Positions 1 to 42,192 of a DNA stretch of 42,192 nt are shown piece after piece. Each line of letters opens with the position of its first letter. The stretch's first letter is position 1. Source of the stretch: Spirochaetales bacterium (GTDB lineage: Bacteria; Spirochaetota; Spirochaetia; DSM-2461); contig JAQQAM010000250.1 in assembly GCA_028532905.1 (NCBI GenBank), forward strand, positions 1-42,192, written 5' to 3'. The notes beneath the pieces were generated by a model. That model was not told the origin of the DNA and did not search any database. It worked only from the letters and a program-made list of their open reading frames with translations. The position numbers and the translations under genes are program-made.

Positions 1-33
1 GGGAAGCGCTCTATCCAAATGAGCTAGTCGACC
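1..33 (-). tRNA. tRNA 5' half (probably tRNA-Arg), cut by the window edge
   Basis: Read on the minus strand from 33 to 1, the sequence gives a 7-nt acceptor strand (GGTCGAC), TA at positions 8-9, a D stem GCTC/GAGC around a D loop containing GG, then G26 and the start of an anticodon stem (CTTCC). The anticodon and 3' half lie outside the window. The D-arm and the CTTCC anticodon stem resemble bacterial tRNA-Arg with CCG or CCT anticodons, so Arg is a guess from similarity. The fold of the visible half is clear; the isotype is not. Confidence 0.72.
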
Positions 34-44
34 ATCTGGATAAG

Positions 45-73
45 ACAATAATGAAAAAGGATTGGCCTGTCAA
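45..73 (-). promoter_or_regulatory. sigma-70-type promoter of the tRNA
   Basis: On the minus strand, TTGACA (73-68) and TATTGT (50-45) are separated by exactly 17 nt. The tRNA 5' end follows about 11 nt after the -10 box, as expected for a strong stable-RNA promoter. The -35 box is a perfect consensus match and the -10 box matches at four of six positions. Confidence 0.6.
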
Positions 74-208
74 CAAGTACGACAGTTGTTCCGGATATCC
101 TGTACCTTGTTGAACAAGTGGTAAAGAACTGTTCATTCTCACTATCTTCTTTTAAACTGATGAATTATCAACTATATTATATGTATTAAAGAGAATAAGG
201 AGTTCTGA

Positions 209-913
209 ATGAGTGTACATATTGGAGCGAAAAAAGGCGATATCGCTGAAACTGTTCTGATGCCGGGAGATCCTCTCAGGGCAAAATATATTGCAGAGAA
301 TTTTCTGGAAAACCCTGTATGTTATACAGAAGTAAGAGGAATGTACGGTTTTACCGGTACATACAAAGGTAAAAAGGTGTCTATTCAGGGCAGCGGCATG
401 GGAATCCCTTCTATAGGAATCTATGTTAACGAACTGATTGATCAGTATGATGTCAAAAGAATTATGAGAATCGGTTCCTGCGGCTCATTCAAGGAAGAAG
501 TAAAAATCCGGGATATTATTCTGGGAATGAGTGCTTCTACCAACAGCAGCCTCAATGATATTACTTTCAGAGGCATGACCTTTGCCCCTACAGCCAGTTA
601 CTCACTGTTTGCCAAAGCTGTTCAAGCTGCCGAAAAACTGAATATCGATTTCCATGCCGGTAATATTCTTTCCACGGATATCTTCTATAATGATGATCCT
701 GAAGAATGGAAAATCTGGAGAGATCACAATGTTCTGGCGGTAGAAATGGAAGCGGCGGCTCTATATACTCTCGCTGCCAAGAAAGGGATTGAAGCTTTGA
801 CCATTCTGACTGTCAGCGACTCATTCATTACCTCAGAAGTAACAACATCTGAAGAAAGAGAAAAAACCTTCACTCAGATGATGGAACTGGCTCTGGAAAC
901 AGCCATAGCCTGA
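209..913 (+). CDS. deoD: purine-nucleoside phosphorylase, DeoD type
   Basis: A 234-residue cytosolic enzyme that splits purine (deoxy)nucleosides with phosphate into base and (deoxy)ribose-1-phosphate in purine salvage. Family features visible: the [11 protein letters not shown] phosphate/ribose segment with D21 and R24, R43 in the EVRGM motif, the GSGMG and RIGSCGS segments, the VEMEAAALY nucleoside-binding motif and the late TVSDSF motif holding the catalytic Asp. Length matches the family (about 235 residues). An AAGGAG ribosome binding site lies 7 nt before the ATG. It stands alone, with a strong terminator behind it, so it is probably monocistronic. The assignment is secure. Confidence 0.97.
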
Positions 914-937
914 TCTCCTTTTAAAACAACTCTCACG

Positions 938-972
938 AGCCCCTCCGACAGTTTGTTCAGAGGGGCTTTTTT
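938..972 (+). terminator. Rho-independent terminator of deoD
   Basis: AGCCCCTC (938-945) and GAGGGGCT (960-967) form a perfect 8-bp GC-rich stem with a 14-nt loop, running directly into six T residues (967-972). It sits 25 nt after the deoD stop codon. Confidence 0.93.
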
Positions 973-990
973 CTTTATATTGGAACTGTT

Positions 991-1572
991 ATGAACTATC
1001 TGGCTCATGCATTTTTATCTCCTCCTGATGATGCTGTTCTCCTCGGAAATATGGCCTGTGATATGATTCGGCCTTCGGATGCGGAATCCCTGCCGGAAGG
1101 GATCAGAAACGGGATGGCACTTCATCATGCAATAGACCGGTCTGCTGACTCTCATGGAGCATTCAGGGAAATCAGATCCCTGCTTCACAGAAGGCATCTC
1201 CCTTATGCGGGAGTTCTGTTAGATGTGATTCTGGATCATTACCTGGCCAGATACTGGCAGGATTACGCAGAGATCAGTCTTCAGGATTTTTCTTCCAGAG
1301 TATATGACGTTCTGAGTGTTTCCATAAAGGACCAGTTGATTCCGGGTCATTTCAACCGGCTGGCCTCTGCTCTGATTACTAATGACTGGTTTGGTTCCTA
1401 TGCTTCAATGAAAGGGCTTTCCCTTGCCCTGGGCCGGCTGAATTACAGGAGCAGCAGAGAAATCCCTGTCAGTTTAATCATGGAAACGGTGAACTTAGAA
1501 TATGAAAGGATCAGGCTTAGTTTTATTGAACTGATGAACAGTCTGACCGGAAGCTACGGGCATATCCAATAA
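991..1572 (+). CDS. AcpH-like acyl carrier protein phosphodiesterase family protein
   Basis: A 193-residue cytosolic protein starting MNYLAHAFLS, the hallmark N-terminus of the ACP phosphodiesterase family (PF04336). Further family signs are GNMACDMIR near residue 19, the HHAIDR motif near 45 and the LLDVILDHYLARYW segment near 76, which supply the His and Asp residues of its HD-like metal site. Characterised members remove the 4'-phosphopantetheine arm from holo-ACP; the physiological role of the family is debated. The ribosome binding site is weak (TTGGAAC), but the conserved N-terminus fixes the start. It ends 3 nt before the convergent gene at 1576. Confidence 0.85.
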   Translation: MNYLAHAFLSPPDDAVLLGNMACDMIRPSDAESLPEGIRNGMALHHAIDRSADSHGAFREIRSLLHRRHLPYAGVLLDVILDHYLARYWQDYAEISLQDFSSRVYDVLSVSIKDQLIPGHFNRLASALITNDWFGSYASMKGLSLALGRLNYRSSREIPVSLIMETVNLEYERIRLSFIELMNSLTGSYGHIQ

Positions 1573-1575
1573 TTA

Positions 1576-2643
1576 TCAGTAAAGGTCTATTATGATCAGC
1601 TCGGAGTAACTGTCATATTCACCCCGTAATTTGCGGGTTACGCATTTTTCTCCGCTAGGGCTGATATTAAGTCCGCTTAAACTGTAAAGATCACTTCCCA
1701 GATTAAGTATTTCTCTTGTCACTCCGCCTTCCCCGGCAGATATAACCTTCCATTCGGAATTCTCTCTCACTGTCATGATTAGACTGGAATCGTCAAACCA
1801 GCGTATGCCGCCGATATTCTCAAACTGGAAACCGTCATCAAGTCCGTCATAGTTCATTTCACCGTCGGCGCTGAACATTCTTACGGTGTACACAGCATCG
1901 GAGCTGTCCGATGGATATTCCTCCGGGTCAAGCCGGACACAGAACATGACCATTTCATAACTGTTACCCGAATCATCGCTGCCCAGATAAATATCTGGAC
2001 TGTAGAACACATCTCCTCCGGTTATATTACCTTCGTTATCAAAAGCATAACTTCCCAGGAGGATGCTTCGTGTGTTACCGGTGGTAAAATCGTACATATA
2101 ATAACTCTGGGTCGCCGTATAAGTATTGAAATCAAGTTGATATCCCAGATAGCCCAGAAGTTCCTCTGAAACATAACAGGGTGATGTTATATACAGATTA
2201 CTCAAATTCGGGAGTCTTATATTATTCGCTCCGTCCAGAGAAAACATAGAGTAATCAGATGTTCCTGTTTTTATACGGACAAGGTCTCTGTAACTGCCGT
2301 TGGAAGATTCCAGTGTAAACACGATGGTAGAACCATCTGAAGAGACATAAGGATCATGAATGGATTCGGGAGAATCGGGATAAATATAAAAAGTTATTTT
2401 TTCCTGAGTGTTCCCTTCAAAGTCGATTTTTCTCAGTATCCTTTTTTCATTTTCAAAAGCGGTCCATAAACGGTCTTCCCCGTCCCATGCAGGAAGTGCC
2501 ATTGAATCATAAAAAGGAGTGGACAGCCAGCCTGTATAACCCAGTAGAAAATCACCTGAGAATGTATCAGACTGTTGACCGCAGGAAAACAGGAACAGAG
2601 AGAGAATAAGAAATATCAGCAGGTTCTTTGAAAATCCCTTCAT
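1576..2643 (-). CDS. exported lipoprotein with WD40/TolB-like repeats, function unknown
   Basis: A 355-residue protein with a lipoprotein signal peptide: a short basic N-terminus, a hydrophobic run and a lipobox LFSC with the lipidated Cys near residue 21. The mature part contains repeated stretches of the type DPYVSSDGSTIVFTLES and LNISPSGEKCVT, the pattern of PD40/TolB-type beta-propeller blades ('SPDG' motifs). I cannot name a family or substrate. It is probably anchored in the outer or inner membrane facing the periplasm. GGGGGAG lies about 13 nt upstream of the start. The methyltransferase gene starts upstream on the same strand, 31 nt away, and may be co-transcribed. Confidence 0.72.
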   Translation of the reverse strand: MKGFSKNLLIFLILSLFLFSCGQQSDTFSGDFLLGYTGWLSTPFYDSMALPAWDGEDRLWTAFENEKRILRKIDFEGNTQEKITFYIYPDSPESIHDPYVSSDGSTIVFTLESSNGSYRDLVRIKTGTSDYSMFSLDGANNIRLPNLSNLYITSPCYVSEELLGYLGYQLDFNTYTATQSYYMYDFTTGNTRSILLGSYAFDNEGNITGGDVFYSPDIYLGSDDSGNSYEMVMFCVRLDPEEYPSDSSDAVYTVRMFSADGEMNYDGLDDGFQFENIGGIRWFDDSSLIMTVRENSEWKVISAGEGGVTREILNLGSDLYSLSGLNISPSGEKCVTRKLRGEYDSYSELIIIDLY

Positions 2644-2674
2644 ATAACTATTGTACTCCCCCCGGGCTCATCCA

Positions 2675-3610
2675 TCAAGAATGTTCCTGTATGTATCCTG
2701 TTGCCAGATAGGTTTTAAGGCCCCGTTCTTTGAATCGTCCCTGATAGGACACAGGACAGGGAATCTCTCTTATATCTGCAAACTGACCTGACAGATTTGT
2801 ATGAATCATATGCAGAAAATCCTGATGGCTGCAGTCAGGAGCATTCAGGCAGAAAAGTACCGCTCCCCCCTTATCTATGATTTGAGGAATGCGGCTGATC
2901 AGTCTGGGATAATCCTTTTTGTAGGAAAAACTCTTTCCCTGCATGGGAGGAGGATCCATGATGATCAGGCCATAGGGTCCTCTTTTTTTAATTTTGCTGA
3001 AAGACTTGAATATATCATAACCGAAATAAGAACTTTTTCTTTCATCCAGATCATTGAGTCTGATATTCTCACGGCCTATACTCAGAGAGTTTTTATTCAT
3101 GTCCCAGTTATCCACCGAGACAGCACCTGCTGAGATTGAGGCGACTGCAAAAGAACAGGTATAGGCAAAAAGGTTCAGAACCTTCATATCCCCTGCCTGA
3201 TTGATATAGTCGATGACAGCCTTCCGGCCATTAATCATATCTGCAAAAAAACCTGTATTCTGGCCTCTGCCGCTGTGAACTGTATATTTCAAACCATGTT
3301 CTTCAACTGTAAAATAATCTTTTGCCTCATCACTGAGATAAAGATCCTGAAACTGTCCGGACTGGCGGAACTGTATTCTGAGAGAGCAGAAGGGAAACAG
3401 TTTTTGAAGAAGCATCCTGAGATTATCAAGCTCATCACCGCTCAACTCAAGATAGGTCAGAACAAACAACTGATCAGCAAATCGGTCAATCAGAAGCTGT
3501 TCCAGTCCCTTTATGACTGCTGCCGGGCCATTGAAAATTCTCTCGCATAATCTGTTGTTTTCAACTGCAAGAGAACTCAGATATTTTTGTAATTCCTGCC
3601 ATTTATCCAT
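2675..3610 (-). CDS. class I SAM-dependent methyltransferase, RlmI/RlmK-like
   Basis: A 311-residue protein. The C-terminal two thirds show the RlmI/RlmKL-type methyltransferase core (PF10672): GRGQNTGFFADM, the SAM-binding motif I LNLFAYTCSFA, an acidic residue after VSVDNW, and the catalytic motif MDPPPMQGK. Relatives methylate 23S rRNA bases. The N-terminal 90 residues are poorly conserved and I do not see a clear PUA domain, so the exact target (an rRNA cytosine or guanine) is open. AGGAGAG lies about 15 nt from the ATG, longer than ideal; no better start is visible. The enzyme class is well supported, the substrate is inference. Confidence 0.83.
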   Translation of the reverse strand: MDKWQELQKYLSSLAVENNRLCERIFNGPAAVIKGLEQLLIDRFADQLFVLTYLELSGDELDNLRMLLQKLFPFCSLRIQFRQSGQFQDLYLSDEAKDYFTVEEHGLKYTVHSGRGQNTGFFADMINGRKAVIDYINQAGDMKVLNLFAYTCSFAVASISAGAVSVDNWDMNKNSLSIGRENIRLNDLDERKSSYFGYDIFKSFSKIKKRGPYGLIIMDPPPMQGKSFSYKKDYPRLISRIPQIIDKGGAVLFCLNAPDCSHQDFLHMIHTNLSGQFADIREIPCPVSYQGRFKERGLKTYLATGYIQEHS

Positions 3611-3681
3611 AATTGTATGTCAACTCTCCTGAAATTAAGGGCTTATATAGCCTTTCTGATATTGATAATGATTAAGCTGCT

Positions 3682-4146
3682 TCAGCTTTGATCCTTCAGT
3701 TTCTGTTTCAGGGATTGTTCAAGTTTCAGAAGAAATCCTCTTGATATTCGAAAGTCGTTCTCATTAATATCAGAAAAATTGCTGTAAAAGTCGTCCATGG
3801 ATTCTGCTTCTGCCTGTTTGAACTGATCCACAAGACCGGCTCCCTCTTCCGACAGAGACAGATTAACAACTCTTTCATTCATCAGATTCCGCTTCTTGAT
3901 GATCAGACCCTTAGCTGCCAGTTTTTTGATAATCTGAGAGGCGGCAGAAATAGTAAAAAACGAGTGGGACGCCACATCAGAAACGGTAGCCATCGGTTTT
4001 TCTGAAAGATACAGTAAAACCTGCATTTCTGAGGGATGACAGGTTTCTCCATCAAGGTCCAGAGACTGGGTTCGTCTGACAGCAGTCAACTGATTATTGA
4101 TTCGTATCAACTGATCCATTAATTCATTAAACTCATTTCTATTCAT
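3682..4146 (-). CDS. MarR-family transcriptional regulator
   Basis: A 154-residue winged-helix DNA-binding protein. The central segment (roughly 47-112) has the MarR layout: PSEMQVLLYLSEKPMATVSDVA, recognition helix TISAASQIIKKLAAKGLI, then the wing with RNLMNERVVNLSLSEEG. The flanking helices would form the dimer interface. MarR proteins usually repress an adjacent or divergent gene and respond to small phenolic or oxidative ligands. It faces the short-chain dehydrogenase gene at 4303 across a 156-nt AT-rich gap, so that gene is the natural target (inference). No clear palindromic operator was identified there; AATTACTTAAATT near 4181-4193 is a weak candidate. Confidence 0.9.
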   Translation of the reverse strand: MNRNEFNELMDQLIRINNQLTAVRRTQSLDLDGETCHPSEMQVLLYLSEKPMATVSDVASHSFFTISAASQIIKKLAAKGLIIKKRNLMNERVVNLSLSEEGAGLVDQFKQAEAESMDDFYSNFSDINENDFRISRGFLLKLEQSLKQKLKDQS

Positions 4147-4302
4147 AACCTGACTTTACTATTAAGCTTCTAAAATGTCAAATTACTTAAATTCTATTCT
4201 CGATGAAAGGGAATCCTTCCGGGATTGATGAAAAAAGAGATCCTCAACCTGACAATTCAGTGCTAAAATAATAAACATCAAATCACGTAACGGGAGTTGT
4301 GT

Positions 4303-5124
4303 ATGAAGAATCTCAGAAATAAGACTGTTCTGGTGACTGGTGCTGCTCGTGGTATGGGAAAATGTCTGTCCGAACTTCTGCTGAAACAGCGCTGCCGGGT
4401 GGCATTGGTTGATATAGACCGGAACCTTCTGAAAGAGACTGAATCCGAATTAAGCCGGAAAGGTAAATGCAGAGCATTCCTTTGTGATATTACCGATGAA
4501 GCTGCAGTTGAAACTCTGGCCACTGATATTCAGAAACAGTTCGGACCGGTAAATATTCTGGTAAATAATGCAGGAATTGTTAAAGCAGCTCCTGTTTCCG
4601 GACTTTCAGAAACAGATGTACAGAAAATGATTGATGTAAACCTGACAGCTCTTATACGCTGCTGCCGTATTTTTCTGCCTCAGCTTATTGAATCAGGAGA
4701 CGCTCAGATTGTGAATATGGCCTCAGCCGGGGGGATTCTGGCCATTCCTGATTTATCTGTCTATTCTGCCACAAAGTTCGGGGTCATAGGCTTTACGGAT
4801 TCCCTCCGACAGGAAATGAAAAGAAGCGGTCACAATGTCATTGTCAGTTATGTCACACCCAATACTGTCAATACTGGTATGTTCGAAGGTTCCAGTATGG
4901 TTAAAGGAACAAAGATGCTGTCTCCTGAAAGGGTTGCAGGGGCTATCCTTAATACGATAATAAAAGGCCCCCCCCTTTGTGCCATACCCCGCTTTTCATT
5001 GAGGGTGGTTACCCCACTGTTGAAACTGATCCTTCCCATCAATGGCATGGACTCTCTGAACCGGCGGCTGGGGATGTGGACGATCAACAGCGACTGGCAG
5101 GGAAGAAAATCGGCTGATAATTGA
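4303..5124 (+). CDS. short-chain dehydrogenase/reductase (SDR)
   Basis: A 273-residue classical SDR, NAD(P)(H)-dependent. The nucleotide-binding TGAARGMG motif is at 12-19, NNAG at 88-91, the catalytic serine near 141, and the YxxxK pair at Y154/K158. The segment after the active site is hydrophobic, as in SDRs acting on lipid or ketone substrates. ATG at 4303 is preceded by GGGAG with a 6-nt gap; a TTG two codons earlier is rejected for lack of spacing. It is divergent from a MarR regulator, which may control it. The substrate cannot be told from sequence. Confidence 0.9.
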   Translation: MKNLRNKTVLVTGAARGMGKCLSELLLKQRCRVALVDIDRNLLKETESELSRKGKCRAFLCDITDEAAVETLATDIQKQFGPVNILVNNAGIVKAAPVSGLSETDVQKMIDVNLTALIRCCRIFLPQLIESGDAQIVNMASAGGILAIPDLSVYSATKFGVIGFTDSLRQEMKRSGHNVIVSYVTPNTVNTGMFEGSSMVKGTKMLSPERVAGAILNTIIKGPPLCAIPRFSLRVVTPLLKLILPINGMDSLNRRLGMWTINSDWQGRKSADN

Positions 5125-5167
5125 AAAAGTTGCGTATTGGTTTCCCCATATCCGCCGATTAAGTAAT

Positions 5168-6361
5168 ATGAATATCAGAAAAACAGCTTTAACTATAATG
5201 ACTCTGATCTGTATCAATCTTCCGTCAGAAGAGCTTCAGGCAGAAGAGATTCAGCTCAGATTTCATCAGACAGAGGGTCAGGTTATTCATGCCGATTCCC
5301 TGGTCAGTGAAACTGTATACATTGACGGATATCTGAGTCATCAGGCAGAAATCGAAGAATTCTCTGTTTCTACCGTCAGATCAGTCAATTCTGAAGGGAC
5401 GGCTAACCTGGATGCCTCCTTTCGGACAGTAGAGACTGTGGAGGGGCTTCCGGGCATTCTGGAATGGGTCAGCACGGAGACTGTTGATCTGCTCCGTGAC
5501 GACAGGGGCAGTATGTCTATTCCCCGGGATGCCACCCGTCCGGTACTCAGAAATGTTCCCCGCTTTCCTGAAACCCCTGTTAAGCCCGGTGACAGCTGGA
5601 GCCTGGCTGGAGAAGAGGTTCATGTGTTCAGAATCCGGAATTCTATGTATGGACCCTACCGGGGAGATGTTCAGGTTTTATACAATTATCTGGAAGATCA
5701 GTTTATCGACGGAAAACGTCTGGCATTGATATCTATGGATTATAATATTTATCTGCCTGTTCGTACTCCGGGGGAACCCATCAGGCTTATTACAGGCCAG
5801 TCTTCCCAGAATCTTTTGTGGGATATTGACGGCGGAAAGCCGGTAGAAAAAACAGAAGACTTTGAGTTTCTTATGCTGATGGCAGACGGCCGAACCCAGG
5901 AGTTTACCGGTACAACCAGAACTGCATACAGGGTTAATGACACTCTGGAAAAAACAGGAGCGGCCGAAATCCTTGAATCAGAACTGGGAGATCTTCCCGG
6001 TGTGAGTGTCTCCAAAACTCTGGACGGAGTAATGGTATCTGTTATTGAAACAGACAGAATCCTTTTTGAACCCGAATCGTCAGTTGTTTCAAGGGATCAG
6101 AGATACAGGCTGGAAGAACTGTCGGAAACTCTTGAATCCTATAAAGACAGGGATATTCTCGTTATAGGACACACTGCCGATTACGGAAGTTTTGAAGGAA
6201 GAAGAAAACTCTCCAGAGACCGGGCTGCAGCCGTTGCGGATATACTTTTCCCCGAAGGTCGTCCGGGACCGGGAAGACTGTTCTTACGGGGAGCCGGAAG
6301 CACAGATCCCAGAGGAACAGATGTAGAGGACAGAAGAGTTGAGATTCTGATTCTTGACTGA
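5168..6361 (+). CDS. exported protein with C-terminal OmpA-like peptidoglycan-binding domain
   Basis: A 397-residue protein with an N-terminal signal peptide (cleavage likely after LQA near residue 25), a beta-rich middle part of unknown fold (30-285), and a C-terminal OmpA-like module (about 295-397). In the module I see ILFEPESSVV, the ILVIGHTAD strand that normally precedes the peptidoglycan-contacting Asp, the RRKLSRDRAAAVADIL helix and the terminal DRRVEILI motif. Such proteins tie the envelope to peptidoglycan in the periplasm; similar two-part proteins occur in spirochaetes. Shine-Dalgarno is weak. It lies 43 nt after the SDR gene and may share its transcript. Confidence 0.8.
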   Translation: MNIRKTALTIMTLICINLPSEELQAEEIQLRFHQTEGQVIHADSLVSETVYIDGYLSHQAEIEEFSVSTVRSVNSEGTANLDASFRTVETVEGLPGILEWVSTETVDLLRDDRGSMSIPRDATRPVLRNVPRFPETPVKPGDSWSLAGEEVHVFRIRNSMYGPYRGDVQVLYNYLEDQFIDGKRLALISMDYNIYLPVRTPGEPIRLITGQSSQNLLWDIDGGKPVEKTEDFEFLMLMADGRTQEFTGTTRTAYRVNDTLEKTGAAEILESELGDLPGVSVSKTLDGVMVSVIETDRILFEPESSVVSRDQRYRLEELSETLESYKDRDILVIGHTADYGSFEGRRKLSRDRAAAVADILFPEGRPGPGRLFLRGAGSTDPRGTDVEDRRVEILILD

Positions 6362-6376
6362 TACATGACTTTAAAT

Positions 6377-6422
6377 GCGCAACAGGACGGTTTCGGCACA
6401 ATCTGTAAGCTGTCCTGTTCGC
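6377..6422. terminator. possible bidirectional stem-loop between convergent genes
   Basis: AACAGGAC (6381-6388) pairs perfectly with GTCCTGTT (6412-6419), extended by GCG/CGC across a one-base bulge. It lies in the 83-nt gap between two convergent genes, where a shared terminator is expected. There is no U-tract on either strand, so intrinsic termination is doubtful. Confidence 0.35.
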
Positions 6423-6444
6423 GGACCTGTTCATACTGCGGCAG

Positions 6445-6747
6445 CTATCTGCATTTTCGGCTGCCGGCACCGCTGCCGCTGCCTCCGAATATGATACTGG
6501 CTCCCAGAAGAAATCCGAAGTTATACCAGTTCCCGTTATTATGAATCTCATAAATGGATATGTTCTTATTAAACAGAGAGATAATAAACATAATCGGCGA
6601 GGCTATGCCATGCCACAGTCCCATCCAGAATCCTGCTATATCCCCTCCGCTGTCGGCGGTACCTTTTAAACTGTTGACTCCGGCGGCACAGGACAGCAGA
6701 ACCAGTAAAACAATCAACCCCAGAATTATCAGTTTTTTTCTTTTCAT
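6445..6747 (-). CDS. small membrane lipoprotein, function unknown
   Basis: A 100-residue protein starting MKRKKLIILG with a lipobox-like LLSC (Cys near residue 24) and two later hydrophobic segments (GIASPIMFIISLF and FGFLLGASIIFGG). The pattern 'FWMGLWHG...IISLFNKN...IYEI.NNGNWYNFGFLLG' recalls a widespread family of small membrane proteins without a known function. The start at 6747 is chosen because GGAGAGGG lies just upstream; a more upstream ATG would add eight residues. The tail is glycine/serine rich and basic. It converges on the OmpA-like gene. Confidence 0.7.
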   Translation of the reverse strand: MKRKKLIILGLIVLLVLLSCAAGVNSLKGTADSGGDIAGFWMGLWHGIASPIMFIISLFNKNISIYEIHNNGNWYNFGFLLGASIIFGGSGSGAGSRKCR

Positions 6748-6873
6748 CAATCCCTCTCCTCTAAAATGCATTTCTGAATGCTTTAATATTAAACCATTTC
6801 AATATGCTTTTCTGTTATATTTCTTGCCAACAAAACTGTATTGACCTATCATGAAATCCGGTTGAATAAGAAA

Positions 6874-7854
6874 ATGAAACAGACATTATCCAGGGAGCAG
6901 AGAGAGAAGATCCTTCTATACGGCAGAGAACACGGTATAAGTGAAGCCTGCCGGAAATTCTCAGTTTCCAGAACCATATACTACAGATGGAAAAAGCGCT
7001 TTGAAAATGAAGGTCATGAAGGACTGAAAGATAGAATCAGAAACTTTGTTCCTGTCAATAAAATCAAGCAGGAGATTGAAGAGAGACTCTTTGAAAAAGT
7101 GGCGGAACATCCGGATTACGGGCCCCTGAGCCTCAAATGGCTTCTGGAAGATGAACATATATATATCAGTGCCAGCGGTGTTTATAATATCCTTGTACGC
7201 CATGGATTAAATAAAAGACCGGAACGAGAAAAGTTCGCCAGAAGATACAGGAAAACCAGGCCGATCCCCCGGGGATTTGAACCGCGCCATGGAGAACTCT
7301 GGCTCTGCTGGACAGATATCAGAAAGAATCTTATGGAAGACAAAATCTTATATCAGTACTCCATCCTGGATGTGTCCAGCGGCGTTTCCTGCTCCAGACT
7401 CTACAATGATAATGACACGGCTCATGCTTTGGATCTGCTTGTAGGGCTGGCAGTCCCCATGGGAAAAGAACTTTTAATGAAACCGGCCACAATCATAACA
7501 CCGGATGACAGAATCTACAGATCCGTCAAGTCAAAAGAGAAACATCCTTATATGAATACATTGAAGCAAATGGGTGTGACTCAGTTGAAATGGGATATTG
7601 ATTTTAAAGATTTCAAGGAACTTTCAGAAGATTTCAGTACAAGAAGTCTTGAATATCTGATCAGCAACAGCACAGATGCCGGCAGTGTGAATGACTTAAG
7701 GTCACTTCTTCAGGATTTTCTGAGAGAGTTCAACCTGAAAACAGCCCTGACCTGTGGTCCCGGCAAGGGTTCAACACCTCTGGATAATGTGCGCAGGATC
7801 AGTGATCAGAAAATCACACTGCCCTTGTGGGCGTATCTGGACAGGAAGTATTGA
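6874..7854 (+). CDS. IS481/IS3-like transposase-derived HTH-integrase-fold protein
   Basis: A 326-residue protein built like an IS481-type transposase: an N-terminal helix-turn-helix (SEACRKFSVSRTIYYRWKKR), a second helical region typical of HTH_29/32, then an RNase-H-like core. Candidate DDE residues are the Asp of WTDIR, the Asp of ITPDDRIYRS (matching the usual LTDNGxxYRS), and the Glu of SEDFSTRSLEYL (matching VERFHRTL). The usual NG before the Glu and the DNG triad are replaced, and the C-terminus diverges, so it may be a domesticated relative. No terminal inverted repeats or target duplication flank it. The start is uncertain: ATG at 6874 is used, TTG at 6841 is possible. Its stop overlaps the next start (TGATG). 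Confidence 0.66.
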   Translation: MKQTLSREQREKILLYGREHGISEACRKFSVSRTIYYRWKKRFENEGHEGLKDRIRNFVPVNKIKQEIEERLFEKVAEHPDYGPLSLKWLLEDEHIYISASGVYNILVRHGLNKRPEREKFARRYRKTRPIPRGFEPRHGELWLCWTDIRKNLMEDKILYQYSILDVSSGVSCSRLYNDNDTAHALDLLVGLAVPMGKELLMKPATIITPDDRIYRSVKSKEKHPYMNTLKQMGVTQLKWDIDFKDFKELSEDFSTRSLEYLISNSTDAGSVNDLRSLLQDFLREFNLKTALTCGPGKGSTPLDNVRRISDQKITLPLWAYLDRKY

Positions 7855-9074
7855 TGAATAATCATAAAATAGCCGTCGTAGGAGCAGGATTCTCAGGCTT
7901 GCTGACAGCCTACGAACTTCAGAAACAGGGCGCCGAAGTAACAGTTTATGAGCAGGATGACCGTCCCGGCGGCCAGTGTTTTACATTAAATGCAGCCGGA
8001 AGCCGTATTGAAATGGGATGTGTGTTCGGAACTTCAGAAGCTTTTCAGAATCTTTGTGATGAACTTCAAATAAACACCCGCAGAGAGTATTTTTACAGAC
8101 AGTATATTGATTCTCAGGGACAGAAGATTCCCCTTCTGGATGACTCTTCCATTGCGGAATTCAAGGAGCAGTACCAGAGACTGCCCTCGGTTCTCTCAGA
8201 ATACAGAGACTGTCTGAATACACCGGGCTTCCATACTATCCCTGATGATCTGAAGACCGATTTCACCAGCTGGTGCAGATTGAAGAACCTTGCGTCTCTG
8301 ATACCCGTATATTCCGCCTTTTTCAGCTGCTACGGCTATGGAGAGCTGGATACTATACCGGCAGTTTATGTACTGAAACATCTGGATCTTGAATCCCTGG
8401 GTTATCTGGTTGAATCACGCAAAGTTCTGACATTTTCCGACGGCAGCAGCAGCCTCTGTAATGCTCTGGCCAGAGAATTGAAGGACATAAGATACGGGAA
8501 TAAAATCTCTCAACTTATTCCCCGGGAAAATCATGTTGCCCTGGAAACCGCATTCGGTACGGATGAAATCTCGAAAGTCATTCTGACTGCCCCTATGCCC
8601 GGGAAAGCTGTTGCCCAGCAGTTCTTTTCCATGTTTCTCGATTCAATACAATTAAATACGGCGAATACATTCGTTTACAGGATTTCCGACCGCGGTCTGA
8701 CAGATTCTTTTTTTATGGAAAACCGGGGTCTTGAGGGTTCAATCAGACTGATCCATATCAATACCAGTTTCCTTAAGGATAATCAGATCGTAACTGTCTA
8801 TTCCAACGGCAGTTACACCCCGATAGAATTGAATTCCATCCTGATGAAACAACTTGAGAAACTCAAAATAAAATCACCCCGTCTTATTGCGAATAAAAGC
8901 TGGCGATTTTTTCCTCATCTCCCATCAGATTCCCTGCAATCAGGCCTGTATGAAGAACTGTACAACAGACAGGGAGAGGATGGCATTTTCATCGGCCCCG
9001 GCCTGAGTTGCTGTGCCAGCCTTGATAAAATAACGGATTACAGCGATTACTTTTTAAAAACCTGGTTCAGATAA
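7854..9074 (+). CDS. FAD-dependent oxidoreductase (amine-oxidase/NAD(P)-binding-like)
   Basis: A 406-residue flavoprotein. The dinucleotide-binding motif VGAGFSGLLTAYEL begins near residue 9, followed by the ribose-binding Glu in TVYEQ and the RPGGQC motif typical of amine-oxidase-like and protoporphyrinogen-oxidase-like flavoproteins. The C-terminal IFIGPGLSCCASLD segment fits the closing FAD contact. The substrate is unknown. The ATG at 7854 shares its A with the TGA of the upstream gene, and AGGAAG lies 5-6 nt before it, so the two are translationally coupled. An upstream start at 7827 is possible but less likely. Confidence 0.8.
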   Translation: MNNHKIAVVGAGFSGLLTAYELQKQGAEVTVYEQDDRPGGQCFTLNAAGSRIEMGCVFGTSEAFQNLCDELQINTRREYFYRQYIDSQGQKIPLLDDSSIAEFKEQYQRLPSVLSEYRDCLNTPGFHTIPDDLKTDFTSWCRLKNLASLIPVYSAFFSCYGYGELDTIPAVYVLKHLDLESLGYLVESRKVLTFSDGSSSLCNALARELKDIRYGNKISQLIPRENHVALETAFGTDEISKVILTAPMPGKAVAQQFFSMFLDSIQLNTANTFVYRISDRGLTDSFFMENRGLEGSIRLIHINTSFLKDNQIVTVYSNGSYTPIELNSILMKQLEKLKIKSPRLIANKSWRFFPHLPSDSLQSGLYEELYNRQGEDGIFIGPGLSCCASLDKITDYSDYFLKTWFR

Positions 9075-9096
9075 AAAAATATTTAATCAGGCATGG

Positions 9097-9215
9097 TGTT
9101 TACACTGGTACTTCCTACAATAGCTGACTAACTCATTTTAATCAGACTTTTAATGATTATTTTAATAATCTGTCTTTGAACAAATGGTTGTTCAACAGGA
9201 TGCAAAGTGTAAACA
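9097..9215 (+). other. nested inverted repeats: candidate structured leader RNA or small repeat element
   Basis: A 10-bp perfect outer pair (TGTTTACACT 9097-9106 with AGTGTAAACA 9206-9215) encloses three further inverted repeats: CTGACTAA/TTAATCAG (9124-9131/9138-9145, one mismatch, 6-nt loop), GATTATT/AATAATC (9155-9170), and TTGAACAA/TTGTTCAA (9176-9195, perfect, 4-nt loop). As RNA this would be a four-helix cloverleaf. It lies between the FAD oxidoreductase and the nickel-type permease. It could be a metal-responsive leader, a cluster of protein operators, or a small element with TGT...ACA ends. The pairings are directly visible; the role is inference. Confidence 0.45.
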
Positions 9216-9357
9216 GCAAGCATAAACACTTAAAAAAGCTTTAATCGGTATTTTTTTACCCATTGTCCATTTTGAGGTTCATCATTTAAAGTCGTTAAAA
9301 CGGTTAATTGATATTAATTTATTCAAATATTCAGACCCCAAAAATAAGGATCAATAA

Positions 9358-10005
9358 ATGGAACAGAATTTCTTAATACTTCTTATATCCACATTCACTG
9401 TGGGATGTATTCATACCCTACTCGGTCCGGATCATTACCTCCCGTTTATAGCATTGAGCAAGTCCAATAACTGGTCCTACAAAAAGACCATCGGTATTAC
9501 CACAGCCTGCGGTATAGGCCATATTGCTTCAGGACTCATTCTGGGTCTTCTAGCCGTATCCGTTGGAACCATACTGACAAGACTGGATTTTATCGAAACT
9601 GTACGCGGTGAAATTGCCGCCTGGTCTCTGACGGTTTTCGGTTTTATCTATTGTATTTGGGGCATTAAAAATGCTTTTCGGAAAAATGATTCATCTCAGC
9701 ATTCCCATGGTCATGAAAAAGACTCAAGTCCCTGGATTCTGTTTCTGATATTTGTTTTCGGCCCCTGTGAGCCCCTAATTCCCCTGATTATTTATCCCGC
9801 CGTCACAAACTCACTGTTTCATACTACTGCAGTAGTGCTTGTGTTCGGGCTCAGTACTCTCATCTGCATGTTTCTGACTGTAACAGTTTCATTCTACGGT
9901 CTGAAAAAACTGATCCGTTTCCCCTTTATGGAACGCTTCGGAAATGCCATGGCAGGGGGAGTCATCGGCAGCTGCGGTCTTGCCATGGCTGTTTTTGGTC
10001 TCTAG
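9358..10005 (+). CDS. nickel/cobalt-type permease (NiCoT/UreH-SafE-like)
   Basis: A 215-residue integral membrane protein with about six hydrophobic segments. The first contains HTLLGPDHYLPF, the His-x(n)-DH signature of NiCoT and UreH-like nickel permeases. A second His-containing helix has GIGHIASGL, and FGPCEPLIP lies in the fourth. A His-rich loop (HSHGHEK, near 117-123) between helices may bind metal on the cytoplasmic side. Its position just before hypB supports nickel uptake for metallocentre assembly. ATG at 9358 is preceded by AAGGA. It begins a likely operon running to hypA. Confidence 0.78.
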   Translation: MEQNFLILLISTFTVGCIHTLLGPDHYLPFIALSKSNNWSYKKTIGITTACGIGHIASGLILGLLAVSVGTILTRLDFIETVRGEIAAWSLTVFGFIYCIWGIKNAFRKNDSSQHSHGHEKDSSPWILFLIFVFGPCEPLIPLIIYPAVTNSLFHTTAVVLVFGLSTLICMFLTVTVSFYGLKKLIRFPFMERFGNAMAGGVIGSCGLAMAVFGL

Positions 10006-10026
10006 ATCTGAAATAAAGGATTAATC

Positions 10027-10701
10027 ATGAAAGATTTTAAGGTAATTGAAATAAAAAAAAGTGTGTATGAGAGCAATGACAAAGAAGCAGAATCTCTCAG
10101 ACAGGAACTCAAGGATCAGGAACTTTTTCTTCTGAACCTTATGTCCTCACCCGGATCCGGTAAAACATCGACTGTACTGAGAACCATAGAGGCTCTTGGT
10201 GAGGAGATGCGAATAGGTGTTCTGGAAGCGGATCTTGATTCCAGTGTCGATGCCGGTACAGTTGCCGAAACAGGAACTAAGGTGATCCAGCTTCACTCAG
10301 GGGGCATGTGCCATCTGGATGCTCTGATGACCCGTGAAGGAATTGAAGCACTGGGGACAGAAGGCCTTGATCTGGCCATTCTCGAGAATATAGGGAATCT
10401 GATCTGTACAGCGGAATATGATACCGGGGCAGCCAAAAATGCCATGATCCTCAGTGTTCCTGAAGGTCACGACAAACCACTGAAATATCCCATTATGTTT
10501 TCCATGGTGGATGTACTGCTGGTAAATAAGATTGATGCCATGGATTTCTTTGATTTTGATATGTCAAAACTGACGGAATATGTAACCAGGCTGAACAAGG
10601 ACATCAAGATCATTCCCATATCAGCCAAAACGGGAGAAGGCATCGACCAATGGGCTGACTGGCTCAGAAACGAAGTAAAAAACTGGAAACAGAATAAATA
10701 A
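10027..10701 (+). CDS. hypB: hydrogenase/nickel-enzyme maturation GTPase HypB
   Basis: A 224-residue SIMIBI-class GTPase that, with HypA, inserts nickel into [NiFe] hydrogenase and sometimes other nickel enzymes. The P-loop SSPGSGKTS is at about 40-48, the family metal-site motif HSGGMCHLDA near 90-100 (Cys-His metal ligands in the G domain), switch regions with ENIGNLIC, G4 motif LVNKIDAMD and G5 ISAKTGEG. The N-terminal CxxCGC nickel site of E. coli HypB and the His-rich tract of others are both absent, so this is the minimal form. It lies 21 nt after the permease. Identification is secure. Confidence 0.95.
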   Translation: MKDFKVIEIKKSVYESNDKEAESLRQELKDQELFLLNLMSSPGSGKTSTVLRTIEALGEEMRIGVLEADLDSSVDAGTVAETGTKVIQLHSGGMCHLDALMTREGIEALGTEGLDLAILENIGNLICTAEYDTGAAKNAMILSVPEGHDKPLKYPIMFSMVDVLLVNKIDAMDFFDFDMSKLTEYVTRLNKDIKIIPISAKTGEGIDQWADWLRNEVKNWKQNK

Positions 10702-10732
10702 CTTAAAAACTGTTCAATAAAGGAGATAACAT

Positions 10733-13423
10733 ATGGCACGGGAACTGTTGCTGGATCTGGCAAATAAAATCAGCAGAACGAAAAGAGGTTCAAAGCTGGA
10801 AATCAAAGAGGATTATCCTGAATATAAGATTCTTGAACCCATCATGACAGATGAGATGGCTGAAGTGGCTCTCTGTCTGGAGCTGAGAAAGCCTATGTCT
10901 GCCGAAGAGATTGCCCCTCTTTGCGGCAAATCAGTAGAAAAAACTGCGGAGCTTCTCTGGGAAGTAGCCGACTGCGGTATGGCTTTTGTCAACGAGATTG
11001 ACGGTGTGGATAAATACTGGTGCGAAATATGGGTTCCCGGTCATATGGAGATGATCGTCAACCATAAGGAAAATGTAAAAAAGTACCCTGAAATTGCCAG
11101 GGCTTTTGATGCCTACGGCCTGAGAAAGGGTCCAATGGGAGTCGGTAAATTCCCTGTGGGACATGGGCCGATGAGAGTCATCCCCATCGAACAGTCCATC
11201 GACGGAAACACCCGTTCAGCCTCATTTGAAGAGGTATCCCGGTATCTGAATGAAAATACTATATTCTCCCTGTCAGACTGTGCCTGCCGAACCTCCAGAG
11301 AAGCCATGGGAGAAGGCTGCGGTCACCTGAAAGAGGATATCTGTATCCAGATGGGTCATGCCGCTGAATACTATATCCGCACAGGGAGAGCCAAAGAGAT
11401 AACAAGAGAAGAAGCTATGGAAGTGATCAGGAAGGCCGAAGAAAACGGACTTATGCACTCCATTCCCAACCTGGACGGACCCGGCAACACACATGCCATC
11501 TGCAACTGCTGCGGCTGCGGCTGTTTCAATATGAGGCTGGCCAATCACTGGTCCAACCCGGATATGGCCCGTTCCAACTATGTATCAAAAGTGGATGCCG
11601 AAAAATGCGTTGCCTGTGGGGAATGTGTTGAAAACTGTCCCACCAACTCCCTGACCATCGGTCAGAAAATCTGTACAGAAAATATTTCATCTCCTCAGAA
11701 GTGGGATGATTTTCAGACAACTGAATGGACAGAAGATCAGTGGAATCCTGATTACAGAACAAACCGCAAGGTTGTCAGCGATGAGGGCAGCAGTCCCTGT
11801 AAGGCGGAATGTCCGGCACACATCGGTATCCAGGGGTATATAAAACTGGCCTCCCAGGGCCGTTATGACGAAGCACTGGAACTGATCAAACAGGAAAATC
11901 CCTTCCCTGCTGTGTGTGGAAGAATCTGTCCCCGCAAATGTGAATCAGCCTGTACCAGAGGGGATATTGACGATCCCATTGCCATTGATGATATCAAGAA
12001 ATTCATCGCAGAAAAGGAACTGAAGGGAGAGAACCGGTTTATCCCCCGGATCAAACATGACTACGGTAAAAAAATAGCCGTAGTAGGTGCCGGTCCTGCA
12101 GGACTGTCCTGCGCATATTACCTTGCGGTTGACGGCTATAAGGTAACTGTTTTTGAAAAACAGAATGCCCTGGGCGGTATGATGACCCTGGGGATTCCCT
12201 CTTTCAGACTGGAAAAGAATGTGGTCAATGCAGAAATCGATATCCTCAAGGATCTGGGAGTAACATTTAAAACCGGTGTAGAAGTCGGAACAGATGTCAC
12301 ACTGAAGGATCTTCGCTCTCAGGGGTATGAGGCCTTTTTCCTGGCCATCGGGGCTCAGGGGGGCCGTAAACTGAATATCCCTGGAGAAGGCGCAGAAGGT
12401 GTTATCAGCGGTGTTGATTTTCTCTGTAATGTAAACCTCGGAACAGCCGGTGAGCTTAAGGGAAAAACGGTTGTTATCGGAGGAGGCAATGTCGCTATTG
12501 ATGTTGCCAGAACAGCCGTAAGGGTTGGATCGGACAAGGTTCATATGTTCTGCCTGGAAAACAGAGAATCCATGCCGGCTCTGGAAGAGGAAGTGGAAGA
12601 AGCTCTTGCTGAAGAGATAGGTATTAACAACTCCTGGGGGCCTGTACAGATTTTGACTGACAATGGCAGAGTGAAAGCCGTTGAGTTCAGAAAGTGTCTT
12701 TCTGTTCTGGATGACAAGGGAAGATTCAATCCTGTTTATGATGATAAAGACACCATGATTGTAGAAGCGGATCATGTTCTTATTTCCGTTGGACAGTCCA
12801 TTGAATGGGGAACAATTCTGGATGACAGCAAGGTGGAACTGAATCCCAATAATTCAGTGAAAGCAGACGCCAAAACCCTGCAGACCGCTGAAGAAGATAT
12901 TTTTGCCGGTGGAGATGCTCTTACCGGTCCCCGCTTTGCCATTGACGCCATCGCTCTGGGTAAAGAAGCTGCTATATCCATACACCGATTTGTCCAGCCC
13001 GGTCAGGATCTTCTGCTGGGACGGACGATCAGAGATTACCGCTCCTTTGACAAAGAAAGTTTGAATCTGGAAGGTTATGACAGAATTCCCCGTGAGACGA
13101 CTGCTCATGTATCTGCAGCAGCATCCAGAGAGACCTTCCAGGACCTCAGAGGAACTTTTACGGAAGAACAGATTAAAAAAGAAACGGAACGCTGCCTGGG
13201 ATGCGGCGCTACAGTGACCGATGAGTTCATGTGTCTGGGATGCGGAGTCTGTACAACCAAATGCAAGTTTGATGCTATCTCACTGGTCAGGAAATATGAT
13301 GAAGAGGGAGTGGATCTGGCAGATCTCAAACCCAAAGTCATAAAATATGTGATCAAACGTCAGCTGAAAATCGCAGCCAATAAACCGATTAAGGCCATCA
13401 GTAAAGCCTTTTCGAGAGTTTAA
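10733..13423 (+). CDS. multidomain Fe-S/FAD/NAD(P) oxidoreductase (GltD/NfnB-like core)
   Basis: An 896-residue cytosolic redox protein. The N-terminal ~340 residues hold a winged-helix-like start, a cysteine region SDCACRTS near 180, an ICNCCGCGCF cluster near 255-265, and a ferredoxin motif CVACGECVENCP near 292-303. The core resembles GltD/Nfn large subunits: CKAECPAHIGIQGYI plus CGRICPRKCE (Fe-S sites), FAD motif VVGAGPAGLSCAYYLA near 449, NAD(P) motif VIGGGNVAIDVART near 580 and the GGDALTGP FAD contact. A C-terminal cysteine set CLGCG...CLGCGVCTTKC (820-845) adds another cluster. It likely moves electrons between NAD(P)H and a ferredoxin-like partner. Its placement between hypB and hypA is odd and suggests a role tied to a nickel enzyme. 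Confidence 0.88.
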   Translation: MARELLLDLANKISRTKRGSKLEIKEDYPEYKILEPIMTDEMAEVALCLELRKPMSAEEIAPLCGKSVEKTAELLWEVADCGMAFVNEIDGVDKYWCEIWVPGHMEMIVNHKENVKKYPEIARAFDAYGLRKGPMGVGKFPVGHGPMRVIPIEQSIDGNTRSASFEEVSRYLNENTIFSLSDCACRTSREAMGEGCGHLKEDICIQMGHAAEYYIRTGRAKEITREEAMEVIRKAEENGLMHSIPNLDGPGNTHAICNCCGCGCFNMRLANHWSNPDMARSNYVSKVDAEKCVACGECVENCPTNSLTIGQKICTENISSPQKWDDFQTTEWTEDQWNPDYRTNRKVVSDEGSSPCKAECPAHIGIQGYIKLASQGRYDEALELIKQENPFPAVCGRICPRKCESACTRGDIDDPIAIDDIKKFIAEKELKGENRFIPRIKHDYGKKIAVVGAGPAGLSCAYYLAVDGYKVTVFEKQNALGGMMTLGIPSFRLEKNVVNAEIDILKDLGVTFKTGVEVGTDVTLKDLRSQGYEAFFLAIGAQGGRKLNIPGEGAEGVISGVDFLCNVNLGTAGELKGKTVVIGGGNVAIDVARTAVRVGSDKVHMFCLENRESMPALEEEVEEALAEEIGINNSWGPVQILTDNGRVKAVEFRKCLSVLDDKGRFNPVYDDKDTMIVEADHVLISVGQSIEWGTILDDSKVELNPNNSVKADAKTLQTAEEDIFAGGDALTGPRFAIDAIALGKEAAISIHRFVQPGQDLLLGRTIRDYRSFDKESLNLEGYDRIPRETTAHVSAAASRETFQDLRGTFTEEQIKKETERCLGCGATVTDEFMCLGCGVCTTKCKFDAISLVRKYDEEGVDLADLKPKVIKYVIKRQLKIAANKPIKAISKAFSRV

Positions 13424-13442
13424 TACTAAAAGGGAGTCATCA

Positions 13443-13784
13443 TTGCACGAACTGGGCGTCGTAATAGACATTGTAAAAAAAGTGGAAAACATCGCCAGAG
13501 CCAACTCTCTGACAACTATAGATACCCTGGTTCTGCAAATCGGAGAACTTTCGTCGATGATTCCCCGGTATGTTGAATCCTGCTATCCCGCTGCTGTGGA
13601 CGGTACGATGCTGGAAGCAACGAATCTGCGGATAGAAATACTCCCGGCCGCTGCCCGCTGCAGAAAGTGCAGCTCTGTCTTCAATCCGTTGAAACATGAG
13701 GACTGCTGTCCCCACTGCTCAGCGAAGGAAGCGGATATAACAGCCGGTCGGGAGTTTATGATAAAGGAAATTATTGCCTGCTGA
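13443..13784 (+). CDS. hypA: hydrogenase nickel-incorporation protein HypA
   Basis: A 113-residue nickel chaperone that works with HypB. The start is TTG: the protein must begin M-H-E-L because His2 is the conserved nickel ligand, and TTG at 13443 gives exactly that; AGGGAG lies 7 nt or so upstream. The zinc site is formed by CRKC (73-76) and CPHC (89-92). Length and layout match the family. It sits 19 nt behind the large oxidoreductase and is separated from hypB by it. The other hydrogenase maturation genes (hypC-F) are not in the window. Confidence 0.94.
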   Translation: MHELGVVIDIVKKVENIARANSLTTIDTLVLQIGELSSMIPRYVESCYPAAVDGTMLEATNLRIEILPAAARCRKCSSVFNPLKHEDCCPHCSAKEADITAGREFMIKEIIAC

Positions 13785-13839
13785 CCCTGTTCATACAGCC
13801 AGTACAGCAATGAAATAAGATAAAAACAAGGAAAGTAAA

Positions 13840-14772
13840 ATGGGATTGTATGCTGTTCCCGGCATTGAAAGCTGGGGAATCATGATTTTTGTATTGTTTG
13901 CCCTTATGGCATTCAATGAACTGGGGAGAACGACCCGATGGGGCGGCATTGCACTGTTTCTGGTGGTACCTGTGGTTCTCACTATTTTTGTATGGCCCGT
14001 TACAGCGGCTCCCGGAAATGAGTATGGTACAGGGACCTGGTTCAACTGGGTCAAAACCTACTCGGCCCTTGCCGGTTGCCTGGGCTTTATGGCTATCCGT
14101 TTTATACCCGGATTGTCAAAGAAAAAATGGGCTCTGACCTTCCCTCCCCTGATTCTGGCATTGAATATTCTAGAAGCCTGCATTCGTGATTTCGAAGTAT
14201 ACGGCTACGGACTGTTTCAGGGGGGATATGTGGATCACCTGTGGACCATATCCGGTCCCTGGAACATCATAAACGGAATAGCCGGACTCCTGAATATTCT
14301 GACGATCTGCGGGTGGGCGGGAATTGTTATCTCAAAAGACAGCAGTAAGGATATGATCTGGCCGGATATGATCTGGGCCTGGATTATAGCCTACGATCTC
14401 TGGAACTTTTCCTATACCTACAACTGTATTTCCGATCATTCATTCTACTGCGGACTGACTCTGCTGCTTGCCAGCACAATTCCCTCGTTCTGGATTAAAA
14501 AAGGAGCCTGGCTTCAGCACAGAGCCCATACCCTGGCATTCTGGATTATGTTTATTATGACCGTACCCCAGTTTGCCGACAGAATTGCTCCGGTTCCCAC
14601 AACCCACAATCCACGGGCATTCCTGATTGTAAGTATTCTGTCTCTGGCCTCAAATCTGGCTCTCTTCATCTATCAGATGGTCAGAATCAGACAAAAAAAG
14701 CTCCATCCTCTCAAGGATGAAGTCTATGTAGACACGGAAGCCTATAAAAAAACTCTGAAAGTTTACGCCTGA
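13840..14772 (+). CDS. polytopic membrane protein, DUF5692-like
   Basis: A 310-residue integral membrane protein with about eight hydrophobic helices and many conserved-looking Trp residues (WGIMIF, FNWVKTYS, WNIINGIAG, WPDMIWAWIIAYDLWNFSYTYNCI, HTLAFWIMF). It resembles the DUF5692 family, whose function is unknown. GGAAAGTAAA precedes the ATG. It lies 55 nt after hypA on the same strand and may belong to the nickel operon or be separately transcribed; no terminator is visible between them. Confidence 0.7.
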   Translation: MGLYAVPGIESWGIMIFVLFALMAFNELGRTTRWGGIALFLVVPVVLTIFVWPVTAAPGNEYGTGTWFNWVKTYSALAGCLGFMAIRFIPGLSKKKWALTFPPLILALNILEACIRDFEVYGYGLFQGGYVDHLWTISGPWNIINGIAGLLNILTICGWAGIVISKDSSKDMIWPDMIWAWIIAYDLWNFSYTYNCISDHSFYCGLTLLLASTIPSFWIKKGAWLQHRAHTLAFWIMFIMTVPQFADRIAPVPTTHNPRAFLIVSILSLASNLALFIYQMVRIRQKKLHPLKDEVYVDTEAYKKTLKVYA

Positions 14773-14854
14773 TTTATTTATTTACTGATGTAGATTTATG
14801 CCGTCTTGTTTCACATGACTGCTTTTTTTATGAACGAAAAATCGCCTGAAACCT

Positions 14855-14883
14855 TTGACAAAAGAAATCTGCCATGATAGTTA
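14855..14883 (+). promoter_or_regulatory. candidate promoter of the thiamine operon
   Basis: A perfect TTGACA (14855-14860) is followed after 17 nt by TAGTTA (14878-14883), a poor -10 match. Placement about 10 nt before the riboswitch is right for a transcript that begins with the TPP aptamer. The rest of the 301-nt gap after the DUF5692-like gene (14773-14854) is AT-rich and shows nothing else. Confidence 0.4.
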
Positions 14884-14892
14884 TTGATCATT

Positions 14893-14977
14893 CATCAGGG
14901 GTGCTGGTTGTACATGACCGGCTGAGATCAAACCCTTAGAACCTGATCTGAGTAATTTCAGCGCAGGAAGTATGCAA
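14893..14977 (+). promoter_or_regulatory. TPP riboswitch (THI element)
   Basis: The conserved aptamer blocks are present in order: AGGGGTGC (14897-14904), GGCTGAGATCA (14930-14940), ACCCTTAGAACCTGATCTG (14932 onward into 14950), then the 3' half GTAATTTCAGCGCAGGAAG ending at 14970. These are the P2-P5 core strands that bind the pyrimidine and pyrophosphate of thiamine pyrophosphate. P1 is weakly paired, so outer limits are approximate. It stands directly before seven thiamine salvage and uptake genes and should turn them off when TPP is plentiful. Confidence 0.95.
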
Positions 14978-14987
14978 GCGGAAGACC

Positions 14988-15067
14988 ATGGGTGCGGAAT
15001 CCTCATATTCTGGGATTTACGCCCTCTCCCCATACCTGTCTAAGTGATCTGAACTCCTGAAAGGGAG
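14988..15067 (+). promoter_or_regulatory. riboswitch expression platform with ribosome binding site
   Basis: A long hairpin can form by ATGGG (14988-14992) with CCCAT (15029-15033), GCG with CGC, and GAATCC with GGATTT. It has no U-tract, so it is not an obvious terminator. CTCCC (15026-15030) within its 3' strand is complementary to the thiM Shine-Dalgarno GGGAG (15063-15067). This suggests translational control: in one state CTCCC is held in the hairpin, in the other it could mask the ribosome binding site. The complementarity is visible, the switching is inference. Confidence 0.4.
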
Positions 15068-15073
15068 CCGTTA

Positions 15074-15943
15074 ATGTATCACTTGTTTCTACAAAAGATT
15101 TCAGAAAAATCTCCCCTTATTCATGTGCTGAGCAACGGTGTGACCAGGCAGTTTATTGCCGATGTCCTGCTTGCTGCGGGGGCTCGTCCTGTCATGGCAT
15201 TTGATTCATCAGAAGTCGTGGAAATTGCCAGCCAGGCTGATGCCCTGTGTATCAATACCGGCACACCTCACCCGTTGATCATCCCCTCCTATAAACTGGC
15301 CCTGCAGGAAGCCCTTCGAAGGAGCATACCAGTTGCCCTTGATTTCCCCGGTGTACCGGCTTCTTCCATCAGAAGGGAAACCGCTGCCGGACTCCTGAGC
15401 ATTCTGGGAGACAGGAGCTCTGAGGCTCCCGTTCTGATCAGGGGGAATGCCTCTGAGATATTATGCCTGGCGGAAGGATACAGCTGTGGTGGTGCTATTG
15501 ACAGTATACATACCCCTGCTGAAGCCTCAGTAAAAGCCCGGATTCTTTTGAATGCAGTGGACGCTGTCTGTATCAGCGGATCTGAAAACATCGTACTGGG
15601 CGGCTCTGAAAAGAGGGAGAATCATATACCGGGTGGAACGGAGCTTATGGCCAGGAGCAGCGGTTTCGGCTGTATAAGCACAGCACTTATGAGCGCCTTT
15701 CTGGCTGTCTCCCATGAACTCAGCTTACCACCTGATGCATCTGTTGCAGCAGTCTCTGTCTGCCGGATGATGCTGGATGCGTCCTCTTCCATACTCAATG
15801 ACTCATCGCCGGGACCGGCAGAGTTTAAAAGTCTTTTCATCGACAAGCTGTATGAAATCAGCACAAAAAACCATAGAACTGAAAAAAATAAATTCAAGAG
15901 CCCGGATCCGAATCAGGCCGGGGGAAGGAGAGTTATGCAATGA
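15074..15943 (+). CDS. thiM: hydroxyethylthiazole kinase
   Basis: A 289-residue kinase that phosphorylates 4-methyl-5-(2-hydroxyethyl)thiazole for thiamine salvage. Family signs: [29 protein letters not shown] at 13-42, the INTGTPHP motif, the [10 protein letters not shown] segment, RGNASEI, and the anion-hole region with [10 protein letters not shown], where the Cys is retained though the usual TGTGC is altered. The C-terminal ~30 residues are polar and longer than usual. A GGGAG site 6 nt upstream gives the start. It is the first gene behind the TPP riboswitch; its TGA overlaps the thiD ATG (ATGA). Confidence 0.93.
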
Positions 15944-16773
15944 TTACCAAACAGCATCCCCCTGTCCTGACGATTGCCGGGAGTGACTCATCCGGAGGCG
16001 CCGGTATACAGGCAGATCTGAAAACCATGACAACCCTGGGGTGCTACGGCATGTCAGTCATCACCGCTCTGACGGCACAGAATACCTGCGGCGTTCAGGG
16101 TGTTTTACCGGTTCCAGCTGATTTTGTTATCAGGCAGCTTGAATCAGTCTTTACTGACATACCTCCGGCAAGCATTAAGATTGGCATGCTTCATGACAGG
16201 GAACTGATCGAAGCTCTTCATAATTATCTCAAAGATAAATCTGTTTCTATAATTCTCGATCCGGTAATGGTTGCCACATCCGGTGATGTTCTGCTTAATC
16301 CTGATGCCCTTGATGCTCTGCAGACCCTCCTTTTTCCCCTGGCAGCACTGGTGACTCCCAATGTGCATGAAATGAGCCTTGTCTGCGGCTGCCCTCTGGC
16401 GGATTTTGAAGATCTTGAGACACAGGCTGGACAGATGGCTGATAAATGGTCAGTTCCCTTTCTCGTCAAAGGGGGAGATCTGAAAGGAACGGAATACTCA
16501 TCTGATGTTCTTGTCCTTCCCGGAGAGGAGCCTGTCTGGTACGAAAGCCCCAGAATCAATACCCCCAACAGCCACGGTACAGGATGTACGCTCAGCAGCG
16601 CCATAGCCTCTTTTACAGCCCATGGTTTGTCTCTGAAAAAGGCTGTAAATGAATCCAAGCAGTACATCCGGTCCGCCCTCGAATCCGGGAGAAATCAGTC
16701 CTGGGGACAAGGCCGGGGACCGGTTAATCATATGTGGAATAATACAAATCAATTTTCAGGAGTTTACAGATGA
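15940..16773 (+). CDS. thiD: hydroxymethylpyrimidine (phosphate) kinase
   Basis: A 277-residue ribokinase-fold enzyme that phosphorylates HMP and HMP-P for thiamine synthesis. The N-terminal [19 protein letters not shown] motif (HMP pocket), the [20 protein letters not shown] segment, VLDPVMV-type [11 protein letters not shown], the VTPNVHE motif, VKGGDL, and the catalytic [12 protein letters not shown] motif are all present. The start overlaps the thiM stop by four bases; the stop overlaps the symporter start in the same way. This spacing implies coupled translation. Identification is secure. Confidence 0.96.
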
Positions 16774-18161
16774 TCGCATCTCTCAGTCTGGGCGGAATGG
16801 CCCTTCTCACTTCCATCTTTATTGCCATGGGTTTTCGCAGTAAAACAGGGTCTCTGGATGAGTATATCACTCACAGGGGAAAAAGCTCCGTTCTGGCAGC
16901 AGGGTTCAGCCTGACAGCGTCCGTTCTGGGGGGATGGATTCTGTTCAGCCCCGGAGAAACAGGAAGCTGGGCCGGAATCAGCGGTCTTACCGGTTATGCT
17001 CTGGGACAGGCTATGCCTCTTTTTCTTCTTGCATTTTTCGGTCCTGTACTGCTCAGGCTTATTCCACAGGGATACGGTCTGGTTGATTACGTGAGCTCCC
17101 GGTTCGGAAAAAAGACGGCTTCTGTAACATCCCTGATTATGCTGTTCTATATGGGAACCTTTCTAACAGCCGAATTGACGGCTATAGGACAGGTTATGTC
17201 ATTTGCCTTTGGTATTCCTCTGCTCTTCAGTTGTCTGGCCATTATGCTTGTGGTATTTGCCTATGTGTTCAGAGGGGGACTGGGAGCCTCCATCAACACT
17301 GATAAAATACAGCTTTATGTTCTTGTGCCCCTGCTTCTTGTTCTTGCAGCTGCGGTTGTCCATGCCCTCTCAGCAGGAGGTCCTGTTCCGGAACAGATCA
17401 GAACAGCTGCTCCCGAGCTTGTCTCCTTATCCTTTCTGCCTGGATGGAAATTCGGTACAGTCCTCTTTATTGGAGTGACAGCGAGCAACCTGTTTCATCA
17501 GGGATTCTGGCAGCGGATCTACTCTGTTGACAGCACAAAGTCACAGAAGAATGCTTTTCTTCTGGGGGGAATTCTGATTATCCCCCTTGTAATGCTCACT
17601 GGATTTTTCGGGATATTCGCCAGGACCGCAGGAACTTTAGATCCTTCAGAACCTTCTCTTGGACTTTTCAGCCTGCTGTCTCTGGTATCTCCGGTTTTTA
17701 CGGCGGTCATGGTCGTTCTGGCCTTTGTCCTGGTTATGAGCAGTATAGATACCCTGCTGAATGGAATGGTCAGCACGATCTGTTCCTGGAAAGGAGTTGA
17801 TTCTGATAACCCTTCAGAATTGAAAACGGCTAAAATGCTGACCGTGGGAATCGGTCTTATTGCTGTGTTATTCGGAAGCCGAGGGGGCTCAGTTCTGTAC
17901 CTGTTTTTACTGGCAGATCTGATCTGCTCTTCATTTGCCTTCCCTTTGCTCTATGGTCTTTTCAATACAAAACTGAAGGGAGGCAAAGTTCTGGTATCAG
18001 GCTTTGCGGGAATGCTCCTGGGGGCACCTTACTTTCCGGCAGCAGATTTCAGTTCCTGGTCCGGACTTCCGGCTGATATGTTCATCTCATTTCTCACAGC
18101 CCTGGGAGTATCAGCTCTTCTGTCCATCATCTTTGGCCGTGTGGAGAAAGACAATGGCTGA
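16770..18161 (+). CDS. sodium:solute symporter, probable thiamine-precursor transporter
   Basis: A 463-residue protein of the SSS (PF00474) family with about 12-13 hydrophobic helices. Family signs include the N-terminal FxxxxRSKTGSLDEYITHRGKSSVLAAGFSL arrangement seen in SSS proteins, GGWILFSPGE, VFRGGLGASINTDKIQLYVL (matching the 'GG..A...TD..Q' signature) and the later QRIYSVDS motif. Because it lies inside a TPP-controlled operon between thiD and thiE, the likely cargo is HMP, thiazole or thiamine; SSS proteins with such a role (ThiV type) have been predicted by comparative genomics. The start overlaps the thiD stop (ATGA). Family is clear, substrate is inference. Confidence 0.85.
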   Translation: MIASLSLGGMALLTSIFIAMGFRSKTGSLDEYITHRGKSSVLAAGFSLTASVLGGWILFSPGETGSWAGISGLTGYALGQAMPLFLLAFFGPVLLRLIPQGYGLVDYVSSRFGKKTASVTSLIMLFYMGTFLTAELTAIGQVMSFAFGIPLLFSCLAIMLVVFAYVFRGGLGASINTDKIQLYVLVPLLLVLAAAVVHALSAGGPVPEQIRTAAPELVSLSFLPGWKFGTVLFIGVTASNLFHQGFWQRIYSVDSTKSQKNAFLLGGILIIPLVMLTGFFGIFARTAGTLDPSEPSLGLFSLLSLVSPVFTAVMVVLAFVLVMSSIDTLLNGMVSTICSWKGVDSDNPSELKTAKMLTVGIGLIAVLFGSRGGSVLYLFLLADLICSSFAFPLLYGLFNTKLKGGKVLVSGFAGMLLGAPYFPAADFSSWSGLPADMFISFLTALGVSALLSIIFGRVEKDNG

Positions 18162-18753
18162 GTTGTACGGTTTTGCATCCTCTCCGGAAGAGGCGGTTCC
18201 CCTGCTCAAAGCAGGTGTGAAAATCATTCAGTACAGAAACAAGGTTCAGACCCATAAGGAAATTGTCAATTCGGTCAAAGAGCTGATACGAATGGCCTCT
18301 TCTTTCAGGGATGTAAAGATTATAGTCAACGACAGCCTGGAAGCAGCTCTTGAATCCGGAGCAGACGGAGTTCATCTGGGGCAGGATGACGGAGATTCAA
18401 AGGAAGTGTGTTCATGCTACGGTGATCAGCTGATAATCGGTGTTTCTATCGATACGGTTGAAGAAGCTCTGGAAGCACAGAAGCATGGTGTCAGTTATAT
18501 AGGCGCAGGAGCAGTGTACGGCTCACGGACCAAGAAGGATGCTCCCTTTATGGGAGTGCCCCTTCTTACAGAAATCTGTTCTACCGTGGATATCCCGGTT
18601 AGTGCCATCGGGGGAATCTCTTTTGACACATTGGATGAGGTTCTTGCTGCCGGTGCAGAGTATGTCTGTGTTATTTCAGATATCAACAATGCGGATGATC
18701 CGGAAAAGAGAGCCGGTCAGTATATAAACAGAATGGAAGCAAACTATGAATAG
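18154..18753 (+). CDS. thiE: thiamine phosphate synthase
   Basis: A 199-residue TIM-barrel enzyme that joins HMP-PP and thiazole phosphate to thiamine phosphate. Visible motifs: IIQYRNK (usual IQLRxK), IVNDSLEAALESGADGVHLGQDD, GVSIDTVEEALEAQKHGVSYIGAGAVYGSRTKKDA (usual 'Y.g.GpvfpT.tK'), and PVSAIGGIS. ATG 18154 follows GGAG by 7 nt and overlaps the symporter stop by 8 nt; a much longer reading frame upstream lies within the symporter gene and is rejected. The stop overlaps thiW. Slightly short relative to many ThiE proteins (about 210), within range. Confidence 0.95.
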   Translation: MAELYGFASSPEEAVPLLKAGVKIIQYRNKVQTHKEIVNSVKELIRMASSFRDVKIIVNDSLEAALESGADGVHLGQDDGDSKEVCSCYGDQLIIGVSIDTVEEALEAQKHGVSYIGAGAVYGSRTKKDAPFMGVPLLTEICSTVDIPVSAIGGISFDTLDEVLAAGAEYVCVISDINNADDPEKRAGQYINRMEANYE

Positions 18754-19252
18754 TATAAAGAAAACAGCCTATGTCATTATATTTATGGCTCTCGCCATTG
18801 CCCTGTCACCCTTTACCAGTATTCCTGTGGGAATAGCCAGAATCAATCCCACACAACATTTTGTCAACGTTTTTCTGGCTGTTCTGGTGGGAACAGCCTG
18901 GAATACAGGTGCTGCAGCCGGAATTTCTGTTATACGGAATGCTATGGGAGTGGGAACCCTTCTGGCATTTCCAGGCAGTATGATAGGGGCTGTATGTTCA
19001 GGGCTGGCCTATAAACTGACCGGTAAGGTCGGCATGGCTGTTGCAGGAGAACTGCTTGGAACCGGAGTCCTGGCTCCCCTTGCAGGAAGTCTGGTGATTG
19101 CTCCCGGCCTGATGGGTAAGGAGATCGGCTTTATGGCCCTTTTTCCCGGTTTTTTTCTCAGTGCCCTGGCCGGCAGCCTGCTGGCATTTATTGTACTGAA
19201 AGCCCTTATCAAGATCGATGTTATCCATACAGAATCTTTCGTTCAGCCATAA
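18746..19252 (+). CDS. thiW: ThiW, substrate-binding S component of an ECF transporter (thiazole)
   Basis: A 168-residue membrane protein with about five to six hydrophobic helices. It matches the ThiW family by its N-terminal ALAIALSPFTSIPVGIARINPTQHFVNV, GTAWNTGAAAGISVIRNAMGVGTLLAFPGSMIGA, and GKVGMAVAGELLGTGV motifs. ThiW is predicted to bind the thiazole moiety of thiamine. The start overlaps the thiE stop by 8 nt, and its 3' end overlaps the ATPase gene by 35 nt. The ECF ATPase and EcfT genes immediately downstream make a complete dedicated importer. Confidence 0.93.
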   Translation: MNSIKKTAYVIIFMALAIALSPFTSIPVGIARINPTQHFVNVFLAVLVGTAWNTGAAAGISVIRNAMGVGTLLAFPGSMIGAVCSGLAYKLTGKVGMAVAGELLGTGVLAPLAGSLVIAPGLMGKEIGFMALFPGFFLSALAGSLLAFIVLKALIKIDVIHTESFVQP

Positions 19253-20540
19253 ACATCCTGTTTTCAGGGGTATTAGTCTTGAAATCGCCCGGGGTGATTT
19301 TATCCATGTGAAGGGACCGAACGGCTCTGGAAAAACCTCACTCCTTCGATTAATTGCCGGACTCGTTCCTTCTGTGTATCCCGGGACACTGGAAGGTACC
19401 ATTACATTTAATACAGAATCATCGGGAAAAAAGGATGCATTGAAACTGGCTCTTACCGGGCCCTGGGCTGCCTCCAGACTGTTCTGCCGGACAGTATGGG
19501 AAGAAGTGAGTTTCTCACCGGGAGCCATTCCGGAAAAGGCAGAAGAACTGCTGGATTATTTTAACCTGACCCCCTTTAGAAATGTTCAACCCCATGATCT
19601 GTCTGGAGGGCAACAGCAGCTTGTGCTGCTCTGTGCCTATCTCAGTACTGACCCTGATCTCATTCTTCTTGATGAAATATTTACCCAACTTTCATCAGAA
19701 ATGAAAGCGAAATTAGTTAAGCTTCTTAAGTTATACAATAAGAATGGAAAAACAATTATAATAGCTGAACATCAGTTGCCTGGTAAGCTGAAGGAATATG
19801 TGAGTGAGTTTTACATCCAAAATACCCCTCCCGATACAACATTCAATCTTTCATCATCTGTTTTATACAGACCGTCAGCAGAGACAACAGAATCTGTCTG
19901 TATTAAAAATCTTGCCCTGCAGCCTGGAAAGGGAATCAGGATTGAGTATGACAGTCTTACAGTAACCAGGGGCCGTCTTGTTCATATTAAGGGATCCACA
20001 GGTGCAGGAAAGTCCACTCTCATAAGGACCCTGGCCGGTCTGGACTCCTATGAAGGATCTGTCAGATTATCCGGAAAGGAGATCTCAGAATTTACCAGAC
20101 AGGAATTATGCAGAAAAGCAGCTGTTGTCCTTCAGTCTTCAGAAGAGCAGTTTTTCTGTCCAACTGTTGAAAAGGAAATCCGCTACTCTGCCGAAAGACT
20201 GAACCGCCTGGATACCGATTATCTTCATTCCCTTATTGAGGATCTTGATCTTCTGAACCTGCTGCATATGAACCCATACAATTTATCTCAGGGAGAGAAG
20301 AAACGCTGCCAGATAGCTGCAGCACTGGCTCTGCAGCCGGAAATACTGATACTGGATGAACCGGATGCCGGTGTGGATCATTACAATTTAAATACGTTAT
20401 ACACAATATTTATTAAGCTACTTAATATTAAAACCACTATATTTTTTACCAGTCATAATGATTTTTTCATCAAAAAATTATTTCAGGCAATACCGGATGC
20501 AAGGACTTATTCTGTGGGAGAACCGTCCAATGAAATATAA
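19218..20540 (+). CDS. ECF transporter ATPase with two fused ABC domains
   Basis: A 440-residue cytoplasmic protein with two ABC ATPase domains. Domain 1 (about 1-205): Walker A GPNGSGKTS near 34-42, signature LSGGQQQ, Walker B LILLDE. Domain 2 (about 230-440): Walker A GSTGAGKST, signature LSQGEKKRC, Walker B ILILDEPDAGVD. It would power uptake by ThiW and EcfT at the membrane. The EcfA1 and EcfA2 functions that are separate in many bacteria are joined here. The start lies inside thiW; ATG at 19218 is supported by the normal LSIQNLSF N-terminus, although no strong ribosome binding site is visible, suggesting coupled translation. Confidence 0.92.
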   Translation: MLSIQNLSFSHKHPVFRGISLEIARGDFIHVKGPNGSGKTSLLRLIAGLVPSVYPGTLEGTITFNTESSGKKDALKLALTGPWAASRLFCRTVWEEVSFSPGAIPEKAEELLDYFNLTPFRNVQPHDLSGGQQQLVLLCAYLSTDPDLILLDEIFTQLSSEMKAKLVKLLKLYNKNGKTIIIAEHQLPGKLKEYVSEFYIQNTPPDTTFNLSSSVLYRPSAETTESVCIKNLALQPGKGIRIEYDSLTVTRGRLVHIKGSTGAGKSTLIRTLAGLDSYEGSVRLSGKEISEFTRQELCRKAAVVLQSSEEQFFCPTVEKEIRYSAERLNRLDTDYLHSLIEDLDLLNLLHMNPYNLSQGEKKRCQIAAALALQPEILILDEPDAGVDHYNLNTLYTIFIKLLNIKTTIFFTSHNDFFIKKLFQAIPDARTYSVGEPSNEI

Positions 20541-21075
20541 AATTCTCTTTATATTGAGCCTCACACTGACAGTAGTTCAGTTCATAATTCCTGTCTCATC
20601 GGTTATTATTATCCCCGGAATAATTCTGGTTCTGCTGATTCGAAATGCTGCCGGCTTATATGGCTTTCTGAAATTCCTTATCCCCTCACAGATATTTATT
20701 GTACTGCTCTATCTGATCACAGGTCAATTTTCTGCAGGTTTGAATGCCGTCAGAATCATTGGCGGATCCGGATTATGTCTTCAATTGTATTTTCAGTGTT
20801 ATCCGGAACTATCCCTTTATACCCTCCTGCTGTACACAGGCCTCCACCGAAAGTATGCTTTTATTCTATATGCATCCTTTAACTATGCTTCATTTATAAA
20901 ACCAATGATTATGGAGATACAGGACGCCCAGAGGCTGAGAGGCATTGAAATACCAAAAGGGATTCGCTCCCTGTTTTATCTTCATATCCTTCTGATTCCC
21001 CTAATGGTAAAGCTGTTAAAAGGAGCCGACCATCTGGCAGAGTCACTGATGCTCCGCTCAATAGATCATCAATAA
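20530..21075 (+). CDS. ECF transporter transmembrane protein EcfT
   Basis: A 181-residue membrane protein with four to five hydrophobic helices (starting at MKYKILFILSLTL). Near the C-terminus MEIQDAQRLRGIEIPKG contains the Ala-Arg/Arg-Gly coupling motif of EcfT that touches the ATPases; a second similar motif, AESLMLRSI, follows near the end. It is shorter than typical EcfT (about 260), consistent with a dedicated small version. ATG 20530 overlaps the ATPase stop by 11 nt and has GGGAG about 10 nt before it. A longer frame starting at 20458 is rejected because the extra residues lie inside the ATPase gene. Last gene of the thiamine operon, converging on mnmH with a 10-nt gap. Confidence 0.86.
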   Translation: MKYKILFILSLTLTVVQFIIPVSSVIIIPGIILVLLIRNAAGLYGFLKFLIPSQIFIVLLYLITGQFSAGLNAVRIIGGSGLCLQLYFQCYPELSLYTLLLYTGLHRKYAFILYASFNYASFIKPMIMEIQDAQRLRGIEIPKGIRSLFYLHILLIPLMVKLLKGADHLAESLMLRSIDHQ

Positions 21076-21085
21076 CTTTACGTAT

Positions 21086-22135
21086 TTAGTCTGCCAGAGT
21101 GTTTTGTGTAGACTGGAGAAACAGTATCCGGCTTGCAGTCCGGCGGGGATCAAAATTATCGATACTCAGAACACCAAGGGTTTTCCTCGATTTTTTTGAC
21201 AGGCTGTAGTCGTAACATTTATCGTAATAACTCAGAACAATGGATGCGGTTTCTGCCAGACGGTTCATTTCAAGGGCCTCCAGAGCTGTGCGGCAGTTCA
21301 AATCTCCCAGTCTCTTTCGTATTCTTTTTATCCCTTCAGCCAGAGGCTCTGAACCGTGATCACCATATTCTGCACAGAGCCTGTCTATTCTTTCATCACG
21401 GTTCATCCGGACTAAGACCTGCGGGGAAGCAGCCATCTGTTCATACAGGACCGCCGGAAGGGCAACCCTCCCTATATTCTGACTCTCATCCTCCACCCAG
21501 ATGTTCCGGGAATAATCAAGTGATGCGATGGCTTCAGACAGAATATTTTCAAACATTTCATTTGAGGGCTGCGGGTTCAGACCAATGGAACCGAAAGCTG
21601 ATCCCTTGTGCCCGGCCAGTCCTTCCAGATCCAGAATCTGTTCACCCGACTTTTGCAGTTCTTTCAGAATCTCTGTTTTACCGCAACCGGTTTTCCCGCT
21701 CAGGACAACAAGGGGGATTTTTTTTGAGAATGACTTCAGGACAGACTGTCTGTAGTTTTTATAGCCGCCCTTTAAGCGAAACACTTCAAAACCCTTGTCT
21801 TCCAGTAATTCAGAAAAACGGAGGCTTCTCAGGCCGCCCCTGGCACAGGTGACGATAATCCTGTTACCCAGTTCCTCAGCTTCTTTCAGATAATAAGGTA
21901 TTTTTGGTTCGGCAAAACGTTCTCCCAGGACTATGGCTCTATCCTGCCCTTCTTTCTTATATGTTGTACCGATCCGGGCTCTCTCATCATCAGAAAACAG
22001 GGGGATGCTGAAACTGCCGGGAACATGGGCATGTGTATATTCCACAGGAGACCGTACATCCACACAGGGAATGTCCTTCTTCAATAAATGAAATTCTTCA
22101 ATATCAATCAGTGTCAAACAGTTATCCTCTCCCAT
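21086..22135 (-). CDS. mnmH: tRNA 2-selenouridine synthase
   Basis: A 349-residue enzyme (also SelU/YbbB) that converts 2-thiouridine at the wobble base of tRNA-Lys/Glu/Gln to 2-selenouridine through a geranylated intermediate using selenophosphate. The N-terminal rhodanese domain holds the CARGGLRS loop with Cys97, the same position as the catalytic Cys of E. coli MnmH. The C-terminal part has a P-loop GKTGCGKT near 147-154 and the WVEDES motif. Its presence implies selenium metabolism (SelD elsewhere in the genome). The ribosome binding site is weak. It is transcribed away from the flavoprotein gene at 22379. Confidence 0.94.
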   Translation of the reverse strand: MGEDNCLTLIDIEEFHLLKKDIPCVDVRSPVEYTHAHVPGSFSIPLFSDDERARIGTTYKKEGQDRAIVLGERFAEPKIPYYLKEAEELGNRIIVTCARGGLRSLRFSELLEDKGFEVFRLKGGYKNYRQSVLKSFSKKIPLVVLSGKTGCGKTEILKELQKSGEQILDLEGLAGHKGSAFGSIGLNPQPSNEMFENILSEAIASLDYSRNIWVEDESQNIGRVALPAVLYEQMAASPQVLVRMNRDERIDRLCAEYGDHGSEPLAEGIKRIRKRLGDLNCRTALEALEMNRLAETASIVLSYYDKCYDYSLSKKSRKTLGVLSIDNFDPRRTASRILFLQSTQNTLAD

Positions 22136-22157
22136 GTATACGCCCCTATATATACTG

Positions 22158-22250
22158 CATCAACAGTTGTAAAGGCTGTATTGATTATATCATCAACTGA
22201 AAAATGTGATACAGCAACTTCAGAGGATTCTCTTTTAAAGCAAGTTGATG
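22158..22250. promoter_or_regulatory. cluster of CATCAAC/GTTGATG motifs in a divergent intergenic region
   Basis: The 243-nt gap between mnmH and the flavoprotein gene holds CATCAAC at 22158-22164 and 22191-22197 and its complement GTTGATG at 22244-22250. The second copy is part of TTGATTATATCATCAA (22181-22196), a near-perfect palindrome whose half sites resemble FNR/CRP-type TTGAT...ATCAA but with a 6-nt instead of 4-nt spacer. These could bind the regulator encoded at 25760 or a redox regulator. Pattern seen, function inferred. Confidence 0.38.
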
Positions 22251-22378
22251 ACACTACCGGTTTTGAGATTTTTAAGACCAAAATGCATTTTATGTTAATA
22301 AACATTGTTCAGTGAAGAGCACCATTGTATTGTTTAATCGTTAATTTTTTATCCAATATAAACAGGAGAATTTCAGGA

Positions 22379-24100
22379 ATGAAAACTTTTTTCCGCCTTG
22401 TAACTGTGCTGGTTGCAGCAGCAGTTCTTTTTGTAAGCTGTGGAGGGAAAGACCTCTACAAAGCCGGAACCTATACAGGTGAAGGAGAGGGTCACGGAGG
22501 AACCATTGTTGTTTCTGTAACCGTAGACAATAAAGAAATCAAATCTATTGAAGTGGTTGAAAACCCCGAATCCGAGTTCAGCCTCAAACCCATGCAGACT
22601 CTGATGGACAGAGCCATTAAAGCCAACAGCGGAGATATTGATGCTGTCAGCGGCGCTTCTGAAACATCAGCAGGTATGATCGCCGCAATCCAGGGGGCTC
22701 TGGCGAAAGCAGCTACAGGAAATACGGCTGCAGCAGCGTCTTCCGAAACAACAACTGCCGCACTGAAAGATGAAACCACTGATATAGTTGTTATCGGTGC
22801 CGGTGGTGCCGGTCTTTCTGCAGCAAAAGCAGCCGCTCAGGCGGGAGCCCGTGTGATTGTTCTGGAAAAAATGCCCTTCGTCGGCGGTAATACGAACTAT
22901 GCAACAGGTGGTCTGAACGCTGCCGAAACAGAGCAGCAGGCAGAAAAAGGAATTGAAGACAGTGTAGACCAGTTCTACACAGATACCATGAAGGGCGGAA
23001 AAGAACTGAACAACCCCGAACTGGTTAAAGTTCTGACTCAGAATTCTGCTGAAACTGTAAAATGGCTTGTTTCCCTTGGGGCAGACCTTTCTGATGTGGG
23101 ACGTATGGGCGGATCAACCAATAACAGAACCCACAGACCCACCGGAGGAGCCGGCGTAGGCGCTCATATCGTTTCTGTACTGGACAAAGTGGCCGAGGAA
23201 GTAGCTGATGTCAGAACCAGCAGCAAAGTCGTTGCTATCACCGCTGACGGGAATGGTGTAAACGGTGTTGATGTTGAGACTGAAGACGGTACCTACCATA
23301 TCGCTGCCAAAGCAGTTATCATCGCAGCCGGCGGTTTTGGTGCAAGTCAGGAAAAAGTTGTCCGTTTCAAACCTGAACTGGCAGGTTTCGGAACAACCAA
23401 CCACCCCGGTGCAACCGGTGATGCCATCGATCTGGTGGATCCTTTAAATGTAGCTCTTGTTGATATAGAGCAGATCCAGACCCACCCCACAGTTGTGCCT
23501 GTTAAAAACAAGATGATCACAGAAGCTGTCCGCGGTAATGGAGCGATTCTGGTTAACAGAGATGCCAAACGTTTTGTCTCTGAACTGCAGACCAGAGACG
23601 TTGTTTCCGAAGCGGAACTCCAGCAGACCGGAAAGACTGCCTTTCTGTTCTTTGACCAGGGTGTAAGAGAGTCTCTGAAAGCCATTGAGAGCTATGCAAA
23701 AGCCGGACTTCTGACCGAAGCTCCGACAATTTCGGAACTGGCTGCTAAAATGGAACTGGACGCGGATACACTGGAAGCGACAGTCGCTGCATACAACGGT
23801 TATGTTGATGCTGGTTCCGATCCCGATTTCGATCGTCCCGACCTTCCCAGAAAACTGGAAAATGGTCCCTATTACGTGGTTGAAGTCGGCCCTGCTGTTC
23901 ACCACACCATGGGTGGAGTCAAGATTGACACAGAAACCCGTGTCTATAACGAAGACGGCGAGTGGGTAGAAGGACTCTTCGCTGCCGGTGAAGTTACCGG
24001 TGGTGTCCACGGTGCTAACAGACTCGGGGGAAACGCCATGGTTGATATCACAACCTACGGAAGGATTGCCGGTACACAGGCAGCCGAATACATCAAATAA
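22379..24100 (+). CDS. extracytoplasmic fumarate-reductase-like flavoprotein with covalent-FMN domain
   Basis: A 573-residue lipoprotein. The signal peptide ends in a lipobox FVSC (Cys21). Residues 28-110 form an FMN-binding domain with SGASETS at 91-97, where Ser94 is the likely residue flavinylated by ApbE. Residues 134-573 form the flavocytochrome c/fumarate reductase domain: FAD motif IGAGGAGLSAA, and active-site motifs IQTHPT, ITEAVRGNG, TRDVVS (catalytic Arg), HHTMGG and HGANRLGGN. It probably reduces fumarate or a related unsaturated acid outside the cytoplasm. The residues match fumarate-type enzymes; urocanate or other acrylates remain possible. The start at 22379 is preferred for its signal peptide and AGGAGAA site. 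Confidence 0.9.
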   Translation: MKTFFRLVTVLVAAAVLFVSCGGKDLYKAGTYTGEGEGHGGTIVVSVTVDNKEIKSIEVVENPESEFSLKPMQTLMDRAIKANSGDIDAVSGASETSAGMIAAIQGALAKAATGNTAAAASSETTTAALKDETTDIVVIGAGGAGLSAAKAAAQAGARVIVLEKMPFVGGNTNYATGGLNAAETEQQAEKGIEDSVDQFYTDTMKGGKELNNPELVKVLTQNSAETVKWLVSLGADLSDVGRMGGSTNNRTHRPTGGAGVGAHIVSVLDKVAEEVADVRTSSKVVAITADGNGVNGVDVETEDGTYHIAAKAVIIAAGGFGASQEKVVRFKPELAGFGTTNHPGATGDAIDLVDPLNVALVDIEQIQTHPTVVPVKNKMITEAVRGNGAILVNRDAKRFVSELQTRDVVSEAELQQTGKTAFLFFDQGVRESLKAIESYAKAGLLTEAPTISELAAKMELDADTLEATVAAYNGYVDAGSDPDFDRPDLPRKLENGPYYVVEVGPAVHHTMGGVKIDTETRVYNEDGEWVEGLFAAGEVTGGVHGANRLGGNAMVDITTYGRIAGTQAAEYIK

Positions 24101-24119
24101 TTGAACAAAAAATAATCAT

Positions 24120-24154
24120 AGAGGCGGATCATCTGACGTGGTTCGCCTCTTTTT
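24120..24154 (+). terminator. Rho-independent terminator after the flavoprotein gene
   Basis: AGAGGCGGA (24120-24128) pairs with TTCGCCTCT (24142-24150), nine pairs including one G-T, followed by TTTTT. It separates the flavoprotein from the kinase gene, so the reductase can be produced at a much higher level than its regulators. Confidence 0.88.
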
Positions 24155-24187
24155 ATTTAACAGGCTGCCCTTTATACTTTTATACAG

Positions 24188-25753
24188 ATGAAACTCAATC
24201 AGAAAATATCCCTGTCTATGGGATTTTTTACTACAACAATGATTATCCTCATAGGAGTCATTGCCTTTGTGCAGTGGTTTGCCACGCTGAAAAGCCAGCT
24301 GGAGCTTTCAGCCAGAGACCTGGCCTATACCATCTCAGAAATGGAATCCATCCAGTACAACCTGACCAGAAGCAATGGAAGTATTCCTATTCAGCGTATC
24401 TCAGAAAAATTGAATCTCTCCACCAGAACTCAGTACATCCATATACTGAACCGTGAAGGGATTTACTATGCCCACACCTACCCCGGCCGCCTGGGCAGCC
24501 GTGAGACCGATCCTGCCCTGCTGGCAGTATTGAATGAGCCTATGCCTCCGGTACAGATCAGACAGGCAACTGAAAGTTCACACCTCCCCTCTGTGGAAGC
24601 CATAGCGCCTGTATATTATCAGGGAGAACTTACCGGACTGGTGATAGCCGGCATACTAAACGGCCGGGTCTACCAGGAGATCCGGATGAACCAGCAGACC
24701 ATGGTTCTCATTCTGATTCTTGCCGTTTTCATCAGTCTCTTTTCCTCTGGAAGGCTGGCCGCCAGTATAAAAAAGTCCATGCATGATATGGAACCGGATG
24801 AGATATCCAGGCTTCTGGGCCAGAGAGCCATGACTCTTGAGAATCTGAAAGAAGGAATCATTACAATTGATCAGCAGGGTAAGATCATCTATTTCAATGA
24901 CTCTGCCGGGAAGCTGGCTGAACTGTCAGAGGCAGACCAGAACAGACCTGCGGAACTGTACTTCTTCAACAGAGGGTTTATCCGATGTCTGGAAGAAAAA
25001 AAACCGGTCAACAGAGAACTGGTTACTCCTTCCGGCTTGTCTCTTCAGGGACAGTTTGAACCCATTCTGGATGAAGAAAGCTCAGAAGTCCTGGGAGCAA
25101 CTGTTCTGATCGAAGACCTAACGGAAGTGAGAGCCAGAGCCGAAGAACTCACAGGAATCAGACAGATCAATGAAGGGCTGAGAGCCCAGAACCATGAGTT
25201 TCTCAATAAACTCCATACTATATCGGGACTGATTCAGCTTGAGGAATATGACCAGGCTATCCGTTTTATCAATGGTATCAGCCACAACAGAAAAGAGATG
25301 ACCCTTAAAATAAGCAGCCGCATTAAAGACCCATCTGTTGCCGGCCTGCTTCTGGGAAAGTATAACAAGGCACAGGAACAGAAAACGGCATTCTATCTTG
25401 ATGATTCAAGTACATTGGGCAATGCAAGCGGATTTACGGATCTGATCAATCTTGTTTTGGGCAATCTGATTGAAAACAGCCTGGAAGAGCTTTCCGGCCG
25501 TACAGGGGGGTCCATCAGACTGAGGATCAGAGAAGATAAAGAGAAGATTACAATTCAGATAAAAGATACGGGCAAGGGAATTGATGATCCTGAAAAAGCC
25601 TTTACCAAAGGGTACAGTACAAAAGGGTCCAACAGAGGGCTTGGACTTTATATCATCAGAAAAAGAATTCAGAATGCCGGTGGATCTATTGAGCTGACAT
25701 CAACGCCCGGCGATACCCGGTTTACTGTAATTCTGCCCGGGAAAAACAGGTAG
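24188..25753 (+). CDS. sensor histidine kinase, CitA/DcuS type
   Basis: A 521-residue membrane kinase. TM1 spans about 11-31, a periplasmic sensor domain 35-165, TM2 170-190, a PAS domain about 215-310, then the DHp helix with H336 in LRAQNHEFLNKLHTISGL (the CitA/DcuS-type H box), and the HATPase with NLIENSLEEL, DTGKGI and STKGSNRGLGLYI. The periplasmic YAHTYPGRLGSRETDPAL region matches the citrate/C4-dicarboxylate-binding fold of this family. It likely senses the substrate of the neighbouring reductases (fumarate, succinate or similar; inference). The gap to the response regulator gene is 6 nt. Confidence 0.92.
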   Translation: MKLNQKISLSMGFFTTTMIILIGVIAFVQWFATLKSQLELSARDLAYTISEMESIQYNLTRSNGSIPIQRISEKLNLSTRTQYIHILNREGIYYAHTYPGRLGSRETDPALLAVLNEPMPPVQIRQATESSHLPSVEAIAPVYYQGELTGLVIAGILNGRVYQEIRMNQQTMVLILILAVFISLFSSGRLAASIKKSMHDMEPDEISRLLGQRAMTLENLKEGIITIDQQGKIIYFNDSAGKLAELSEADQNRPAELYFFNRGFIRCLEEKKPVNRELVTPSGLSLQGQFEPILDEESSEVLGATVLIEDLTEVRARAEELTGIRQINEGLRAQNHEFLNKLHTISGLIQLEEYDQAIRFINGISHNRKEMTLKISSRIKDPSVAGLLLGKYNKAQEQKTAFYLDDSSTLGNASGFTDLINLVLGNLIENSLEELSGRTGGSIRLRIREDKEKITIQIKDTGKGIDDPEKAFTKGYSTKGSNRGLGLYIIRKRIQNAGGSIELTSTPGDTRFTVILPGKNR

Positions 25754-25759
25754 GAATAA

Positions 25760-26440
25760 ATGGATATACTAATTGTCGAAGATGATCCTATGGTTGGACA
25801 GATCAATCAGAAATTTGCCAGACGTCTTCCTTTTGTCAGAGAATGCGATATAGCCGACAATCCCGAGACAGCCAAAGAAGATCTTTTATCTAAACACTAT
25901 GATCTTATTCTTCTGGATGTCTATTTTCCCACAGGAAGAGGGCCTGACCTCCTGCAGTGGATCAGGAATGAACAGATTGGGGTACATGTGATTTTTATTA
26001 CCGCAGACAACAGTCAGGAAACAGTTGAACGAGCGGCTCACCTGGGGGCTCTGGATTACCTTGTAAAACCCTTCACATTTGAACGCTTCAGTGCTGCCCT
26101 GGAAGAAGCGGAAGTAAAGATTTCCTCCATCAAAGGCAGCAGCAGTTTTAACCAGGAAACCCTGGACAGGGTTTTCAAAAAGGAGAAAATTCCCGAAGAG
26201 AGTCAAAGCTTTGAACTGGATAAGGGTATGAGTATGATCACCTATAAGATGGTGCAGTCTGAACTGTCCCGTATGACCGGAGAATTTACAGCTGAAGATA
26301 TGGGAGATAAACTGGGCATGGCCAGAGTCACAATCCGCCGGTATCTGGATTTTATGGAAAAGCAGGGTCTTCTAACAGTAAATCTGCAATACGGGAAAGT
26401 GGGCAGACCCCAGCATCACTACAAGGTAAAACAGAGATAA
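25760..26440 (+). CDS. response regulator, CitB/DcuR type
   Basis: A 226-residue regulator. The receiver domain (1-120) has acidic D8/D9, phospho-acceptor D53 in LLDVYFP, Thr in FITAD and the conserved Lys in LVKPF. The C-terminal part is a winged-helix domain (LSRMTGEFTAEDMGDKLGMARVTIRRYLDFMEKQGLL, then GRPQHHY), the CitB/DcuR output. It is paired with the preceding kinase and probably activates the flanking flavoprotein genes. Its TAA overlaps the next ATG (TAATG), so the second flavoprotein is translationally coupled to it. Confidence 0.93.
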   Translation: MDILIVEDDPMVGQINQKFARRLPFVRECDIADNPETAKEDLLSKHYDLILLDVYFPTGRGPDLLQWIRNEQIGVHVIFITADNSQETVERAAHLGALDYLVKPFTFERFSAALEEAEVKISSIKGSSSFNQETLDRVFKKEKIPEESQSFELDKGMSMITYKMVQSELSRMTGEFTAEDMGDKLGMARVTIRRYLDFMEKQGLLTVNLQYGKVGRPQHHYKVKQR

Positions 26441-27828
26441 TGAAATACCTGTCAGCGGCTTTTCTGATAATCATACTTCTGTTTTCCGCCCTTGTTCTTC
26501 CCGGTTACCTGCCTGAAAAAAGTGATGTTGTTATCATCGGCGCTGGAGCAGCCGGTATGAGAGCGGCTATTGAGGGAATGAAAATTACAGACAGGATCAT
26601 CCTGCTGGAAAAGATGCCTTATCCGGGAGGCAACAGCAATAAGGCGACAGCCGGATTCAATGCTGTCCTCAACCCTGATGACCTGGATGATTTTATCAGA
26701 GATACCAATGAAGCCGGCGGTTATACAGGAAAAGAGACACTGGTCCGCCTTCTGGGTGAAAAAAGCGCAGAAGCTCTGAATGATCTTATCTTTATGGGAG
26801 CGGATCTGAAGGACCGGGGATTACTGGCAGGTCACAGTACAGGACGAACCTACCGCCCCTCGGGCGGGTCTTCTGTTGGAAGAGAGATCAGCGCCATCCT
26901 TTACAGAGCAGTCAGAGACAATAATATTGATATCAGGGTGGAAAACAAAGCTCTTTCCATCAAACATCATAAAAGAGGCTGGGAAGTTCTCGTTATGAAT
27001 CAGACAGGAAAGGAGTACAGGATTCGTTCGCATTCCGTAATCATTGCCACAGGCGGCTTCGGGGGCAGCCCCGAGCATGTGGCTTTATTCAATCCGGAAC
27101 TGAAAAACATGCATACAACCAACAGCGCCGGTGCTGTGGGAGATTATCTTGATTTGACCAGTGAGCTGCCCGTCAAAATGATAGATCTGGATAAAATACA
27201 GACCCACCCGACAGTAGAACCCGAGTTCAGCATACTGATTACTGAGGCCCTCAGGGGAAATGGGGGTATCCTGATCAACAGCCGGGGAGAACGGTTTACG
27301 GATGAAATGGATTTCAGAGAAGAACTGAGCCGCAAAATACTGGAACAGCGCAACGGCTTCGCCTGGCTGATCTTTGACCAGGGCGTGCGAGGATCCCTAA
27401 AGTCTTCTGAATATTATATCAATAACAGGCTGGCCAGAGAGAAAGACAGTATCCCTGATCTGGCGGAGGAACTCTCCATCAGTCCTGAAGTACTGGTGCA
27501 GACCATAAACCTGTGGAATGCCTCGGTCCGAAAGGGAGAGGATACACAGTTTAACAGAATGGATCTTAAGATTCCTCTGGAAAAGGCTCCGTTCTTTGCC
27601 ATAAGGGTGACTCCCGGGATTCATTACTGTATGGGCGGCCTGGCTATCGATGAACAGGCACGGGTTCTGGATATCAACGGAACACCCCTTTCAGGGCTCT
27701 ATGCAGCTGGTGAAGCAACTGGCGGTATTCACGGAATGGATCGGTTGGGCGGCAATTCACTGACAGATGCCATGGTATTCGGTAAAATTGCAGGCCGGGA
27801 AGCGGCACTCCATGCTGAACAACGATAA
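26440..27828 (+). CDS. second exported fumarate-reductase-like flavoprotein, no FMN domain
   Basis: A 462-residue flavoprotein with an N-terminal hydrophobic segment (about 4-22) that is a signal peptide or membrane anchor without a lipobox Cys. The FAD motif VVIIGAGAAGMRAAIEG starts near 30. Fumarate-type active-site motifs are kept: IQTHPT, ITEALRGNG, FREELS (Arg in the catalytic position), GIHYCMGG and HGMDRLGGNS. Unlike the first flavoprotein it lacks the FMN-binding domain and hemes, so its electrons must come from another carrier, perhaps the first protein or a quinol route (inference). Overlaps the response regulator stop. Confidence 0.86.
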   Translation: MKYLSAAFLIIILLFSALVLPGYLPEKSDVVIIGAGAAGMRAAIEGMKITDRIILLEKMPYPGGNSNKATAGFNAVLNPDDLDDFIRDTNEAGGYTGKETLVRLLGEKSAEALNDLIFMGADLKDRGLLAGHSTGRTYRPSGGSSVGREISAILYRAVRDNNIDIRVENKALSIKHHKRGWEVLVMNQTGKEYRIRSHSVIIATGGFGGSPEHVALFNPELKNMHTTNSAGAVGDYLDLTSELPVKMIDLDKIQTHPTVEPEFSILITEALRGNGGILINSRGERFTDEMDFREELSRKILEQRNGFAWLIFDQGVRGSLKSSEYYINNRLAREKDSIPDLAEELSISPEVLVQTINLWNASVRKGEDTQFNRMDLKIPLEKAPFFAIRVTPGIHYCMGGLAIDEQARVLDINGTPLSGLYAAGEATGGIHGMDRLGGNSLTDAMVFGKIAGREAALHAEQR

Positions 27829-27834
27829 AGCAGC

Positions 27835-28575
27835 TTAACTTTCCCAGGGGCAAATGATTTTTTGAAGCCAATCCAGAAAGGTCAGTATCAGAAAGGCCAG
27901 GATGGCTAAAACCAGAATTCCTGCAAACATCATGGGATAGTTAATCATCACCCAGCTGTTCATAATAAAATATCCCAGGCCATAACTGGTAGCATAATTC
28001 TCTGCAAAAAAGAGAACCGCCATACCGATGCCCACCGAAATCCTCAATGCACTGAACAGACTGGGAAGGGTGCTGGGCATGTACAGTTTCCAAAATCGTT
28101 TCATCCTGTTTAAACCAAGAGTTTCAGCTGCCCTGTGATACTCTGTGGGAATACTTCTGACACCGTCCCGTACGGCTATCAGGAGCTGCAGGATGATGAC
28201 CGTCCACAACAGCAGGATTTTAGACAGATCACCCAGGCCGAAAAGAACCATAAAGATGGGAAGAAAGGCTATTTTGGGCAGGGGATATAAAAGGTACAGA
28301 ACTGGTGAGAAAAAACGGTCAAAGCCCGGTGAAATCCCTGTAATGATTCCCAGAGGTAAAGCCGGGAGAACGGCAGCCAGCAAAGCAGCTGAAAGTCTCA
28401 GCAGACTGAACAGGGCATGAAGCAGCAGGTTCCCCTTCCCGATCAGCTGCAGCATCACAGATAGGACATCATGGGGAAAGGGGATCAGCCTGTTCCCGAT
28501 TGTAAAACTCAAAAGATACCAGAGACCTGCTATAATGATTACACCGATCATCAGTTCCCGGTTTTTTTTATTCAT
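27835..28575 (-). CDS. ABC transporter permease, NitT/TauT (SsuC) type
   Basis: A 246-residue membrane protein with about six helices. The EAA-type loop that couples to the ATPase is visible as YHRAAETLGLNRMKRFWKLYMPSTLPSLFSALRISVGIG. This pattern is typical of the nitrate/sulfonate/taurine/thiamine-precursor permease family (PF00528). The ATG overlaps the ATPase stop (ATGA), so the genes are coupled. It converges on the flavoprotein gene with only 6 nt between stops. Substrate discussed at the binding protein. Confidence 0.9.
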   Translation of the reverse strand: MNKKNRELMIGVIIIAGLWYLLSFTIGNRLIPFPHDVLSVMLQLIGKGNLLLHALFSLLRLSAALLAAVLPALPLGIITGISPGFDRFFSPVLYLLYPLPKIAFLPIFMVLFGLGDLSKILLLWTVIILQLLIAVRDGVRSIPTEYHRAAETLGLNRMKRFWKLYMPSTLPSLFSALRISVGIGMAVLFFAENYATSYGLGYFIMNSWVMINYPMMFAGILVLAILAFLILTFLDWLQKIICPWES

Positions 28576-29279
28576 ACGGCAGCCTTCAGGGATTCTCTTA
28601 GATTCAGAACTTCCTGGTAGAAGTCTTTATGGTCACGGGCTTCGGGATCGGGATACAGGGAATTTCTGTGTGTTCTGTGAATTTTTCCTTCCGACATGAT
28701 AAGGATTTCCTGTCCCAGGAACAGAGCCTCTTCCAGGCTGTGGGTGACAAACAGTGTCGTTACAGGCTTGTTCAACTGGATTCTCAAAAGCAGATTCTGC
28801 AGTACCTCTTTGGAGAAATCATCCAAAGACGCTGTAGGTTCATCCAGCAGAAGAAGGTCCGGTTTCAGTATAAGAGTCCTGGCCAGAGAGACTCGCTGCC
28901 TTTCTCCCCCGCTCAGCTGAGCCGGATAACGGTCAGCTGTTTCGGCAACTCCCAGTTCATCCATCAGAGTCATTGCTTCTTCAAGATGCTCTCTTTTCTT
29001 TCCATTGACTCCCAGCAGCACATTGTCCAGGGCACTCAGCCAGGGATACAGGGCATCTTTCTGCTGCACCAGCCCTGTTTTCACAGGCTTGCCTTCACCC
29101 GTTTGAACAGAACCGCTGTCCGGCTCCAGAAGGCCGGCCACCAGATGCAGAAGCGTTGACTTTCCACAGCCCGAAGGACCTATTACAGCCCGCGTCTGAA
29201 AGGCGGGGATATCCAGAGTGATATCAAAGATTCCCCTGGAAGAACTGTAGGTATGGGTCAGATTCTGAATTCGTACCAT
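28572..29279 (-). CDS. ABC transporter ATPase, NitT/TauT (SsuB) type
   Basis: A 235-residue ATPase: Walker A GPSGCGKST near 37-45, signature LSGGERQR, Walker B LLLLDEPTASLD, and the switch His in FVTHSLEEA. These match importers of the SsuB/TauB/ThiZ group. The start at 29279 (MVRIQNLTH) is chosen because it gives a normal N-terminus; a longer frame up to 29354 would run into the binding-protein gene. The Shine-Dalgarno is not obvious, implying coupling to the upstream gene 10 nt away. Confidence 0.92.
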   Translation of the reverse strand: MVRIQNLTHTYSSSRGIFDITLDIPAFQTRAVIGPSGCGKSTLLHLVAGLLEPDSGSVQTGEGKPVKTGLVQQKDALYPWLSALDNVLLGVNGKKREHLEEAMTLMDELGVAETADRYPAQLSGGERQRVSLARTLILKPDLLLLDEPTASLDDFSKEVLQNLLLRIQLNKPVTTLFVTHSLEEALFLGQEILIMSEGKIHRTHRNSLYPDPEARDHKDFYQEVLNLRESLKAAV

Positions 29280-29289
29280 GTCATTGAGT

Positions 29290-30243
29290 CTATTGGCTAA
29301 TAAAACTCCTGTCCACCATCTGCTCGGCTGTGACTGTGAGCTCCTGATCCACAATGGTGTTGGTCCATTGAATGATTTTGTTCAGATACTGCTCATCGGG
29401 CAGTCTTGCCTCATGATAGGCAGGAAGAATCATTTTATCCTTCAGCTCTGCCTTGATATTCGGTATGGATGCTACCAGAATCTCACGGGCCAGACTTTCT
29501 GATTCCTGAATATCCCTCACAGCTTTATTGAATCCCTCGTGAAAGAGACGAACCCCTTCGGCTTTTGTACGTAATGCCTTCCCGGTAAAGACCATAACGT
29601 CCGGACTGAATCCGTCCACAGGATCAAATACCAGCATTTCCAGTCCTTTCAATGTCCCCACGGTTGCAACAGGTTCCGGGAAAAGCCCCATATCAAGCTG
29701 TCCCGAGGCAACAGCTTCCAGACGTGCCGGTATGGAATTGATATAAACTTTTTCAATTTCGTACTTCGAACCGATCCACTGATCAACCAGAAAGTTGGAA
29801 ACACTGATCTCCATCATCCCCACTTTTAAAGCCACTTTCTCAGAAGCACCAGGTACAGCGACAAGGGGAAACATTCCGTCAGTCAGGGTTGTCGCCCTGA
29901 TATCAAAACCGCCGGATACATTGACCGCAACAGCTACCAGATCGGTCATGGCTCCGTCTATTGCACCGCTCTGCAGGGCACTCTGCCTGTCCTGGGCATT
30001 TGTGAACAGGATCAGCTCAACATCCAGCCCCAGCACATCAAAATACCCCCTCTCTTCAGCCAGAAAAATCGGTGCCGTATCTACTGCCGGCATCAGGCCG
30101 ATTCTAAGTTTAACTGGTTCAGAGGAACGGTTGATTTCGCCCGTATCTGCATTCCCTGTATTGTTTTTTGAAGTGTTATCCTTACCCGAGCAGCTGCTGA
30201 AGAGCAGTAGAACAGCCAGGGGAAGCAGTAATATTCTTTTCAT
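29290..30243 (-). CDS. ABC transporter substrate-binding lipoprotein, NMT1/THI5-SsuA type
   Basis: A 317-residue lipoprotein with lipobox FSSC (Cys18) and a Ser/Asn-rich linker. The mature domain shows the type of NrtA/SsuA/ThiY: LRIGLMPAVDTAPIFLAEERGYFDVLGLDVEL, QSALQSGAIDGAMTDLVAV, LEAVASGQLDMGLFPEPV. It is the first gene of the importer operon and faces the menA-like gene divergently. The ligand is unknown: candidates are a naphthoate or other quinone precursor (because of menA), an aromatic or unsaturated acid used by the flavoproteins, or a pyrimidine. No TPP riboswitch precedes it, which argues against thiamine control. Confidence 0.88.
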   Translation of the reverse strand: MKRILLLPLAVLLLFSSCSGKDNTSKNNTGNADTGEINRSSEPVKLRIGLMPAVDTAPIFLAEERGYFDVLGLDVELILFTNAQDRQSALQSGAIDGAMTDLVAVAVNVSGGFDIRATTLTDGMFPLVAVPGASEKVALKVGMMEISVSNFLVDQWIGSKYEIEKVYINSIPARLEAVASGQLDMGLFPEPVATVGTLKGLEMLVFDPVDGFSPDVMVFTGKALRTKAEGVRLFHEGFNKAVRDIQESESLAREILVASIPNIKAELKDKMILPAYHEARLPDEQYLNKIIQWTNTIVDQELTVTAEQMVDRSFISQ

Positions 30244-30319
30244 AATTTCTCCGTATAATCATCAGGTATTCCCCCTGCAAAGTAACATTTTGGAAGGGAG
30301 GCATCAATATATATACACA

Positions 30320-30332
30320 GATCATTATGATC
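30320..30332. promoter_or_regulatory. perfect palindrome between divergent ABC importer and menA-like genes
   Basis: GATCATTATGATC (30320-30332) is an exact 13-nt palindrome with a single central base, in the 129-nt region shared by both divergent genes. It may be an operator controlling both. No regulator gene is adjacent, so the protein that binds it is unknown. Confidence 0.4.
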
Positions 30333-30372
30333 AAAAACAGTAATTTCCCGCCGGCTTGTTTACAGACAGAAA

Positions 30373-31305
30373 ATGATCACCTATTATCTGCTCATGACAA
30401 ATCAAATATCAGTTCTATTTGCCTGGGTAAAAGAGTTCATAAAGGCACTCAGGGTCTTTTCACTGACTTTGGCTCTTGGGGCGACCAATATCGGTATGAT
30501 CGCAGCCTTCAGAGATGGTACGATGGAACATCCCGGTACCCTTAACAATGTATTACTGATCCTTCTGATAACTGTCGCCGGCCTGGCATCACAGGCTGGA
30601 GCCAACCTTATCAATGATTTCTTTGAAGGTTCTTTCAAATATAATAACCCCTCAGAGACCTATCATATTTTCCTGGGACATAAACGGTCAGTTTTTGATA
30701 TTTTTGTATTTCTGGCAGGCCTTGCCGCTCTGTGTCTCGCTGCTTTGATTGGTTTATACCTCGTTTATATCAGCGACTGGAAAATGCTTGTAATCGGTTT
30801 GACGGGCATTATCGGTTCCTATGCCTATACTGGAGAACCTTTTGTTTATAAAACAAAAGGACTGGGGGTAATCCTCTCCTTTGTACTGATGGGTCCCCTG
30901 ATGCTCCTGGGAGCCTACTATCCCTTTTCTTCACAGTTAAGCTGGTATCCGGTACTTCTGGGACTGCCCATCAGCCTCCTTGTACCGGCCATGATGATCA
31001 GTAATGAAATGAGAGACTTTAAAAGAGACAAACGTCTGAGTATGGGTACTCTCAGCACAATAATCGGTCCACGGGCCAGTCTGATCCTTTTTGATACTCT
31101 TGTATTCGGAAGCTTCGGGCTGACAGCTGTGTATCTGTATCTGGGTATTTATCCCCTTCCCAGTGCTGTAGTTTTTCTCTTTTTTCCAATTGCCCTGAGG
31201 GCTCATCGTCTGGTGGCTGGATTTGAAGGACTCAGTATTCCCTGGACAAACAGACTTCACCTTCTTAATCTCACAGTCTTCTCTGTGACACTGCTTTTGT
31301 TTTAA
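30373..31305 (+). CDS. UbiA-family prenyltransferase, MenA-like
   Basis: A 310-residue polytopic protein with about eight or nine helices. The two Asp-rich prenyl-diphosphate sites appear as NLINDFFEG (near residue 77) and NEMRDFKRDK (near 214), and FIKALRVFSLTLALG at the N-terminus resembles MenA (KAxRPFSFTAS). MenA attaches a polyprenyl chain to 1,4-dihydroxy-2-naphthoate, the last but one step to menaquinone. Other UbiA members (ubiquinone, heme O, chlorophyll) are less likely by motif form. The start is uncertain: ATG at 30373 or 30394, neither with a good ribosome binding site. It stands alone, divergent from the importer and ending in a strong terminator. Confidence 0.8.
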   Translation: MITYYLLMTNQISVLFAWVKEFIKALRVFSLTLALGATNIGMIAAFRDGTMEHPGTLNNVLLILLITVAGLASQAGANLINDFFEGSFKYNNPSETYHIFLGHKRSVFDIFVFLAGLAALCLAALIGLYLVYISDWKMLVIGLTGIIGSYAYTGEPFVYKTKGLGVILSFVLMGPLMLLGAYYPFSSQLSWYPVLLGLPISLLVPAMMISNEMRDFKRDKRLSMGTLSTIIGPRASLILFDTLVFGSFGLTAVYLYLGIYPLPSAVVFLFFPIALRAHRLVAGFEGLSIPWTNRLHLLNLTVFSVTLLLF

Positions 31306-31308
31306 TTG

Positions 31309-31354
31309 AAAAAAAAGACCGGCACAGCTTGAGTTAGCCGACCGGTCTCTTTTA
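31309..31354. terminator. bidirectional terminator between menA-like and S1-domain genes
   Basis: AGACCGG (31316-31322) pairs with CCGGTCT (31342-31348). An A-run precedes and a T-rich stretch follows, so both converging transcripts would get a U-tract. It lies 4 nt after the menA-like stop and before the S1 gene end at 31412. Confidence 0.85.
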
Positions 31355-31411
31355 TCCGTTTCTATTACCAATCTCTTTTAAAAGGCTATATAATTCATAT
31401 ACTCTGCAGGA

Positions 31412-32590
31412 CTATTTCTTCTTTTTGGATTTGGAAGCCTTGTCCTTCAGAAGCTCAGCAAATGGATTGTAGGTCTCTGTGTCCTCTTCCATATACTTTT
31501 TATACTCAGGGGTCTCCTGATTGGAATCAACAGGTCTTAAGGAGATTCTTTTTCTGTTCTCATCGACACTGTTTATCAGAACTGAAACTGCCTGTCCTTT
31601 TTTAAGAATATCCTCAGGACGGCTGTCTCTGGAATCTGTCTGCATATCGGAAATATGAATCAGACCGTCCAATCCGGGTTCCAGGCTGACGAAAGCACCG
31701 AAATCTGTAATCCGGACAACCTTTCCTTCATGTTTTGAATCGGGACTGTACTTGCTTTTGGCAGTATCCCAGGGATCAGCCTGAAGAGCCTTCATACTGA
31801 TGCTGATCTTCTCATTCTGCCAGTCCAGCTTCAGAATTGCCGCTTCCACTTCCTGGCCAAGGGTAATCTCTTTATTGATATCCTCCACCCGGACTCTGCT
31901 GATTTCAGATACCGGAAGAAGAGCCTGAACACCTCCCAGATCAACAAAGGCGCCGAATCCCTGAACTCTGGTAACAGTTCCTTTAACAACCATACCCTCT
32001 TTCAGTTCTTTCTTCAGTTCTTCAATCTTTTTCTGGCGCTCTTCTTCATGGATGATCCTGTTGGAAACCAGTATATTTCTTCCATTTTCACCATGCTCCA
32101 TAATCTTGAATGTCATATGACGGCCAACATATACAGAGGCATCTTCAACCCGTTTGGCTCCCATCTGAGAGTACGGACAGAAAGCACGTGACGCACCGAT
32201 TTTGACTTCAAATCCGCCTTTGATTTCTTTCTCAACAACACCCTCAACAGGTATACCGTTGTTAAAGGCATTTTCCAGAATCGCCTGGCCGGCTTTGCTG
32301 CCGCTGATCCGTGTTGTAAAACGCATCTCACCATTTTTAGCTTCCAGAAAATAGACTTTAATCTGTTCACCTTCTTTAACTGTGAGGTTTCCGTCTTTAT
32401 CAGTTAATTCTTCTTTATCCAGAACACCTTCACTTTTACCGCTGAGCTGCAGGAAAATGCTGTCACCGGAAATTGAAACGATATCAGTTTCAATGGCCTG
32501 TCCCGGCTCCATGGCTTCCATGGCGGAATAGCTGTTTTCAAAGAGTGATGCAAAATCCTCTTCAACAGCATCATGTTTATCAGTACCCAT
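31412..32590 (-). CDS. S1 RNA-binding domain protein (short ribosomal protein S1-like)
   Basis: A 392-residue cytosolic protein with four S1 (OB-fold) repeats, roughly 28-100, 118-183, 201-272 and 287-355. The last two are the most typical, with [28 protein letters not shown] and [26 protein letters not shown]. The N-terminal ~25 residues are acidic and the C-terminus ends in a lysine-rich KSKKKK. Full-length S1 of proteobacteria has six repeats, while four-repeat forms are common elsewhere. It probably binds mRNA on the ribosome or acts as an RNA chaperone. GGAG precedes the start by 9 nt. Confidence 0.88.
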
Positions 32591-32722
32591 ATCTATAACT
32601 CCATTAGTTTTTGTTCAATTTTTGAGACAATATTATATCAAAAAATGTAAATGTGAATATCCTGTTTACCTGTCAGATGCTTAATAATTAGTTTTTTTCA
32701 GCTTTAGTGTTGAAGTCTGGAG

Positions 32723-33655
32723 TCAGAGATTTTTATAATCTTCATCATAAATCAGCTCAAATCTCTCAAAAATGACCGGTATATCTTCAGAGAACTCCTT
32801 TCCTTCGTTTCCGTACTCCAATTTGAAGAACCACTCATGAGCCTTTCTCCAGTATTCAAGAGACAAATCACCCTCACCTTCCAGTCTGGCTTCCTCATTT
32901 GAAATATCTCTGTACTTTTTGATTCGGATCTCTTTTGTTTCAATGATACAGCCCGGCATGCCGTTTCCGTATGTCACTATGGAAAGATCACCCTCCCGGG
33001 GGATTTCCTCCCCTTCTTCATACAGCTCCAGAGCCGAGGATGTACCCGTTTTTTTTCCAGTCCTGACCAGTCCCAGGAGCTTATCCGGGAGGTATTCTCC
33101 ATAGCAGAATGACCAGGTTTCATATGTCCTGTCTTTATATTCAGGTTTTTTATGAACAAACCTTTTCCAATAGTCTTCTATAGCCGCTGTCTTTTCTGTT
33201 TCGGAATAGATTGTATAGGATAATACGATCTGATCCGCACAGCGCAGACTATTCTCGTAAATGGGGAGGGGATAGAATTTTGTGAAATAATCTCTGTTAA
33301 TGGATTCAAAACGAAACCCGCAGCGCTGATAAATATACAGCTGACCGATACCGCAGTTCCCTGTTTTGATAATCACCTTCTTATAGTTTTTCTGTTTTGA
33401 CCAGGCAACAGCCTCTTCGACAAGTCTGGTACCAATCTGCTGATTCTGAAATGTCTCATAGACCGCCACGCAGACTATTTCCGACTCCTGAGGACTGATT
33501 TCTTTCAGACCGATCATCCCTCTGATCTCATCCCCTTCCCGGGCAGCCCAGAACAGAGCATCATCCCTGTATTTTTGAATCTGAGAATCATCTTCGTCTG
33601 CCAGAAACAGCAGGTCATAAGGGACATCTTTACTGTTGATCTTTTTGATTTCCAT
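32723..33655 (-). CDS. GNAT acetyltransferase fused to an ASCH domain
   Basis: A 310-residue protein. Residues about 1-145 form a GNAT N-acetyltransferase domain: GMIGLKEISPQESEIVCVAVYETFQNQQIGTRLVEEAV contains the acetyl-CoA site (Q-x-x-G-T/IGTRLV), and QLYIYQRCGFRFE is motif B. Residues about 155-305 resemble the ASCH fold: FCYGEYLPDKLLGLV, LVRTGKKTGTSS, REGDLSIVTYGNGMPGCIIETKEIRI, and EGDLSLEYWRKAHEWFF. ASCH proteins bind RNA, and one member (YqfB) deacetylates N4-acetylcytidine. The fusion may act on an acetylated nucleotide or RNA (inference). Both domains look intact. Confidence 0.82.
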   Translation of the reverse strand: MEIKKINSKDVPYDLLFLADEDDSQIQKYRDDALFWAAREGDEIRGMIGLKEISPQESEIVCVAVYETFQNQQIGTRLVEEAVAWSKQKNYKKVIIKTGNCGIGQLYIYQRCGFRFESINRDYFTKFYPLPIYENSLRCADQIVLSYTIYSETEKTAAIEDYWKRFVHKKPEYKDRTYETWSFCYGEYLPDKLLGLVRTGKKTGTSSALELYEEGEEIPREGDLSIVTYGNGMPGCIIETKEIRIKKYRDISNEEARLEGEGDLSLEYWRKAHEWFFKLEYGNEGKEFSEDIPVIFERFELIYDEDYKNL

Positions 33656-33698
33656 AAATCCTCACAATATCTATCCGGGATCTTTTAATTAAGTAAGT

Positions 33699-33727
33699 AA
33701 ACCACCACCCCCAGAGGAGGTGGGTTT
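33699..33727 (-). terminator. imperfect hairpin downstream of the DUF3299 gene
   Basis: AAACCACCACCC (33699-33710) and GGAGGTGGGTTT (33716-33727) form a GC-rich hairpin with two mismatches, 30 nt after the stop of the minus-strand zinc operon. On the minus strand TTT and A/T-rich sequence follow, so it could terminate that operon. IS200/IS605-type ends also carry AACCACC hairpins, but no transposase or second end is present here. Confidence 0.5.
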
Positions 33728-33757
33728 CTAAGTTTCACTAAATAATACATATTATCA

Positions 33758-34486
33758 TTACATGAAATAATCCAGCTTCTCACCTTTGAATGTATAGGAA
33801 AAGGAAGCCAGATCGTTACTCCCTGTTTCAATATGAATTGTTCCGTAAAGCCAGTATCCCATGTAGGGATCAGAGCTGACAGGTGTATCCACATCAACAA
33901 AAATGGTCTGATTGGGAGGTGGCGGCGGCACATGAATACAGGCGCCCTGGTAAGGAACAAACAGAAAGGAGTTCACCTTTGAAAAATCATCCTTTACTGT
34001 ATCAACACCTACGATATAACCGGGAATGCGTACCTTAACTCCATTAATTTCCGGATTCACTTCAGCCGGCGGAGGATCAGTTTCCGGGTAATAGTTAAAA
34101 TCAAGATCATAGGCATCATTGGTCCTTTTATAATAGAGGAACTCTTCATCCGAAATAAGATCCCACCATGTAATAGACCTGTATCCGTCAACAATCTCCT
34201 GTGACTCGGTATCTCTTGTATACATTGTATTCATGATGACTTCTATCTGGCGGGCAATTGAATCGGCATCATCTGATTGTACCGGAGAAGTCAATGCGGG
34301 CTGATCACTCTCTTCCGGCTCTACCCCTTCCGTCTGTACATCCTTTTCGGATTCATCAGACACAGATGGAGCCTCTTCCTGTTGTGTTGACAGTTTAGCA
34401 GTTAAAGTTTCGTTGTTGTTATCCTTGTTTACGGAACAGCTCGAAATGATCCAGACTGTCAAAAAAATAATAAGAATTTTTTTCAT
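33758..34486 (-). CDS. DUF3299 lipoprotein of a Zrg-like system
   Basis: A 242-residue lipoprotein: lipobox ISSC (Cys near 17), then a long Glu/Ser/Thr linker (about 20-80), then the DUF3299 domain. The family signature is clear: SITWWDLIS, VRIPGYIVGVD, SFLFVPYQGACIHVPPPPPNQ, followed by GYWLYGTIHIE and the end DYF. The family occurs with DUF2796 proteins and MacB-like ABC transporters in zinc-regulated gene sets. Start 34486 is chosen for its signal peptide; longer frames lie inside the permease gene. It follows the permease stop by 2 nt (TGATAATG). Confidence 0.87.
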   Translation of the reverse strand: MKKILIIFLTVWIISSCSVNKDNNNETLTAKLSTQQEEAPSVSDESEKDVQTEGVEPEESDQPALTSPVQSDDADSIARQIEVIMNTMYTRDTESQEIVDGYRSITWWDLISDEEFLYYKRTNDAYDLDFNYYPETDPPPAEVNPEINGVKVRIPGYIVGVDTVKDDFSKVNSFLFVPYQGACIHVPPPPPNQTIFVDVDTPVSSDPYMGYWLYGTIHIETGSNDLASFSYTFKGEKLDYFM

Positions 34487-34488
34487 TA

Positions 34489-35733
34489 TCAGTTCCTTAT
34501 GGACATACCATCGGAGAGTGAGTTCCGATAAGCTGTCAAAGCCGGTATCACCCCGGTTAATGTGCCTGAGACCAGGGTCAGTAAAAAATAGAGCCACTCA
34601 GTCGCTGATGGCAACGCCGGACTAAGATAAAACCCCGAAGAGCTCATAAATACAGACAGAAGGGTCTGAATGATATACAACAGGATCATACCCGACAGAC
34701 AGCCGGCAGTGGTCAGCAGCAGAGATTCTGTAAACAGAAGCAGAAACAACTGACCCGGAGTGGCACCAAGAGAACGGAAGAGAGCCATTTCCCTGCGTCT
34801 CTGATTCATAACAGCCAGTTGAGCCGTCAGGAGGGATATCAATCCCAGAACCACAACGGCAGCAGATATAAAAGTCAGTGCCGTTTCTGCTGTGCTCATA
34901 AGCCCCCATAGTTCATACAAGGCTGCTCCGGGAAGAATTGCCATGAGAGGTTCATCTGCATAATCATTCACCATTCTCTGAAACGCGAAGGCTGCCCCCC
35001 TGTTTTTCAATCCCACAAGAACAGATGTGACAGCTTCGGGTTCGAGATTGACACTTAAAGCCTGTTCTTGAGATACAACCCGTCTCTGCATACCGGTTTC
35101 CCATCCAAGATGAATGGCTGTTATCCCCTCGAGGGGAACAAAAACACTCTTATCCACAGGAGTTCCGGTTTTCTCAAGAACAGCAGTAACAGTAAAAGGC
35201 AAATTGTCATGTTCATTCATACCATTTAATCCGGCCCCATGGCTGACAATAATGTTATCACCCGTCTTATGCTGAAATTCATCAGCAACAGAAGCTCCCA
35301 GGACAACAGAAAAGGGAGTGGAAAATGTATCACCGGATTTCAGACTCAGTTTCTGATTCCCTCCGTATGAATAGTGAGAGAAGTAATCGTTTGTTGTACC
35401 CACAACACGATAACCCCTGTACGAATCTCCCAGAGACAGCGGGACAGCCCATTCTACTTCATCTCTGGATGCAAGATCCAAATATGAGTCATATCCCATA
35501 TTATTCACAGCCCGTCCCATATGAAATACAGAATAGAGGATCAGATTAACCTGTCCGGTTCTGGCTCCAATAATCAGGTCGGTTCCCGAAATGGTTCTGG
35601 AAAAACTGCTGCGGCTTATTTCCTTTGTCCTCTGAACTCCCAGAAACAGAGTAACACTGAGGGTTAAAGAGAGAAAAATGAGAATCAGTACGTTTTTTCT
35701 GTTCAGAAGACTGCTCAATGCCAGCTTAATCAT
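34489..35733 (-). CDS. ABC transporter permease, MacB/FtsX-like (Zrg-like)
   Basis: A 414-residue membrane protein of the FtsX/MacB/LolE type: TM1 near 13-30 (NVLILIFLSLTLSVTLFLGV), a large periplasmic domain with IGARTGQVNLILYSVFHMG, then three C-terminal helices (TFISAAVVVLGLISLLTAQLAVMNQRRREMALFRSLGATPGQ containing the coupling-helix motif; LLLTTAGCLSGMILLYII; WLYFLLTLVSGTLTG). These proteins move or transmit force to envelope components and do not use a classical substrate channel. The start ATG overlaps the ATPase stop by 8 nt, so they form one unit. Confidence 0.88.
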   Translation of the reverse strand: MIKLALSSLLNRKNVLILIFLSLTLSVTLFLGVQRTKEISRSSFSRTISGTDLIIGARTGQVNLILYSVFHMGRAVNNMGYDSYLDLASRDEVEWAVPLSLGDSYRGYRVVGTTNDYFSHYSYGGNQKLSLKSGDTFSTPFSVVLGASVADEFQHKTGDNIIVSHGAGLNGMNEHDNLPFTVTAVLEKTGTPVDKSVFVPLEGITAIHLGWETGMQRRVVSQEQALSVNLEPEAVTSVLVGLKNRGAAFAFQRMVNDYADEPLMAILPGAALYELWGLMSTAETALTFISAAVVVLGLISLLTAQLAVMNQRRREMALFRSLGATPGQLFLLLFTESLLLTTAGCLSGMILLYIIQTLLSVFMSSSGFYLSPALPSATEWLYFLLTLVSGTLTGVIPALTAYRNSLSDGMSIRN

Positions 35734-36400
35734 TATGCCCTCCGTTCAGATGATGGAAGTCAATAATTCTGTCAAAATGATCATCAATATGAGAATCATG
35801 ACTCACGACAAAAAGGGTGGACCCCTCCTTTTCACACTCTTTCACAAGCAGATTCATAAAGGAAGAGCGATTCCCGCTGTCCAGTGATGATGTTGGTTCA
35901 TCGGCGATAATCAGTGGAGGATGTCCCACCAGGGCCCTGGCAAGGGCAACCCTCTGCTGCTGTCCAAGACTAAGCTCCCGAACCGGTTTGTCCTTCAGCC
36001 TGTCCAGTTTCAGCTCTGCCATAAGCATTTCAACTCTTGTATCCAGGCTCTCTTTCTCCCTCTCTTTTTTGAGGGTAGAAAAAGTCGTGGAACAGAGTAT
36101 GTTCTTCTGTATGGAAAGCCAGGGAATCAGATTAAACTGCTGAAAGATATAGCCCATATGATCTCCCCTGAATTTATCTCTTTTAGAGGATTTCAGAGTT
36201 TTCAGCTCAATATCATCCACCTTCAGAACCCCTGAATCAACAGTTTGAATACCGCTGATCAGGGTGAGCAGGGTCGTTTTACCGCATCCGCTTTCCCCGC
36301 GGAGCATCACCTTCTCACCCCTGGAAACTATAAGCTCAGGTATATTGATAAGAGTTTCACCTTCTTTCCAGGTAAAACGGACATTCTCCAACTGAATCAT
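35726..36400 (-). CDS. ABC transporter ATPase, LolD/MacB type (Zrg-like)
   Basis: A 224-residue ATPase: Walker A GESGCGKTT near 35-43, Q-loop FQQFNLIPWLS, signature LSLGQQQR (Ser-Leu-Gly instead of Ser-Gly-Gly), Walker B LIIADEPTSSLD, switch His in VVSHDSH. The insert ELKTLKSSKRDKFRGDHMGYIFQQ is characteristic of LolD/MacB ATPases. With the overlapping FtsX-like permease it forms an envelope ABC complex. The previous gene ends 8 nt upstream. Confidence 0.92.
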   Translation of the reverse strand: MIQLENVRFTWKEGETLINIPELIVSRGEKVMLRGESGCGKTTLLTLISGIQTVDSGVLKVDDIELKTLKSSKRDKFRGDHMGYIFQQFNLIPWLSIQKNILCSTTFSTLKKEREKESLDTRVEMLMAELKLDRLKDKPVRELSLGQQQRVALARALVGHPPLIIADEPTSSLDSGNRSSFMNLLVKECEKEGSTLFVVSHDSHIDDHFDRIIDFHHLNGGHND

Positions 36401-36408
36401 ATTATTTC

Positions 36409-37032
36409 CTATTTAAATTTTATCTGAGAACGGGAAGCTTTCACAACACCAGCATCCTGTCCCGTCTCGGTAATAAGCACCCAGTCAACTTCTTCCAGGC
36501 TGGGAAACTCTTTAAAAAGGCCACTAAAATCTGCGGATTTCAATGAGGATTGACTGTCAAAAGAATAGAGGATGTGAACTGTATACTCATTATGTTCAGC
36601 ATCATGGTCATGGTCTGCGTCATGGTCATGGTCTGCGTCATGGTCGTGGTCTGCGTCATGGTCTGCGTCATGGTCTGCGTCATGGTCGTGGTCTGCATCA
36701 TGGTGTCCACAGTTTTCGTGTGACTCTTCACTATGAACATGCACAGATTCTAGAAGCGCTTTTTTAAACCAGCCCATTTTCAGTGTGACAAGCCCTTCAT
36801 GATCTTCAAGGGATTCAATTTTCTCAGCCAGTGCTGCTGCTTCTTCTTCACTCATATCAGAATGTTCAAATCCGATAAAGTCAGAGCCAGGCATATGGAT
36901 TTCAATCTCAAGATTTTTTTCTGTTAAGTGCATATGCATTTCAGCAATGCCGTGTTCATGTGCACTATGCTGTGCTGTTAAACTCAGTGTAATAAGGGTC
37001 AGCATAATCAGCAGCCCGGTAATTTTTTTCAT
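36409..37032 (-). CDS. DUF2796 / ZrgA-like periplasmic zinc-binding protein with His-Asp repeat
   Basis: A 207-residue exported protein: signal peptide (about 1-20, cleavage near LTA), then the DUF2796 core with HSAHEHGIAEMHMHLTEKNLEIEIHMPGSDFIGFEH, matching the ZrgA N-terminal His motif, and FPSLEEVDWVLITETGQDAG at the C-terminus. A middle stretch (about residues 108-145) is a low-complexity run of His, Asp and Ala, the kind of flexible metal-collecting loop seen in zinc-binding lipoproteins. It probably gathers Zn2+ in the periplasm for the downstream ABC complex. GGGAG lies about 10 nt before the start. Confidence 0.9.
   Translation of the reverse strand: MKKITGLLIMLTLITLSLTAQHSAHEHGIAEMHMHLTEKNLEIEIHMPGSDFIGFEHSDMSEEEAAALAEKIESLEDHEGLVTLKMGWFKKALLESVHVHSEESHENCGHHDADHDHDADHDADHDADHDHDADHDHDADHDHDAEHNEYTVHILYSFDSQSSLKSADFSGLFKEFPSLEEVDWVLITETGQDAGVVKASRSQIKFK
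36601..36709. repeat. 12/18-bp in-frame tandem repeat coding for His-Asp-Ala units
   Basis: The unit TCATGGTCTGCG (12 bp) alternates with an 18-bp version carrying an extra six bases (TCATGGTC + ATGGTC-type), giving D-A-D-H and D-A-D-H-D-H on the minus strand. About seven units are present with few substitutions (GTCATG/GTCGTG), so the array is young and could vary in copy number without shifting the frame, because all unit lengths are multiples of three. Confidence 0.9.
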
Positions 37033-37073
37033 ATAGTAATACTCCCGTTAATTTTATTCTTGTTATTGGTCAT

Positions 37074-37472
37074 TTAACAGAATGAAAATGGAGGAGCTCG
37101 TTCCAGAAAAAAGTTATAGGAGCCGGAGCCCGTATGGATGGATTCCGGATCCAACTGTCTTGTACAGAAAGGTTCGATGAACTCTCCGTTTATAGTCTCT
37201 GACAGAAGAGCACCCGCTGCAGTAATCTTACAGACGATGCAGGAATGGGCATCGTGGTGGTGCTTGTGACCATGAGAAGAGAGATAATCATCTGATTTTA
37301 AAATTATCGTATTTTGAGAACAACTGTCCCGCTGCGGTAAAAAACTCTGGGGTAAGTGAGAACAATGAGAATTCCGGGTATGTGTGACTTCAGGCAGATG
37401 AATATGCAGCAGTAAAAACAATACTGGCACGATGAGAGTCAGAAGTGATATCTGCTTGATCCTGCTTATCAT
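37074..37472 (-). CDS. small exported His/Cys-rich protein, DUF2946-like
   Basis: A 132-residue protein: signal-like hydrophobic N-terminus (ISLLTLIVPVLFLLLH), a region rich in His and Cys (HGHKHHHDAHSCIVCKITA, near 67-86), and a C-terminus ending ERAPPFSFC. CxxC plus a final 'RAPP'-like ending recalls DUF2946-type small membrane proteins that sit in metal-uptake or copper/zinc operons. It is 41 nt upstream of the ZrgA-like gene, so it is the likely first gene of the zinc operon. No strong ribosome binding site is visible before the ATG, and the start is moderately uncertain. Confidence 0.68.
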   Translation of the reverse strand: MISRIKQISLLTLIVPVLFLLLHIHLPEVTHTRNSHCSHLPQSFLPQRDSCSQNTIILKSDDYLSSHGHKHHHDAHSCIVCKITAAGALLSETINGEFIEPFCTRQLDPESIHTGSGSYNFFLERAPPFSFC

Positions 37473-37494
37473 TTCTTAAAACTAAAGCATACAA

Positions 37495-37518
37495 GTCTAA
37501 TAATCAATCCTATTAGAC
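37495..37518. promoter_or_regulatory. perfect inverted repeat upstream of the zinc operon (candidate metalloregulator operator)
   Basis: GTCTAATA (37495-37502) and TATTAGAC (37511-37518) are exact inverted copies with an 8-nt spacer, 23-46 nt upstream of the first zinc operon gene. The spacing of arms and AT-rich core resemble operators of Fur/Zur-like or ArsR-like metal regulators, though it matches none of the standard consensus boxes. Repeat seen; regulator inferred. Confidence 0.5.
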
Positions 37519-37827
37519 ATTACTAACAACCAGATCCACAGACTTCATAAAAAAACCATATTTAGGGCAATCAATTCCAGCCGCTATGAAGGTGAATAAA
37601 GAACTCCCGGAAAGGGCTCGTTAATCCTGTTTAAGAACATGCGTGTTCAATTATCATGATTTTATTTTTAGAAAATGGGATGAAATACGGTCACAACAGT
37701 AATATTTCAGAGAAAAAAAAATAAAACGAACGGTTTCTATTGTTTTATATATGATCAAAGGTTTACAATTCATACTTTACTGCACATCTTTGACCGTACT
37801 TCCCTATTTTCAAATTGGAGAGTTAAC
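37519..37827. other. long intergenic region between zinc operon and chemoreceptor gene
   Basis: About 310 nt, AT-rich, no open frame of note. TACGGTCA (37686-37693) and TGACCGTA (37791-37798) are exact inverted copies about 100 nt apart. TTGACC at 37790 with TATTTT 16 nt later could be a weak promoter for the chemoreceptor gene. No riboswitch or terminator was recognised. Confidence 0.4.
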
Positions 37828-40203
37828 ATGCGTCAAGAAAACAAAATTGTCACCCTGAAGACTAAAATTCTTCTCATTACCCTTCCTTTGCTGATTCTGT
37901 CCATTACCATCCTGTCAATCCTGTCCATCTGGTCATTGAAAACCAATAATGTCAGAGAGATTGACTCTTTCCGCGAAGGAGAGATCAAGCGGGCGGAAGA
38001 AGCCCTTCGGAATTATGTGGATATAGCCTATGCCAGTGTCAGCACAATATATAAAGAAACCTCAGATAACGATTATCTTCAACGCCATTACGGCAGAAGA
38101 CTGGAGGATGTTATTTCTTCAGTAGAAAGTTATGCAGAGTCCCAGATGGCATTGACAGACAAAGGTATGATTACAGAGAATGAGGCTCAGTCACGTGTTA
38201 TTGATTTCGTAGACAACCTGCGCTATAACGGCGGCACCGGGTACGTATGGATTAATAACTCTGAACACCCCTACCCCCGTATGATACATCATCCTACAGT
38301 TCCGGAACTCAACGGAACAGTTCTTGATGATCCCCGGTATAATTGTGCCGGAGAAAATGATCAGAACCTGTTTCAGGCGTTTGTTGAAGTTACTGCCGGA
38401 ACGGGAAGCGGATATGTCGACTACATGTGGCCGAAACCTCTTGAAAACGGCCTCAGTGAAAACCGTGCCAAACTCTCCTATGTAAAAAAACTGTCTCGAT
38501 GGAACTGGATTATCGGAACAGGAATATATGTTGATGATGCTGTGGCTGATGCCAGAGAGAAGGCCAAAGAGACTCTGACAGGAATGCGGTATAACAGAGG
38601 TTCAGGATATTTCTGGATCAATAATACGGATACTCCTATACCCCGCATTGTTATGCATGCTGTGTCTCCGGAACTGAACGGTCAGATTCTGGATGATCCC
38701 AAATTCAACAGGACAGAAGGTACAGGACAGAATATTTTTACAGCCTTTGTAGAAGCAGCTCTCAGCAATGAACAGGAAGGGGGATTTGTTGCCTACGACT
38801 GGCCCAAACCAACAGAGAACGGCTTAACCGAAGATCAGCCCAAACTGTCCTATGTAAGGCATTTCAGCCCCTGGAATTGGGTAATCGGTACCGGATTCTA
38901 TATCGATGACATTGATGCTCTTATTGCTCTTAAGATAGATAGCCTCAACGCACAGATCAGGGGAACCATCATCAGAAGCAGCCTGCTGACCCTTATCATC
39001 ATTCTGGCAGCCACTGTTCTGATAACAGGTTTTGTAAGTTATTCCATGAAACCCCTGGGTCATATGAAAAGTATTGTGAATCACCTGAAAACAGGAGATC
39101 TGACTAAAACGGTGGAACACCGCAGCAGGGATGATATCGGGCAGGTTGTGAAAAGCTTTGGAGACTTTCAGAATCATCTGAGTAATACCATTATCGAAAT
39201 AAAAGACCTCACATCCAGAAATCACTCTATGGGATCATCCCTGGCATCCAATATAGAGGAAACTTCTGCCGCCCTTACAGAAATCTCCCAGAATATTTTT
39301 TCTTTTGAACAGCAAATGGAAATTCTTGATAATGCCGTTCTGGCCTCAATGAATGCCATAAATGATATTTCATCCAACAACGATGAGTTGGATTCCGAGA
39401 TAGATGAAGAGAATAAAGTGCTCTCTGAATCAACAATTGATATAGAACGAATCACAACCAATATGCAGACAATCGTCAACATCTCTGCCGAAAAATGTGA
39501 GCTTGTGGAGCATATTGAACAAAAATCAGCTGATGGAAAACAGCAGATACAACAAGCCGTTGATGCTATGGCGAATGTGACATCGATTACCGACAGAATC
39601 AGAGGCATCATAACAATGATTAAATCCATATCGCAGCAAACCAACCTTCTGGCCATGAATGCCTCTATTGAAGCAGCCCACGCCGGAGATGCGGGCCGGG
39701 GATTTTCGGTTGTCGCCGAAGAGATACGAAAACTGGCTGAGTCCACTGCAGACAATGCCCAGAGCATATCCGATGACCTGTCCATGGCCGTTGTTTCCAT
39801 GGGGGAAGCTCAGAATCTGAGTATCAAAGGCGGGGAAGCCTTTGGTTCTCTTGCCGATGAAGTGGAAGCCTTTACCCATGCCTTTGTTCAGATAAATAAT
39901 TCCATTACAAGCATGTCACGGGACTGTAAGCATGTCATGGAAGGCGTTCATCTTATTCAGGATACCAGCAGCCATGTTAAACAGGATTCCTCCAGGGTTC
40001 AGAAAAGCAGTCATCTGGTTCAGGAACAGATGAAAGAACTTCAGGGAATATCCCAAATGACACGAAACGGTATTGCAGAGATACAGATAGGGATCAGGGA
40101 GATAAATACGGCCATCAAAGATATTGCCTCACTCAGTATGGATTCTAAAAGCAATCTCCAGTCTCTGCAGGATCGTGTAGATTATTTTAAGGTTGTGATG
40201 TAG
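37828..40203 (+). CDS. methyl-accepting chemotaxis protein with two tandem Cache modules
   Basis: A 791-residue chemoreceptor. TM1 about 13-34; periplasmic sensor with two similar Cache modules (about 110-250 and 250-375), each with the block Y.WINN...P.PR...H...PELNG..LDDP..N, KLSYV, and '[19 protein letters not shown]'. TM2 about 385-410 is followed by HAMP and a long coiled-coil signalling domain whose hairpin tip is [38 protein letters not shown]. It should control flagellar motors through CheA/CheW. GGAGAG precedes the start. The two Cache modules look like an internal duplication. Confidence 0.94.
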
Positions 40204-40223
40204 GGGGAGCATTAAAACCCACA

Positions 40224-40640
40224 CTACTCGGGCAATGTATATTCCAGCCCCCAGGCTGTTCCGTATTTATCTACCACGTCCCCGTATACAGACCCCCAGA
40301 AGGTAGATTCTACAGGCATATTTACGGTACCGCCTTCAGATAAAGCTGCAAATGCATCTCTCAATGTATCCTCTGAATCAAATACCACATGGAGAACAAC
40401 TGAGTTATGTACAGCTTCTCTTTGCGTAAATGAATCAGACAGATATATTTTCAGATTCTCATTGATAGTAAGGGCTGCATGCATTATCTTATTTTTCCAA
40501 CCCTCTTCAAGAGGCATGGCCGGATCAGGGGGCATTTCACTCCAGCGCATAATCTCTGTTGTACCGCCAAAGATTTTATTATAGAACTCAAGAGCGTCTT
40601 CTGCATCACCGGATAGATTGATATAGGGAGTTATGGTCAT
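40224..40640 (-). CDS. VOC-superfamily protein, PhnB/glyoxalase-like
   Basis: A 138-residue protein starting TPYINLSGDAEDALEFYNKIFGG, the standard opening of the PhnB-type branch of the vicinal-oxygen-chelate superfamily, and ending with VDKYGTAWGLEY. Several members are metal enzymes, many have no known activity; function here is unknown. GGAGG lies 7 nt before the ATG. Converges on the chemoreceptor gene (20-nt gap). Confidence 0.85.
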   Translation of the reverse strand: MTITPYINLSGDAEDALEFYNKIFGGTTEIMRWSEMPPDPAMPLEEGWKNKIMHAALTINENLKIYLSDSFTQREAVHNSVVLHVVFDSEDTLRDAFAALSEGGTVNMPVESTFWGSVYGDVVDKYGTAWGLEYTLPE

Positions 40641-40838
40641 TTTTTATCCTCCGTTCAATCCATACAATTTTAGTAGGAATACAGCTACAAATCAAATTAT
40701 TCTGGATAAACCATGACTGTACACATTCACTGATCAGGTGCCAAAGTTTTTCAGTAGGTTAATATTCTTAAAAAAAAACAGCCTTGCTGTCACAATATGC
40801 TGAGTCATTCGTCTAACATTAGGAAGGAGTGAAAAATT

Positions 40839-41156
40839 ATGAACAGTTTTCTTATTTCTATCTGCATCGGAGTGGCTGCAGCAGTACTGGATGTAATCCC
40901 TATGGCGGTCAAAAAGCTTGACCATCTTTTTATAGCCTCAGCCTTCTCCCTGTGGCTGATTATCGGTATTGTAAATGCCCGCCTCGTACTACTGGAGATA
41001 CCGGTGTTAAACGGATTGCTTGTCACATTCCTGTTTTTTATTCCCTTGTCTTTCCTTATTTACAGACTGGATTCATCTGCTTTTATTCAGGTCTGTGTTT
41101 CCACTGTTGTTTTGGGGTCTCTTGTTGGATTTGCTACCGGCATACTGATTAATTGA
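40839..41156 (+). CDS. small integral membrane protein, function unknown
   Basis: A 105-residue hydrophobic protein with three to four helices (FLISICIGVAAAVLDVIP; LFIASAFSLWLIIGIVNA; GLLVTFLFFIPLSFLIY; VSTVVLGSLVGFATGIL). AGGAAGGAG precedes the ATG, supporting a real gene. It overlaps the 3' end of the sigma factor gene by 8 nt on the opposite strand. No family recognised. Confidence 0.65.
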   Translation: MNSFLISICIGVAAAVLDVIPMAVKKLDHLFIASAFSLWLIIGIVNARLVLLEIPVLNGLLVTFLFFIPLSFLIYRLDSSAFIQVCVSTVVLGSLVGFATGILIN

Positions 41157-41925
41157 TGGATTTGTGATCTCCGGTTATGATACCGAGATTTCGTATTGTC
41201 CCGGAGATCACTTCACCTGTCAGTTCCATAAAAGGATTATCCTGATAGATTCTTGAGATCTCATCTGCTTCATTCAGTTCCGAAATAAAATGTTTAATTG
41301 CTCTATTGTTTTCTACTGATGCCTCAGGATCGATGCGGCCTCTCTCCATGGCAATAAGAAGACGTTTTCTGCATTTGCATTTTGCCTGAGGATTAACCAG
41401 ACCGCAGTTCTCCGACAAAAAATTCCTTATTTTAGTCTTTGATCTGGAGAGCCGGGCTCTGTAAGTATCATAAGTCATATTACAGAGGGCTGCGGCATCT
41501 TTCCCGGGAAAGCTGAATATTGTTCCAACTATGTAAATAAATCTGTTTTCCGGTTCAAGGCATTGCAAGAGAGCTTTCGTGCAGCCGATTTTAATCTCTT
41601 TTATATAGATTTTTTCCTCTTCCCGGGACAGTTGAAGCTCATCGTTATATTCCTGAAACCTGGTAATATCATTTTTAAATAAATCGAATGTGATTCTTTC
41701 CCTCTTCCTCTTTCTAAGTTCATCAATCAGATAGTTATAGGCAAGTCTGTAGAACCAGGTTCCAATTCCGGATTCATGCCGAAACGAATCTAACCTGGAA
41801 ATAGCTTGTTCAAAAATGGATTGGGTCGCATCAACAGCGTCCTCTTCATTCAGGAGCATATGAGAAGCAAGATTATGTATCATATTCCAATAGCTGATCA
41901 GCTCATTTTCATTCATTGTTTTCAT
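41149..41925 (-). CDS. ECF-type RNA polymerase sigma factor with C-terminal extension
   Basis: A 258-residue protein. Region 2 is LLNEEDAVDATQSIFEQAISRLDSFRHESGIGTWFYRLAYNYLIDELRKRKRE, and region 4 FSFPGKDAAALCNMTYDTYRARLSRSKTKIRNFL, as in extracytoplasmic-function sigma factors. After region 4 come about 75 residues with CGLVNPQAKCKCRKR, a Cys arrangement repeatedly found in certain ECF groups with C-terminal extensions that may sense or bind a metal or take the place of an anti-sigma factor. No anti-sigma gene is adjacent. An alternative ATG lies 9 nt downstream at 41916. Confidence 0.85.
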   Translation of the reverse strand: MKTMNENELISYWNMIHNLASHMLLNEEDAVDATQSIFEQAISRLDSFRHESGIGTWFYRLAYNYLIDELRKRKRERITFDLFKNDITRFQEYNDELQLSREEEKIYIKEIKIGCTKALLQCLEPENRFIYIVGTIFSFPGKDAAALCNMTYDTYRARLSRSKTKIRNFLSENCGLVNPQAKCKCRKRLLIAMERGRIDPEASVENNRAIKHFISELNEADEISRIYQDNPFMELTGEVISGTIRNLGIITGDHKSIN

Positions 41926-42063
41926 CTAATACCCATCACCACCAAACTCTGCACAATTTCTGTGTCCATTCTATATGTCATTGGAATATTTCTCAGTAAG
42001 TTTTTAATTGTTTCCCTTTGTGAGGAGAATAGAATTTCCAACTCTATTGTAGCCCCGATAAAG

Positions 42064-42192
42064 TTAAATTACTGAAAACCAATTAAAACCGCTTCTCTCT
42101 TTGGTGGATCTCTGCTTAAATAAGCCATGCTTCACCAGTTGCTGAAGCCCGTCAGGGTTATTATTGCCCCCTACAGAAAACTGTCTTTTGGT
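42064..42192 (-). CDS. possible C-terminus of a gene cut by the window edge
   Basis: The minus strand stays open from 42192 to a TAA at 42066-42064 (42 codons), with plausible composition (…NNPDGLQQLVKHGLFKQRS…GFNWFSVI). Upstream of the sigma factor gene on the same strand, a coding region is expected to end here. The family is not recognisable from this fragment. The rest of the gap to the sigma factor (41926-42063) shows nothing else. Confidence 0.35.
   Translation of the reverse strand, partial: TKRQFSVGGNNNPDGLQQLVKHGLFKQRSTKERSGFNWFSVI

Follow-up and report, generated by a model that had tools for sequence, protein, structure and literature searches.

An IsrA-type oxidoreductase operon adjoining a polyunsaturated fatty-acid isomerase homologue in a Spirochaetales bacterium: a possible conjugated-diene reduction locus

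The stretch of DNA analysed here, referred to as the window, comprises 42,192 nucleotides of contig JAQQAM010000250.1 from a Spirochaetales bacterium, whose genome (GCA_028532905.1) is a 4.98-Mb draft, 95% complete. Five open reading frames lie on the + strand between 9358 and 14772, with successive gaps of 21, 31, 19, and 55 bp. An earlier note on this DNA had described five co-directional genes with short gaps, and all of them were found at the positions it gave. Two genes further upstream (6874-9074), absent from that note, carry the best functional clue. The features of the locus are as follows.

6874..7854, + strand: candidate transposase-derived HTH protein (IS481/IS3-like), with HTH Pfam matches and an IS481 match below the cut-off
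7854..9074, + strand: PAI-like polyunsaturated fatty-acid isomerase homologue, 406 aa, FAD, amine-oxidase fold, matching PDB 2b9w over its full length
9075..9357, + strand: AT-rich intergenic region, possible promoter/operator, with blocks in common with a related locus
9358..10005, + strand: UreH/NicO-like membrane protein, possible nickel permease (PF13386, 32 bits; HTLLGPDH motif)
10027..10701, + strand: HypB GTPase, nickel chaperone (TIGR00073, 221 bits; cut-off 121)
10733..13423, + strand: IsrA-family Fe-S/FAD/NAD(P) oxidoreductase, putative conjugated-diene reductase, 896 aa, with domains, invariant Cys residues, and architecture as in IsrA
13443..13784, + strand: HypA nickel metallochaperone, TTG start (PF01155, 99 bits; cut-off 28.9; MHE start and two C-x2-C pairs)
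13840..14772, + strand: DUF5692 membrane protein (PF18948, 442 bits)

A TPP riboswitch at 14887-14987 (RF00059, 63 bits), preceding a thiamine salvage/transport operon (ThiM, a ThiD-like protein, and more), marks the right-hand boundary of the cluster. The HypB, HypA, and DUF5692-like identities given earlier were supported by the profile scores; the HypA score against TIGR00100 is just under its cut-off. For the proposed nickel permease, the UreH/NicO-type motif and the PF13386 match were both seen; the transport of nickel itself can only be presumed.

The 896-aa protein had been read as a multi-cluster oxidoreductase with a GltD/Nfn core, which agrees with the Pfam domains found: Fer4 (286-307), Fer4_20 (354-431), and Pyr_redox_2 (447-741). 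The core matches Nfn, GltD, and dihydropyrimidine dehydrogenase (DPD). Residues ~345-755, with the Fer4_20 and FAD/NAD(P) domains, correspond to the N-terminal module of NfnB/GltD/DPD; in contrast to these enzymes, the IsrA-type protein has an extra N-terminal Cys-rich domain, an extra C-terminal Cys-rich stretch, and linkage to HypA and HypB. Its homologues align over residues 1-896 with 59-85% identity in relatives, and also N-terminally in 80 named genomes. A search of plasmids gave one distant match (37%). Residues ~20-120 (10733-11100) weakly resemble a winged-helix regulator (PDB 2d1h, E 0.07), which is odd in an oxidoreductase.

IsrA is the putative isoprene reductase of Acetobacterium wieringae. 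Its operon encodes the oxidoreductase, two HypA, HypB, and a ferredoxin; the operon is upregulated by isoprene, and the genome has no [NiFe] hydrogenase (PMC10134865). The protein of the window almost certainly belongs to this family (clade 9). In the proposal of the IsrA authors, nickel is bound by a Cys-rich region that contains two CxC motifs, C180/C182 and C254/C256 (PMC10134865). Both motifs are present here as C183/C185 and C257/C259, at a constant offset of +3, and HypA and HypB adjoin the gene without a hydrogenase. The C-terminal Fe-S motif (the C821-C844 set) is invariant among 87 homologues. As judged by published architecture and motifs rather than by sequence alignment, the locus resembles the isr operon of A. 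wieringae ISORED-2 and strain Y (PMC10134865, PMC9765523) in many features: an oxidoreductase of ~900 aa, N-terminal CxC motifs, a ferredoxin motif near residue 290, a DPD-type Fe-S domain, an FAD/NAD(P) domain, a C-terminal Fe-S motif, adjoining HypA and HypB, and no [NiFe] hydrogenase in the genome. It differs in having one HypA and no extra ferredoxin gene, and in the addition of the NicO-like and DUF5692 genes and, upstream, of the genes for the PAI-like isomerase and the HTH protein paired with it.

The gene neighbourhoods are similar across the family. Among 988 published neighbourhoods of IsrA homologues, HypA was reported at 0.73, HypB at 0.56, DUF5692 at 0.40, and TetR at 0.21 (PMC10134865). 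Our comparison set contains 93 isrA loci, namely the window, relatives of its genome, and 80 loci from named genomes, with three records included twice; near isrA, HypB was found in 77, HypA in 73, DUF5692 in 33, and the PAI pair in 18. The usual order is partner-PAI-hypB-isrA-(DUF5692)-hypA, and in some loci a SAM methyltransferase gene comes next. Conservation of the five-gene order, which the earlier note had looked to in relatives, is thus partial: the core hypB-isrA-hypA is kept, whereas DUF5692 is present in the minority of loci counted above and UreH/NicO-like homologues adjoin the operon in only 4 of the 93. CbiM/CbiQ metal-uptake genes lie beside several IsrA loci, and such neighbours fit a metal client. 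The SAM methyltransferase (PF08241), which weakly resembles CMAS, is encoded downstream of the IsrA operon at L037:12085-12705 and again in 10 further loci.

The arrangement of HypA and HypB around a large oxidoreductase, the anomaly that first drew attention to the locus, is therefore already published (PMC10134865) and is ordinary once IsrA is known. The absence of a hydrogenase near HypA and HypB holds genome-wide: in the 95%-complete genome, the profile search gave no HypD, and the best match to the [NiFe] hydrogenase large subunit (PF00374) scored 22.8 bits, under its cut-off. This match was rejected as a hydrogenase, as the gene is NuoD-like and stands beside NuoB/NuoC-like genes. Neither HypD nor the large subunit, both expected with a [NiFe] hydrogenase maturation locus, was found in the genome. 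Likewise, no Prismane/CODH and no urease were found in it. The earlier note had named, as a contrary outcome, a separate hydrogenase locus with its own hypA and hypB and an unconserved gene order; HypA is present as a single copy, and the genome has no other hypA locus.

Alignment of 87 full-length homologues showed that nine N-terminal Cys residues outside the ferredoxin motif (C183, C185, C196, C204, C257, C259, C260, C262, and C264) are invariant in all 87, and that each of H198, H242, and H254 is missing from no more than one. The published model of the IsrA nickel site has six cysteines (PMC10134865). The first ~280 residues gave no Pfam, NCBIfam, or PDB family match apart from the ferredoxin motif that follows. 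By analogy, the C-N-C-C-G-C-G-C stretch might recall the Cys-Gly-Cys nickel ligand of acetyl-CoA synthase. These residues, and the linkage to HypA and HypB across phyla, favour the oxidoreductase itself as the nickel client rather than as a redox partner, and the protein probably contains nickel. The presence of HypA and HypB without a hydrogenase is then explained, because the oxidoreductase is of the IsrA family and is itself the likely client. Of the earlier proposals, a nickel client other than a hydrogenase is in line with the family literature and the genome-wide absences; the role of the oxidoreductase as a mere partner is not favoured.

HypA and HypB might instead serve another nickel protein, such as a LarA-like racemase or some other enzyme, with the oxidoreductase a nickel-free Nfn-like NAD(P)H:ferredoxin enzyme. 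A LarA-like gene is indeed present elsewhere in the genome, and the core domains match those of Nfn, GltD, and DPD. However, LarA has its own LarBCE maturation system, and the N-terminal 280 residues with their nine invariant Cys are absent from Nfn/GltD. HypA and HypB also adjoin isrA across phyla, and of the proteins that responded to isoprene, IsrA was reported to be the sole redox protein (PMC10134865). This explanation is considered quite improbable, and the oxidoreductase remains our preferred client.

The two upstream genes add a second enzyme to the locus. The PAI-like protein matches PDB 2b9w, the polyunsaturated fatty-acid isomerase of P. acnes, over residues 4-401 of 406 against 7-419 of 424 (E 7e-26). 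This is its sole full-length match in PDB; the next matches cover part of the N-terminal flavin-binding region. A homologue from a clostridial locus matches 2b9w over its full length with E 3e-63. The window copy is thus like the P. acnes enzyme in full-length homology and FAD-binding fold, but it is distant, and its gene has a reductase operon on one side and the HTH gene on the other. We take Arg88, Phe168, and Phe193 of 2b9w to be active-site residues. Arg88 is kept in the window copy and in nearly all homologues, whereas Tyr and Leu replace Phe168 and Phe193, respectively, in the window copy. This copy is also divergent from the clostridial ones (27-30% identity). Given the divergence and the two replacements, its substrate may differ.

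The HTH gene is closely tied to the PAI-like gene. Its open reading frame opens at a TTG (6841), and the ATG at 6874 agrees with the homologue in locus L032. The ATG of the PAI-like gene overlaps the stop codon of this preceding gene (TGATG). Homologues of the HTH gene were observed in 17 other loci (such as L032, L042, and L049), and in 18 of 18 cases the gene lies immediately before a PAI-like gene, with a spacing of -31 to +18 bp. No DDE triad is conserved among these homologues. The possibility that the gene is a stray insertion sequence, raised by the IS481 match, was rejected in view of its constant PAI partner and lost DDE triad. The HTH protein is thus a candidate domesticated transposase, perhaps a regulator, which may be translationally coupled to the isomerase. 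The intergenic region downstream (9075-9357) has the blocks GTTTACAC, TGTAAA, and TCGGTATTTTTTTACC in common with locus L032 of the related genome G004; these are possible operator sites.

The 18 loci with the PAI pair are from Clostridia, Halanaerobiales, and Spirochaetota, with identities to the window isomerase down to 27%. Culturable carriers of the cluster include Alkaliphilus peptidifermentans and Tissierella pigra. Whole-genome searches of 50 IsrA-bearing genomes found PAI in 15; the best copy was near isrA in all 15, and only one extra copy was identified, by a profile that was built from linked copies but with which unlinked ones would still have appeared. Chance placement within 10 kb is expected at ~0.5% per genome. 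Among 393 Spirochaetota genomes, 31 have IsrA. Operon-type PAI is present in two of the 393, both IsrA-positive, and the association is significant (p 0.006), resting on these two genomes, one of which is the window's own. At a lax cut-off, PAI-like genes showed no association with IsrA in the same 393 genomes (p 0.21).

The isomerase and the nickel operon might be merely neighbours, with no shared pathway, and the IsrA operon might act on an unspecified substrate. A 283-bp gap separates the PAI-like gene from the NicO-like gene. Most IsrA loci have no PAI (it is absent from 60 of the 78 with enough upstream flank), and PAI lies downstream in L085 and is divergent in L042. Such an explanation has to account for the adjacency of the pair to isrA in 18 diverged loci, and for the 15 of 15 PAI-bearing genomes with a copy near isrA against the low chance expectation. 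On the IsrA tree, the PAI label requires 10 changes; the pairing is therefore not one frozen ancestral block, but has been gained or lost repeatedly. Such repeated gain or loss speaks for a function, and mere neighbourhood seems improbable.

Based on these sequence comparisons, we lean towards a cluster that combines an IsrA-type operon for the reduction of conjugated dienes with a polyunsaturated fatty-acid isomerase. In the first step, by homology, the PAI-like FAD enzyme would shift a double bond of a methylene-interrupted fatty acid, converting for example linoleate to a conjugated diene. In the second step, electrons from NAD(P)H might pass through FAD and the [4Fe-4S] chain to the N-terminal Cys/His-rich site of the IsrA-type enzyme, where the conjugated diene would be reduced to a monoene. 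HypB and HypA would load nickel into this site, and the UreH/NicO-like protein might import the nickel. The purpose might be detoxification of unsaturated fatty acids and/or electron disposal.

Reduction of isoprene/butadiene is the only phenotype tied to the IsrA family in the literature surveyed (PMC10134865). The substrates of the reductase might be isoprenoids (isoprene, terpenes, polyprenyl chains) or other small dienes, in which case the PAI-like enzyme might conjugate those compounds rather than fatty acids. The only experimentally linked IsrA member is isoprene-induced, and its strains reduce isoprene or 1,3-butadiene; the IsrA authors also suggest terpenes as substrates (PMC10134865), and the divergence of the window isomerase would be compatible with this. 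However, a fatty-acid isomerase is the PDB entry that the partner enzyme matches best, the genes annotated beside the operon include no recognisable terpene gene, and genes of fatty-acid metabolism flank other copies. An oleate hydratase gene immediately precedes hypB in L045, another is found ~7 kb away from isrA in L071, and oleate hydratase was also noted at the IsrA homologue of A. woodii (PMC10134865). In Clostridium puniceum (L105), the genes downstream of hypB-isrA-hypA encode FabH, a FabK-like protein (Pfam NMO), FabF, AccC, and an AccD-like protein. Co-occurrence of oleate hydratase with IsrA in the 393 Spirochaetota genomes was not significant (p 0.14). The isoprenoid explanation is regarded as unlikely, and a conjugated fatty acid is, on balance, the favoured substrate of the IsrA-type enzyme. 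More tentatively, the locus might be a complete two-step operon for biohydrogenation of polyunsaturated fatty acids, with the reductase a new class of Ni-Fe-S enzyme hydrogenating unactivated C=C bonds.

Rumen bacteria convert linoleate to CLA and then to vaccenate. A sequence for the Butyrivibrio CLA reductase was reportedly given by Fukuda in 2007, and this enzyme is said to be smaller than the IsrA-type protein. The CLA (rumenate) reductase of Butyrivibrio fibrisolvens reduces a conjugated diene to a trans monoene with NADH after an isomerase, which is the kind of step that the IsrA-type enzyme would catalyse. The likeness is by reaction only; no homology is claimed, and the two need not be the same enzyme. 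In 2015 it was noted that KEGG, COG, and Pfam did not include the CLA reductase, even though its sequence had been published (PMC4478896). If the locus is indeed a two-step operon with a Ni-Fe-S reductase, a gene could be assigned to the reduction step in the hydrogenation of fats by microbes, and the short list of nickel enzymes would lengthen. The reductase of fatty-acid biohydrogenation matters for rumen and gut lipid chemistry, for which a candidate gene would be of use. Anaerobes widely carry IsrA homologues, and the isomerase partner offers a concrete, testable class of substrates, the polyunsaturated fatty acids. The IsrA paper mentions neither an isomerase nor linoleic acid (PMC10134865). 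A link between IsrA and a fatty-acid isomerase was not found in the literature searched, and may be known elsewhere; it seems to be the new part of this analysis, and is worth testing.

Further IsrA-type genes were observed in other settings. In the related genome G004, a further isrA-like gene (L033:8727-11411, 60% identity) is accompanied by a distant DUF5692 gene and has neither hypA nor hypB next to it. IsrA operons are also present in the marine gammaproteobacteria Shewanella, Moritella, Vibrio, Ferrimonas, and Hahella (L066, L067, L070, L072, L088, L089, L109, L113, and L122). On the tree, the gammaproteobacterial copies cluster tightly, close to those of spirochaetes.
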